Positions 1 through 64,000 of a stretch of DNA of 64,000 nucleotides are shown one piece after another. How positions within the stretch are numbered: the first letter of the stretch is position 1; every line of letters starts with the position of its first letter. Both the position numbers and the translations under genes were made by a program. The notes below the pieces were generated by a model. The model was not told the origin of the DNA. It was given only the letters and a program-made list of their open reading frames with translations, and did no database searches. This DNA comes from Tethya wilhelma (taxonomy: Eukaryota > Porifera > Demospongiae > Tethyida > Tethyidae). The stretch is taken from assembly GCA_964030475.1 (NCBI GenBank), contig CAXIPT010000002.1, positions 1,314,519-1,378,518 of the forward strand, read 5' to 3'.

Positions 1-148
1 GTTACACTTCAGTATCAAGCAGGCTCAGTACACAACTTACTGAGCAGCCCGGCCACAGTCTAGCTGGCTTGCCAGACTACTAGCTTAGTAGCTAGCTACA
101 CACACCAACTCAATTGTGATTTGTAGAATTATGGAAAAATGAGAACAA

Positions 149-415
149 ACAAGTACAAAAAACATTGGAAATGTAATGAGACACAGGAATGGCTAAATTG
201 TAAAAAGAACGCAAACAAGATGGAATGGCTGTTAAGAGTGTGTAAGGAATTCTTCCTGTGGGCAAAATAAGAGACTCAATAAGGAGATTGTTAAATGCAG
301 CCCATACAGAAAGAATTCTGCACACACTCAACAGCCATTCCATCTTGTTTGCGTTCTTTTTACGATTTAGCCATTCCTGTGTCTCATTTCATTTCCAGTG
401 TTTTTTGTACTTGTC
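149..415. repeat. Fold-back MITE (family F1), copy 1
   Basis: Two arms of about 110 bp are inverted copies of each other around a short centre. The left arm carries AGGAATGGCTAAATTGTAAA and the right arm its complement, TTTACGATTTAGCCATTCCT. Related copies lie near 6130-6565, 9140-9410, 25587-25855, 27256-27500 and 27572-27835. No protein is encoded; the short open frames here are translations of the arms. The flank at 1-148 also recurs, inverted, near 27840-27980, so the copies share a larger composite unit. Confidence 0.8.
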
Positions 416-838
416 AATATTATAATACTGCATGTAATAAGTTAATAATGTATGTGATCCAAGTTTTACGTATATTCATAATGCAGCGTTGCCTCAAGTT
501 TCACTATCACAGCCACCACACCCAAAGAAGCCATGTCTGCAGACCCTAACCCGAGATATATACAGCCAGTGAACTTCTTGACATTATAAGTCTTGGTATA
601 CGTATACGTGTGTATAATTATTATAGTGTCAGTGTATATATACATGTACTAGTCACTAGCTAGTAGTTAGTACAATGTATTAATACTATTTCTGTATGAT
701 TATTCATTCATAAATAGGCAATAATTATCATCGACCTCTTAATTTCAGTTACTCGTATGCAGCTCAGAAATATGTTGAGTCTAAGTTTGACAAATCAATG
801 ATCTATGCCCATTCCTACTATACGTACTACCGTACGTA
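416..838. other. No gene seen; MITE end at about 806-838
   Basis: AT-rich sequence without a convincing open frame. The last ~30 bases (GCCCATTCCTACTATACGTA, then ACCGTACGTATGAT) match the terminus of the TA-flanked TIR element found at 39820-41606. That end abuts the truncated transposase of copy A directly. Confidence 0.5.
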
Positions 839-2483
839 TGATGGTAAGAAAGGCTAAACAGCTTGTCAAAGAAAAGGGTGTATTGTCTAGTCCAGACCCC
901 AGGCCTGTGGACATACAATTCCACAGGAAACATGTGAACTAGTGGCTGGTTTCTATGAGAATGACACTTGTAGTAGGTTAATGCCTGGTAAAAAAGATTT
1001 TGTGTCTGTTAAAGGTGTGTACTCATGTACAAAAGCGTCTTGTATTGTGTAATCTGAAGGAGCTCTACCAACTCTTTAAAGAAAAAATTCCACAACAGAA
1101 AATAGGGTTTTCTAAATTTGCAGAACTAAGACCGAGACACTGTGTCCTTGCCGGAGCCACTGGTATGCATTCCGTATGTGTATGTACCATACATCAGAAC
1201 GTCAAACTTATGATGGTTGGTGGATGATTGCATAAACTCACTTCTTCGACGATTCCTCTCTTGACTTACCATCACTGCTTGGCCCAAATGATGTGTAATC
1301 CACCATTACCTGACTGCTATCTTGGAGAATGCAAGGTTTGTCCTGGTATAGATAATATTAAAGAGCATCTTCTCATAGTTTTTGACGAAAATATGATTGA
1401 TACCATAACATACAAGCAGTGGACTGCTGTCGATCGTTCCTCTCTTGTGACGGTATCCCAGAATTCAGATGATTTTGTCGACTCATTTTGTGAGAAACTG
1501 GAAATCCTTCTTTCTCACTCTTTCATTGCTACTCAACAGAGCAAATTCTTTGATCAGTGCAAGTCTTCACTGAAACCAGGTGAGATAATAGTCTGTGCAG
1601 ATTTTTCAGAAAACTATTCATTTGTGCTTCAAGATGAAGCACAAGGGTATCATTGGAATAACACTCAAGCAACAGTACACCCTTTTGTTATCTACTTTCA
1701 ACAATCACATTCCAGTGAAATCAGTCACCTTAACTTTGTGGTCATTTCTGGTTGTTTAAACCATGATACGATAGCAGTGCACCTGTTTCAAAAGAAGTTG
1801 GTACTATTTTTGAAACGTAAGCTCGCGTTTGTTGTGGAGGAAGTTATCTATTTCTCAGATGGATGAGCTGCCCAATATAAAAATCGGAATAATTTCCTGA
1901 ATTTATGCTATCACAAGGCTGACTTCGGAATAGATGCGGAATGGCACTTTTCAGCAACATCGCATGGGAAGAGTGCTTGCGATGGACTTGGGGCACTTTT
2001 CAGCAACATCACATGGGAAGGGTGCTTGCGATGGACTTGGGGGCACAGTAAAGCGTCTTGCAGCAAAGGCAAGCTTGCAGAGGCCTTATGCAGATCAAAT
2101 AATGTCACCACTTGAACTGTATTAGTGGGTTTGTGCAGACTTACCTGGAATCACATTCGAGTACTGTACAGTGGACGAGTGTGAGAGTGAGAAACTAAAT
2201 CTTGAGAAGCGTTTTGATAACTCCAAAACTATTTCAGGAACTCGAAAGCTACACTGCTTTGTACCAAATTCAAGAAGCACCTTGAAAACTAACAGATACT
2301 CTTTATCTAGTAGTTCCAAGGTAGAGAGAGTGACCAAGCTCGAAGCAGATTTAGGACTAGAACAAATTGCAATTGCTGGATACATAACTTGTGTACATCA
2401 AGAATACTGGTGGCTAGCCAAGGTATTGGCTAAAGATAGTGATAACAGTGAAGTTAAGCTTAGCTTGCTTCATCCTTGTAGTA
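839..2483 (+). pseudogene. Transposase pseudogene, long-TIR element copy A
   Basis: This is a decayed DDE-type transposase of the same family as copy B (2840-5158). Conserved blocks are ADFSENYSF (near 1600), YFSDG followed by AAQYKNR (near 1850) and ATSHGK followed by GGTVKRLA (near 1960-2060); the acidic residues are candidate catalytic ones. I recognise these blocks from uncharacterised invertebrate transposon proteins but cannot assign a named superfamily. Breaks visible against copy B: the 5' third is missing; an 8-bp deletion lies near 1018; in-frame stops lie near 1225, 1864 and 2122; and a 49-bp tandem duplication (1943-1991, 1992-2040) shifts the frame. It runs into the N at 2484, so its 3' end is unknown. 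Confidence 0.8.
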
Positions 2484-2484
2484 N
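2484..2484. other. Single N, likely collapsed assembly gap
   Basis: One N separates the plus-strand transposase of copy A from the truncated terminal repeat of copy B. Both sides belong to the same multicopy family, so a misjoin is plausible. Confidence 0.7.
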
Positions 2485-5400
2485 TAAAAAAAGTAAAAGC
2501 ATTTTTTGATAGCCTATGAAAAGTGCTTCAAGATGATATGCAACAAGTGGGTGTAATTTGTTTTTGAGGTTAAAGGTCAATAAGCGTACCCTTCGACTCT
2601 ACTTTTCACACAGTCGGGTTCCTTGAATTTTTTTCTAACTTTTACTGAACGTTTATCAATGATTCATAAATATTTGGAAAAAAATCGGCTTTGGAGAAAT
2701 TAAGTGTTCATGAGTTCCGTGGGATTATGTATGTAGATGTCTGCACTGTTTTAACATTGTCTTGCCATAATAGGTAATATTATTATCATAATACTGTATA
2801 AAGTGTTACAAATAAGGTAATAATTATTAAATATTTTAATTAGTCATTAAAAAGTTTGAGTTTTTTTGTGGCTTCTTTGCTTTCCATTTGTGTGAGTGCG
2901 TATGAATGGCCTGTTGTGGTTCGAGGTTCTACAATTGTCAAAACACTTGATAATGGTATTGTTAGGGTATTTGGTGTCTGAGGGTAACTGTACCACCTGC
3001 TTGGTCCGTGAGGATGAAGCAAGCTAAGCTTAACTTCACCGTTATCACTATCTTTAGCCAATACCTTGGCTAGCCACCAGTATTCTTGATGTACACAAGT
3101 TACGTATCCAGCAATTGCAACTTGTTCTAGTCCTAAATCTGTTTCCAGCTTGGTCACTCTCTCTACCTTGGAACTACTAGATAAAGAGTATCTCTTAGTT
3201 TTCAAGGTGCTTCTTGAATTTGGTACAAAGCAGTGTAGCTTTCGAGTTCCTGAAATAGTTTTGGAGTTATCAAAACGCTTCTCAAGATTTAGTTTCTCAC
3301 TCTCATACTCGTCCACTGTACAGTACTCAAATTTGATTCCAGGTAAGTCTGCACAAGCCCACTGATACAGTTCAATTGGTGACATTATTTGATCTGCATA
3401 AGGCCTCTGCAAGCTTGCCTTTGCTGCAAGACGCTTTACTGTGCCCCCAAGTCCATCGCAAGCACCCTTCCCATGCGATGTTGCTGAAAAGTGCCATTCC
3501 GCATCTATTCCGAAGTCAACCTTGTGATAGCATGAATTCAGGAAATTTTTCCGATTTTTATATTGGGCAGCTGATCCATCTGAGAAATAGATAACTTTCT
3601 CCACAACAAACGCGAGCTTACGTTTCAAAAATAGTACCAACTTCTTTTGAAACAGGTGCACTGCTATCGTATCATGGTTTAAACAATCAGAAATGACCAC
3701 AAAGTTAAGGTGACTGATTTCACTGGAATGTGATTGTTGAAAGTAGATAACAAAAGGGTGTACCGTTGCTTGAGTGTTATTCCAGTGATACCCTTGTGCT
3801 TCATCTTGAAGCACAAACGAATAGTTTTCTGAAAAATCTGCACAGACTATTATCTCACCTGGTTTCAGTGAAGACTTGCAATTTGCTCTGTTGAGTAGCA
3901 ATGAAAGAGTGAGAAAGAAGGATTTCCAGTTTCTCACAAAATGAGTCGACAAAATCATCTGAATTCTGGGATACCGTCACAAGAGAGGAACGATTGACAG
4001 CAGTCCACTGCTTGTATGTTATGGTATCAATCATGTTCTCGTCAAAAACTATGAGAAGATGCTCTTTAATATTATCTATACCAGGACAAACCTTGCATTC
4101 TCCAAGATAGCAGTCAGGTAATGGTGGATTACACATCATTTGGGCCAAGCAGTGATGGTAAGTCAAGAGAGGAATTGTCGAAGAAGTGAGTTCATGCAAT
4201 CGTGCACCAACCATCATAAGTTTGACGTTCTGATGTATGGTACATACACATACGGAATGCGTACCAGTGGCTCCGGCAAGGACACAGTGTCTCGGTCTTA
4301 GTTCTGCAAATTTAGAAAACCCTATTTTCTGCTGTGGAAATTTTTCTTTAAAGAGTTGGTAGAGCTCCTTCAGATTACACAATACAAGATGCTTTTGTAC
4401 ATGAGTACGACCATGCACACCTTTAACAGACACAAAATCTTTTTTACCAGGCATTAACCTACTACAAGTGTCATTCTCGTAGAAATCAGCCACTAGTTCA
4501 CATGTTTCCTGTGGAATTGTATGTCCAGGCCTGGGGTCTGGACTAGACAATACACCCTTTTCTTTGACAAGCTGTTTAGCCTTTCTTACCATAAAATTAG
4601 AAGCCCCAAATTCAGATTGAATTTTCTGTATTGACCAAGTCTTGGGTAGAACAGTGAGTACTTGCACTTTAACACTGTTTTCTGTAGTGGAATGAAATTT
4701 CTCTTTGAGTTGCTTCACAATCTCACTTTCATCATTTTGAGAACTAGCTCTTTCTCCTAACAATGCTGCACCCATTTTTGATGTCACACTTTCAAGCTTC
4801 TTCTCTGTGTATTTTTTGGATTGTAGCTTTCGTTTGGTGACAGGTGTCTCACCAAATCCCTCCAAGCATTGATTAACCATTTGCAATGAGCTGCACTGTT
4901 CCTCTGGCTCTGCAAATGTAACATCTGTAGGTGAGTAATCGGGTGATAGTTGAGATGAACTTGAGTCAGAGTCTTCTTCTATATCTGATCCTTCACAAAC
5001 TTTTGCCAACATGAGCCACAAATTCTGGTTCCCATTTTAATCTGTGGATTTTTTTCACACATCCAATTGGAGACAGGTCTTAAGGAACTCTTCTTACCAG
5101 TATGTCCACTGATACTGAAGGGGTTGCAGCATGTGCTTCTCCACTGTGTTTGAGCCATAGTCTATTCTTGAACTACTTGAAATGAGTTACTCTTCTTCTG
5201 ACTAACTCTCAGACTAATGACTGCAGGCAGACATGTGCACCCCTTAATCACATTATAGGCATGTACTTATGATAGGATACAGACTTGAATTACTATTAGA
5301 ATAGTTGCTATCTTAACTAGGTACAGTCTTGAATTCTGAATTGGCTATAAAATACCATTGGCCTGTTGATGTGGAGTATCTATTATTTTTAACTTCAGAT

Positions 5401-5953
5401 GTACAGTGTATGACGGCTGTCACATTAAGCTACAACACTATATAATTATAGCAACATCGAAAAACGCATACATGTATATACATACACAACTCCGCAAAAC
5501 TCAGGAACACTTGATTTCTCCAAAACCAAATTTTTTCCAAATATTTATGAATCTTTGATAAACGTTCAGAAAAAGTTAGAAAAAGATTCAAGGAACCCGA
5601 CTGTGTGAAAAGTAGAGTCGAAGGGTACGCTTATTGACCTTTAACCTCAAAAAAAAATTACACCCACTTGTTGCATATCATCTTGAAGCACTTTTCATAG
5701 GCTATCAAAAAATGCTTTTACTTTTTTTATAGCTTGTTCCTATTCAAAGTTATGATCACTTTTGTGCAATGGAGTTCAAGCAAAATCCCCAAAAATCTAT
5801 ATGTTTGGAGGTTTGGTTCTGGGAAGCCATACCACCTGAGCAGTTAAAACTCATCGTGGTTTTATGTTTTCACACCTAGTATGTATGCAACGAATTTTAA
5901 AAAAATCTGACATGGGTGTCAATATTTCATGTTGATTACACATGGAATGACCC
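2485..5953 (-). mobile_element. Long-TIR DNA transposon, copy B
   Basis: The best-preserved copy of the family. The right TIR covers about 5490-5953 and ends in a block reading CACATGGAATGACCC. The left TIR is present as an inverted copy at 2485-2728 but is cut short at the N, with roughly 215 bp missing. Copy D ends in the same ~460-bp repeat on its 3' side, which shows that the repeat occurs at both ends. It encloses the transposase pseudogene at 2840-5158. No TSD can be read because only one end is complete. Confidence 0.8.
2840..5158 (-). pseudogene. DDE-type transposase of copy B, frameshifted
   Basis: Start ATG (MAQTQWRST) at 5158, stop at 2840-2842; about 770 codons. Order: an N-terminal C-x2-C (ICGSC in the sister copy at 7358), an acidic Ser-rich linker, a conserved central region (GFSKFAELRPRHCVLAG), then ADFSENYSF, SDGSAAQYKN and EWHFSATSHGKGACDG, where the acidic residues are probable metal ligands, and a Lys-rich C-terminus. 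Compared with sister copies it lacks about 10 bp near 5010 and about 11 bp near 3890; each deletion breaks the frame, which leaves two overlapping open segments (5021-3855 and 3958-2840). It is therefore inactive. The family is recognised by motif; the superfamily name is not known to me. Confidence 0.8.
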
Positions 5954-6129
5954 TATACAGACTCAGACTTTGTATCCATGGTAATAAGACTCAAGGTTTT
6001 TGTTGTTTTTTTCAACAATGACTCTTGACTGCAGACAATATAATTCATTGGGTTGACATTCCACTGAGACAATGATTTTTTAAAATTTCCTGAAGTCTTC
6101 CAGTAACAGTACTGGGTACAAAACTAGAA

Positions 6130-6565
6130 ACATTTTGAATGGCCAAATCGCAAAAAGTGAGCGAACAAGATAAGAATGATGGTCAGATGAGTGAAAGCTT
6201 TCATGCATGTGTCCAGTATGTTTGGGATATGGACATATTAATTAAAGACACAGAAAAAATTTTCCCTCAATCTGATTACTATCTTGTTCGCTCACTTTTA
6301 TCATTTGGCCATTCCTAGCTATACAAGTACAAAATACCATAGAAATGTAATGCAAACATAGGAATGGCCAAATCGTAAAAAAGTGAGCAAACAAGATAGG
6401 AATGGTTGTCAGATTGAGTGAGTTCATTTCACTGTGTCAACTATGTTCATATCCCTATGAGATTGTAGACACAAGAATGAACTTACTCAATCTGACAACC
6501 ATTCTTATCTTGTTTGCTCACATTATTACGATATGGCCATTCCTACGTTTGCATTGTTTTTTTGT
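6130..6565. repeat. Fold-back MITE (family F1-like), two inverted units
   Basis: Inverted pairs of AATGGCCAAATCGYAAAAA and its complement occur at about 6136-6330 and 6358-6560. Related to but diverged from the other F1 copies; two units appear to be joined or nested. Confidence 0.65.
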
Positions 6566-6876
6566 ACTTGTCTGTTGTATTTTTTTAAATAATTGTTTAC
6601 AATATCAGTAGAATTTAGTCTTTAGCCTGAACAGAGAACTTGCCAACAGCCCTACAGTACAGCCTTAAGGTTAGTGTATTTTGAGTGGGCGGTACTTTTG
6701 CTATCGCTAATTTAATTAGTGAATCGTGAAGGGGTGTGTCCAAGATTTCTATATCAAAATATACATAAAAGTGTTCAGGAGGTGCTGGAGATCATTTTCG
6801 TGCAAAAACTAGCGACCGGAAGTTGCCTTCGAACAAGTGACCGGAAATTAGACCACATCAAAGTACTTCAAAGCAT
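6566..6876. other. No gene seen
   Basis: Short stretch between a MITE and the N at 6877. I see no open frame or repeat that I can support. Confidence 0.4.
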
Positions 6877-6877
6877 N
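6877..6877. other. Single N, likely collapsed assembly gap
   Basis: Unique-looking sequence on the left switches at the N to the interior of the copy C transposase on the right. Confidence 0.7.
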
Positions 6878-8148
6878 TGGAATGAAATTTCTCTTTGAGT
6901 TGCTTCACAATCTCACTTTCATCATTTTGAGAACTAGCTCTTTCTCCTAACAATGCTGCACCCATTTTTGATGTCACACTTTCAAGCTTCTTCTCTGTGT
7001 ATTTTTTGGATTGTAGCTTTCGTTTGGTGACAGGTGTCTCTCCAAATCCCTCCAAGCATTGATTAACCATTTGCAATGGGCTGCACTGTTCCTCTGGCTC
7101 TGCAAATGTAACATCTGTAGGTGAGTAATCGGGTGATAGTTGAGATGAACTTGAGTCAGAGTCTTCTTCTATATCTGATCCTTCACAAACTTTTGCCAAC
7201 TTTGTCCTACATGAGCCACATATTCTGGTTCCCATTTTAATCTGTGGATTTTTTTCACACATCCAATTGGAGACAGGTCTTAAGGAACTCTTCTTACCAG
7301 TATGTCCACTGATACTGAAGGGGTTGCAGCATGTGCTTCTCCACTGTGTTTGAGCCATAGTCTATTCTTGAACTACTTGAAATGAGTTACTCTTCTTCTG
7401 ACTAACTCTCAGACTAATGACTACAGTCAGACATGTGCACCCCTTAATCACATTATAGGCATGTACTTATGATAGGATACAGACTTGAATTACTATTAGA
7501 ATAGTTGCTATCTTAACTAGGTACAGTCTTGAATTCTGAATTGGCTATAAAGTACCCTTGGCCTGTTGATGTGGAGTATCTATTTTTTTTTAACTTCAGA
7601 TGTACAGTGTATGACGGCTGTCATGCACATTAAGCTACAACACTATATATAGCAACATCGAAAATGTATACATGTACATACACAACTCCGCAAAACTCAG
7701 GAACACTTGATTTCTCCAAAACCAAATTTTTTCCAAATATTTATGAATCATTGATAAACGTTCAGAAAAAGTTAGAAAAAAATTCAAGGAACCCGACTGT
7801 GTGAAAAGTAGAGTCGAAGGGTACGCTTATTGACCTTTAACCTCAAAAAAAATTACACCCACTTGTTGCATATCATCTTGAAGCACTTTTCATAGGCTAT
7901 CAAAAAATGCTTTTACTTTTTTAAAAGCTTGTTCCTATCTAAAGTTATGATCACTTTTGTGCAATGGAGTACAAGCAAAATTCCCAAAAATCTATATGTT
8001 TGGAGGTTTGGTTCTGGGAAGCCATACCACCTGAGCAGCTAAAACTCATCGTGGTTTTATGTTTTCACACCTAGTATGTATGCAACGAATTTTAAAAAAA
8101 TCTGACATGGGTGTCAATATTTCATGTTGATTACACATGGAATGACCC
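6878..8148 (-). mobile_element. Long-TIR DNA transposon, copy C (5' part only)
   Basis: It contains the start of the transposase (ATG at 7358, reading leftwards to the N) and the complete outer terminal repeat, which ends at 8148 with the same GGAATGACCC terminus as copies B and D. The frame is open across the N-terminal ~160 codons and includes TRICGSCRTKLAKVCEG, a C-x2-C pair that copy B has lost through a 10-bp deletion. The remaining two thirds of the gene are absent beyond the N at 6877. Confidence 0.8.
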
Positions 8149-8189
8149 CAAAGCGATTTTGCCATGTGCTACTAAGTGATTTTTATCTA

Positions 8190-8850
8190 GCTGCTAAGTG
8201 ATTTTTATTTCACTGCAATGCGCTAATAAGGTTTTTAATGGTAAAGGGGTCCATAGCCTCGTTTCCAGGCTCTCACCTTTGACCTTATTCCCAGTACGGT
8301 AGTACTGGGTACATAGAAATGGCACAAATGGCCCATTAGCGTAATACAAATATTCACGCGAATAACTCTGCAAAAACTGAGCGCTTGGCACTAAAAGGCT
8401 TATAAAGCTACTATTTAGCTCATTCTCTTTCTAACAAGCCTAAAAACATGGACTAAAACCATCGCTAAGGTACCAAACTAAAATATGCCAAACCTCCAAT
8501 TCTTCTTCTTCTTCTTCTTCTTCTTCTTCTTCTTCTTCTTCTTCTTCTTCTTCTTCTTCTTCTTCTTCTTCTTCTTCTTCTTCTTCTTCTTCTTTGTTAT
8601 TTCAGCGTATCTCAGAGACTATTCACTTTTAGAAGCTGATTCTTGAACGAACAAACTTGGTACCATTGTCATCACGTGCTTTTGGCATCGTGTACTCGAG
8701 TCTCCCGTTGAATGGCTAGATACAAGGCGAAAAGCGCTTCTCCGTATGGCAGCCATTCATTTCCACCTCATGCATAAATTCATAAGCTAATTGAAAAGTC
8801 AAGTTGACGACCCTTTCCAGGTAGATAAGTGTGCGTTATTTGGAATCCGA
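8190..8850 (-). repeat. MITE family R4, copy with long TTC tract
   Basis: Contains a block reading (on the minus strand) GTATTGCGCTAATGGGCCAT, a palindromic end around CCAGTACGGTAGTACTGG, and an internal TTC microsatellite. Related copies are at 9535-9692, 26040-26545, 28080-28370 and a short piece at 42086-42152. There is no coding capacity. A short TAGCCTCGT motif near 8254, the terminus of the MULE-type MITE family, lies inside it. Confidence 0.65.
8501..8594. repeat. (TTC)n microsatellite
   Basis: About 31 uninterrupted TTC units (GAA on the other strand). The same repeat family near 26331-26353 carries only a handful of GAA units at the equivalent position. Confidence 0.97.
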
Positions 8851-9139
8851 ATATTCGCTGCCTGCCTGCTTTACCTGAAGATTTCTGGTTGTGCTGGACT
8901 CTCTGTCGGTAACCTTTCAGTCTTCAATATTTAGGAGGTGAATAGACTACTGTGTTATGTAGTATTCATTGTAAGATGAGCAAAGCAATTAAATTTTGGT
9001 AGATACAACTCAGCCTCCTGAGATCACTTCAGCTGTACGGATAGCCTGAGCATAGATTAATATCCATGCTAATAGTGTACAAGTAACTACCAAATACACA
9101 CAAACTCAAATGAGATTCATAGAATTATGAAAAAATGAG

Positions 9140-9410
9140 AACAAACAAGTTAAAAAATCATTGGAAATGTAATGAGACATAGGAATGGCCAAATCGTAAA
9201 AAGAAGGCAAACAAGATGGAATGGCTGGCAAAGTGTGTAAAGAATTATTCCTATGGGCAACATGAGGGACTCAACATGGAAAGAGAGTACTACATGCAGC
9301 CCACATAGGAAGAATTCTGCACACACTCTGCCAGCCATTCCATCTTGTTTGCCTTCTTTTTACGATTTGGCCATTCCTATGTCTCATTACATTTCCAATG
9401 TTTTTTTTTT
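9140..9410. repeat. Fold-back MITE (family F1), copy
   Basis: Left arm with AGGAATGGCCAAATCGTAAA near 9180 and right arm with its complement TTTACGATTTGGCCATTCCT near 9358. Both arms also share the adjacent block ending in AACAAGATGGAATGGCTG. Confidence 0.8.
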
Positions 9411-9534
9411 TCTTGTGCTAATCTATTATCACAGGTATATATGCATGACGACTATTGTAATAAAATTATTATTAAAATTATAATTAGCATTCTGTAGGTA
9501 GTTAAGCACTATCCCTAGACACAAAAAACCGATG

Positions 9535-9692
9535 GTAAAAGCGATTGATGACAAAGAAACCAAGCTTGTTTGTAGCTTCTAAAAGTGAATGTTCTTTGAG
9601 ATATTAGGCCATCTTTTATTTGCGTGAATATTTGTATTGCGCTAATGGGCCATCCGTGCCATTCCTATGTACCCAGTACTACCCTACTGGGA
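9535..9692 (+). repeat. MITE family R4, deleted copy
   Basis: Ends with the GTATTGCGCTAATGGGCCAT block and the palindromic CAGTACTACCCTACTGGGAA terminus. It lacks the TTC tract and most of the interior seen at 8190-8850. Confidence 0.6.
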
Positions 9693-11037
9693 ATATAATT
9701 GATGTGATGATTGCAATAAACTAGGCTGGTTATATGTAATTCCATTGTCATGATTCTTCAATTAAAGTTAATGGAACAGGTATTAAAATTACTACCTCCA
9801 ACCACATAGATAAAATGGAGGTGGGGAGCAGCATGAATATATCCCTTGCTGCTTCCAAAATTTCTCTGTCAAGTGGTTCTCAGAGCTAGAGGTCGACTGA
9901 AGGCCTAATTCAAGCTTATAAAGAGTATACAATCTTTTCATTGATTCTATATGTCATCCCTTCAAAAATAAAAAAATAAAACCAACTTTCATAACCTGTA
10001 ATTGGATGCAAAAAGTAATCATAGTGATGGCTTGCGCTAGTTTTATGGTAATAAGTTGATGTGACTAATGACTAACTGTACTCTAAATAGCGCAACATAC
10101 CACAGCTTAATTACTGTGTATCATTGAGATCCTGAGCCCTCTGGCAGAGATCTACTGGTGAGACAATGGAGGATGACAGATCTGAGTTGAAGACTGGAGT
10201 ATATTATCTATTGTTTGGGTAGTTGCGATAAGGAGAACATTAAGAACTGGTTAACTCTTTCTCCCAAATATTTTATGAATACTTAATTAGAATTTATGAA
10301 TATATAATTAGCCTTGGTTCTTTTTACATTGCTTTTGCATTCGCAATTTGCTAGTTCGACTTAGCAATGGTTATACCAAGCCATGGCTGTATCAATTCTT
10401 TACTACTTGGCTTTTGTCTATGAAAGCTTGCAAAAACGGAAGTGGTCAAAATTCATCACATTAGTGACGAACTTTTAGCTAGTTTGCTGAGCAGGACTGC
10501 AAAAGCGCTTGCATGCAAGTATAGCCCAACCCTTTCATGCACCTCTATAGCTAGCGTCAAGCTTCTCCTGCAAAGTACTTACAAAAAATGTTGTTGTGTA
10601 TTATGAAGTCATGATCTGATTGATTATGGATGTTTACCATGATCTGTCATATGTAACCATGTACTAGTCTTGTCCCCATCATAATTATGAGCTAGTGGTT
10701 TTGAGGACATACATATGACCTAGCTAGCTAGCTATTTCATTTTACATTGAATAAAAATAGCTGTTTATCATTTCTTAAATGCTGTAGGCTGCAGAGGCAG
10801 TGATGAGAGTTGATGAAGAAAGTAAGCAGTAGATTCAAGGCTGTATACTGATGCAGAATAGTAATAAATAATATGCGACGTTATTAATGACGTCGTCCTT
10901 CGTCATGTGGTCAACGTGTATATATATATATATGTTTAACATTTCCACAATCCAGTTGAGCACATGAGCTATAGCATTAGATGGATGGCCTTGTAGATTC
11001 AATTCTTGCTGATGTTCATAGAGTACCAGTTTGTTAA
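9693..11037. other. No gene seen
   Basis: AT-rich sequence without long open frames or recognisable domains. A short TA tract lies near 10917. Some could be intron or regulatory sequence of an unseen gene. Confidence 0.35.
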
Positions 11038-11383
11038 ATATGGCAGACAAAAGGGCTACTCTTCAGTGGCAATACGAGACTAGTTTATAGTTTACTGGAC
11101 AGCCCTTGGCCGAGTTTAGCTACTGTCATGAAATCTGGTAATTATGCTGCAAACATGCGATACATTTATTGTAAATTTTTCATAACAATTATTTCTTTGC
11201 CTTCGTATTTCAGGAGAAGTACTACGTTCTAAGTCCGCTTTGGAAGCAATTGGAAGAGGCCACGTGGCTCAGAAGAAGGTGAAAGCTTCCGGGATAGATA
11301 ATCAAGGGGTGGTCACTCCCAGACTATATAGGAGTCAAGTGTGTCCAACCTCCTCTGAGTCACAGGGTCACAGCAAATGTTAG
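11038..11383 (+). CDS. Possible two-exon gene end, unrecognised
   Basis: Weak evidence only. An open frame from 11038 to 11137 ends at a GT donor (AAATCTG|GTAATT), and a candidate acceptor (TATTTCAG) lies at 11213. Both exons are in phase 1, so the frame continues through 11214-11383 to a TAG, giving a C-terminus that contains LRSKSALEAIGRGHVAQKK. The intron would be 76 bp, typical of compact sponge genes. There is no in-frame ATG at the left side, so further exons upstream would be needed. I do not recognise the protein; it may be chance. Confidence 0.2.
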
Positions 11384-12728
11384 TATGGTCACAGCGATTT
11401 AGGCAGTCACAAATTGTGACCCAGTTATAGATGTTTGGAAGTACCGAGCGTATGAAAGTGACCACCTTGATAATTTATGTCCTGTACATTGTTTTGATTT
11501 TCATTGTCACTAAATTATGTCAAACACTAGGGAAGAGTATCAATCAGTGTGTATTTGTGTAGAAGCACTGGTAACATGACATGTACGTGAGTATAACTGT
11601 ATTAATCTTGTGGGCTGTGCATGTTAAGTCATCAAGACTGTTGAAAAAATGTGCAAATAAACTGAGCTACTTATATACAGATTGCTAAATGTAAGTGTGG
11701 TGATTGTACTGTATGTTTTGCTTCTAGATGCTTGTTATAGTTTGCCCAGTTGTGTGGTTGAGTTAAATTTGTTTTATGGTTAATTCGTGTCTGCACTGGT
11801 TAATTAGACTTTGTACTTGGTATGTGTGTGTTCCCTGCAAGGTTTTACTTGTCTTTGGAAACTGATTTTACTTGTTTTGTGTGTAGGACTCTATAATATT
11901 GTGTTGAATATACCTTCTGTTATACCATTATTACTGTGTTATGGATTTCAGTTGCGCACAGAACTAGATCTCAGTTAAAGTCTTAAGCCTTTTACTTTCT
12001 TTTACTTTGGTGCTTGATGTAGATGTTCGTCTGTGTGCTTGTTTTTCCCCTTTGCACCTATTGTGGCATGTATTTCAAGATGATAATAATAAGCTGGAGA
12101 CTTCTTGTACATTTTAAACATTGACATAACATTCTTGATGAATCATTTGATTGCTTATTGTTCATGTTGTATACCGAGTTTAAGTTTGCTACTCCTAACT
12201 TTATTTGCTGAACCTAGTAGCACCATAAGAAGCAAGCTTATTTATGGAGAACATACTAAACCATGAGTGAAAAACTTGAGTGCATGGCCATACCCCATAT
12301 ACCACGTCAGGGTATAGATTTACTATCAGATAGATATAGGTTGTTTATTCACATGTCATGTTACTCGTTTCTCAGTCCTGATATTTTAATTATGTTGTAC
12401 CTTTGTGATGTTTAAAATTTATGATATAGCTGAAAATGTGCCGCATGAAAAAGATGCAGAAGAAGACAATGGGCAAGAGGAGTGATTACTGTGAGGACAG
12501 ATGCAAAGTATGATGATCTCTGTGCCTCGGCTAAAGATGTGCTGAATGTACTATGTCCTCATGACTGTTCATTGGCACTTCATTGGATTGATGGGACCGT
12601 GGTTCTATTGATGGTGATGACTAGACAGTTGAACTCTATCTGCAAATAATGGCTTAACCAGGGGGGGCCAGAGGGGCATTTTTCCCCTCCTTTTTTCAGT
12701 TGCGAAATTTGCGCTTTGATATTATAAT
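11384..12728. other. No gene seen
   Basis: AT-rich, T-rich on the plus strand, with no supportable open frame. A G-run (GGGGGGGCCAGAGGGG) near 12661 resembles the left end of an outer MITE that closes near 13385. Confidence 0.35.
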
Positions 12729-13111
12729 CAGTGGTGGATCTAAGATTTTTGAAAGGGGGTTTCTAACAATAGTGGGCGCAAAGCGTGCGAAAAATTTGGA
12801 GTAGCCACGCCCACTTTTGCTAAAACACGCCCATTTTATGCGTACAGCCCCACCCATTTCCCACCTGCATGAACTTTGCATTTTACCATGAGCGTCGATC
12901 GTGCTAGTGAGCTGACTAGCTAGCTGTTTTGTGCAAGTATCCAAGCTTCCTACTCGCATTTCTTGTTCTAAATTATCTCTCAAGACTCTCCAAGTAAGTA
13001 TTTTCTACTTGTAAGTTAGCTTTCTATTGTTTCTTGTAAAAAATTATAAGCTGGCCTGGCCAAAAGGGGGTTTCCACGGAAACTACGGAAACCCCCCTGG
13101 ATCCGCCACTG
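12729..13111. mobile_element. MITE with CAGTGGYGGATC ends
   Basis: The left end CAGTGGTGGATCTAAG and the right end CTGGATCCGCCACTG form imperfect terminal inverted repeats. The 5 bases ATAAT flank both sides (12724-12728 and 13112-13116), consistent with a short TSD. A related element with a GGATCCACCACTG end lies near 24110-24453. It encodes nothing convincing. Confidence 0.6.
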
Positions 13112-13401
13112 ATAATGTGCATAAACTTACTTTAGCAATGCTACTTAGCAGTCATCTTTGGCCAGAATTCAGTACAAAAGAACTTTTAGAAGCTTTCTTT
13201 AGCTGCTACAAAACTTTAGAGAGTGTTCGATCTAGCGAGCCCGTGCTACAGTTTGAATGGGAGGGGCTAAAATTAGCTAATTAAGTGGGTGTGGTTTCTG
13301 GTCGCACAAAATTTCTGCCACGCTTTGCACGCAATATTTTTATTACTCCCTCTTTTCTAAAATCCTGGCTACGCCCCTCAGGAGCCTAACTAGAGAACTC
13401 T

Positions 13402-13810
13402 TGGGTATGCACTCTTTGAATAAGAAGTTGTATTACCTTGATTGAGATCAAAATTGCCTACCACCAAGTGCTGCTAAACTAAATGTTGATCTGTGTCACA
13501 ATTGTCTTGGCCATGTAAATACTCAATACCTTAGTGATCTCTCTTGAAAAGAAGTGCATTGTATCTGGAATTTTAGCTACCCAAGAAGGTGTGACTCTCC
13601 TTTTGTGAAGGATACATTTGAGGGAAAGATGCATAGGAAGCCTTTTAATACAGTGGGAGAAAATCGATCTATCCAAAAGATTCAGTTGGTACATAGTGAT
13701 GTCTGTGGTCCAATAACAGAATCTATTGGAGGTAAAAAAATTGTTCCATTCATAGATGATTTTTCTCAGTGTTGCATGTGCTGTCTAGATTCTGAGCAAC
13801 AAGACAGAGG
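13402..13810 (+). pseudogene. Ty1/copia retrotransposon pol remnant
   Basis: One reading frame, interrupted by two TGA stops, carries the order expected of Copia pol: a GAG-pre-integrase zinc-binding segment (LCHNCLGHVN), the FEGKMHRKPFN segment, and the start of the integrase core (LVHSDVCGPI, then IGGKK and FIDDFSQ). These motifs are characteristic of the Copia family. No LTRs, protease or reverse transcriptase are visible nearby. The frame decays after about 13800. It is an old fragment about 400 bp long. Confidence 0.8.
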
Positions 13811-14726
13811 GGTAGGAACAAGGGGGTACAAGGGGTGCAGGTGCATTAGTTTGTGGTGCAATGCACCACGACTTTTTCAAGGCATTGAATGTATTTATTT
13901 ATAAGATTTTTGAATAATTGTTTCTATTACTCATTGTCTGGCTTGACAAAATTAGCTATTGTGAATTTTTTAATAATCAATGATTAAACAACCTTTTTTA
14001 CTGAATCCCACTAGATTCCTACCCCTCTGCAAGAGTTTGGTGTTTAAAAAGTTGGAAGAGTTTGAAGCCATTACCACAATTTTGTGTGGTGAATGTATTG
14101 GAATCTTGAGAGCTTGAGAATATGTTTCAAAAAATTATCAGATATCAAAAGGGATAACTCCCCAATATTTGATTTCACACTGGAGTAATTGAACACTCAA
14201 TGAGTCTCCACAGTAAATGCTATTACATTTGTGTGTTTGCACCAAATTTTGCATGGATTTCCAATGCAGATAATTTAGGAACCAGAAAACAAGTATGAAA
14301 TATTTATGTACTGTTGATTGCACTTCCGTTTGAACATTCCGTAATCCGTAATCCGTATTCTTCCGTGTTGCGTGTCGTTTCACATGTCTCAAATCACTTG
14401 TTTGACAAATTTATATGGCAGAGGCTCCAGAATTTTGGAAGTACTTCAATTACTCTTCTCCTGACTACTGCTCAGCTGCTAGCTGGTCTCAAGCTAGAAC
14501 AAGCCAGGCTATAGCCAGCCACCCTGCACCATGTAAGGCCACACGTTAGCCAATGAGAGTGGAGCGAGTAGCTGGAGTTTTCCTCAGTGTGACCCGACGA
14601 CTGCCAAAACAAAGGTATCATTAAACTGTAAGCTTAGTACAATCATATTTATAACTGCCGGGCTGTATATAGGCTGTTGCTGTATGGAGCCATCATGGTA
14701 TGATGTGCGTTTATAAGAGATGATTC
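13811..14726. other. No gene seen
   Basis: No supportable domain. This is the upstream flank of the gene at 14727 and could hold its promoter or non-coding first exon. I see no clear TATA motif that decides a start. Confidence 0.35.
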
Positions 14727-15536
14727 ATGCACACATACACACTCAAGAGTCAATCTCCAGGATCTAATGATGTTATTTGTGTGAAATCTCCTTGCAAGCC
14801 TAGTGTACGTTCCTTCCGGGTGATGCTGAAAGTAGTTAACTGCCAGAAGAAAACTGAGTATAAGATGGTGAAAATTAGGAATATTAATGATGTGGACTAC
14901 CATACTTATGACCGTTTGAAGAATTTGATTAAGGAAAATCTTTCTAGTGAAACCCCCATCCCTGAAGAGCTTGAATTCGGCTTTATTGAACCTGGCCATG
15001 GTTTGAAAGGAAAAAAAGAGTGGATCTCAGCAGATGAAGATGTAGAAGAAATGTTTGAAAAGCATCAAGGTAAAAAAGAGATTATGTTGTGGTGTTATGA
15101 TCAAACTGAGAAGAACAATTCCAGATCACGCTCTAGATCTCCTCATTCGAAAAAGAGAAGTTCTAAATATGATTCTCAAGTAAAAAAGATTTATGATGTT
15201 GATGAAACATATAAGAATTTGGATGAAAGACACAGTGGTGCATACACCTCTGAACAGAAACGGGCTTGGGCTCATCTCATTCAGCTAGGAAAACACAGCA
15301 GCTTAGACACCCCCCCAGATAAGCCTTTTTTTCGTGGTAAAATCAAGCCCAAATCTGCTGATTCAACTGATCAATCAAACAAGGTATCTTTTTCTCCTGG
15401 GAAAAGAGTAAGTCTTCGTACAGAATGCATTGAACAACTTCAAAAATGGCACTCACTTTTAGAGAGTGGAGCTATTAGCCAAAAGCAGTATGAGGATCTT
15501 CAGGAAACAATTTTGACTGATATAAAGAAACTTTGA
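14727..15536 (+). CDS. Uncharacterised protein with RS-rich linker
   Basis: Intact single-exon frame of 269 codons. The first ~30 residues look unconserved, and the Met at about 14823 (MLKVVNCQ) is a credible alternative start. Residues ~35-128 (LKVVNCQKKTEYKMVKIR to IMLWCYDQ) look like a compact beta-rich, possibly PB1/ubiquitin-like, domain. A short SRSRSRSPHSKKRSS linker follows near residue 135. The C-terminal half contains EQKRAWAHLIQL and ends with SPGKRVSLRTECIEQLQKWH and ISQKQYEDLQETIL. I believe this two-block layout recurs in uncharacterised sponge and coral proteins, possibly transposon-associated, but that is from memory. The intact frame amid degraded repeats suggests selection or recent insertion. 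Function unknown. Confidence 0.65.
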   Translation: MHTYTLKSQSPGSNDVICVKSPCKPSVRSFRVMLKVVNCQKKTEYKMVKIRNINDVDYHTYDRLKNLIKENLSSETPIPEELEFGFIEPGHGLKGKKEWISADEDVEEMFEKHQGKKEIMLWCYDQTEKNNSRSRSRSPHSKKRSSKYDSQVKKIYDVDETYKNLDERHSGAYTSEQKRAWAHLIQLGKHSSLDTPPDKPFFRGKIKPKSADSTDQSNKVSFSPGKRVSLRTECIEQLQKWHSLLESGAISQKQYEDLQETILTDIKKL

Positions 15537-15725
15537 GTTGTATACTATGCATCTCATACAGTCAAACAAGTAAAACGTTACAATCAATGATATTTGAATT
15601 GAATCAGTATTTTGAAATTACATCATATGATTGTTGTCACTATCTCTATACATGTATGAAAATGATCATGATTTTGTATATATCACTATTTTTAATCATT
15701 GATAATCACTCTGGATATCCACAAT

Positions 15726-15726
15726 N
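15726..15726. other. Single N, likely collapsed assembly gap
   Basis: The 3' flank of the uncharacterised gene switches at the N to the C-terminal coding end of long-TIR copy D. Confidence 0.7.
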
Positions 15727-16506
15727 GGTGAAGTTAAGCTTAGCTTGCTTCATCCTCACGGACCAAGCAGGTGGTACAGTTACCCTCAGACACCAAATAC
15801 CCTAACAATACCATTATCAAGTGTTTTGACAATTGTAGAACCTCGAACCACAACAGGCCATTCATACGCACTCACACAAATGGAAAGCAAAGAAGCCACA
15901 AAAAAACTCAAACTTTTTAATGACTAATTAAAATATTTAATAATTATTACCTTATTTGTAACACTTTATACAGTATTATGATAATAATATTACCTATTAT
16001 GGCAAGACAATGTTAAAACAGTGCAGACATCTACATACATAATCCCACGGAACTCATGAACACTTAATTTCTCCAAAGCCGATTTTTTTCCAAATATTTA
16101 TGAATCATTGATAAACGTTCAGTAAAAGTTAGAAAAAAATTCAAGGAACCCGACTGTGTGAAAAGTAGAGTCGAAGGGTACGCTTATTGACCTTTAACCT
16201 CAAAAACAAATTACACCCACTTGTTGCATATCATCTTGAAGCACTTTTCATAGGCTATCAAAAAATGCTTTTACTTTTTTTATAGCTTGTTCCTATCCAA
16301 AGTTATGATCACTTTTGTGCAATGGAGTTCAAGCAAAATTCCCAAAAATCTATATGTTTGGAGGTTTGGTTCTGGGAAGCCATACCACCTGAGCAGCTAA
16401 AACTCATCATGGTTTTATGTTTTCACACCTAGTATGTATGCAACGAATTTTAAAAAAATCTGACATGGGTGTCATTATTTCATGTTGATTACACATGGAA
16501 TGACCC
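15727..16506 (+). mobile_element. Long-TIR DNA transposon, copy D (3' part only)
   Basis: The last ~65 codons of the transposase are open (HPHGPSRWYSYPQTPN to KLKLFND, stop at about 15925), followed by the complete terminal repeat at about 16045-16506. The repeat ends with GGAATGACCC exactly as in copies B and C but on the 3' side of the gene, which proves that the long repeat is a true TIR. Everything 5' of the N is missing. Confidence 0.85.
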
Positions 16507-16589
16507 TTTGCAGTTAGGTAAAAATTGCTTAGCAGCGCATGGCAGGTAAAAATCGCTTAGCAGTACATGGGAAAATTGATTAGCAGTTA

Positions 16590-17429
16590 TAGCCTTGTTC
16601 CCAGGCTCCCCGCCTACCTTACACGTAAGGAAAGGGGGAGCCTGGTCTCTAATCTCACGTGAGCCTATATAAAGCAAAGACGTGTGCTAGATAGGTGAAA
16701 ATTGAACGTGGGCAGGATACAAAACTACGTAAATTTGTGCAATTGCATGCCCATGCAATTCTTAATAGTTAGCTAGCTAGCTCAGTCATAGATATTACTA
16801 CACTTATGGCCCAGTAGGCCACAGATAGATTATATGGACTCCAGGAGTGACTAGCTGTGTCTATGGTTCTGTACAAGCATGCAGAAATACAAATAAACTC
16901 AGAAGTCTTGATGTTTTTCTCAATCTCATTGCCTGATACGAGGAGCTGACTGGTTCCCTACCACTGAATAAAGCCGCTTCCCGATACCAACAGAGTGGTA
17001 GCTCAGACAAAGACAAAGATGACGGACGCTTAGTGTAACTAGCTAACACATTTTATTTCGCTGGTAAACCCTTCGCTTCTCAGCTGAGGCAGCAGTTGAG
17101 ATCGAGTGTGCAGCATCCGTCATACCAGCCTCTTAAAAGTCTCCGAGACAAGAAAACTGTTGTAGCTATTTCTTTCAACCTTTCGCTCCATGGCTAAAGC
17201 AATTAAAGATCGACTTTTACCTCTCCAGTAGATAAAATTCTATAGTACTAAGTATATACTAGCTCTGAAACAGAAAAAAAACACCCGCGTAGGCGGACTA
17301 GGAATTGCGTCATATTATGGAATGTTTCACCCACGCAATTATTATTTCCTTGGCTCACGTGAGATTAGAGACCAGGCTCCCCCCATTTCCTTACGTGTAA
17401 GGTAGGCGGGGAGCCTGGGAACGAGGCTA
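16590..17429. mobile_element. MULE-type MITE with 9-bp TSD
   Basis: Terminal inverted repeats of about 75 bp begin TAGCCTTGTTCCCAGGCTCC and close with GGGAGCCTGGGAACGAGGCTA. The direct repeat TAGCAGTTA flanks the element at 16581-16589 and 17430-17438. Nine-base TSDs with long TIRs are typical of Mutator-like elements. Each TIR also holds an internal palindrome around CCTTACACGTAAGG. The 680-bp centre encodes no transposase. Confidence 0.85.
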
Positions 17430-17438
17430 TAGCAGTTA

Positions 17439-18007
17439 GGTAAAAATCGCTCAGCAGCTAAGTAACAGTTAGGAAAAATCGCTCAGAGGTAATTGCTTAG
17501 TAGAAATTGCAAAGGTCCTTCAGGGCCACTGTACTAGTGCATGACTACAACAGCATAAAGAAATTAAGGCGTGGCACTGTTCAAGGTAGGTTAAATTGTT
17601 AGTACACACTTACGGGTCTTATTGGCAGAGATTGTTCCCTCATAGCTACTCTTGCTGGAAATATGGTCCCACTGTTTGCGCCAGGACCAGTCAGGCTGCC
17701 TTAGTCGTGGCCTCGATACAGATGGTGGGGTAAAAGCTATGGAACACTACGTGAGACAACTACTGTGAATGTCATTAATTGACTTTGTGTGGTCAATTTG
17801 GACTTTATCTAATTCCGTACTCGATTTATAATCAATTTTAGTATCCCGATTTTGTTGATATATATTTTGACAAAATTTTAATGATCGATTGGCATTCGAT
17901 TTTTATTATGCGTAGGGAGGTAAGCAGAGCTAGAGCATGGAGCAAGTAATTTGCTAATGTGACAATATCATTCTGCATGCATCATTAGACTTGCACCCAT
18001 TTTGAAT
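17439..18007. other. No gene seen
   Basis: No open frame or repeat that I can support; upstream flank of the integrase-like pseudogene. Confidence 0.35.
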
Positions 18008-19292
18008 ATGGCTAATCTTCTCGATGTATATACAGTGGAATGTGTTGAGCTCACTGTAAGTGAATATGACAATGCTAATGATGATATATGTTGCATCCAG
18101 TGTGGTGTGCTTCTTTCAGAGGAAACTTTACCTACTGAAACCTTACTATATTAGAAAGCCTTCGAGATTTGGCTAGATCAATTGAAGTAGATGAAGAAAG
18201 TCAGTGTCGGACCAAACCAGGCCACCCTCAAGTAGAAATTGGTGAAGATCAGCTTCACTATTTAATTGAGGAAGAATTTTCAATTAATCATATGAGTGAA
18301 ATGTTTAAGTGCAGTAGAAGAACCATCGAAAGATTAACGAAGCTGATCTAGATGCAATAGTTCATGGAATAGCATCACTACTTCCTATGTGTGGTGAGAA
18401 GCTTGCAAGTGGGAGATTATTGACTGATGGTGTACTAGTGCAAAGATACCGAGTCAGAGAATCACTTCATCCTCAAAGAGTGTAGATGCATGCTAGGGAT
18501 ACTCTTCACAGACGAAGATACAGTGTTCCATCACCAAATGATATCATAAATTGGTGCGTTGGCGTATTGTCATCCATGGTGGCATTGATGGTTTTAGCCA
18601 CTTAATTATGTCCTTAAAAGTATCATCCAACAATAAATCGGAAACAGTTTTAAGTGCATTTACTGATGCAGTGGCAGAGTTTGGTGTACCATCCAGCAGA
18701 AAAAGGTGGTGACAATATTCTTCTTGTGTGGTATATGCTAGACCATCCAGATCGTGGTGCTAACAGAGGTAATGCCATGACAGGAAGGAGTGTACATAAC
18801 ACGTGGATTGAACAGTTGTGGCGTGACCTATATTCTGAATGTGTTATTCTTTTATCATTTTTTCTACATGGTGTTGGTCTACTTAATCTTAACGATTTTT
18901 TTTCTTACCTATTATCCAGTGCCACTTAGACAAATTTCGCAATTGTTGACTCACCATTGACTACAGACTGAACATAAATAGGACACCAAAACAGCTGTGG
19001 ATCCTTGGCTTACATGATACAAGCAGCATATCTGCTGGCCAGCACTGACCCTGCCGTGACCGGACTATTAAATGTTTCTGAATGGGACATGTATGGCATT
19101 GATTGGTAAGCACCAGTTCCACTATATAATGATACTACAGTTACTGCCGATGAACTTGCAGATGTATTAAATGATCAGCAAAAACTAGACCTCATCTCAC
19201 TTTTGCAATCATTAGGTCGTGTAGCAGACATTGAATCTGGATTGCTTAGTCAATATGTTACTGCAAGATCATTTGTGCAACAAATTGTTTGA
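18008..19292 (+). pseudogene. Integrase-core (rve-like) protein, broken
   Basis: The protein is scattered over frames, so it is decayed. The start region (ATG at 18008) has a C-x2-C pair (CIQCGVLLSEE). A helix-turn-helix-like block follows (FSINHMSEMFKCSRRTIERL), then RYRVRESLHP, RRRYSVPSPNDI, a degraded catalytic core (GGDNILLVWYMLDHP near 18710) and the hallmark GNAMTGRSVHNTWIEQLWRD (near 18770-18830). The RSVHN...IE.LWRD signature belongs to an integrase-core family common in fish, coral and sponge genomes, probably derived from a mobile element. The D and E residues of a DDE triad cannot all be seen. No TIRs or LTRs were found around it. Confidence 0.65.
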
Positions 19293-21304
19293 TTTGCTTT
19301 ATTTTTTCAAGAGAATAACATGATTAGGTTGATAAATTTCATTAAAAATTACACCAATCAATCATCACAGTAATAAGTAACTGTTGCTAATACACAAGAA
19401 TAATAACAAACACAAACCTGCATGAACAGTTAGCAATCCCTACGAAATTGTTTTCAAAATGATAGGTGCCACAAAGGGCTAAAGTAACAAGAACAAAAAC
19501 CAACCTGCATCAACATTTAGCAATCCCTACAAATACATGTAATTTTCAATTTCAGTCATGGAAGTATAAATAGCTCCTCAAAACCTTTGTTTTCAGTGGG
19601 ACAATACTTCTGTAGTGTTTAAATTTACTTATTGGTATCTACTGAGCTGGACGTGTGTGACCTGGTGGTGAACTTAGTCACTGCTCAGTGTTGGCTTCAA
19701 GTGCTGCTGCTGCTAAAGGTATTTCGGTTAGTTATGTAGATTTTAAAAGAAATTTCTGTTTCCAATTTTAGCTGGCAGAACTTGAGACATGAGTGATCCA
19801 AAGACCCTTCGAGTCACTTTCCGGAAGAGGAATTCACTGGTTGTCTTTGGAGAGTTATTTCACTTAATGAAGAATCTACAGTTGAAGATCTCAAGCAGGA
19901 GAGCGTAAAATGCTATTTAGATTTTCTCCCTGTTAAAAATCTGGGATCAGATTTGGGACACATACGTAGACTTTGTCGCTCAAAATTTGCCCGACAAGAA
20001 TACAGTAAGTTTGTGTGTGGAGTCTGTCACCAACATCTCTGTAGGTTTTTACAATAAATACATAACTGTAGGTTACTGTTAGGTATACTTGGGAAGTTCA
20101 TGTGTGAATTAAATCGGTAACCTTTACTGAATTGATCGAAATGGAGAAACTAAAGAAGTGAAAATTTCCCAATCAATAGTAAAGATTCAATATTGTGATG
20201 TGTACTATCCTACAAACTGTTATTTTATCTTGTTTCAGACTCCTGCTGCTGTTTGTCTTTTCTGTGAACCAAATAAACCTGGACACACTACTCTGCTTTG
20301 TCTGGCTGCTACCACTGAAGGTCGACTTACATTACCATGTGCTGTTTTATAATTATGCAAGTATTAAAATTTTTAAATGGGTAGAAATAGGCAGTGCTGT
20401 AAAAAGTACTGAAGTTAGCCATGTTAATTTTTCAGTTATTATATACTACTGTACATATGATATATTCATTATATATGCAGAGGCGCTCGGAAAGTGTTAC
20501 AATCAAGTATAACCCTGATTCACATTACAGCTCTGTATTTTACAGAAATTTGAATGCTGTACAGTATGAGGATGGAAGAAATATTGTTTATGTTAATCGA
20601 GATGATGCAGCAGGGTTCGCCTTGACACAATGTCGACACACCGTTTGCATACTAGTCCTACTGTAAAGGGAAAAGAGATTTTAACTACGTATACTGACTA
20701 CGTAAACAGATACATGTCAATTTTACAGACCACGTCGTACAACTTCTCTTCTACAAAGACAATGCCAGAAATATGTGCAGGTGTTGTCAAAGCCTCAGGA
20801 ATTTTCCCGAAGAATCCTGCACAGCATGCTAGCGACTTACACTTGTTAGAAGAAACAGAATTGTGTAAAAGTATGCAGGGATACAAAAAGCTTTTTTGTG
20901 TGCAAGAGTGGTTGGTACTTCAGATGAAGGCCCCACTCACAAAGAAGTTCAGTTCTTCTGGTGTGTATGTCATATCGAAAAGGGGTATTATGCCACGTGT
21001 GGAATTGTAGAATGGATGCATGGCATTAGGACATAGTAACTTGTTTATCCTTTCCACTCTGACAGGTTCAAATATGGATGGAGCAAAAGTCAATTTTGAA
21101 AAACTGCAACAAAACCTGGAAATGTCAATGGACGTTTACATCGACTGTGTGGACAGCAGTCCATGCGGAGAAGGATCCATAAAGCTATTTAAAGGCAGTG
21201 ATTCTTTGCACCTTTAAGTCATTGAGAAAGTCCTAATTCCATTCTTGAAAGGCAGCAAAGCACAGAAAGAATAACTGAAGATGGAAAATCCAGTTGAGTA
21301 TGAG

Positions 21305-23780
21305 CAGTGTTGCCAGAATAATTTTCTAATAGTTCATAATTTTGTTCACATTTTTAGAACAAAAGTTCATAAAAATATAAAAACCTGTACAATGAGTCTA
21401 GTTCAAGTGCTACAGTCACAAAAATCATCCTGTATCTGAATCTGAATCAGACACACCGTATAAAATACCAGATGACATTCGTTCTCGAGGTGGACTGAAC
21501 TTCATACAACCACCAGCTTTAGACACTTCACATTTTACCATCAGCAGTGCACCGACTGTTTTTGTGTGCAGTCTGTTTCTCATTTTGGTCTTAATCAAGT
21601 TGATAGACGAAAACACATGTTCAACGTCAACATTAGCATGGGGTAGGCACAAGGCGATCCCATGAACCCACAGAGTATACGAAACTGCAGAGCTCCAGTA
21701 CCATCAGATATTTTTGCCAATCTTCCCCAAAAGGCCTCTGGATCCACTATCAAATGGCAAGGTAGCAAAAGAGAGCTTTCTCCACTCATTGTCAAGCTGC
21801 TGTAGCTGCTCTACAGGCAATATATTTGGGAACCCCTGAGCTAGAGGAACCAATGAAGGAAACTGTGAGTGACTGGCATCAGGATCCAATACCTGTATCA
21901 ACTCAATTACAGGATCACCAATCGGAAAGCGCTTTCTTATTTCAACAGCAGCTTCAACAAAAAATTCCTGTGCACAATTCAAAAAGTGCTTCACATCTGG
22001 ACCTCTTTGTTTTACTCGGCTGTTGACAAAGAGTAACTCTTGCCCCTAAGTATATGGCATTTAGAGGCAGGAAGTTAACACGTCAACTTCTTGGAGGGGA
22101 GTATGTCTCCAATAGCCATCACGCATGTAACAGCTAAAAAAATCTCTGTATATTGTCTGAAGACCACTGTGAAGGCTGTGGATTGAGGTCTTGGCACTCT
22201 GAAACATGAGATTTAAATCTGTGAACTTTAGGAGCACAAAATCAAGGAAATAGAAATACAACTTCCAAATAGGGTGACTCAAGATCTTTTGAGACACAAG
22301 TAGGTTATCCTGGTCTACCACAGCTTGGAAATATTCTATAAGGATATCCCATTGCTCAAGGAGTCTTGATACGCAAGCGTGAAGAGCCCTGTATTCCGCC
22401 TGACATTTCGCACTGTGGCAAAAGTAGTTGTATACGTCACGAAGAAGTTCTTCGGCTGTACGAGGTAGTTTTTCACAGGCATGAGATGCACATAAATGTG
22501 CGCTGTGACAGATGTAGTGCATAAAAAATATCTCAGGGAATTTTCTCTTTGAAGCGTGATGCCACACTGTTATGTTCTCCGAACATAACGTTGGTGGAGT
22601 CTGCAGCAAATCTGATAATATTGCTTGCTGGAATGCCATCTCTCTCATAAAGGCCCATTAGTTCTTGAGATAGGTTTTTGGCATCACATTTACCAAATGG
22701 TAAAGAGGGCGGCGATCAGTGCTCATAGACTCAAGATCATACACTCTTGTAACCACTGCTAATTCTTTGGATGTGGAGACATCTGTGGTCTCATCAATAA
22801 TCACGGGAAAATGTGAATTTTTCAACTTCTCTACAAGCTCTTGGTGAAAGTGGGGAGCCAAGGCATTCCTGATAATACATTTGGTCTTTGTGTGCTTGGC
22901 TGACTGGCTATCTTAGAATCTGGACATATCTTAGGCAAAAGCTCAGTGAAGTGATCCATGATATTAAAAGACAAGTTATGTTCTCCAATAAATCCAGCCA
23001 TGCAGATCTCAGCATCACGAACATTACCCTCAATTGAACGATCAACCAGCATACTAGTAATACGTCCCAATGTAGGATCAACAAGAGCACTTACTCTTTG
23101 TTTATGGTACACAGTATCATTGTGCTTTCGCAGAGCAGTCACGCTTGCAGCTAGCTCTCTGCTGCAGACAGTACAGAGAGCTTTGTTTGGCTTGTTTTTC
23201 AGTGGTTTGAGCCAATTCTTGAATACTGGTTCTCTCTCCCACGCACTGTGATACTTCTGTTTGTATTGCCTCTTGGGTTGAAGCCGAGTGGAGAAAAATT
23301 AATACAGTGGCATCAAGTGTGATCCATTTTTACTGCTGTCACGTGTCAGCAGACCATAAGCGAACCTTTGCTTTCTTCCTGGGTGGAGCAGCATCGTTAG
23401 CCTCAGTTTCAGAATCCGTCTCAGCCTCCGAACTACTCTGACTGCTGAAAACCTCTTCATTACTATGCATGATCAGCAAGGGACGTACTAAAAGAAACAG
23501 ACAGACAGTAACCAGTTCACTGAACCGCCACAGCCATCTGAGTCACGTGAAGCTGGTCACCTGACTCCCACGTGGTCTTATTGACCTTTCTTCAAGGTCA
23601 TTCGGATCATTTTGCTGCTGCTCAGTGCGCGCCGTGCCAGTGTCAGTGACGTCAGCTTCATCCAATTTTGCATGAAGGATGCAAATGGAGTTGTTCACAG
23701 AAAGTTCACCAAATATTCACAGAAAGTTCATAGATACTGTATAGTTCATAAAAAAGTTCAGCAAGAGGAGGAATGTTCAT
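21305..23780 (-). mobile_element. hAT element nested in the PHD-element copy
   Basis: It starts with CAGTGTTGCCAGA, a typical hAT terminus, splitting the host frame between the KMENPVEYEQ block and the RHMFTDVPGHYSF block. Both subterminal regions are rich in GTTCATA/GTTCACA motifs, as expected for hAT ends. The right end is diverged; neither the complementary TIR nor the 8-bp TSD could be identified, so the right boundary is approximate. Confidence 0.6.
21425..23200 (-). pseudogene. hAT transposase pseudogene
   Basis: Reading leftwards: a BED-like zinc finger (CTVCSRELAASVTALRKHND, near 23110-23170), the FPVIIDETTDVSTSKELAVV block (near 22780) that carries the first catalytic Asp of hAT transposases, a helical region with ICHSAHLCASHACEKL (22480-22520), and the C-terminal dimerisation block HANVDVEHVFSSINLIKTKM then RNRL (21560-21640). 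The pieces occupy different frames (23142-22831, 22861-22658, 22648-22061, 21994-21704, 21652-21425), so the gene is inactive. Its host is itself a dead transposon. Confidence 0.8.
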
Positions 23781-24109
23781 CAGGCACATGTTTACTGACG
23801 TTCCAGGGCACTACAGTTTTGTCACATTTGTTGCATGGACGAAGGTTGTTCCCATCCAGTTTGCAAGACAGGGCAAACACCACAATATAGGTGGTTTGAT
23901 GGACGTCTGACAATTACACATATTCCACCACCTATACCTGATCCTAGCAGACCTTGGGGTGGTGAATGCACTGAATGTCAAGACAAGGGTAGGATGTGTA
24001 GTGGTCATTTTTTGAACCCTAATGATACACATATTTCTCCATTACCTTCCACGAGGAACTCACCTTTCACAATAATTAAAGGTGCTTTCAAGCAGCATGC
24101 TGGCATCGC

Positions 24110-24453
24110 TAATCCAGGGGGAAAGGGGGGGGGGGGTCAGCTGCACCCCCCTTTTGCTCAGAAATTTAATTATTCATTGTGCTTCTAGACGCAAAGTGAC
24201 CGCTTGTAACTTACTTCAGAATCTTGAATGACGCTTTATCAAAGCTGCACAAAAACAGCTAAGAAGACACTTGAGAGAGCCCAGTAGCTATGTAGTACAA
24301 GCTTACTCTGCTCACGATTAAAAAATGGGTGGAGCTAAATCATGTGGAATGATTGTGGTTTATGCAAAATGGGCATGGTTTTCAAAAATTACTAGTGCGC
24401 TTCGCGTGAAAATATTTCTGAACCCCTATTCTGGATCCACCACTGGCTTCCTC
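24110..24453. mobile_element. MITE with GGATCC-type end, inserted in PHD-element copy
   Basis: Starts near AATCCAGGGGGAAAGGGG and ends with TTCTGGATCCACCACTGG. It separates two parts of the same decayed protein (the GHFLNP block before, the ETRRKPKQ/WIQCDYC block after), which shows that it is an insertion. It contains a G12 run and a C-rich run near 24127-24150. Confidence 0.55.
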
Positions 24454-24716
24454 AGATTTCATTAGCAACTTGGCAAGAGAGTGCCTTCTTCTGATCCCTA
24501 AAGTTAGGGATCACCTTTAAACCATGTTAGACAACCACGGTGCGGCCAAGGCTGTGGAGACTAGAAGAAAACCCAAACAATCCCAACAATCAAATAAAGA
24601 GAGTATACAGATTTGTGCAACATTTGCAAGAACCTCATGTGGACTTTACCGACAGAGTAGAAAGGTGGATTCAATGTGACTATTGTGTCACTTCACTTGT
24701 GCTGGACTCCAACTAA

Positions 24717-25586
24717 ATAAGTAGTTTGATGACTCAAACTACAAGTGTGAGTTGAACTACTTCAGTTAATTACTGACTGCAGTCAGTAATTAACTGCCAG
24801 ATTGATTTTTTTTTTTTTTTTTACTTTCTTACTCTAGCTCCATGTTGGCTAGAGATATTGCTTTGCTTCTCCGCATTTTTGTTTGTTGCCAAGCGCTTTA
24901 GCACGATGCATCTAATCCCGCAGTATGGTCTCATTTCGGGTCGTATGTATGGACATCAGTCACACTTTAGGAATGTAATTATTGTTGAGGGGATTTCCAT
25001 TTTACACACATGTTTTGCATGTACAAACACCAGGATAACTATTCATGGCTTTGCTAAGAAGATTCTACCAAGGCTGAGGAGGACTGGTGAAGAGAAGCGT
25101 CATGAGGAGGTGTCAGAGTGTATATGAGTCAGAGAACTCAATGAAGGCAGATCATGATTCATCTACAGATTTACTACTCAGTTGTCTGCCGTGGTATGAT
25201 CATGCTTTTATTATAATTATATTGTTGTACAGGTCTGCTTGATTAAGAGCTATGAACAAAGAGCAGAACAAAGTATTAGTTTTTTCTATCCACTAGTAAA
25301 GTATCAAGCACTATTAATTATTGGAAATCTTAAGTCTTGCTAGCCAGACTCTCTACAAAAAAATGAATTGGAAGATCTAGTTTGGCTAGTGAGACCATGT
25401 TTTTGACTTCATTAATAATCATGTTTTTTTCACTAGCTGTTATTTCGTTATTATTTAACCACAAGCCTATCATTATGATTAACCACATTAATTTCATACC
25501 TTCTTAACTTTTTTATGGGCACAACACAGACATACGTTTTCATCTTTAACCACTTGTTTATATTGATGATTTCATATTAAACAAGT
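24717..25586. other. No gene seen; perfect palindrome at 24765-24794
   Basis: A 30-bp perfect palindrome centred on CTGCAG, built from GTTAATTACTGACTG and its complement, lies at 24765-24794 beside the imperfect palindrome GTAGTTTGATGACTCAAACTAC (24721-24742). A T17 run follows at about 24806. The short open frame at 24858-25127 has no recognisable domain and is probably chance. Confidence 0.6.
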
Positions 25587-25855
25587 AAAACAAAAATTGG
25601 AAGTGTAATAAGACACAGGAATGGCTAAATCGTAAAAAGAAAGCAAACAAGGTGGAATGGCTGTGTGAGTGTGTGCAGAATTCTTCCTGTATGGGCTGCA
25701 TTTAACACTCTCCTTAGTGAGTCTCATTTTGCCCACAGAAAGAATTCTTTACACACTCTAACAGCCATTCCACCTTGTTTGCTTTCTTTTTACGATTAAG
25801 CCATTTCTGTGTCTCATTACATTTCCAATGTTTTTTTTACGTATTTGTTCTCATT
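25587..25855. repeat. Fold-back MITE (family F1), copy
   Basis: Left arm AGGAATGGCTAAATCGTAAA (near 25618) and right arm TTTACGATTAAGCCATTTCT (near 25790), with a shared inner block ending at CCATTCCACCTTGTTTGC. Confidence 0.8.
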
Positions 25856-26039
25856 TTTTCATTATTTTGCAAATTACATTTGAGTTCAGTGGTGTGTGTA
25901 GCTAGCTACTGAACTAGCAGCGGGCGGGCTGCTGAGTTGTGCAGCCTGCTTGATACAGAAATGAAACACATCTCACTGAGTCATTTGGCTGTATCACAAG
26001 ATTTACTTGCCTTGCTATACGTTATGATAATCAAAGTCA

Positions 26040-26545
26040 TGATTCATCTCTTAAAAGAAAAGCAACCAGGTAGAGAGTTTAGGCTAAGTGTCACACAGGC
26101 AACTTGTATTTGAATTCCAAATAACACACACTTGTGTGTGGAAAGTTTCATCATTTCGAATTTTGTAGTAGCTAATGAATTATGCATGATTGTAGAAATT
26201 AATGGCAGCCATATGGAGAAGGCGCTTTTGCTTAGAGGCACTAAAAACAGATGGCAAAAGCGACTCTCCCAGAAGAGACCAAGTCTGTTTGTTCAAGAAG
26301 CAGCTTCTGAAAGTGAATAGTCTCTGAGAAAAGAAGAAGAAGAAGAAGAAGAAAAAGATGGAGAAAATTGGAGGTTTGGCATGTTTGTGTTTGTTACTTT
26401 AGCGATGGTTTTAGGCCATGTTTTTGGGCTCATTCTCTAGCCTTTTAGTGTAGTTTTTGCAGATTTATTCACGTGGATATTTGTATTGCACTAATGGGCC
26501 ATCCCTGCCATTCCTGTGTACCCAGTACTACTGTACTGGGAATAT
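26040..26545 (+). repeat. MITE family R4, copy with short GAA tract
   Basis: Shares with 8190-8850 (inverted) the block around CAACTTGTATTTGAATTCCA, the AATTGGAGGTTTGGCATG block, the GTATTGCACTAATGGGCCAT block and the palindromic CAGTACTACTGTACTGGG end. The GAA tract at 26331-26353 is far shorter than the partner TTC tract. Confidence 0.6.
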
Positions 26546-27255
26546 CAATATTAATCTGTGCGAGGCACTAAACCTGCACTGCATGTATCTCTAGTGTATA
26601 ATTGTATATTTTTGTATTAATTATGTAGGCTAAATTAGTTTGTGTTTGTATTTCTTTTGTACTGAATTATGTTGTCTACCTTAAATTTATTAATAAATAT
26701 ATGATTTAAAAAGTATTACGTATTACTGTGTGGATAGTGGGTACGATTGCATGTGGATGAATGAGTCTGTGGTCTGTGCTGAGAAATATAGCTATTTATG
26801 TACATCATATTGTGAAAATGTGTCTAAGTTTCAATTCTATGGTTTGCTTTTTGATGGTAATAAACCAAACTTTCCCAACTGCTTATAGCTATGGTTCTGT
26901 GTACAAATTGAGCTACATGTGCTGATCAGTTAGTAAAACCCCACTTTCCCCCACATGTCTGCTTATGACAGGATTGGTAGGGCTTTGGTTTGTGAAAACA
27001 CGCCCAGGGGGTGGGGCCATAGCAAGTGTAAACCCCCACATATCTCCACCCTTTGGTAGTGGGGATTGACAATGATAGGCTGCATATACCTATAACTCAC
27101 GGAGCTTTTCAACACTCCTTCACATGCAAATTAATTTAATTCATCAAGTGGTAAAGTCATTCCATACCGTATAGCTATAAATTTTCAAGGAATACAATTT
27201 TTGCGGAAAGGCGATCGCCAAACTTTTTGCAATTTAATTTAATTTAATTTTATCA
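26546..27255. other. No gene seen
   Basis: AT-rich sequence with no supportable coding segment. Confidence 0.35.
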
Positions 27256-27500
27256 CAAGTACAAAAAATATTGGAAATGTAATGGGACATAGGAATGGCC
27301 AAATCGTAAAAAGAAAGCAAACAAGATGGAATGCATGGCTGTCCGAGTGTGAAAATAATCTTCCTGTGTTGGCTGCATGTAGTACTCTTTTCCCACGTCA
27401 AGTCCCTCATGTTGCCTATAGGAATAATTCTCTACACACTCAGACAACCATTCCATCTTGTTTGCTTTCCTTTTTACAATTTGGCCATTCCTATAACATA
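27256..27500. repeat. Fold-back MITE (family F1), copy
   Basis: Inverted arms with AGGAATGGCCAAATCGTAAA (near 27291) and TTTACAATTTGGCCATTCCT (near 27472). Another F1 copy begins only about 70 bp downstream. Confidence 0.8.
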
Positions 27501-27571
27501 TTTTAATATATTATGTATTACACAGTAATACATAATACTTTTCATATTCTATATTTGGCCATTCCTATGTC

Positions 27572-27835
27572 CCACAAGTAAAAAAACATTGGAAATGTAA
27601 TGAGACACAGGAATGGCTAAATTGTAAAAAGAATGCAAACAAAGATATTAGAGTGTGTGCAGAATTCTTCCTGTACAGGCTGCAATTAACAATTTCCTTA
27701 TTGAGTCTCTCATTTTGCCCACAGGAAGAATTCCTTACACACGCTAACAGCCATTCCATCCTTGTTTGCATTCTTTTTACGATTTAGCCATTCCTATGTC
27801 TCATTACATTTCCAATGTTCTTTTACTTCTTTGTT
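27572..27835. repeat. Fold-back MITE (family F1), copy
   Basis: Inverted arms with AGGAATGGCTAAATTGTAAA (near 27609) and TTTACGATTTAGCCATTCCT (near 27775). It is the copy most similar to that at 149-415, and the outer flanks match too. Confidence 0.8.
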
Positions 27836-28079
27836 CTCATTTTTCCATAATTCTACAAATCACATTTGAGTTGGTGTGTGTAGCTAGCTACTGAGCTAGT
27901 AGTCTGGCAAGCCAGACTGCGGCCGGACTGCTGAATAAGTCAAGTTCTGTAGCCTGCTTGATACTGACATACATCACAGTCATTTGGAGGCAGGAGCTGT
28001 ATAATAAGATTTACTTGCCTTTCTATATGTAACAATAATCAAAGTCCTGATTCATCTCTAAAGAGCAACCAGGTATCAC

Positions 28080-28370
28080 AAAATAGTTCCAGGCAACTTG
28101 CATTTGAATTGCAAATAATGCACACTTTTGTGTGTAGAAAGGGTCGTCAATTTGAATTTTCTAGAAGCTAATGAATTATGCATGAGTGTAGAAATTACTG
28201 GCGGCCATATGGCCATGTTTTTGAGCTCATTAGAAAGAGAAAGAGCTAAATAGTAGCTTAAGAAGCCTTTTAGTGCCAAGCGCTCAGTTTTTGCCGAGTT
28301 ATTCACGTGAATATTTGTATTGCGCTAATGGGCCATCCGTGTGTACTCAGTGCTACCCTACTGGGAATTA
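28080..28370 (+). repeat. MITE family R4, copy without GAA tract
   Basis: Contains the CAACTTGCATTTGAATTGCA block near 28090, the GTATTGCGCTAATGGGCCAT block near 28316 and the ACCCTACTGGGAA end near 28363. It lacks the GAA/TTC tract. Confidence 0.6.
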
Positions 28371-29164
28371 CATTTCCAATTTTTTTTGTACTTGTTTGTT
28401 CTCATTTTAAATAATTCTACTAATCACAATTGAGTTTGCGTGTATATACTAGTTACTTGTACACTATCAGCATGGATATTATAGCTTATATTATAATCTA
28501 TGCTATCAGTAAAGTTAAGCATCTCAGTGCTGTATCCAACAAAACTTACTTGCTTTGCTCATCTTCTTATACTGACAACTAGTAACAAAAACGTCTAATC
28601 ACCTAAATATTGAAGACTGAATGGTAACTGGTTACAGACACTTGAAGTCTTCAGCACAACCAAAAAAATATCCAGGTAAATCAGGCAGGCAGCGTTTCAC
28701 TTATTTCACGTGTTATTTTTGGGCTATTAGGTAGATTTTATTATCTGTTGCAATTAAGTGTTACCCGGCTACAGTAGACCATAGAATATACTACCATATG
28801 TATACAAAAATAACGACATCCAAGCAAAATTTAAAGCATTATCCTGCTGGGTATCCAATAGGCCATGCATCCGTGCATCGGTAAATGCCAGGTCTCCAGG
28901 TTGCTTTTGAGGGCAGGAGAAGCTCACTACCTGACTGATTCTCTCTGTACCTGCTTGCATATTTGGAGAAACACACATGTGAGTTGATAGTGTCTACTTA
29001 AAACCTAATGAAGAGGTGACCTGTAACTGGAATCAATAATTATGCTTACGAAATCATGGCTAAATATACAACATAGCCACCTCACAAAAATAAACGGTGC
29101 CACTGCAACTCACAATATTCAGCATTGACCAAGGATACGTCAATCCTATATGGGTTACATGGAC
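28371..29164. other. No gene seen
   Basis: The first ~120 bp repeat flanks seen near 9040-9130 in inverted order. The remainder has no supportable gene. Confidence 0.4.
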
Positions 29165-29317
29165 AGTAAGACTGATGTAATGTTGGCTTAGAAGCATCAC
29201 CCGTATTGTAGATGTGTTGGACTCTTCAAAGCAAAAAATAATCGAGCTAATTATCTCTCCTTTTGTTTGTCTTCTTTAATGCAGTCACTGCTCTCATTAG
29301 ACGCATGCACCCTGTCT
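29165..29317. repeat. Satellite monomer interrupted by the PHD-element
   Basis: Matches the monomers at 36785-38400 (GTATTGTAGATGTGTTGGAC, then CACTGCTCTCATTAGACGCA) and breaks off at CCCTGTCTTTA, exactly where the 7.46-kb element begins. The rest of the monomer resumes at 36785. Confidence 0.8.
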
Positions 29318-29496
29318 TTATGCACCTATCAAAGTCAATCCTGACTACCCCCACACGGGGCTTGGTGGGGATTTATAGGGGATTAGGAAAATTGTGTAAT
29401 GGAACTTCCCACCTCTCGTGCTCTTCCAATTGGCTAACTGCAGGTAAACCCCTATGATCAAGGGTGTATTTGTATTTCAAATAACATAATACATAA

Positions 29497-29683
29497 TTTT
29501 CAAATTGACATGACACATCCACAAACAAACAACAGCAAACAAAGATTTAACACACAAAAACTGCTCAGGAGCCTCAAACAACTCATACATTATTTTCAAA
29601 TTGACATGACAGATCCACACACACAAACACACAACAGCAAACAAAAGTTTACTTACATTTAACACAAATAAACTGCTCAGGAG
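29497..29683. repeat. ~97-bp tandem duplication at the 3' end of the element 1 gene
   Basis: The segment with TTCAAATTGACATGACA, CAACAGCAAACAAA and AAACTGCTCAGGAGCC occurs twice in direct order. It includes the codons of the final PHD residues (APEQFICVK on the minus strand). Confidence 0.75.
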
Positions 29684-32654
29684 CCACAGAAATATTTTGA
29701 CATTGCCAATTATACCAAGTCATACAAATTTCACATTCTATCCAGTTCTCCACTTCTTCTGTCTCTTCCTCCCAAATCTCACTACATACACCACAACTTA
29801 CAACTTCTTCAGTGTCTGGCGGGTCTGCAGCATGTTTCTGTTTCTTTTTCTTTGCTCTCGTTTCTGCTGCCTTTTTTGCCCTTCTATTCTATGTTTCTGA
29901 ACACTTGTGAGATGTGTTACATACATCTTAACCTCCTCTAGCGGCAGAAGAGTCTTCTTCGCTAATTGTTCAGCTCACCATCAGTCATACTATCATTCAC
30001 TTTGAAAGTATCTGCAATAACGGTTGATAGAGGTGTACAAATTGGAATGCACGCTGAAGACTGCAAATTAACCAAATTCTTCTCTGGCTTCAAGTAATGA
30101 CCATGGCAGGAATCGCATTCGCCACAATGACTTGAACCCCAGGGGCGACTTGGATCAGCTACTGGTAGAGGGAAGAAATATAGCAATGGTCCACCTGAAT
30201 ACCACTGAGTGACTTGCTTAACACCAGTTTTGCACACAGGGTGTGTACAGTCACAAGAAAAGAAGCATTTCAGGAAAAAGATGTACTGCTGTGGAAGACC
30301 GGGAACCACATGTCGTTCTTTGATGCTCCAAATGTTACAAAAATGAGAGTACAGCTCGAGATTTTCTGCCTTCAGAGTCTCTTTGTCCTTTTGTGAACCC
30401 TTTAGAAAAAGCCTGACCTTTTTTCTTGTGTCCCGATCAGAAGATTGTCCTTTAAACAAGTGAATCTGGGTACTTCCACACGAGCAGCCATCACAAAGAT
30501 TGATATATATATCAATAGCAGTGTCTAAGTTTTTGTGGAGGATACTCGAGTCAATTTTACCTGTCTCAGCAAGACATGAACCATGAATGGTTGAAGGGAT
30601 AAACAATGAACTATGTACTCTGGTTAAACAACCATTCTGCAGTTCAACTCTGTTCATATACGATGATCCACTACTTCTTGTTGTTACGACAGTGATCTGC
30701 TTCTTTTGTTCAACATGCCACAGAGTCCAATAAAACTGGACTTCCTGATGTCCAGGCCTTTCATCGCCTGCTCCATCAACCCTTATACAGTCTATTGGCT
30801 TTGGGTTTCCACTTGTATCGTAAAATGCACTTTGTAGAACATGTTTCTTTGAAAGCATGGTCATATTGCAATAATGCTGGGCAGCATTCTTTGCATGCAC
30901 AGGTTGAGCTTTGGTTACTCCTGCACAGAGTTCTTCAGTAGTAATACTCCCATGCAGTAAAATTATAACATGTTGTTTGCAAAGTAGATAGGTACCCATT
31001 GACATAGTCAGTATAGGTTGTCAATATATCTTTACCACGAACAACTGGGGAGGAATACTGATGATGAGTAGCTAGACTATCCAGCCTAAACCCAGCTTGG
31101 TAATCACTGTTGATGATTAGCATCTTTCTCGCATCAGTGTATTGCAGCACAGCAGCACTCCAGTGGCTATCTGTATTTAGCTTTAACTGAAATCCTTTTC
31201 TCGCTCTCCTACTAGTAACTTGTGCTAGTCCTCTATACTGTCTTGCTGATAGTCAACGATGATTGCAGGCTACACACAGCTGGACCACTGAACCATATGA
31301 GAAATGGTGTTTGTATGTGTCTTCCAAATGCTTCCGTATCTGTTGATATGCACATTTCTTGCCTACTTTTTGGTTTCCATCAAAAGTCCGTAAACCAGTT
31401 CTGCGCCAAGCATCGGCTCCAACTGAACAAGTCTCAACAAAATGTTCAATTTCTTTACCAATATCAGGAAACTTGAAACAGATGGTATTCAGTGATTTCG
31501 AAACCTTCCCTAAAAAATGCTGTTCAGAAATGAATTTGGCTCGTTTTTGGTGGACTTTTCTCTTTATTGAAGTTAGTTTCTTGGCAATTAATTTCTCACG
31601 TGCTTCAGTATTACAAGACTGGAAGTTTACACCTGATTCTTCTGTTTCACTCTCTGTTACTATTTCACCATTACACTCTAGAGCAGCTCTCTGGCATCTT
31701 TTCACCATACATTTGTTTATCTGCCAAAAATGCTTGACGTGATGATTGTATTAGATCAATTTGCTCCTTGGAAACGTCATTTAAGTGATTGTGGTGAAAA
31801 CAGATTTGACAGTTGTTGATTAGGCATGCAACTTCTCATGAAACTCAAACCAATTATAGTTGCTTTGCTGCATTATCTCTTTCAAATTTGATACTTCATC
31901 AGGAGTTAGGTCTTGTTGTGTATCTAAATCCTGGTTCAAGTCTTCACATTCTGAACAGGAGTCACTGTCAGGTTCTTCTAGAGCAAACTTCAGTCTTATT
32001 GAAATTTCTTCTTCGAACTCTCTGTGGATGCGACATCAATCCTGAATACACTCTTCAATTTTCTTGCTTCTAGAGGTCATGTCATGGAGCCCAAGTTCCC
32101 GACGAGCTCCTGTTGGTGAAAGCCCACTTGCTTTGAACAGAGCATATCTGATGGCAGAACGTTCTCAATCGCTGCTTGCAAATCTTAGCAATTGGCTGAC
32201 CTCTTTTCTCTCAATGGATGGACTTGCTGTGCATTTTATAAAGCATTCTCTAACACATGCTGAAGACTGTGATAATTTAGATGCTGGAACAATTCCATTA
32301 CAACAAGTCTTGATCTTGCACTAGATGGTTTACCAATTCGAATAATTGCCAAGGGAATTTGCAAAAAAATGCGTTTTGCATTCTCAGCTGTGTAAGTAAC
32401 ACCAGGAAATGTCGACTTGAATAGTTCAGAAAGGTAACACATGTGTTGTTCTAGAACTGTGGTTGCCGCAGTCAAAAAAGGTAAACAAAGGGAGCAGTTC
32501 TTTTTGTGTTGTTGCATACAAAAATGTCTCTTTACTTCTATATACTCTCTTAAAGACAAATCACTCAGTTTACTCAAGCATATACTTTGATCGATAACAA
32601 TATTGTCCTTTAACGACTGTTTAGATAAATAGATACGTAGTAGTGTTTCAATTG

Positions 32655-32674
32655 GCCTCCCCGTACAGGGAGGC
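32655..32674 (-). promoter_or_regulatory. Stem-loop at the ORF1/ORF2 frame junction, element 1
   Basis: GCCTCCC pairs with GGGAGGC around a 6-base loop, one base after the TGA (at 32678-32676) that ends the first frame. The second frame opens at the same point in the -1 register. Element 2 has a longer stem at the equivalent place (59530-59561). Confidence 0.55.
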
Positions 32675-32707
32675 ATCACATTAAAGACTGACTAAGGAGC
32701 TTGTCTG

Positions 32708-33114
32708 GTTCTGGTGATGAAGCCCTAGGTGAAGAACACTCAGACTCCAGGGAACGATCTGGTATAGGAGATGCAGGTCGAGAGACCAGAGCACTGTTTA
32801 AGCTAGCCTTTAACAGGTAGTCAATTTGACTACCTGTTCTTTAAAATGGGTGTCATTAACTCAAGACAAGAAGACAATAAAATACAGCCATGACTAAAGA
32901 ACACATACAGTACAATCATTTGGCATGAACACTAAACAAACAGAGTATAATATTTTTATGTAATGTTTTAACAGTTAATTCCGGTCTATACAGTTAACAG
33001 CTAATTCAGGTCAGTGCTGCAGTTCTGGTGATGAAGCCCTAGGTGAAGAACACTCAGACTCCAGGAAACGATCTGGTATAGGAGATGCAGGTCGAGAGAC
33101 CAGAGCACTGTTTA
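32708..33114. repeat. 93-bp direct duplication spanning host exon, TSD and hAT tip
   Basis: 32708-32800 and 33022-33114 differ by one base. Each holds part of the PHD-element exon, the TSD GACCAGAG and the first nine bases of the hAT TIR (CACTGTTTA). The second copy lies inside the hAT, fused to its coding end. Confidence 0.9.
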
Positions 33115-35171
33115 ATTCTGTTGGCAGCACTAAATCCTCGCTCACAGGGAACAGAACTAGCAGGTAAGACTAATGCTATGCTAACTAACATAGCAATCTG
33201 TGGATAAATGTCAGAGAAGTCTCGCAGAAACAAAGTCGCAAAACTGTAAAACTCAGCATTAGGAAAGTTTTGAATGACAAATGGGCCAAACAACTGAAAT
33301 TCACTTCGCAGATCAGCCTCAATTAGTAGTGGCTCACACTTACAAAAATGTTTAATGACTACTTCAAGCTCCTCTTTTCCAAAATTAGCAGTGTCAGCAA
33401 CAGTAGATAGGAAGCGCTTTGGGTATACTATCCTAAAAGCACTTAGGAGAGGATTATCAGCAAAGCAATATGATAAATTTTGTTCAAGATTTATGATAAA
33501 AGCTCTCCTTGCATTCTCAAATGCCTGTCGTTGAGTAGCTGTGTCACTAATGTTACATAGAGAATACTTTCCTTCATTATAGTTTTTGACAAACTCACTT
33601 AAGAATGGACCATCATGTGTCTTCATGTTGTGCACTGCATCAGTAACAACAGTAACTTTGGTTTCAATTATTGAAATATCCAAATTTCCTCTTTGGAATG
33701 TCTCTGACAGTTTTGCTAGAACAGACAGAATATCTTTCAAGAAGTGACTGAGAGCGAAAAACTAGTATGTTGATATGGCACGTTGGATGCCAATAGCAGT
33801 AGGGTCTCCTTCCTCTGCAGCATTTTAAAAGTAGGTAATCAGTGGGGTGAGTGAACGAACAATAGTATCAACTGCGTTATGAAAACTCAGCCACCGAACT
33901 TCAAACAACTTCTTCATTTTAATTTCTGGTTGCTCTAAAACTTGTTGAATTACTAGTAAGTGTTCTGCATGAACACTTGAACGAGAAAAATGAGTGTAGA
34001 TAGCGGACAAAGTCTCTGATATCGAGTGATTACTGTAATACCTTCAGCTGCTTGTGAAGAAGCAAGAGCTAAGCGATGGGCAACGCAATGGATTGAAACC
34101 AGGTAAGGATTTTCCCTTTTTATTAGTGCAGCTGCTCCATTTTCGCGACCAACCATCACACTGGCTCCATCAGAGCCGAATCCAACACACTTAGACAGAG
34201 ATAAACTATAATCATTTAAGAGTTGCATGATTGCTGAGGTAAGAGATTCTGCGTCACATTCAGAGACTTTAACATCAGCTAAGAAGCGCGTTTTTCTCAC
34301 TCCATTTACTATTAGCTGGCCATAGGCAATCAAGGCTTTGGTGGTTGCTATGTCAGTAGATTCATCTACCATGATACCAAAACATGGAGAGTTCACTAGC
34401 TCATCTTGGATGTCACTTTTAATATTCTGTGAAATGGATTGTTGCATTTCTTTTACTACATCTGGGCTGGTGTATTTTGCATTTCTACCAACGTACAAAT
34501 TACTGATTGACTCACAGCCTTGTATTTTCACAAGTTCATTCAAAGAGTTGTATTTAATGGAAGCGATGTCTTCTTTAGCGAGCCAGTACACGTTAGTCAT
34601 AGCTGCAACCACAGCTTCTTCACGTAAATCAGCTATCGTAGCTCCAGATTTTTTCATTGCATATGTTTCAGCAGACAAATGATGATCTTTGCTCTTAGCG
34701 TGCTTTTGGACATCAGTGATTCGAAAATTTTTACAGCCTAGTGTGTATGAGTTTCTTCTTTTTGCTTCTTCACAATATTTACAGTAGTCTACATAGATTG
34801 TGTATCTTCACCATACCTCAGCCATACGTACTTTTCTTCCCACGACTTACAGTATCTGCGTGTGGTTTTTCTAATTTTCGGTGATGGCTCCGCCTCTTCA
34901 AGCGCTTCATCTTCTCTCTCGGATTCACTGCTCAAATCGTTTCGAAAACATGCTGACTCACTTCTTTCTTCATAAAAAGACAGCAACGAACTCTGTCTCG
35001 CCATCTTGAAAAAGATGCTTAAAGTTTAAAGGTCGAAAACGTGTCACATCACATGCCTCACGGTGCCTGAATTTAATCGTCAAGAGAATCAATGTAGTAT
35101 TCAGAACAATCGTCAAAAGCATGCAATTATTCGTCAAACGTCGAGTTGACGAATGGCTAGCTTAAACAGTG
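32792..35171 (-). mobile_element. hAT element, 2380 bp, with 8-bp TSD
   Basis: Perfect 17-bp TIRs: CACTGTTTAAGCTAGCC at 32792 and its complement ending at 35171. The 8-bp direct repeat GACCAGAG flanks it at 32784-32791 and 35172-35179. Eight-base TSDs and a hAT-type protein inside agree. It is inserted in the acidic tail of the PHD-element 1 gene, and the host frame resumes correctly across the TSD. Confidence 0.93.
33020..35004 (-). pseudogene. hAT transposase (zinc finger 862-like), frameshifted
   Basis: Reading leftwards from the ATG at 35004: acidic N-terminus, a TTF/BED-type zinc finger (WEEKYVWLRYGEDTQSM, then YCKYCEEAKRRN after a stop and frame change near 34785), the catalytic region (CFGIMVDESTDIATTKALIA; CVGFGSDGASVMVGRENGAA; VSIHCVAHRLALASSQAAEG, 34370-34040), further frame changes near 34010 and 33750, and the C-terminal dimerisation block ALVLPASSVPCERGFSAANR (near 33150). 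The order is that of ZNF862/C17orf113-like hAT proteins. Multiple frameshifts make it inactive. The extreme C-terminus is replaced by a 93-bp duplicated segment. Confidence 0.85.
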
Positions 35172-36784
35172 GACCAGAGACTGTGTGGGAGAGACAATGG
35201 CACAGTCGGAGTTATCATCATGGACACTCAACACTTCATCAAAATCAAGGCTATCATTTCTTTGAACAGCTTGGAGCATACTTGGAGATCCTGACTCCGA
35301 GGAGAGTGGTGATGGTGATGGTGATTTCATTGACTTCATCTTTCGCCTCTTGGCTTTGGAATACAATAGCATAGTTGGAGAAGAAGGCAGAGAAGTTTGC
35401 TCTCCTGAAGATGGTGACGACTTCTTCTTTCGTTTGTAGTAAGCACAAGATTTTTTTCTTTGGATTTGTAAGACTTCAACTCCGCCTCAAGTTTTCGAAT
35501 TTTGTGCTTTAGATCCATGATCTCTTCGGTAAGATCTTCACATACTTGGTACTTCTTTAAGGACTCAGCTTGGGTACACCTTCTCTCCTTGAAGCTTGCA
35601 GATTGCTTGAACGATTTAGATCTTCGGTGATCTCTTTTATTCTTATTTGCCTGACTTTGCCATCAATCTTTGGTCGCTTTGGAGTAGAAGTACTGGATTG
35701 TGAACTGCTGAATCTCTTTGACCTATGTACAATAATATTATAAGGATACATCATTACAAACTTAATTTTGGCGCACACCTGCTCTTTCCTTTCTTCTAAA
35801 GAAAACCTTCATTATGGACTCGCTCTTTTGCTAGCTCCAACAAATCTCGACGCTGTGAAAGCATCGCAGGACTTGCAATGCATATCTCAGCTGCAGCATT
35901 ATTTACTGCCTTTTGGTGCTCAGATAAGGGACGTTTGTCATTTTTTCGGTATATTCTTGCCCTCTCCCTTATATTATCGTCATCAATAGTAGGAGCAACA
36001 TCACATTCAACACCCTGTGTATACAAAACAAATCTTGAATGTGCAGATAAGCATAGATATCACAGATACAGGTATACACAAGGCTTGAGTATTACATCAT
36101 AGGAGTTGCAAGCTTCATCATGCCACTTGAAGAGCTCAAATGCATTTGCTGAAGGTTTGCAGTTGGACCAGGCTGCAGTACTGGCTGATCACAAGGGTGT
36201 CTAGAGGGTAGGGGGTCTGGAGTGTTGGATACAGCAGGTAGCTATAGGAAAAGTGAATACCAAGACAACTAAGCTTATAATATTATATATACATATAATT
36301 TTAAAATCAGTCAGCAATTAAATCAAATACCTCACAGATATGCTTCCTGCACTGCTTCAATTTTCCTTTGATAACAGCTTGATCTGGAACTTCTTGATTA
36401 CGCAAATCAACATATATTTCCCCAAATTTTTCACTAATAGTCAGTAGTTGAAAGTTTATGTCTTTCAGGTACAGTCCTTCCTCTTTCAAATCTTCTCATA
36501 GTTCTTCGTCAATAGCCTTCTTTAGGCTATCAGTATCCAAAAAGGACACAATTCTGCTGAAGTCAAGGACTTGAACATGGGTGGATTTCAGCTGATCCTC
36601 ACTCATTTTTAAGATTCACACACACCACAAAGAGTTCTTCACGAGGTAGAGCAGCAGATTTGCGCATGCGCAAATACCCCTACCCTCGAGCAAATTCACG
36701 TGACAAATGACAGTAATCCCCATAAGTGTCCCCGCGTAACCCCCGTGAGGGGAGTAGTCAGGATTGACTTTGATAGGTGCATTA

Positions 36785-38400
36785 CTAACCAACGTGGCTA
36801 AGGATACAACACCATGCAGTATTGTGGATGCGTTCAGGACTCTCAAAGTAAGCAAAACGTAGCTAACCATCTGTCCTTTTTTGCATACTTTTGTGCTGTC
36901 ACTGCTCTCATTAGACGCAGCCTGTCTTACTCTTAGACTCACTGATGTGATGATGGCTAAGCGGGATGCATCACCTGCAATGTGGATGTGTTCTGAGTAA
37001 GCAAGTTCTGTTTAACTTATAAAGCTAACCTCCTTTTTTACTTGATTGTTGTCACTGCTCTCATTAGACATAGCATGTCTTACTCCATCGTATATTCGCT
37101 AAGGTTATATCACCCCTATTGTTAAACTCTCAAAGTAAGTAATTCCTTTCAAACATAGCTAACCATCTCTCCTTTTGTTTACATACTTTATTGCTGTCAC
37201 TACTCTCTGTAGGAACAGTCTTACTCTAGCTGACATTTTATTGACTAACCGGGATAAATCACCTGCAATGTGGATGTGTTCAAGGTAAGCAAGTTCTGTT
37301 AACTTACCTAACCACCTCTTAATTCGACTTTAATGTTCTCACTGCTCTCATTAGACACACCATGTCTTACTCTACTGACATGACGTTGGCAAAGGATACA
37401 TCATCCTTATTATGGTTGTGTTGGGCTTTCAAAGTACGTAATTTCTTTTAAATTAGCTACAGTAATCTTTTCTACTTTTGTTTATATACTTAATTACAGT
37501 CACTGCTCTCACTAGATGCACTGTCTCCTTTTGCTTGACTTCTTTAGTGCTGTCACTACTCTCATTAGATGCACCCTGTTTTACTCTAACCAACGTAACA
37601 TTGGCTAAGGGTACAACACCAGTATTGTGGATGCGTTTGGGACTCTCAAAGTAAACAAGTTCTGTTAATCTAAGCTAACCATCTGTCTTTTATTTGCATG
37701 CTTTAATGCAGTCACTGGTCTCATTAGACACACCAAGTCTTACTTCATTGTATTTGATATTTGCTAAGGATACATCACCCCTATTGTTGAACTCTCAATG
37801 TAAGCAATTCCTTTTAAACATACCTAACCATCTCCCCTTTTGTTTACATACTTTTTTGCTGACAGTTGCTTGTGAGCTTGTCATAGCAAGTAAGAATACA
37901 AGGCATTTTGGTGTGTGGACCTTCATCAGTTATGACTGACTGACTGACACAAAACCAGTGGGTTAAAACAGGTACGGGTGCACAACGTGATACAGCAAGG
38001 TGATGTGATGGGTGAGAATTTACTTGCTATGACAAGCCTACAAACAACTGACAGTTATATCACATAGCAATGAGCCTATAATGATATTTTATTGTTTTCA
38101 CTTTTCTCATTATGAACACCATGTCTTACTAATAAGTATTGTTCCGTTGTTTATAAGGATTCTTCACCTGCATTGAGTATGTGTTGGACTCTCAAAGTAA
38201 GCAAGTTCTGATAAACTTAGCTATCCAGCTCTGATACACCATCTTCTACTCTTTAACTGACATAATGTTGGTTATGGATATGTCACCGGCCCATTGTGGT
38301 TATGTTAGACTCTAAAAGTAAGCAAGTTTTGTTGAACATAGCTAAGTTAACACTCCCTCGTTTTGTTTCTGGTTCTCACATGCACACAGTCACTCTATTT
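36785..38400. repeat. Satellite array, ~145-160-bp monomers
   Basis: Monomers start around CACTGCTCTCATTAGAC at about 36900, 37052, 37197, 37340, 37501, 37554 (short) and 37712, then degrade to about 38400. Each includes CTAACCA or a similar block, a GGCTAAGGATAC-like block, GTATTGTGGATGTGTT and ACTCTCAAAGTAAGCAAGTT. No coding capacity. One further monomer lies on the far side of PHD-element 1, at 29165-29317. Confidence 0.85.
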
Positions 38401-39506
38401 TCATTAGTATAAAATCAAACTGTATGATTATTATGTATGTTTTATGTCCATTCAGTATTTTTGGGTGTTTGAGTGACTGCAAACAATAGAGTATAGGAAT
38501 TTGTTGTAGCTGTGTCACTGCTCAAAGTAAACGCTTGCTTTTGACGTTAAGGTACATAACAGGAAGTTTTTTTTTGTTTTTTTTCTTTTATGCATGTCTT
38601 AGGTGTACTATACATTGTTCCATGCAATCACTGTTAATATTGAACTCTTGATGACTGACTCAAGCCAAGACACGTACAGGACTTGAATTTTAGCACTAAA
38701 AGATTGAAAAACAAACTAGTAAATAACTGTATGGCAATGAAAAGAGGAAGGATATTAGAAATACAATTGGCTAACATGCAGTTAAGATTATTTATATTCC
38801 TCATCTGAGGTCTGTGTACAACACACATTTTGCAAACAGTTATCATTCATGATTGTCAGTATTGGAAACTGGGTGGTCTGCATGATTGTATTGAGCCAAC
38901 TGCAAAATGGAAACTGACTGCATGTATGAAGGGATGCATGGATCAAGTTTGATGGAGAACTGTATCCATGCACACAGTATCTAAGTATCTAGGATGCATG
39001 GATCAATAATTAAGTTTAATGGAGAACTGCACCCATGCATGGGTGCATGCATGAATGCATTAAGTTATAGAGGGGTCAGGTTGCATGAACTGCATAGGTA
39101 CATGTATATACCATGTGTGAAGTTGATCAATGGGGATTGAACTTCTTGGATACAACCATTACATGCACAATGTTAGATCAGTGGGGAACAGGTCAATGAG
39201 GAATTGAGAGTATGCATTAAGTTATATCAATATGGGGAACTGCATGTAAGGAGTATATGAGATTGCAAGGAGTAACTAATTTACAGGGTGCAGGGTATAT
39301 AATATGATATTGAACTAGGTGCAAGAACTGCCAAGAGAAGTTTGATGGAGCAAGATTCTAACTCCATGCATGCATATACATGCACCCATATGCAGTTCTC
39401 CACTTAACAGTTACTATAGTTCTCTATATTGATCTAACTTTAATACTACATCGATCATGCACACATAATTTATGCATTAAAAGAGGTCTCGTTTATAATA
39501 ACACAA
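38401..39506. other. No gene seen; CATGCAT-rich stretch
   Basis: Diffuse repeats of GATCAAGTTTGATGGAGAACTG and CCATGCAT-like words around 38930-39060 and 39340-39400, with no protein. Confidence 0.4.
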
Positions 39507-39507
39507 N
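39507..39507. other. Single N, likely collapsed assembly gap
   Basis: Left flank without homology to a LINE; the LINE remnant starts immediately after the N. Confidence 0.7.
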
Positions 39508-39819
39508 GCCGCATATAACTAACTGCACAAACAAGGCTAGAAGACTCATTGGTCTGTTGTTTAGAAGATTTCATCAGTTCTCTTCTCCCCAAACACTACT
39601 GAAGCTCTACTCTTCATTTAGTAGACCTCATCTTGAGTATGCAGCCATTGCCTGGAATCCAACATACACTGGTGACATTACTAGATTGGAAGATGTCCAA
39701 AAGTTCGCACTACGTGTCTGCTTCAGAGCCTGGGAATCTCCCTACTCTGATCTGTTGGTACAATCAAATCTTCCTACACTACAACAGAGAAGAGCTGCTG
39801 CCAGTCTCTGTCACCTCTA
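39508..39819 (+). pseudogene. LINE reverse transcriptase C-terminal remnant
   Basis: An open segment reads CTNKARRLIGLLFRRFH, LLKLYSSFSRPHLEYAAIAW and ITRLEDVQKFALRVCFRAW, then LPTLQQRRAAASL. This is the conserved thumb/C-terminal part of non-LTR retrotransposon reverse transcriptases (the PHLEYA...W and LE.VQ..A.R motifs). The 5' side is lost at the N and the 3' side is cut by the TIR element beginning at 39820. Confidence 0.75.
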
Positions 39820-40039
39820 TCATACGTACGGTAGTACGTATAGTAGGAATGGGCCGACTGTCCCATAGACACCATACAAAATGTTGGCCACTATAAAAAT
39901 CTAGTCAAACAAAATTAAACCTTCAAAGGTGTTCAGAGGCTCTTACTGACAGATTACCAATTGCATGCAAGGCCTAAAACTCACAAAAACTTTCCTCAGC
40001 ACTAGTAGTGAGCGCTAGTGGGAAGCCACCATAGTGCCT

Positions 40040-40100
40040 AGCCTCGTCCCCAGGCCCAAAAGAGGGCCTGGTACACACTGTTTGCGCATGCGCGTAATTA
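40040..40100. mobile_element. Solo end of the MULE-type MITE family
   Basis: TAGCCTCGTCCCCAGGC, followed by an inner AGGGCCTGG, matches the termini at 16590 and 42305. The partner end is not present, perhaps lost at the assembly gap at 40725. Confidence 0.5.
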
Positions 40101-40160
40101 TTGCCGAAAATCTGTGTGGTTTTGTAATCTTTTGTGGGTGTGTCCATTCGTGACGTAGGT

Positions 40161-40446
40161 GTTGTAGACTGTACTCTAAATAACTCGCATTGTGAACAAT
40201 AACAGCCTAGGGCTGGACATAGATTACAGAACAATAGACTGACATAATAACAATAGCATATGTTACATCCTACTATATGTTGTACTGATTCATATAAAAG
40301 AAAAGAGCGAGGGCTGTATTTTCAGTCTCTCTCAATCTCTCAATTTCTGTGTCAGTTGGCAGCATTGTTGTGCGAGAACGCTGCGTGCTCAGCTGGAGCT
40401 AGCTGAATGGTTGTAATTGTACAGACGCTGACCGCAAATTATTACA
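40161..40446 (+). mobile_element. Candidate 5' LTR of a BEL/Pao-like retrotransposon
   Basis: A ~286-bp TG...CA segment with a TATAAAAG box at about 40294, ending in ATTACA directly before a putative primer-binding site TGGTCCTTCGAGCCGGAT (40447-40464). The left boundary is a guess because no second LTR is in the window. Confidence 0.45.
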
Positions 40447-40568
40447 TGGTCCTTCGAGCCGGATGCGGATTCTGCGCTCTGAAATTCCAGCTGAGCTGAG
40501 AGACTCAATTGCAAGGTGCTGAACTTATATTCTGAGTTTGAAACTGAAGTCACCTATCTATTTGAGAA

Positions 40569-40724
40569 ATGGCAGAAGCTCTTGCCAAGAAGAAAAGGAT
40601 TCGAGCTGGTCACAGAGGGTCTGCTACTCGTATTATCAGTAATGTTGAAAAGACTCTTTCTGCAGAAGCAGTGGACACCGCTAAGCTCGAACTATTGAAA
40701 CTGACTCTCAACGAGAAGCTGAAA
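40569..40724 (+). CDS. N-terminus of BEL/Pao-like gag, cut by gap
   Basis: The ATG at 40569 opens MAEALAKKKRIRAGHRGSAT, then RIISNVEKTLSA and LELLKLTLNEKLK, up to the N at 40725. This Lys/Arg-rich start followed by a leucine-heptad helix is the layout I associate with the beginning of BEL/Pao-type polyproteins in corals and sponges (from memory). It lies 105 bp after the putative primer-binding site, the right place for gag. The remainder, with protease, reverse transcriptase and integrase, is not present after the gap. Confidence 0.5.
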
Positions 40725-40725
40725 N
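40725..40725. other. Single N, likely collapsed assembly gap
   Basis: The gag frame stops making sense at this base; the right side is the other half of the R3 TIR element. Confidence 0.7.
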
Positions 40726-42085
40726 AATCCTCTGTGTCATAAATGCAATGATCTGTACTACTATAGTACAATAGCTTATTGTTGCATTGGTTCAATCTAA
40801 TCAGTTGGCTAAGCAGTGGAGTAAACTATAACAAGATAGGCAACTTAAACTGGACTGCTGGCCAAGAGTTGGACATAAAAATGAAGTAGTCATATGCCGA
40901 AATTGAGACATGCCTTGTTCCAATGCTTTTTACCGCACTGCCCATTCCTACACTACTTATTTTTTTTGAAATTTTTACTACTTGTTATTCACTTTTTTCA
41001 ACACTACAGTGAGGAGACTATTAGAGACTGGTTAGTCCCTACAAAAAGCTTGAGTTAATTGCAGCTACAATGTATATATATTATTTCATTATGCTGGAGG
41101 AGGCTAATGTGCATGCGCATAATAATGCCACATGGATAATGACCTTTGAACTCTACATACAAAGATGGCAGCATTGTATAGTATATGAATTTATACACTA
41201 AGTTTCAAAGCTTTCTAGTTTTTTTTAGGCCTATTTGAGATTGAAACGAGTATAAAGGAATGTACTACCTATGAAAAGAACTTACTTTGTGCTGTCAAAG
41301 TTGGCTCAACACATTCTGGTTCTCTGGAAATCCTTTTCAAGTAAGTCAGTTAGGAAGGAAGTACGTACGTTAGAGAACGAAAATGGCACTATGGTGGCTT
41401 CCCAATAGCACTCACTACGAGTGCTGAGGGAAGTTTTTGTGCGCTTTAGGCCTTGCATGCTGTTGGTAATATGTCATTGAGAGCCTTTGAGTAACTTTGA
41501 AGGTTTAATTTTGTTTGACTAGATTTGTATAGTGGCCAACATTTTGTATGGTATATAATATGGGACAGTCGACCCATTCCTACTATACGTACTACCGTAC
41601 GTATGATATATGTATTTTTCTTTCATAGATTTTAAACAAAAGTGTATGTTTAGTCCTGTATCTTCTGATCCCATTTAGATCCCATTACTAAACTTGTACA
41701 TAATAAGGAACAATTTTTACAGATAACATTGTAAAAAAAATTTCGGGAAAAAAGACTATTTTTTTAGTAACATTTTCAAAAAATGTCCTTTAACCTGTTA
41801 ACGAATGACCACCCACTTCAAGTATATCATTTGAAGCGAAATTTTATGCCGAGTACAATGGTACCATGCAGTCTCAATAGCTAGAAACAATCAGAAAAAA
41901 AGTTATTTGCTATTAAGAAATGATCAAAAATGGCAAATTTCAGAGGCTTATAAGTCAGAAGCCATGCAACATATGACACCTAAATCAGGTGTGGAATAAT
42001 AACTTGTGGTAAGGTATGTGTACCTCAAGTTTTGTTGTATTCCGTGAGGGTGCTCATTTTTTTGTGTTGATTTGGCCTGGAATCA

Positions 42086-42152
42086 CCCTATTTGTATTGC
42101 GCTAATGGGCCATCCATGCCATTCCTATGTACCCAGTACTACCGTACTGGGA
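42086..42152 (+). repeat. R4 MITE end fragment
   Basis: GTATTGCGCTAATGGGCCAT and the palindromic CAGTACTACCGTACTGGGAA end, without the interior. Confidence 0.6.
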
Positions 42153-42304
42153 ATTTAAGGAGATTGGCAGCTCATTCACGAAATTAAAATGCAATATATG
42201 TTTGACGAGAGACATCTGTGAAAGTTACCTCCCACAAACAACACTAGCTTGGAACTGACTTACATGAGATATACAGCACATTGATTGTGAATGTTATTAG
42301 TTAC

Positions 42305-42882
42305 TAGCCTCGTGCCCAGGCCACTCCCAATTTTTGCACGCAGAAAATCGGGAGGGCCTGGGAGGTAAAATCACGTGAATGACGTCACGTATTAAAAATT
42401 AATATATCAGATACGAACCGTAAGCGAACCGTAACTTTGAACATACACAAATATTATTTTGTTTTAAATTTCTCCTTCCCTTCCGGTTTCCAGACTTCTA
42501 CTTCGAATTCAGAACTTCAGAAACCAGCTCAATGGATTTAGACTCGATTACTTAGCGAAGGCTTGACTGTGCTAGTCTGTAGTCTGTACACTTGTTTGGT
42601 TGAATTGATAGGAAAAAATCGCTGTACACGCTATTAGACCCTTCTCTGGTCAGTGGCAAAAACAAAACCTAGCTAACTCTTTCGCTCCAGATCCAGAAAA
42701 CACGTGGCATCCACGAGTAGCTAGTGCCTCATGTATCATATTATATCTAGATCTGTGGTTAGGAGTTATACGGACCGGATCCGGATGTACGTGACATCAT
42801 TCACGTGATTTTACCTCCCAGGCCCTGCCGTTTTTCTGCGTGTAACACAGCAAAAACTGGGAGTGGCCTGGGTACGAGGCTA
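42305..42882. mobile_element. MULE-type MITE with 9-bp TSD, next to the NLR gene
   Basis: TIRs of about 95 bp begin TAGCCTCGTGCCCAGGCCAC and close with GTGGCCTGGGTACGAGGCTA. The direct repeat ATTAGTTAC flanks it at 42296-42304 and 42883-42891. Same family and TSD length as 16590-17429. The TIRs contain TCACGTGA-like palindromes. Its right end is 113 bp before the first in-frame ATG of the NLR gene. Confidence 0.88.
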
Positions 42883-42995
42883 ATTAGTTACATCTACCTC
42901 TGTATACTTTGTTTCTTGTTGTAGTTCATCTCAACTTTATCACAAAAAGTCATCTGAAGATTGAGTGTTGGCAGAATACCTCCTCTTTAGTTGTG

Positions 42996-45900
42996 ATGCT
43001 GATCCTGACTGTGATGACTGATTTGAAGAACATTCAGACATTGCTGTGTTGTGGACAATGGCAGACTACAGTGACTGTCCCTAGAAAAAATCATCTCTTG
43101 GCTGAAGTATCCCTTAAATGTGTGGTAGTGACACTCTTTTACTTTAAACTACTGTTACTACTCAGTGGAGACGTTGAGACAAACCCTGGCCCCATTTATA
43201 ATGGTAATGTATCTATGTATTGATTGAGTTTGTTGTTGCTTTAAGGTTACGGGGTACATTCTGTTATGAATATTTCATGAGCAAGAATAAAAAGTTTCTT
43301 TTTGGTAAAATAGTGCAGCAATTCCCTGCCAAATTTTAAACAACAGCTTAGACAGTTATTCTTTTTAACTTTCAGGACTAAACAGCGAAAAGACAACCTC
43401 GGCAGGCTTACTATACGCTCAGAGGTACCAATTACAGAAAGAGTAGCCAAAATTTTTGGCGTCAGTTTATTACAAGAGGCAACGTTCTAGATCGAGTATG
43501 GAAGCGTTAGACGCTTATTTCCAACTGTCTGCAGGGCCAGATCTATTCGGTTGGCTTCTCTTTCTTATAGTTTGAAAAAAATTGTAGCTCAAACTTACTT
43601 CTTGTCGTGATTCTGCAGCAGAAGCGAAGACAAAAGCTGCCGTTTCTCTGTCGTTGAACGTGCTGTCAAATTTGTTTTTAGATCTGGCTCTGCCCACATA
43701 CAATCCCGTTAAAAGGAGCCACTTTATACGGTCACACGCGGAATACTTTGGAAAAAAACTGATGCCAAAAAATCATGCCAACGGTTTGGCACAAGCTTCG
43801 GTTTGCCTCGCACCTACGCATACTCATTAACATATTCATGAGTAAACGGTAGCCTGTAACCTTAACCTATTATTTTGTGTATTTTTTTGTATATATCTAT
43901 ATCTACAGCTACTAGCAGTTTGTCAGTGGTACATAAGGACATTGGAAAGACCAATGAAACTTTGCTAGCAGAATTTCTCCTATTAATTATTTCTAGCTCA
44001 CTCCTACAATCTGGAAATGTTGAACGGAATCCTGGACCTCTTGGTAAGGGTGCTCTCCGCAAACACACGTTGTTAGGCTGAGTGTGTTGAACTCTCAGGG
44101 TGGACTGTAACAAAACTGACAACAAGCATATACGATGGCTAGACAGGCTAGGCCAATGAGAGAGTTGCTCTCATACTATTATATGATTGAGTCTGCTGTC
44201 CTGCAAACAAGTGCAGGAACTGCCAGCTAGCTACTGACAACTGTTAACATTCATGATACTGAGAATCATAGATAGTGAGCAGACTGACTGAGCAGCCCTT
44301 TCAAACACATTGAATACTGAGGAAATCACCCTAGACTTCCTCTAGAGCTATACAACAAATTCAGGGTTGCATGTGTACAAGGCTATACATCAATAAGTAA
44401 TTGTTGCTACAATAGTTCAACATAATACTAGGTATACATTATGCATGAACACACGTATATATACTTTGATTCACTATAGTCACTTTCTCCCATGCAGAAA
44501 AACTTCTTCAGTTGAAAGACCTGGCTGAGGTGAGAAGAGTTGCGTACAAAGCTCGGGCTAGTTGGGAAGATATTGGGCTTGAACTAGGCCTTGATCCAGC
44601 AACTCTTGAATGTATTCAGTTTGAATTTAGAAATATAAAGAGCTGCTTTACAGTTATGCTTAAACACTGGCTAAGAAAACCGCCTAATGTTGTGAGTCCA
44701 ACATGGTCAATGCTAGCATCAGCATTGGAACAACCTACTGTTGATCATTACCGCCTAGCAGATGAAATCAGAAAGAAGAAGCTAAGTACTGAAACAGAAA
44801 ATGCTGTAACAGTTGACCAATGCTCTGCACCTCAACATGATTGTAGACAATTATCAAGTGAAATTAACTTTGCTTTACCAACCAGTGACAGAGGGCAGTC
44901 AATGACTCCTGTTGATGGACCAGATCAACACTTTGAAATACCAACTGTGCATTGTACTGAGATGGGTAAGTATAAATAGCATTCTACTGTGTAATACATA
45001 TTACTAGTATTCTATCATTAGTCTTACATAGAAATAATCTCACTCCTACATTAAAATAGTCGTGAAGAGCCAATTTGTTTGAATTCCTATCCCAGAAGTC
45101 AAAAACCTAAATCAGATTGGTCACAGTATATGTATATAGCTGTATCATCAGGATATTATATTAACCTCCGTATACTGTAATAGTTACAGAGAACGACACA
45201 GTTTTGCCACATGCATGTCTACAATGTGATATCGAGGTTATGCAGATGTACCTTTGAAAAAACTTAGCTGCATATACACTTTTGTTTCTCGTCATCTTGC
45301 TTGAGTTCTTGTTGGAAATGTTTGCAGACAACTATATACTCAAGTGTGGTCTTAATTGCCCTCCATCGTAGATAATTATACGTACGATAGTACGTATAGT
45401 ATAGGAATGGGCCACATGTCTCATAGACCCAATATAAAATGTTTTCTAGTGACGATGTTTAAACATCAAAGGGGCAAGCCATTATCATTGCTATGTAGTA
45501 TATTTAATGATTAAATAATGTAAATTTCAGCAATAGTTATTGATGTTACCTTAACTATACAACACACATAAAAATATAAAAGCTGAATAATCACAACAAA
45601 TATTAATGAACTAAACTTGAAAACGTATATACAGCATGACTTACTGAGCAGCATGATCCAATTGCTACTTGTTCAAAAACTGACAGACAGGTATATGTGC
45701 TAGTATAGGCTGGGCCAGCAGTACTATATACCTGTTCTTCTTTGCCTCTTCTCTGCTCAGCTGTGCAGGTAATCTTCATGCAGCCCCTCCAATTTTGGTC
45801 TCTCTGGTCATTGGCTCAGTTTTAAGTCTTTTACTTAAAAGGGCACCAACTCAGCAAGGATGAACACGTGGACCTACGCGCATGCGCTGTAAAACTGAAC

Positions 45901-48900
45901 AGGCAATGATCGTCATAAATATAACCTACATTTAAGCAGAAGACGTACGCCAGACTATACTATATATAACACATAATATATAGAAAATTTTGCCGTTGAC
46001 TACACTAGAGTGGGGCTCGCTCCGGCTCGCCCTAATCACTATATATAAATATCTAGCAAAACAAAATTAAGCCCTCAAACTTGCTCAAAGGCTCTCCCCA
46101 ACAGATTACCAACTGCATACAAGGCCTGAAACTCACAGAAACTTCACTGGGCACTCGTAGAGACTGCTAGTGGAAGCCACAATTGTGCCATTTTTGTTCT
46201 CCTAACGTACGTACTTACGTATACTTATATGTACGTACTAACTGACCTACTTGAACATGGTGTTGGGCTAACTTTGACAGCACAAGGTAAGTCCTTTTCA
46301 AGGGAACTGCATTCCTTGATACTTGTTTTCATAACAGATAAGCCTCAACAAAAACTATAGAAATCCTTGAAAGTTAGCATATAAATTCATGTACTTCAAT
46401 GTAGCAATCTTTCTGTAGTTAGAGTTCAAAGGTCACGTCATTATCTATCCACGTGGCATTTAGCACACGCATGAGCTACTCGAGCATTTTAATGCATGAA
46501 GCTGCTACTCAAGCTTTTTGTAGGCACTATAACCAGTCTCTAATAGTCTTCATCACTGCAGTGTTGAAAAAAATGAATAAACAAGTAGTAAAAAAATTTC
46601 AAAAAATAACCAGTGTAGGAATGGGCAGTACTATAAAAAGTATTGGAACAAGGCATGCCTCAATTTCGGCACATGACTACTTCATTTTTTTGTGTTCAAG
46701 TCCTGGCCGGTATAATCTATTCCTGCCTACTGTACTTTATTCTGATACTCTTGATGATAGCTATTTATCTACAGATCGTTCTTGAACCATTTACAACAAT
46801 AATTGAGGGATTGAAAATGAAAATGAAGTAGTCATGTGCCGAAGAGCAAGGGGAAAACCGAGGGCAATATGTATATTTCCCTCGGTTTTCCCCTTCATAT
46901 TACCCTGGGAGCTGTTCAAGACTCTAAAAGATACTCCAGCGCTTCAAAGAAACTTCGGAAGACTTCAAGAAGACAGTGTTAGTGTTTCTTTTCCTCGTAG
47001 ATAATATTTTTCTCTGTTTCAAGAGTGAATTTTAGCGCATAAACCCGAAGTTGACGAAAACTCTTGCTCAAGTCAAAACACAGCTCAAAAGTGGTAAGAA
47101 ACTAGCGACAAGTCTAAGCGCTGGGATACAAGCATTTTAGAACATGCCTACTGACGGGCATTATCGGGCATAATACCTCGTGTATTTCCGATATCGTCCT
47201 AGTAGGCATGTTCTAACATATACATATATACCCTTAACACTATATATATGTCCACAGACAAGTTCATGCACTATATATTAATTTATTTCTTCTCTTCGTT
47301 TGATTAACCCAAGATTTTAAAATTGAATCCTTATATGTTATTGTAGAATTAAAGGTTGTTCATGGTGAAGTCAAACATCTGGAAAAGAATTTTTCAGAAG
47401 TTACTACATGTACATATAATGTAATAATCAAAAACAAAGTTGACATATCAGCATTCCGTGCAAATGTTACTGCTCTTAGTTTATCACTGAAACGAGAACA
47501 CCAGCAATTTATCGATGAACAGCTTCAAGGTTGTACTACACTCAGTGAATCGTGGGTATGTCTTAACAAATACTGGAATTTTCTTAACTACACTCTACTC
47601 GAACACATTGTCCAAACTTTTGGATGTGCAGACTTAAAAGAAAAGATGAATGTGTACGTTAGTGATCTTCAAAAATTTCGTATATCAACTAAGCTGCATG
47701 TTTTTATTAAGTACTGCAAAACAGAAAACTTTCCTGAACTTCCTGAAATAGAACTTCATAGCTTTGTTTTAAGGAAGAGTGATCTTATTTGGGAAACAAC
47801 AACATTAGAAGATGTAGAAAAACTCCAAAAAACCCTTACAAACAAGTTTTTTCTTCCAGCATGTTTACAATTTTTAAGGGATGTTAGTGATGGCTCGCTA
47901 GTAATAACGTGGTACTTACCTGCTCAGACTGCTGCTGTCTTGAGAGAAGATATTGAAAATATGAGAGACAAAAAATTTTTTGAAGAAAACCAGATAGAGT
48001 GTATTTCTATACAGGGACGAAAGTGTTATTACTCTCCATTGAGGAAGTATGCAGCCTTCCTAAGATGTGTATACTCATCAAAGGAAAATAAAAACATTGA
48101 ACCTTTCAAACTCGCTCAAATTGTGAAGCAGGAAGTCAACCATAAAAAAATTGACAGCTTCACAAGATCTAGCATCCGTGGTAATATAGATGATGTGTTT
48201 TTCATGAAAGAGTCAATAGCTGAAAATGATATAGGTAGGATTAAAGATACATCTAACAGGTATCGTAAACCAAAGCTAGTGCTGATTGATGGTGCACCTG
48301 GAGTAGGTAAAACAACATTGAGTTCCCAGGTTTGTTACAAGTGGTCACAAAGTAAAATTTTACAGGAATACTCTCTTCTTATCCTCCTCCCATTACGAGA
48401 CAACCAAGTTAGATCCTCTAATTGTATTGCTGATCTTTTGAACTACTCTGAACTACAGCAAGTAGTAGCACAAGAGTTACAAAGGAGTCAAGGTGAAGGG
48501 GTTCTCTTTTGGTTGGAAGGATTTGATGAATTGGAAGAAGACCTGCGTACCAAGTCTTCAGTGTTTCTTGACCTGATAAATGGAAAAGTTCTACCTAAAG
48601 CTACAATTGTTGTGACTAGTAGGCCGTGGGCTAGTAAAGAGATTGTAAAACAATTATCGGAAAGAACTGACCAACATATCGAAATTGTAACAACGCCATG
48701 TAAGCAACTTGATCGTATATGTAGAGAAGGAAAGATAGGTGCTTCATCATTTGGACAGTTTTCTGAATATGTTGATTCCAATGAACCGATTTTTGCTGCC
48801 ATGCATACTCCAATTACAGCTGACATTACTGTTGAGGTTTTTGAGTGGAATATGAAAAAAGCCTTGCCACTTCCTTGTACAATGACCCAGTTGTACACAA

Positions 48901-50600
48901 GCTTCACTCTTAAGTTACTAGCACAACATCTTCCAAGTAACAATGGTTCAAATCAGTTCGAACTACACGGATTTGATGACTTACCTCATAATGTTTATGA
49001 GCAATTCTGGTCTCTCTGTCAGCTGGCGTATGATGGCATAGTAAAAAAGCAGTTTGTCTTTACTGACCTTCCCTCTGAGTTTGAGTGTCTTGGACTAATG
49101 CAAACAGTGGAGCAATTCTATGATGAGAACCACCCCCAAAAGTCATACAATTTTATTCACCTGACCTTGCAAGAATACTTGTCTGCTTTTTTCATGAGTC
49201 AACAATCAACACTAGAACTGTTTCATAAGCATCATAATTCAAGTCACTTCAAGATGGTTCTTCGTTTTTTGGCTGGATTAACTCGTCTTCAGTATCTCTC
49301 ACCAGTCTTAAGTCAACAATTGTGCGAAAATGACAATCTAACCCTCTTTCATTGGCTGTTTGAAGCTAATGACAGATCCGTTGTAGTCTCTAATCTGACA
49401 TTGGATAGGATAAATGTCCGATCATCATACAGCTGGACTAGTCTAGATTACTATGTTGTTGGTTACTGTCTATCACTGTCCAACTGTGCCTGGAATTTAG
49501 ATTTCTTTAGATTTATTGATAACGATGGGCTGAAAATGTTTTCCAGAGGAGTGTTGCAAAACAGTGATTTTGAATGCAAAGGCTACATTATGAATGCCCG
49601 GTTAGGATTAACCTCTAATAGTATTTCTGCAGCTGGTATAGAATGGTTTTCAAAACTCCCAAACAGAGTTTTTTCTGGTTTAGTAAATCTTAACCTCTCA
49701 CGAAATAAACTAGATGAAAAAGCTTTAACACTACTTAGCAATGCAATACCGTCAATGCCATCGTTAGAGAAGCTCAATTTAAGTGGAAATCCTACTATTG
49801 GATGTGGAGGAGCAGTGATTTTGCTCAAGTCATTACTTACCACCAACACAACATTGAGAGAACTTGATTTTCATGACACTGGCATTGGAGAAGAAGACAC
49901 CATTATCATAGGAGAGTTATTAAGTAGAAACAAAAGTATGACAAAACTTGGAATTACTGGTATATCATCTAGAAGTGTCAATTACATTTTAAAGGGTCTT
50001 CATGAAAACAACTCACTTGAAGAACTCATTGTGTGGGACTCACAGTTTACACTAGAGGCCGCAACATTGTTATCATCTGTACTAAAACAACCAACATGTC
50101 GACTCCAGATGGTCAATATTCAGGGTTGTGGAATAGCTTCTAATAGCTGCATTAATCTAGCTGAAGGACTAAGTAATAATCAATCAGTAAGAACGCTACG
50201 TCTATCATCTAATCCCATAGGAGATGAAGGAATTGCATCACTGGCTAAAATGCTGTCACAAAACAAACACATAGAAGAACTTTGGTTGTCAAGTTGCAAT
50301 GTCACCTCTAATGGAGCAGTACAACTAGCAAATGTACTTTCTACTGAAAATAAAAGTCTAAAGATATTGTGCTTTCCAGGCAATTCTATTGGGCCAGAGG
50401 GTGCTACTGCACTTGCAGTGATGATAGAAAATAACAGATCACTTAAGGAACTATGGCTGCATATCGATAAGTCCTTGGAAGAAGATGGTGTGCGTCAATT
50501 AATTAGTGGATTAGCAAAAAATTCCAGTTTCAATGAATTAAGGCTACCACTAAAGTATAAAATGAAAGTACATGACGACAGGATCAGGTGGTGGCAATAG
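42996..50600 (+). CDS. 2A-2A-DEATH-NACHT-LRR receptor (NLR)
   Basis: Four coding exons, all joined in phase 1: 42996-43203, 43909-44043, 44498-44965 and 47347-50600 (1354 codons plus stop). Exon 1: hydrophobic segment ending in a 2A motif (Pro 66). Exon 2: second hydrophobic segment and 2A-like motif (Pro 113). Exon 3: a DEATH fold (SWEDIGLELGLDPATLECIQ; CFTVMLKHWLRK), about residues 120-205. Exon 4: a helical region, then NACHT with Walker A GAPGVGKTT (48291-48317), Walker B LFWLEGFDELEE (48504-48539) and VVTSRPWA, the HLTLQEYLSAFF helix (49156-49191) and about eight LRRs (49670-50560). NLRs are cytosolic sensors that oligomerise through NACHT and signal through DEATH partners. The start is uncertain: the frame is open upstream to a possible acceptor at 42924. 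Intron 3 holds an R3 MITE. Confidence 0.88.
43134..43193 (+). other. 2A-like ribosome-skipping motif 1 (exon 1)
   Basis: The hydrophobic run FYFKLLLLLSGDVETNPGP matches the 2A consensus D(V/I)ExNPGP, with the leucine-rich helix that normally precedes it. In 2A sequences the ribosome fails to form the Gly-Pro bond and continues with Pro. Cleavage here would release a ~65-residue leader. Nine-residue core at 43167-43193. The motif is followed by IYN and the splice donor. Confidence 0.9.
44001..44039 (+). other. 2A-like motif 2 (exon 2), non-canonical Asn
   Basis: LLIISSSLLQSGNVERNPGP: the NPGP core and preceding helix are kept, but the usual Asp of DxExNPGP is Asn. It could be less active than motif 1. 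It ends four bases before the exon 2 donor, the same arrangement as motif 1 in exon 1. Confidence 0.8.
45383..46700. repeat. R3 TIR-element copy inside NLR intron 3
   Basis: Starts ACGTACGATAGTACGTATAG with the GGAATGGGCC block, and from 46055 reads the same TIR interior as 39820-40040 (ATTACCAACTGCATACAAGG). The following part to about 46700 is an inverted match to 40860-41390, so the copy is rearranged. The open frame at 46453-46785 is part of this repeat and not a gene. Confidence 0.6.
46848..46895. repeat. Hairpin, 17-bp perfect arms, NLR intron 3
   Basis: AAGGGGAAAACCGAGGG at 46848-46864 is complemented exactly at 46879-46895 with a 14-base AT-rich loop. Confidence 0.9.
47138..47215. 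repeat. Inverted repeat, 15-bp arms, NLR intron 3
   Basis: TAGAACATGCCTACT at 47138-47152 and AGTAGGCATGTTCTA at 47201-47215 surround 48 bases that contain a shorter CGGGCATTATCGGGCAT direct repeat. It lies about 130 bp before the acceptor of the NACHT exon. Confidence 0.85.
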
Positions 50601-51800
50601 CACCTTAAGTTAAGTTTGTTATGGTATAATTATTATTGTCAACAATGTTAGATGGATGTACATTTGTTTTTTTCTTTATATAATTATAGCTTGTTTTAAC
50701 ATTTTGTTCTAGTAAAACTAGAGAAGGGTTTTATTGCTTTAGTTAGTAGAATGTTTATCCTGCAGTTAACTAGTTTCTTTTATCTTAATTGAGAAGTTAA
50801 CACTACTATGATTTTTGTTAAACAAGTATCAACCTATAATCAATTTAAAAGGAAGGTATTATTATAATTATACTAATAAGACTTCCTCCAAACCAATGTG
50901 TAAACGTTACAACAACTGACATGTATAGGGTAATGTACAAGTTCAATTGAAGTCACAACAGGAATTATGCACAGAATCACAGTGGCTTCATGAGCATCAG
51001 TTAAGGGTTAGCTGGAGGAGAGTTCTCCATAATGAGAATGATATCTTTACATTGGTCTTTATCTCTACTGAAGTCTTCTCTATAGCTGCACACAGCTGTG
51101 GTGTAGGCATTTCCTTCACTTAAGGTTTGTGGTTTCATGGAGATCTTGCTTGACATGTGTGTTCATTTCATGTGTATAGTTGTGTGTGTTTGTGTTCCTA
51201 TCAAACCGTTAGAGAGAGACTTGTATTACAACAGCAAAAAAATTATGCTCCATTGTTAATAATTAACAATAATATCAAATATCATTGTTATAATTATATT
51301 GTCAACTGGAGGACAATTAATATGCCAGTGGTACCATAAGTGCAAGCATAGGCTAGTCATGGACTAAAAAAGGTTCTCATTCCTACACTACTAAGTCTTG
51401 ATTTTAATGATTCTTTGTAAATCAGATATACATCTGTAAGGCTTAACCCTTAAGTAATACAATCCATGGTCTGAATGAATAAAGCAAATTTGGTTATCCG
51501 ATTATCTGCGAAGTACGCAAATTCGATTTTTAAACGCACTTTTGTGTACTATGACATTTAACGCTATTGTTAGACAAAGCACTGAAATCTGGCTCTGTGC
51601 TCAAGTACCTCCCTACCCAAGGAAGTTCGACAGGGTCAAAAAGGTCAAGTAATTATTGCAAATTTCAATCTTCTTTCTTGCCTCCACGAGTGGGAGAGTT
51701 ACCTTTATTCTACAAGGTCAACGGAGAGCTGGTCCACGCAATGCTTTCTCAGTTTAGACAGGAAGCTGATACAAAACAGTTGTATAGTACGTTCTGGATT
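50601..51800. other. No gene seen; NLR 3' flank
   Basis: AT-rich sequence with no clear AATAAA close to the NLR stop. A 40-bp block near 51622-51666 (TTCGACAGGGTCAAAAAGG, then CAAGTAATTATTGC) recurs inverted at about 55985-56030 on the other side of the LINE. Confidence 0.45.
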
Positions 51801-53387
51801 ATCGATCCAGTTGGTGCCCAGTCAGAGGATGGATATAGAGGTCAGGATTGGTCACGTGATCTGGGAGGAGGCAGGCAATATTGACGGGAGCTTGTTGGAG
51901 TAGGCATGACCTCAGATCCTCCAGCGCAGGACAGATGGCTATAAAGTGCACAGCATCTTCTTTGGGTGAGCCACACAGCTTGCAAGATGGATCACCAGCA
52001 ACAAAGTTACCGTAGGAATGATTCCTGAAGCAGGCAGCATCTTTTTCAAGCCCATCACATCCAATCAGGAGCCTAATACGGAAGTTATTCTCTCTGGTGA
52101 GTGATGGGTTACCTAGCGTAACAGACCAATGAGCAAGCTGAGGAGGACCAAGAGCAAAGTCACAGCCACTCACATGGTAGTCTTCAAGAAATTAAGATAC
52201 GACCGGATTTGGAGCTGCCTTCTGATTGATCTTTTCCAGGTTGGCTTATTGAACTGGCGTAGAGAGAGAGAGTTGATGTCTGGGAGAGAGCATACTTTAA
52301 GTGTATCTTCGAATTCCAAATTAGGTATACAAGACCTCTACATGCAGGGGACTTAGCTCTTGCAAGTAATATACTTTTGGGCAGAGCCTCATCATCCATG
52401 TTGAGCAGTGAGTTTATCATGAAAGCACAGTTACCTCTGTTCAATCCGCGTAGCAATGTCTGATGATCTGAGGAGTATATTGAGAGCAGATGACTTGAAT
52501 GCACCGAGTGGGAACACCCTCAATTGTTCTTAGAATCTTCCTATGAATTCTTTCCAACATGGCAAGCTCGGTCTTGGTCAGAATCCAAAGTTCAGCACCA
52601 TACAAAAGAACAGATGAACTGTAAGATGTAAGAGGGTGAAGGCAGCCAAACCTGGAGCCAATCGAGTTAAGTGCGAAGAAAACACTACGAGCAGAAGTGA
52701 TTCGCTCAGCAGTACGATGTGCAGTTGTGTTGTGGACTGTCCTAAGGACACCCAAGTGGTGAGTTGCATCGAGCTACATCACTTCTTTACTATTAAGATA
52801 CCACTTCCTCATTACACGTGCAGTACGGGATGCGGCTGACTCACCCATGATGAGCTGCAGGCAATGATGGACAGTGGTTTTCAAGTATCCCAAGAAGTGG
52901 CATTACCTGAATGCTGACAAGTCAGCAGTTCTCAATCTGCGTTTATCAACTAGTGCAACGTCATCAGCAAACATTGGGGCACCACAATAAATTTTGTCGA
53001 TGCAAACTCTGAAACCAGATTGAGATAGGAGATCTAGCAGCTCATCAACAAAAAGACAGAACAGGAATGGTGACAGGACTCCTCCTTGACGGACACCTTG
53101 GTAGATTGGAAAGGAGGTTGACTCAACAGAGTTCCATAAAACAGAGCTAGTGAATGCAGTATACCAATTATTGTTGATGATTCTCCACAGTGGGCCTCTG
53201 ACACCCTTCTTATAGATTTTAAATAGCAGACCAGCATGCCACACCATATTGAATGCCTTCTGGACATCCAGAAAGGCAGCGTATGCCTTCTTCTCATCTT
53301 GTAAAGATTTGATTCCTTCTTGGAGTATGAAGGCTGAGTGGAGACAGCTCGTTTGTGACCTGAATCCACCTTGCAGAGGATTTATTA

Positions 53388-54087
53388 CAGGAGCATTAAG
53401 GCCTGACTTGCATTTAAAGACCTAATTAAAACTTGAAATTGAAATATCTTTTTTTGTACACATGTAAACAACCCTAAACTTTGTATACAAATTGAAACTG
53501 GTATTCTTTGCTCATGTGTAAACTTAAGTTGTCACATGACCTCGAATATTTGAATAATGGTGAAGTTAATTAGTGAAAAAATTCATCCTCCAAGGGCACA
53601 TGGTTGCCATAGAGATATGAGGTTCATATTGGGTATATATGTTAATTATGTTAATAACTAATTAATTATTCATGCGGATCATGAATAAATGAATATTTAA
53701 TGAGATATGCTCATTTTCTAATAAAAGCACACCCTAACTAAAAGTTCAAAATGCCATATCTCATTAAATATTCATTTATTCATGATCCGCATGAATAATT
53801 AATTAGTTATTAACCTAATTAACATATATACCCAATATGAACCTCATATCTCTATGGCAACCATGTGCCCTCGGAGGATGAATTTTTTCACTAATTAACT
53901 TCGCCATTATTCAAATATTCGAGGTCATGTGACAACTTAAGTTTACAGATGAGCAAAGAATATCAGTTTCAATTCGTATACAAAGTTTAGGGTTGTTTAC
54001 ATGTGTACAAAAAAAGATATTTCAATTTCAAGTTTTAATTAGGTCCTTAAATGCGGGGTCAGGAGGGGTCAGGCCTTAATGCACCTG
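53388..54087. mobile_element. 0.7-kb fold-back element inside the LINE
   Basis: Two arms of more than 300 bp are near-perfect inverted copies, from CAGGAGCATTAAGGCCTGAC on the left to its approximate complement ending at 54087, with a ~40-base centre near 53712-53752. The LINE protein is interrupted exactly across it. No TSD is evident. Confidence 0.85.
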
Positions 54088-54282
54088 AGAGGTGAAGATT
54101 GCTCATGAATCTTTAATTCTCAAGGACTTTACTAATGTTGGAGAGGACAGTGATCCCTCTTTAGTTGCCAGGGCAAGACATGTCCTTGTGATGACGCTTG
54201 GGGATTGGGGTGATTAAGCTGTGCAGGAATTCGGGAGGAATATGGGCAGAGCATATAGTTGCATTGAATAACACTGTGAGAT

Positions 54283-54786
54283 GGTCCAGTAGCAGGCTAC
54301 CGCCATGAATGAGATGTTTTGGATCGATTCCATCTGCCCCTACTGCTCTATTCGGCTTCAGGGATTGAACAGCCTCTAGCTGCTGCTACTTCATGACTAA
54401 AGACAACCTGGTCTTCTTGATCCACGTGCAATTGGCATTCATTCAGGATCCTATAGTACTCATCTTCAACTTCCTTGGTGAAACAAATTCAGCATATTGT
54501 TAGGTGATCGGCAAAATTTGCTGCCCAGGCCTCTGGTCCAGTAGCAGGCTACCGCCATGAATGAGATGTTCTGGATTGATTCCCTCTGCCCTTACTGCTT
54601 TATTCGGCTTTAGGGATTGAACAGCCTCTAGCTGCTACTTCTTCATGACTAAAGACAACCTAGTCTTCTTGATCCACGTGCAATTGGCATTTATTCAGAA
54701 TCCTATAGTACTCATCTTCGACTTCCTTGGTGAAACAAATTCAGCATATTGTTAGGTGATCGGCAAAATTTGCTGCCCAGGCCTCT
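54283..54786. repeat. 252-bp tandem duplication in the LINE
   Basis: 54283-54534 and 54535-54786 are near-identical, both starting GGTCCAGTAGCAGGCTACCG or its remnant and ending GCTGCCCAGGCCTCT. The unit is a multiple of three, so it need not shift the frame. Confidence 0.9.
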
Positions 54787-55644
54787 CGGACCTCCTCTCC
54801 TTTAAAAGTGTTCCCCTTGAAGGACAGGGTAGAGGTTGGCTCAGCAACATTCCCGTTAAACCTCCTGATGAGCCTAAACAACGTGGTGGGGTTATTGCAG
54901 TTGGTATCCAGCGACTAAAAGAAGCCGTCTCTCTGCTCCCTTTTCCTATGTCAAAGAAATAATCTGTATACTTTCTTGGCACTCTTGTATTGTGCTCTAG
55001 CAGGATGTTGGGTGGCGCATGGGTGGCCAGCCTTGACCCAGGCTTTGTGTGCTCTCTCAGAGCGTAAATGAGCCTCTCGTATATTGGGAGACCAACCCGG
55101 TTTCCTGTACTTAACAAAACTCTTCAGTTGGATGTGGTCACTGGCACTTGACTGGAGGCTACCACAAATTACTCCTAAGTGTTCATCAATTAGCTTGACA
55201 TCACTCATGAGAGCATCAAGGTCTGGTAATTCAATTGAGGTTAGTCTGGCCTCTACATCTGCTGTTTACGATTCTGCTATGTAAGTTTGCTCCAATTGTA
55301 GCGTTGCTTCCTATTGCAATGATATGTGCAAGTGCAGTGGAGACTTGCCATAACTGGCATGTGATCAGAGAGGTTCATTGGGTCGTTGCCTACGACCAGC
55401 ACATCATCAAACTTGGGCAAGATGTGGAGTGGACAAAGTACATGGTCAATTGTACCGACTGAGCTATGTGCCTCACTATAGTAGGTATGATGGTCTCTAA
55501 CAGGATAAATAAGGGATGCTAAGCAGGGCTGGAGATGCACAAAGCAGTAGCTCCACTTGTATCAGAACGTGGTCCACCTTGGTCCCTGTCAGTGTTAAAG
55601 TCACCCATAAGCATGACATCATTATCATATCCATCCAAGTACCA

Positions 55645-55990
55645 TTCATGTGTACCTATAACTGTACGAAAGAAGCGATTTACCATCTTACCCTGTGCAT
55701 TTGCGGTAGAAAGCAGTTTCTATCAATTTCTAGTAATGAAAGCAGCTGTTTAGTCCACTTCTTCCCCTGAAATTATGCCCTTCAAGTGTGGTTTCGTGTT
55801 CTTTCTGCAATGGCAAGGTCGAAGGTCACAATGTCTTGCAGAAAAGTACACTTTAGAGCTATAATTCCAGGTGGACCAAACTGCTGTTATTCTTACTATA
55901 GAAATTGATAAAAACTGCTTTCCACCGCAGATGCACAGGGTAAGACAGTAAATTGCTCCTTACGTATAGTTATACGGCACACATAATTGG
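55645..55990. repeat. Inverted duplication at the LINE 5' end
   Basis: The segment around ACCCTGTGCATTTGCGGTAG (55690) reappears in reverse orientation at 55872-55975 (CCACCGCAGATGCACAGGGT), with arms of about 100 bp and a ~110-bp spacer. Confidence 0.8.
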
Positions 55991-56171
55991 AATTTTCAAT
56001 AATTACTTGAATATTTTAATCCTGTCGAACCTCCTGCCCCCCTACTAAAATACAAAGTTTGAGTTGTAACTCTTGAAGGGATGTGGCTGTAGTAGTAGCT
56101 AAACGACTGGAGGTCACAATCAATGCGATCACAATAGTGATGTTTATTATGGCGTTTTCTCTACAGCCTTT

Positions 56172-56265
56172 CTAGTCTCATTCCCAGGCTCCTCCCTTGC
56201 AAATATTCCCTACGAAAATATAAGGGGGGAGAGAGCCTGGTATCAAATATTGCGTGCGTGATGTA
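56172..56265. mobile_element. Solo end of the MULE-type MITE family
   Basis: TAGTCTCATTCCCAGGCTCC followed by an inner GGGAGAGAGCCTGG resembles the terminus at 16590. No second end nearby. Confidence 0.45.
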
Positions 56266-56527
56266 TAGGTGGACGCCAAGGTGAATGCGAGCTACAGGAC
56301 ATTTCAAAATGCTTGCTCACACCCGGGGGCGCGAGCGACAATTTGCTTCACACCCGCCAGCCAGCCATGCATATGTGTGCATATCCCATTGTCAAATGAG
56401 TAGCAAATTTAAATTTTTACAGGGATCCGTCTTGTGCTCAATGTTTTTAACACATTTGCAAAGATGCCTCTTTCTTTATCAAATGATCTTGGTTGGAGGA
56501 TAGTAGAGATACATTATTACAATTAAG

Positions 56528-56710
56528 CAGTTTGGTAACCAAGAGATAACAGACATGCTATATGTGCATCCTTCAACAGTCAGAAGGATAATAAGATGCC
56601 CAAGGTGATGTCTCTCCAGCTTCCCTCATGGCCCAACCAACAGTATTATTGAGTTACTCCTAGCTAATCCTTCCGTATATGTGACTGAATTGTGGAAAAC
56701 CGACCACTTC
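56528..56710 (+). pseudogene. IS630/Tc1-mariner-like transposase N-terminal remnant
   Basis: A helix-turn-helix block reads KQFGNQEITDMLYVHPSTVR followed by RII, then after a TGA IIELLLANPSVYVTELW. Both are typical of the N-terminal DNA-binding part of IS630/Tc1-mariner transposases. The catalytic domain is absent. Confidence 0.5.
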
Positions 56711-57276
56711 GAGCAAAAGTTTTTTTGTAGTAATCGGCGGTTTTAGCGTAATACGCGACGCGCACGCGAGAAAAATTTTTTTGCACCAAATGGGAGGGGC
56801 ATACCTTGGTGAGCTGCAGACGTGATTTTATGGGTGGGGCTGCTTCTATTGCTGAGATATGAACATTTGAATGCAGCTATGTCAGCCATGGCTAGCTTCT
56901 CTCCCATTAGTACACGGGATGTGTTGCCATGTTCATTGATTAATTATTCTGATATGCAGCTGCCGCTTTACATCTCATTATAATTATGATTAGTAAGTAT
57001 TAGCTAGACTATTTTCTACTGTTAGAATAGGTATAGATGCAGGGATTTATTATTGGGCGCTTATTTCTGCACCATTTATAGCCTAGTTATTCTAGTTATG
57101 CGCCTGTCAATGTTACGCCTCACATAACCAGTGCAGGGGGATAGGTGGGGAATTTAAGGGGATTATCAAAATTTTCCACCCCTAACCCCGGGGACAGGAT
57201 GGGGATTTGCTATGCAGCAGTACGCATGCGCGACCGCCATTTTGTGGTTCTTGCTCCACGTGTGCATGTATGATGG

Positions 57277-57964
57277 ATGAATCAGATGTCGGCTGAAAAG
57301 AAGAGCGTTCTTGTTGAGTTCTCCGAACACTCACGAGTAGTGTCTTTTCATGAAAGTGAAAATGAGGCAGAAACTATCATTTCAGCAGTTACAGAAGCTT
57401 TTAGTGATGTTTTTCAAGCCAATCCACCACCTCCGTTTTTCCTCCAAATTTTTGATAAAGACTGGAGTCGGTATGTTGATGTTCAAAGTGGTGCTATTCC
57501 CAATAAGTCTGTATTAAGAGTTGTCTTAAGGGATGCAACCCTTTCCAAGGTGAGCTGTTGGTACATATGTGGCATTTTGAATGGTAAACTTGAATTGTAA
57601 AAACAATTTTTTTAGCTATCAACAGTGGCATCTGTCGTGTCGGATGTTGTGATTCTGACAAGTTCAACTGCCACTTCAGGACGTCCCATATCATCTCCTT
57701 CCTCTTTCAATCTGAAAGAAAAACTCGACTCTACATCTTTGCACCAGTTAAAATTTGTCGATGAGGGTGGTCTAGCTCGTTTACGAAAAGCCTCAGAACC
57801 ATCCAGTGAAGTAAGTTATGGTTACGTGCGTGTGCGTGTGTGTGTGTGTGTCATTGCCTAGCAACCACTACATTTTTAGCTAGTTACTAGATGGTTGAGG
57901 TGACAATAGAGTAGCTCCCTACTGAGGGGTCAGGGGGGTTACTATAATAAATGGTGCAACTAAA

Positions 57965-58001
<37 letters not shown>

Positions 58002-61000
58002 CCACATCCAATTGGCCCAGTGTATGTCCTTTTATGGTCAAAATAATGATTATCAGTTGTGTGGTCAAATAGTTTATATTAGAACTTAACCCTAAACCAC
58101 GAAAGTGCCATGAGACACAGAATCTGTTGTGTATTTACACTGGGTACACTTTTGTTGAAATGTGAAGCATCTCTGAATGCTTAGCTTCGAAACTGCATGC
58201 ACCCATTGATATTGCCCATGTTGTGTGCATTATGGAGTGGATGCAGAGTGCTGTGGGGTTCGAGTCAGTTGCTTTGTCACATCATTATGCACAATAGCTA
58301 GCTAGCTAGCTAGTAGACTGAGCTTATGTATGCATGCCTGGCTGGTTTGCTATAATATGTCATCTTTATTAATGAATTAGTGCATGTTACTGTTCAACCA
58401 TTTAAGGAATGAATTTCAGTCTGAACTGAGTTTTCCATAGGATGTATGCAGGTTGCATGGAAGCTATTTTAAGATGCCAAAAGATATGACTAGGCTGCGG
58501 CACCTAATCAGCTTACCTTGGTACTCATGGCTACAAAATGTCTTGCTTTGCATGCTATATGAGTGCGCCGAGGCTTAGTACCTTCATTGTTTTGTGTAAT
58601 TTTGCAACTGTAGTACAGTAAACTTCGGTAACTTTTTCTATCTTAGGAGAGTGATTTGGAAATGGATACTGAAGAAATACGACAGCAAGCGATTATTTTT
58701 AAGAAGGAGCCTTTGTCCACCTACCGTATTAAGGTCAACGAAGCAGCACAAGAAATATGTATGAAGAAGCCAAGTTTATTAACAAGAAGAGGAGAATTGC
58801 TTGTCCTAGCCAAAGAGAGAGTTCACAAAAGCGGTTATGCATATCAGAAAGGAAAGTCGAGATCGAAATCTTATGGGTGTAATGCTGAAGAGTCAAGTAA
58901 GCCAAAACGTGTCAAGACATCTCAAGATGAACGAAATAGTCGTATGAAGGCAATCAAAGAAGAATTGCAGGACCTAAAGACTCGGTGTTCATTTAAACAG
59001 AAGAGATTAGAGGGTGCAGAAGTGGCTAAGAAATACAAACTCTGTGATGAGCTCAGTGAAGAAATCGGTGAGATTAACAAATCCAAGCGTCTCCTTGAAA
59101 CAGAATTGGCATTGTTAAAAAAGAAAGAAAAGAAATCCCAGCGTTACTATCGAAAACGAAGCTGCAGTGATACTGACAGTGGTTCTTCCCGTAGAAGTAG
59201 ATCAGTCTCATCCAGGGAGACAAGTTCTGTACCGTATTCTCCACCCATAAAAAGGTCATGTAGAATGACTAGTCCTCCTTCACTCAGTACATCTTTACCA
59301 ACTGATTGCAATGTGGTGATTGTCTCTAGTGCACAGCATGAAGTGCCAGTTACTTCTGTAACATCTGAGCAAGCTCAAGGCCATGAACAGCAAGAGAATG
59401 TTCAAACTGAGCTGGAGGAGGTTGAAATTGACCCAGAAAATGAAAGTGAAAGTGAGCCAGAAGAAAGTGAGGAAGACAATTTCCATAGTGGAGAAGAGGG
59501 TGTTCATGTTGAGCAGTCTTTTTGATTAAGCCTCCCTGTGAGGCATTTTCTACAGGGAGGCCACTGGATGAACTAATGCAAATTTTTACGGATTTTCTTA
59601 GATCTACTCCAAGCGAATACACACGCATATCTGACACTGTTTCTGTTAGTAAACTTAGTATGTCCTTAGATGAGTACATTGTAGTAACTGAAGAGTATTG
59701 TAGCCAAAGACATGGAGGTTCTACCAAACAATGTCGTTGTTTACCATTGTTAGCTTGTGCTAGAGCTATTCGTGAAAGAGGAATATGTCCCATGGCAAGC
59801 CTCTATAAAGAAATTTTTCCAGGGACGAAATATAACACACAAGTTGCTAAGCAGAGACTACTTCAGACACCTATAGCAGCAGTAAGGTGGGTCTGCATGG
59901 GTGCATGTGCTATACTTGCGTGTGATGTGTGTGTGTGCATGCATATGTGTGTAAGTGTGCATGCGTGCATCTGTGAATATATTCAATTATAGTATTTCTG
60001 TGTTTCATACAGGTGTGGTGACCCTCAGAGTGGTAAATCAAGAGTATTTCTTATGGAAAGCATTCCTGGTTGTACCCATCTCTATCAAAATATCATCGAC
60101 TTTTACCTTGAAACAAGTAAATCTGCAAACACTACTCCTAAAATGTCAAGAGATCACCTCCGTCAATTACTCACACTTTCACAAAGTGATAGAGAACGTG
60201 AGTGCATTAAGTATGCAGTTTTCAAAGCATCTGGACTCTCAGTTTCGGCTGCACGTAAAATGTATGGGTTTTCAGACATGACGCAAAGAGTAGACAAAGT
60301 TCAGAATGCAATTGAAGAGGCTAGGCAGATTAGAGAAAACCTTGAAAGTCTTGCATCGATCCAAGACAGAGCCATTTTGCTCTCACATGGTATAGTCCCT
60401 TCTTCAAGTAGTAGTAGTTGTAGTAGTTCCGGTGGTGAGGAGGAAGTTGCTTCTATTGACCTGGAAGATTTCAAACCGCCAAGAGTTTGCCAGAGTCCTG
60501 AGGGTGTAGACTTAGCCTCTTTGCCTCTGCAGCGTATTGTAGAAAAAAGTAAGTCAAACTTCTTCCAAGTTGTTGAAGATATAGAAGCACACTTTGGAAT
60601 ATCTCTTGATTCTGAGCAGCTAGATCTTCTATTTCAACAAGTTGTATCTCTTCCTGATTCATGTTTTGATACTTCCTTAATGGAACAGTCTTATCGAGCC
60701 TTTGTTTCGAGCACCACTGAGACTTTTCCAGAAGAACGAAATGCCAATTCAGTCAATGGTTTAGTAGTCACTGACTCTGAGAGTGAGGATCCAGAGCTGT
60801 TGCTGTTGGAAACTGAAAAGCAAAAGGCTATCCAAAAGCAAAGAAAAATTTTGCAACGAAAAGTACGAAGACAACGGGCAAAACGTATTGCAAGTGCCAA
60901 CTTTTTGTCCAGAAGAGTATCTAAAAATGTCCATGGTATTGTTAAAAAGTTTCCAAATATTGGAAAAGCCATTGAAGAGTATGTTTCCGAACGAAATGTT

Positions 61001-62785
61001 GGTGCAGACTGTTGGCGCCGAACAGGCGTTCTGACGTTCGATGGAAATCTTGATATTAAGGAAAAAGTGACCTATGGCAGAATACGGGAACACTTACAAA
61101 CTCTATACAAACACAAGTTTTCGTATGGCACCATAGTTCAGCTTTGTGTAGCTAGGAACAAAAGACGAAGGAGTGCAGCCAACTATCGTGGCTTGGCCAA
61201 AGTCACCACAAGGAGGGCTCGTAAGGGTTTTACACTGAAATTTAACCCTGATAGTCATTGGTCAGGAGCGTTCTACAGAGGTTTGAACTGGTTGCAGTAT
61301 CATGATGGTCTTAAAATTCTTAATGTGAACAGAGACGATGCATCTGGGTTTCGACTCGATACTCTTGCAACGCACAATCAATATGCCACCCCAGTTGTAG
61401 GTGAAACCTTGACCACACGAACTGATTATGTCAACAAATACACCAGTGTCTTACAAACTACGTCTTATAACTTTTCAGGAACCAGTACTACTCCGGAATT
61501 TTGTGCAGGTGTTGTCAAGCCATCTAAAGTCTTTCCGAAAAACCCTGCTCAGCATGCCGCTGATTTTAAGATGCTGTTGTCTCAACCTCAACTTCAAGGT
61601 GCATTTGTAAACAATCACACAGGTCTCCCTAAGCGCGTAGCTTGCATTCGTGTTGATGGGGCTGGGGATGAGGGCCCTGGCCACCTTGAAGTCCAGTATT
61701 GGTGGACACTTCACCACATTGAAGCATACTCTGATGTAACTTTGGTCACTACGAGAAGTAGCGGCAGTAGCTATCTTAATAGAGTAGAGCTACAGAACGG
61801 TTGCCTTTCCCATGCTCATGCTAACCTTTTTATTCCGTCAACTCTAAATGGTTCTTGTCTTGTTGGTGGTGACATAGATGAAGCAAAGCTTAAACAGAAT
61901 CTAATGTCAGCTGCAGAAGTGTACATTAAGCGATGTGACAAGGCACCTTGTGGTGATACAGAGATAAACCTTTACATCGGTGCTGATTCATCTGATTATC
62001 AAGTGTCAAGGGAAACATTACTTACATTTCTGAAGGGATCACTAACAGCAAAGAGCAAATTGCGTAGAGAGCACCCAGAAGAGTATGCCAAGTTTGAAAC
62101 AGTGTGGAGTGTAAGAGAACGCCATATGGTAAAGAATGTTCCTACACAATATGTGTTTTTCCTGCTTCCTTGTTACGAAGCAAGTTGCCCACATCCTGCC
62201 TGTAAGAAGGGGAAACCAGAAGAAGAGTTAACATGGTATGAAAATGGTCCACCAATTTCTTATCTACCCTTTCCTGTGTGTGATGTAAACAGAGCTTGGG
62301 GCAGTGATACATGTAACAGTTGCACAGGGTTTTGTGCTGGTCATTATTTATCTCCAGAGGCAGCTTATCTAGAACGCAACAAGTGTATTGTTGAGCCACC
62401 ATCCCAGATCCTTGGCAAGCTTCACAAGCAACAAGGATCAATTGCCGAAGAAAGATTAGCAGAAATTGCTAAGGATGTGTTACTATCTCAGAGTGACTTG
62501 AAATTGTGGGTGCAGCATCTGGACACCATTAAAGAAAACAGAAGAAGAGGAGCTCAGAAAGCGCAGGAAACTCGCCGAAGAAAGAAACAAGCAAGTTATG
62601 TGAATGAATATCGTTGTGGAGTATGTAGTCAGCTGTACGTAGACGAAACAGAAGAAGAGGAATTGTGGATTGGGTGTGACCGTTGTCAGTCGTGGTTTCA
62701 GGTTAATTGTGTATGCATAAGGTCAGAGGATGTTTTGTCGATTGATAGGTATGTTTGTCCTAAGTGTCAAGAGTCTTCAGGTTAA
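57277..62785 (+). CDS. PHD-finger transposase-like protein, intact copy
   Basis: Exons 57277-57549, 57616-57810, 58647-59525 (first frame), 59522-59886 and 60013-62785, with GT-AG introns. Domains: a PB1-like beta-grasp start (QIFDKDWSRYVDVQSGAIPN); a conserved block NEAAQEICMKKPSLLTRRGE; a Lys-rich coiled coil; an acidic tail ending at 59525; a second frame with TGRPLDELM and a C-x-C pair; and a core with VNRDDASGF, IRVDGAGDEGPGHLEVQYWW and YLNRVELQNGCLSH, where D, D and E are candidate catalytic residues. Then come cysteine blocks (CPHPACKKG; CNSCTGFCAGHYL), a basic helix and a C-terminal PHD finger (CGVCSQLYV...WIGCDRCQSW...YVCPKC). Proteins with this core are common but unnamed in corals and sponges (from memory). 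A probable AATAAA lies near 62970. Confidence 0.8.
57968..57996. repeat. (TG)n microsatellite in intron 2 of the PHD-element gene
   Basis: About 14 uninterrupted TG units. A shorter TG run lies at 57825-57851. Confidence 0.95.
59530..59561 (+). promoter_or_regulatory. Stem-loop at the ORF1/ORF2 frame junction, element 2
   Basis: GCCTCCCTGT (59530-59539) pairs perfectly with ACAGGGAGGC (59552-59561), loop 12 bases, four bases after the TGA at 59523-59525 that follows a T5 run. The next frame is open in the -1 register from the same point. A TTTTCTACAG splice-acceptor-like sequence ends at 59555 inside the stem, so splicing is an alternative explanation. Confidence 0.6.
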
Positions 62786-63336
62786 ATCATGTCATTAGCT
62801 TAGTCTTGCAATTGTTTTTCTTATAATGTACACATTTGTTTTGTGCTGTCTCCCTCTTCCCCCTTTTACACTTATCTTGGTGATTTCTTGTAAACTTCGT
62901 TGACACCATATTGTGACATTGTTTAGTAATGAGTTCATTGTTCAGTTTCATAAATTTTATTATTGACAATAACAATAAAACTGAATTGCATGCTGGATGA
63001 GAAAGCACATGCAAATGATTGTATATTATGGGCTTATCAGTTAGCATTGTTTCAGTGATCATGCATATGACTCAAGTTGGCTCCCTGTCACTAACTTTGG
63101 CATGCCCATCATAGTATATAGTCAAGCTTCCTGCACTGGTGAGGATAGCCATAACAGTAGGAGCCTTCTCTGTGCGGCCTGGCCCAGTAGTGGTGGGTGG
63201 GGGACTGTGCGGGGGATTTGATGCACAATTAAGGACTGATGGGTAGGGCCCTTAATAATTAAAAAGTCGAATCCCCACCAATGCCCCACACAACCCCGTA
63301 TAGGTAAGGTGGGGCAATGCATTGATAGGCGCATTA

Positions 63337-64000
63337 CAGCCCACCCGCTATATTATTCTACTTAATAGACTTACTTACCTTGCTGGTGAATCCTCCTGGA
63401 AGGTTCCCTGGTCTTCTGTGTCTTTGAAAAGGCTTCTAAAGTAAGTTTTAAGTAGCACTTCAACTAACTTCATGCATATTCTGATACTCGCACTTAGCAA
63501 TTACAATTTTAGCGAGTAAAATTGGAATGAACGGTCGTTATATTTGAGTTCATATCTCCAAAACTATAGCGCCTAGCCGCTTCAAATTTGGAAAATAGCT
63601 AGCTACAATGACGTAGATTACAATGCAATCGCTATCTTAAAATTCGTGGATTGCTCGAAGTGGTCGTTTTTCCAAAATTCTGTCACATATCTTAGTGAAT
63701 TGAAAGATTAGCTGTTTCAAACTGCTTGGTTGAGTGTCAGCATCAGTACTATTTTCTGTACAGTTTGACGTTTGGGGTTTACGAGGAAGAAGCTAAGGCA
63801 TGTTGCACTCCAGGAGAGTGAAGTGATAAAGACTTAGTTCATGGATGAAATGGAATATTTTGATGCTAATAATTATGCTTGTACTGGATGAAACTGGTAC
63901 TGACAAAAGAAAAAAGAGCGTTGACTTTACGGCTATCACCTGCGAAGTATGACACCAACTTCCTACAGGCTATTGGTTTATGAAAAGTGTTTGTCATTCA
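63337..64000. other. No gene seen
   Basis: Flank of PHD-element 2 without supportable coding sequence. Confidence 0.4.

Follow-up and report, generated by a model that had tools for sequence, protein, structure and literature searches.

Two StopGo/2A motifs in series ahead of a predicted DEATH-NACHT-LRR receptor in the sponge Tethya wilhelma

A predicted DEATH-NACHT-LRR receptor gene of the sponge Tethya wilhelma carries two StopGo/2A cassettes in series ahead of the receptor, and it is on balance probable, by a small measure, that both occur in one mRNA and that each is able to skip. The gene lies within a stretch of 64,000 nucleotides of contig CAXIPT010000002.1, the whole of which was analysed and is referred to here as the window. 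The cores DVETNPGP (43170 to 43193, forward strand, preceded by LLLLLSG) and NVERNPGP (44016 to 44039, forward strand, preceded by SLLQSG) were the sole regex matches in the six frames of the window, and reading their codons in the sequence confirmed that both are present and in frame with the receptor. A chance origin of the motifs is excluded because the whole genome holds 89 exact matches, against one for a reversed-pattern control. In published cases, the Gly-Pro bond at NPG/P is left unformed, the upstream chain is freed, and translation continues.

The window gene and its receptor

The predicted splice model joins four exons (42996 or 43014 to 43203, 43909 to 44043, 44498 to 44965, and 47347 to 50600), all on the forward strand and all joined in phase 1. 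The first 2A exon, of family C, would span 42925 to 43203 in phase 1-1 with the candidate acceptor at 42924; it has two in-frame ATGs, at 42996 and 43014, and ends at a weak phase-1 donor, ATG/GTAATG. The second, a 135-nt family B exon in phase 1-1 (43909 to 44043), has boundaries that match those of the paralogous family B exons, its acceptor at 43908/43909 tying with two others under the rough ad hoc scheme of our own from which all donor and acceptor scores were taken. It is followed by a DEATH-like exon (44498 to 44965, phase 1-1) and by an exon encoding NACHT (approximately 48276 to 48686), leucine-rich repeats, and the stop codon (47347 to 50600). Spliced in this way, the frame is open over 1354 residues from the ATG at 42996, or 1348 from the ATG at 43014, with a single terminal stop. 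The original prediction of two 2A-like motifs in series, in frame with DEATH-like, NACHT, and LRR sequence, was thus borne out by the motif positions and the predicted phase-1 splice model. Its product sizes of 65, 47, and 1242 residues were reproduced for a start at 42996 with cuts at both sites, although the 65-residue leader is uncertain in view of the phase-1 acceptor at 42924/42925. The middle peptide, PIYNATSSLSVVHKDIGKTNETLLAEF... (43191 to 43203 plus 43909 to 44036), contains two N-x-T sites, one of which is created by the exon junction.

Both cores fall within the expanded definition (D/G/C/N)(V/I)ExNPGP, which admits N in the first position; the natural variants tested, N among them, reached an activity of approximately 90% or higher in reticulocyte lysate (PMC12846837). 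The hexapeptide at site 1, LLLLSG, belongs to the LLLLSG-like class of upstream sequences recognised in the same source (PMC12846837), permissive hexapeptides being taken as those that close with A/S/C-G. That of site 2, SLLQSG, shares the SG ending yet is poorer in leucine than this published class, and skipping there is therefore less certain. The expected hydrophobic run precedes the motif at both sites. Mean hydropathy over 19 residues was 2.15 for the run at site 1 and 1.52 for that at site 2, the latter being lower than in the rest of family B (1.79 to 2.73).

Exon 4 matched the Pfam models NACHT (E 8.2e-19, 68.5 bits against a cut-off of 26.7) and LRR_6 (E 1.6e-14, 53.1 bits against a cut-off of 23.4). 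The gene thereby combines the NACHT and C-terminal LRRs that define an NLR and, on the predicted gene model, has the 2A at or near the N-terminus that characterises the SpNLR2A class. Taken alone, the DEATH-like exon matched Pfam Death at E 9e-4 with 19.7 bits, under the cut-off of 22.6. A profile of eight DEATH-like exons, searched against the PDB, ranked THO complex subunit 1 first (E 1.8e-5), followed by FADD and other death domains from E 3e-5. Exon 4 shares 57% identity (613/1080) with its L043 paralog at a pN/pS of 0.40, which is consistent with purifying selection on the receptor. A search of residues 1 to 270 against 5.8 billion predicted proteins returned no match at E up to 10.

The start of the gene, and with it the length of the leader, is uncertain because no leader exon of the MPISAEQWR type, present upstream of many other 2A exons in this genome, was found upstream in the window, either by HMM across the window or by tblastn of the 7 kb upstream with two family C exons. 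Candidate first exons further upstream in the window were considered and proved unsupported. The top-scoring acceptor upstream of the first motif, TTGTTTCTTGTTGTAG/TTCATC at 42924/42925 (ad hoc score), is in phase 1, and the frame stays open from there as far as the 43203 donor; the exon bearing this motif may therefore be internal (42925 to 43203), preceded by a first exon that was not seen. Alternatively, it may itself be the first exon, with a start at 42996 or 43014. In the relatives at L020 and L028, the acceptor that scores best before the 2A is not in phase 1, which favours the first-exon reading and means that the evidence for an internal exon comes from the window itself. Just before the candidate acceptor lies a MITE-like insertion (42305 to 42882), with ATTAGTTAC on both sides and inverted-repeat arms of 58 and 33 nt that are 93 to 94% complementary. 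A further possible MITE-like insertion (43241 to 43865), bounded on each side by TTAA and carrying an imperfect inverted repeat of 17 nt, would occupy the greater part of the intron that separates the 2A exons. Elsewhere in the window, the stretches 33054 to 34807 on the reverse strand and 58647 to 62785 on the forward strand contain pieces of hAT-type transposase (Dimer_Tnp_hAT, DUF4371) and reading frames showing NCD2 and weak PHD matches.

2A exons across the genome

We scrutinized the 124.6-Mb assembly with the degenerate DNA motif [D/N]-[NTN codon]-E-x-N-P-G-P, the reversed pattern serving as control. The 89 exact motifs comprised 52 distinct 23-mers, differing at third codon positions. 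Allowing up to one mismatch gave 106 places, against 14 in the control, that is, 17 one-mismatch places (11 of which were listed) against 13. Exact copies thus far exceed the control while one-mismatch copies barely do so, from which we infer that the 2A core is under strong selection. The core of window exon 2 differed from each of nine paralogous copies by two to three synonymous and no nonsynonymous changes. With one exon of family B and one of family A as protein queries, 43 and 70 matches, respectively, were obtained, all of which fell on motif places (43/43 and 70/70); the 2A motif itself contributes to these scores.

The sequence downstream of the motifs was examined for 71 of the 89, and a DEATH-like exon followed on the same strand at 50 of these 71 places. 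Local HMM scans placed such an exon within approximately 1.5 kb at 26 of the first 30 motif places and downstream at 20 of 37 in a second set, hand-picked to spread over contigs. All four further places (L040, L041, and two in L044) also had one, but these match by construction, the DEATH HMM having been made from eight exons that include those of the window and of L039 to L044; the places in L042 and L043 are already included in the first 30. DEATH-like matches on the opposite strand were found at one of the first 30 loci (L020), whereas the 36 loci that make up the second set gave none. Nearest-domain Pfam counts were sparse because only the best candidates were scored, and local HMM scans of locus DNA were used instead; among those best candidates, a Death match lay within 12 kb of at least seven of the 89 motifs and a NACHT match within that distance of at least eight, against a mean of approximately 0.5 each when 60 motifs were placed at random on contigs of known length.

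Places lacking a DEATH-like match in the first set were L011, L012, L027, and L031, with reverse transcriptase downstream at L012 and L027. The 17 in the second set were L046 (two motifs), L053, L055 to L057, L059, L060, L065, L066, L069, L070, L075, and L078 to L081. Among these, L081 has a NACHT match 4.1 kb downstream; L057, L060, L066, and L069 were classed as retro-type from their resemblance to such places, L060 also showing a weak PHD match; L055 and L056 have a short or absent hydrophobic run and are perhaps chance motifs; and the scan at L075 covered only approximately 200 bases downstream. At L065 and L080 (C13:183483-185483 and C13:188320-190320), long open frames with no Pfam match run on after SGDVETNPGP. 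These are the two examined of four 2A motifs that contig C13 holds within 17 kb.

The exons bearing these motifs share a splice phase. At 68 distinct places, the best donor after NPGP was in phase 1 at 50, in phase 0 at one, and in phase 2 at three, with none over threshold at 14 (ad hoc score), against 301, 379, and 387 for phases 1, 0, and 2 and none at 3933 among 5000 random positions. Upstream, a phase-1 acceptor scored best at 20 of 30 places (alone, with window exon 2 tied), tied for best at three more (L022 to L024), and was not best at L009, L012, L014, L020, L026, L027, and L028. In 10 of 11 family B copies, the stretch from the last stop to the motif lacked an in-frame ATG. By their predicted borders, the 2A units resemble cassette exons of phase 1.

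The leader exon, MPISAEQWR-like and conserved, has a phase-1 donor in the copies read. Its DNA pattern occurred at 30 places (26 exact and four with one mismatch), compared with none in the control. A 2A motif followed within 5 kb on the same strand at 24 of the 30 (23 different motifs), suggesting that leader, 2A cassette, and DEATH-like exon is a common order; the other six had no 2A motif within 5 kb downstream. Copies of the leader, which differ synonymously, include those at L016, L018, L019, L023, L034, L043 (5462), L017 (678), L035, L038, and L045 (about 3610), and the three leader peptides tried gave no Pfam match. In the family C loci L020 and L044, an MP..S.QEWR leader and the 2A lie within one open frame.

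Serial exons and alternative readings

Two genes were found in which one 2A exon directly follows another, that of the window (family C then B) and C3:213687/214387 (family A then B), with the NVERNPGP-type (B) cassette second in both. In the latter, a leader at approximately C3:212009 has a phase-1 donor, both 2A exons have phase-1 borders, and the sequence downstream holds a DEATH-like exon and then ankyrin, Death, and COR-A matches; the leader, 2A pair, DEATH-like, and ankyrin-COR parts would presumably form one gene. A second 2A exon directly upstream was absent at 11 of 13 family B-like places, so the serial arrangement is not needed for this exon type. Other 2A motifs within 3 kb of each other were rejected as serial: C1:17935653/17936761 (L015/L016) is a 1108-bp tandem duplication of leader, 2A, and DEATH-like exon; each 2A at C4:2279740/2282005 has its own leader and DEATH-like exon; and C3:2238591/2241497 has other open frames between its motifs and no DEATH-like match.

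The second serial gene, with the same order, a leader upstream, and phase-1 junctions, bears on whether the two window exons are used together or apart. Each mRNA might instead contain one 2A exon, either through a join of the first-2A start to DEATH or through an unseen leader joined to the second 2A and then DEATH, with splicing setting the N-terminus. Joining exon 1 to exon 3 preserves the frame and leaves exon 2 skippable, the first 2A exon has a weak donor and is flanked by insertions on both sides, and the paralogous cluster on C1 consists of a leader, one family B 2A exon, a DEATH-like exon, and NACHT-LRR. The C3 gene nevertheless argues for joint use, as does the intact state of both window cores, and we consider one 2A per mRNA unlikely, while giving it real weight.

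The hydrophobic segments could also act as signals or anchors in their own right, with NPGP ends that skip little and selection acting on something else. A 19-residue run of mean hydropathy above 1.6 preceded the core at 23 of 30 motif places, which would fit such a role. The invariant part is nonetheless the StopGo core, which shows synonymous change and almost no one-base decay, and both L-rich and N-variant 2As are active as published (PMC12846837); we therefore regard this explanation as improbable.

At least four of the 89 motifs have, on their own strand and no more than 8 kb downstream, a reverse-transcriptase match from a list of 150 of 812 candidates, at 2.4 to 2.5 kb for L012 and L027, 3.4 kb for L025, and 6.6 kb for C11:1650036. 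At L025 (C1:22246814), a family A locus, there is also a DEATH-like exon nearby. These matches, and the continuation of L060 into a weak PHD-finger match, would suit remnants of non-LTR retrotransposons, but L012, L027, L057, L060, L066, and L069 have no phase-1 donor over threshold, and the window has no match among the 150 of 812 reverse-transcriptase candidates listed, with DEATH-like, NACHT, and LRR sequence instead. Given these positions, the 89 exact motifs against one, the recurrence of DEATH-like exons, and the few one-mismatch copies, an origin of the window pair from retrotransposons or by chance was rejected as extremely improbable. The 2A of non-LTR retrotransposons was reportedly treated by Odon in 2013. 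It shares the core motif and is also present elsewhere in the T. wilhelma genome; it differs from that of the window gene in that reverse transcriptase follows at L012 and L027, without a phase-1 donor over threshold, whereas the window has DEATH-like and NACHT-LRR sequence.

Proposed products and relation to known systems

With both cassettes in one mRNA, a ribosome could fail to make the Gly-Pro bond at each NPG/P. Skipping at site 2 would release a free receptor starting with proline, regardless of the outcome at site 1, and site 1 would set the head of any unskipped receptor, namely the hydrophobic middle peptide of 47 residues, either by itself or with the leader before it. Rather than the up to three products originally predicted, partial skipping would yield up to six: leader, middle, leader-middle, receptor, middle-receptor, and leader-middle-receptor. 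Assuming 80% at each site, the receptor would be free in 80% of cases, joined to the middle peptide in 16%, and part of the full fusion in 4%. A cytosolic receptor would be the main product, and the minor fusions, retaining one or two hydrophobic segments, might enter the ER or be anchored in the membrane, as for the sea urchin NLR 2A-reporter fusion. Site 1 would provide the stronger anchor because of its higher hydropathy (2.15, compared with 1.52 at site 2). For SpNLR2A6, recoding was estimated at approximately 80%, and with an inactive mutant of it the reporter entered the exocytic pathway (PMC4981915). Putative membrane-bound NLRs have been reported in sponges (PMC12909245).

More tentatively, and with somewhat less than even confidence, we propose that StopGo may be a modular, shuffled phase 1-1 cassette, used singly or serially between the conserved leader and the DEATH-domain exons. 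Alternative splicing could then add, remove, or stack skipping sites, choosing between free cytosolic and leader- or anchor-bearing receptors.

The sea urchin precedent that had been invoked is published, with 2A-like sequences given for 85 of 241 NLRs in an early count and N-terminally for 14 of 87 NCBI entries (PMC4981915). Like SpNLR2A as described there (Roulston 2016, PMC4981915), the window gene has a 2A heading DEATH-like, NACHT, and LRR sequence and a hydrophobic run before D(V/I)ExNPGP, and L013, L014, and L041 resemble the short Met-hydrophobic-SGDVETNPGP start. Unlike the 26-residue N-terminal 2A of the sea urchin, those of the window are two in series on phase-1 cassette-like exons, and T. 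wilhelma 2As often stand behind a separate leader exon and also ahead of a DEATH-ankyrin-COR sequence. Picornaviruses with multiple 2A-NPGP likewise have serial sites, with tracts described as approximately 50 to 150 amino acids (PMC11512398), to which the 47 residues of the window are similar, but theirs are viral polyproteins, whereas this would be a spliced cellular gene. A single 2A on sea urchin NLRs and serial 2A in picornaviruses are thus known. The literature matches listed included neither a paired 2A in a cellular gene nor a 2A carried on a phase-1 cassette that follows a leader exon, although Rao 2025, a survey of viral and cellular 2A, could contain related cases.

By a published account, natural StopGo is for the most part viral and occurs only very rarely in cellular coding sequence (PMC12846837). 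With 89 intact copies in T. wilhelma, and a DEATH-like exon after 50 of 71, 2A would be a regular part of an animal immune-gene repertoire, and such a genome would make the role of cellular 2As directly testable. Serial 2A exons would split roles, the downstream site setting the amount of free receptor and the upstream site what the rest carries, and, with symmetric cassette exons, splicing would be able to switch recoding on or off.
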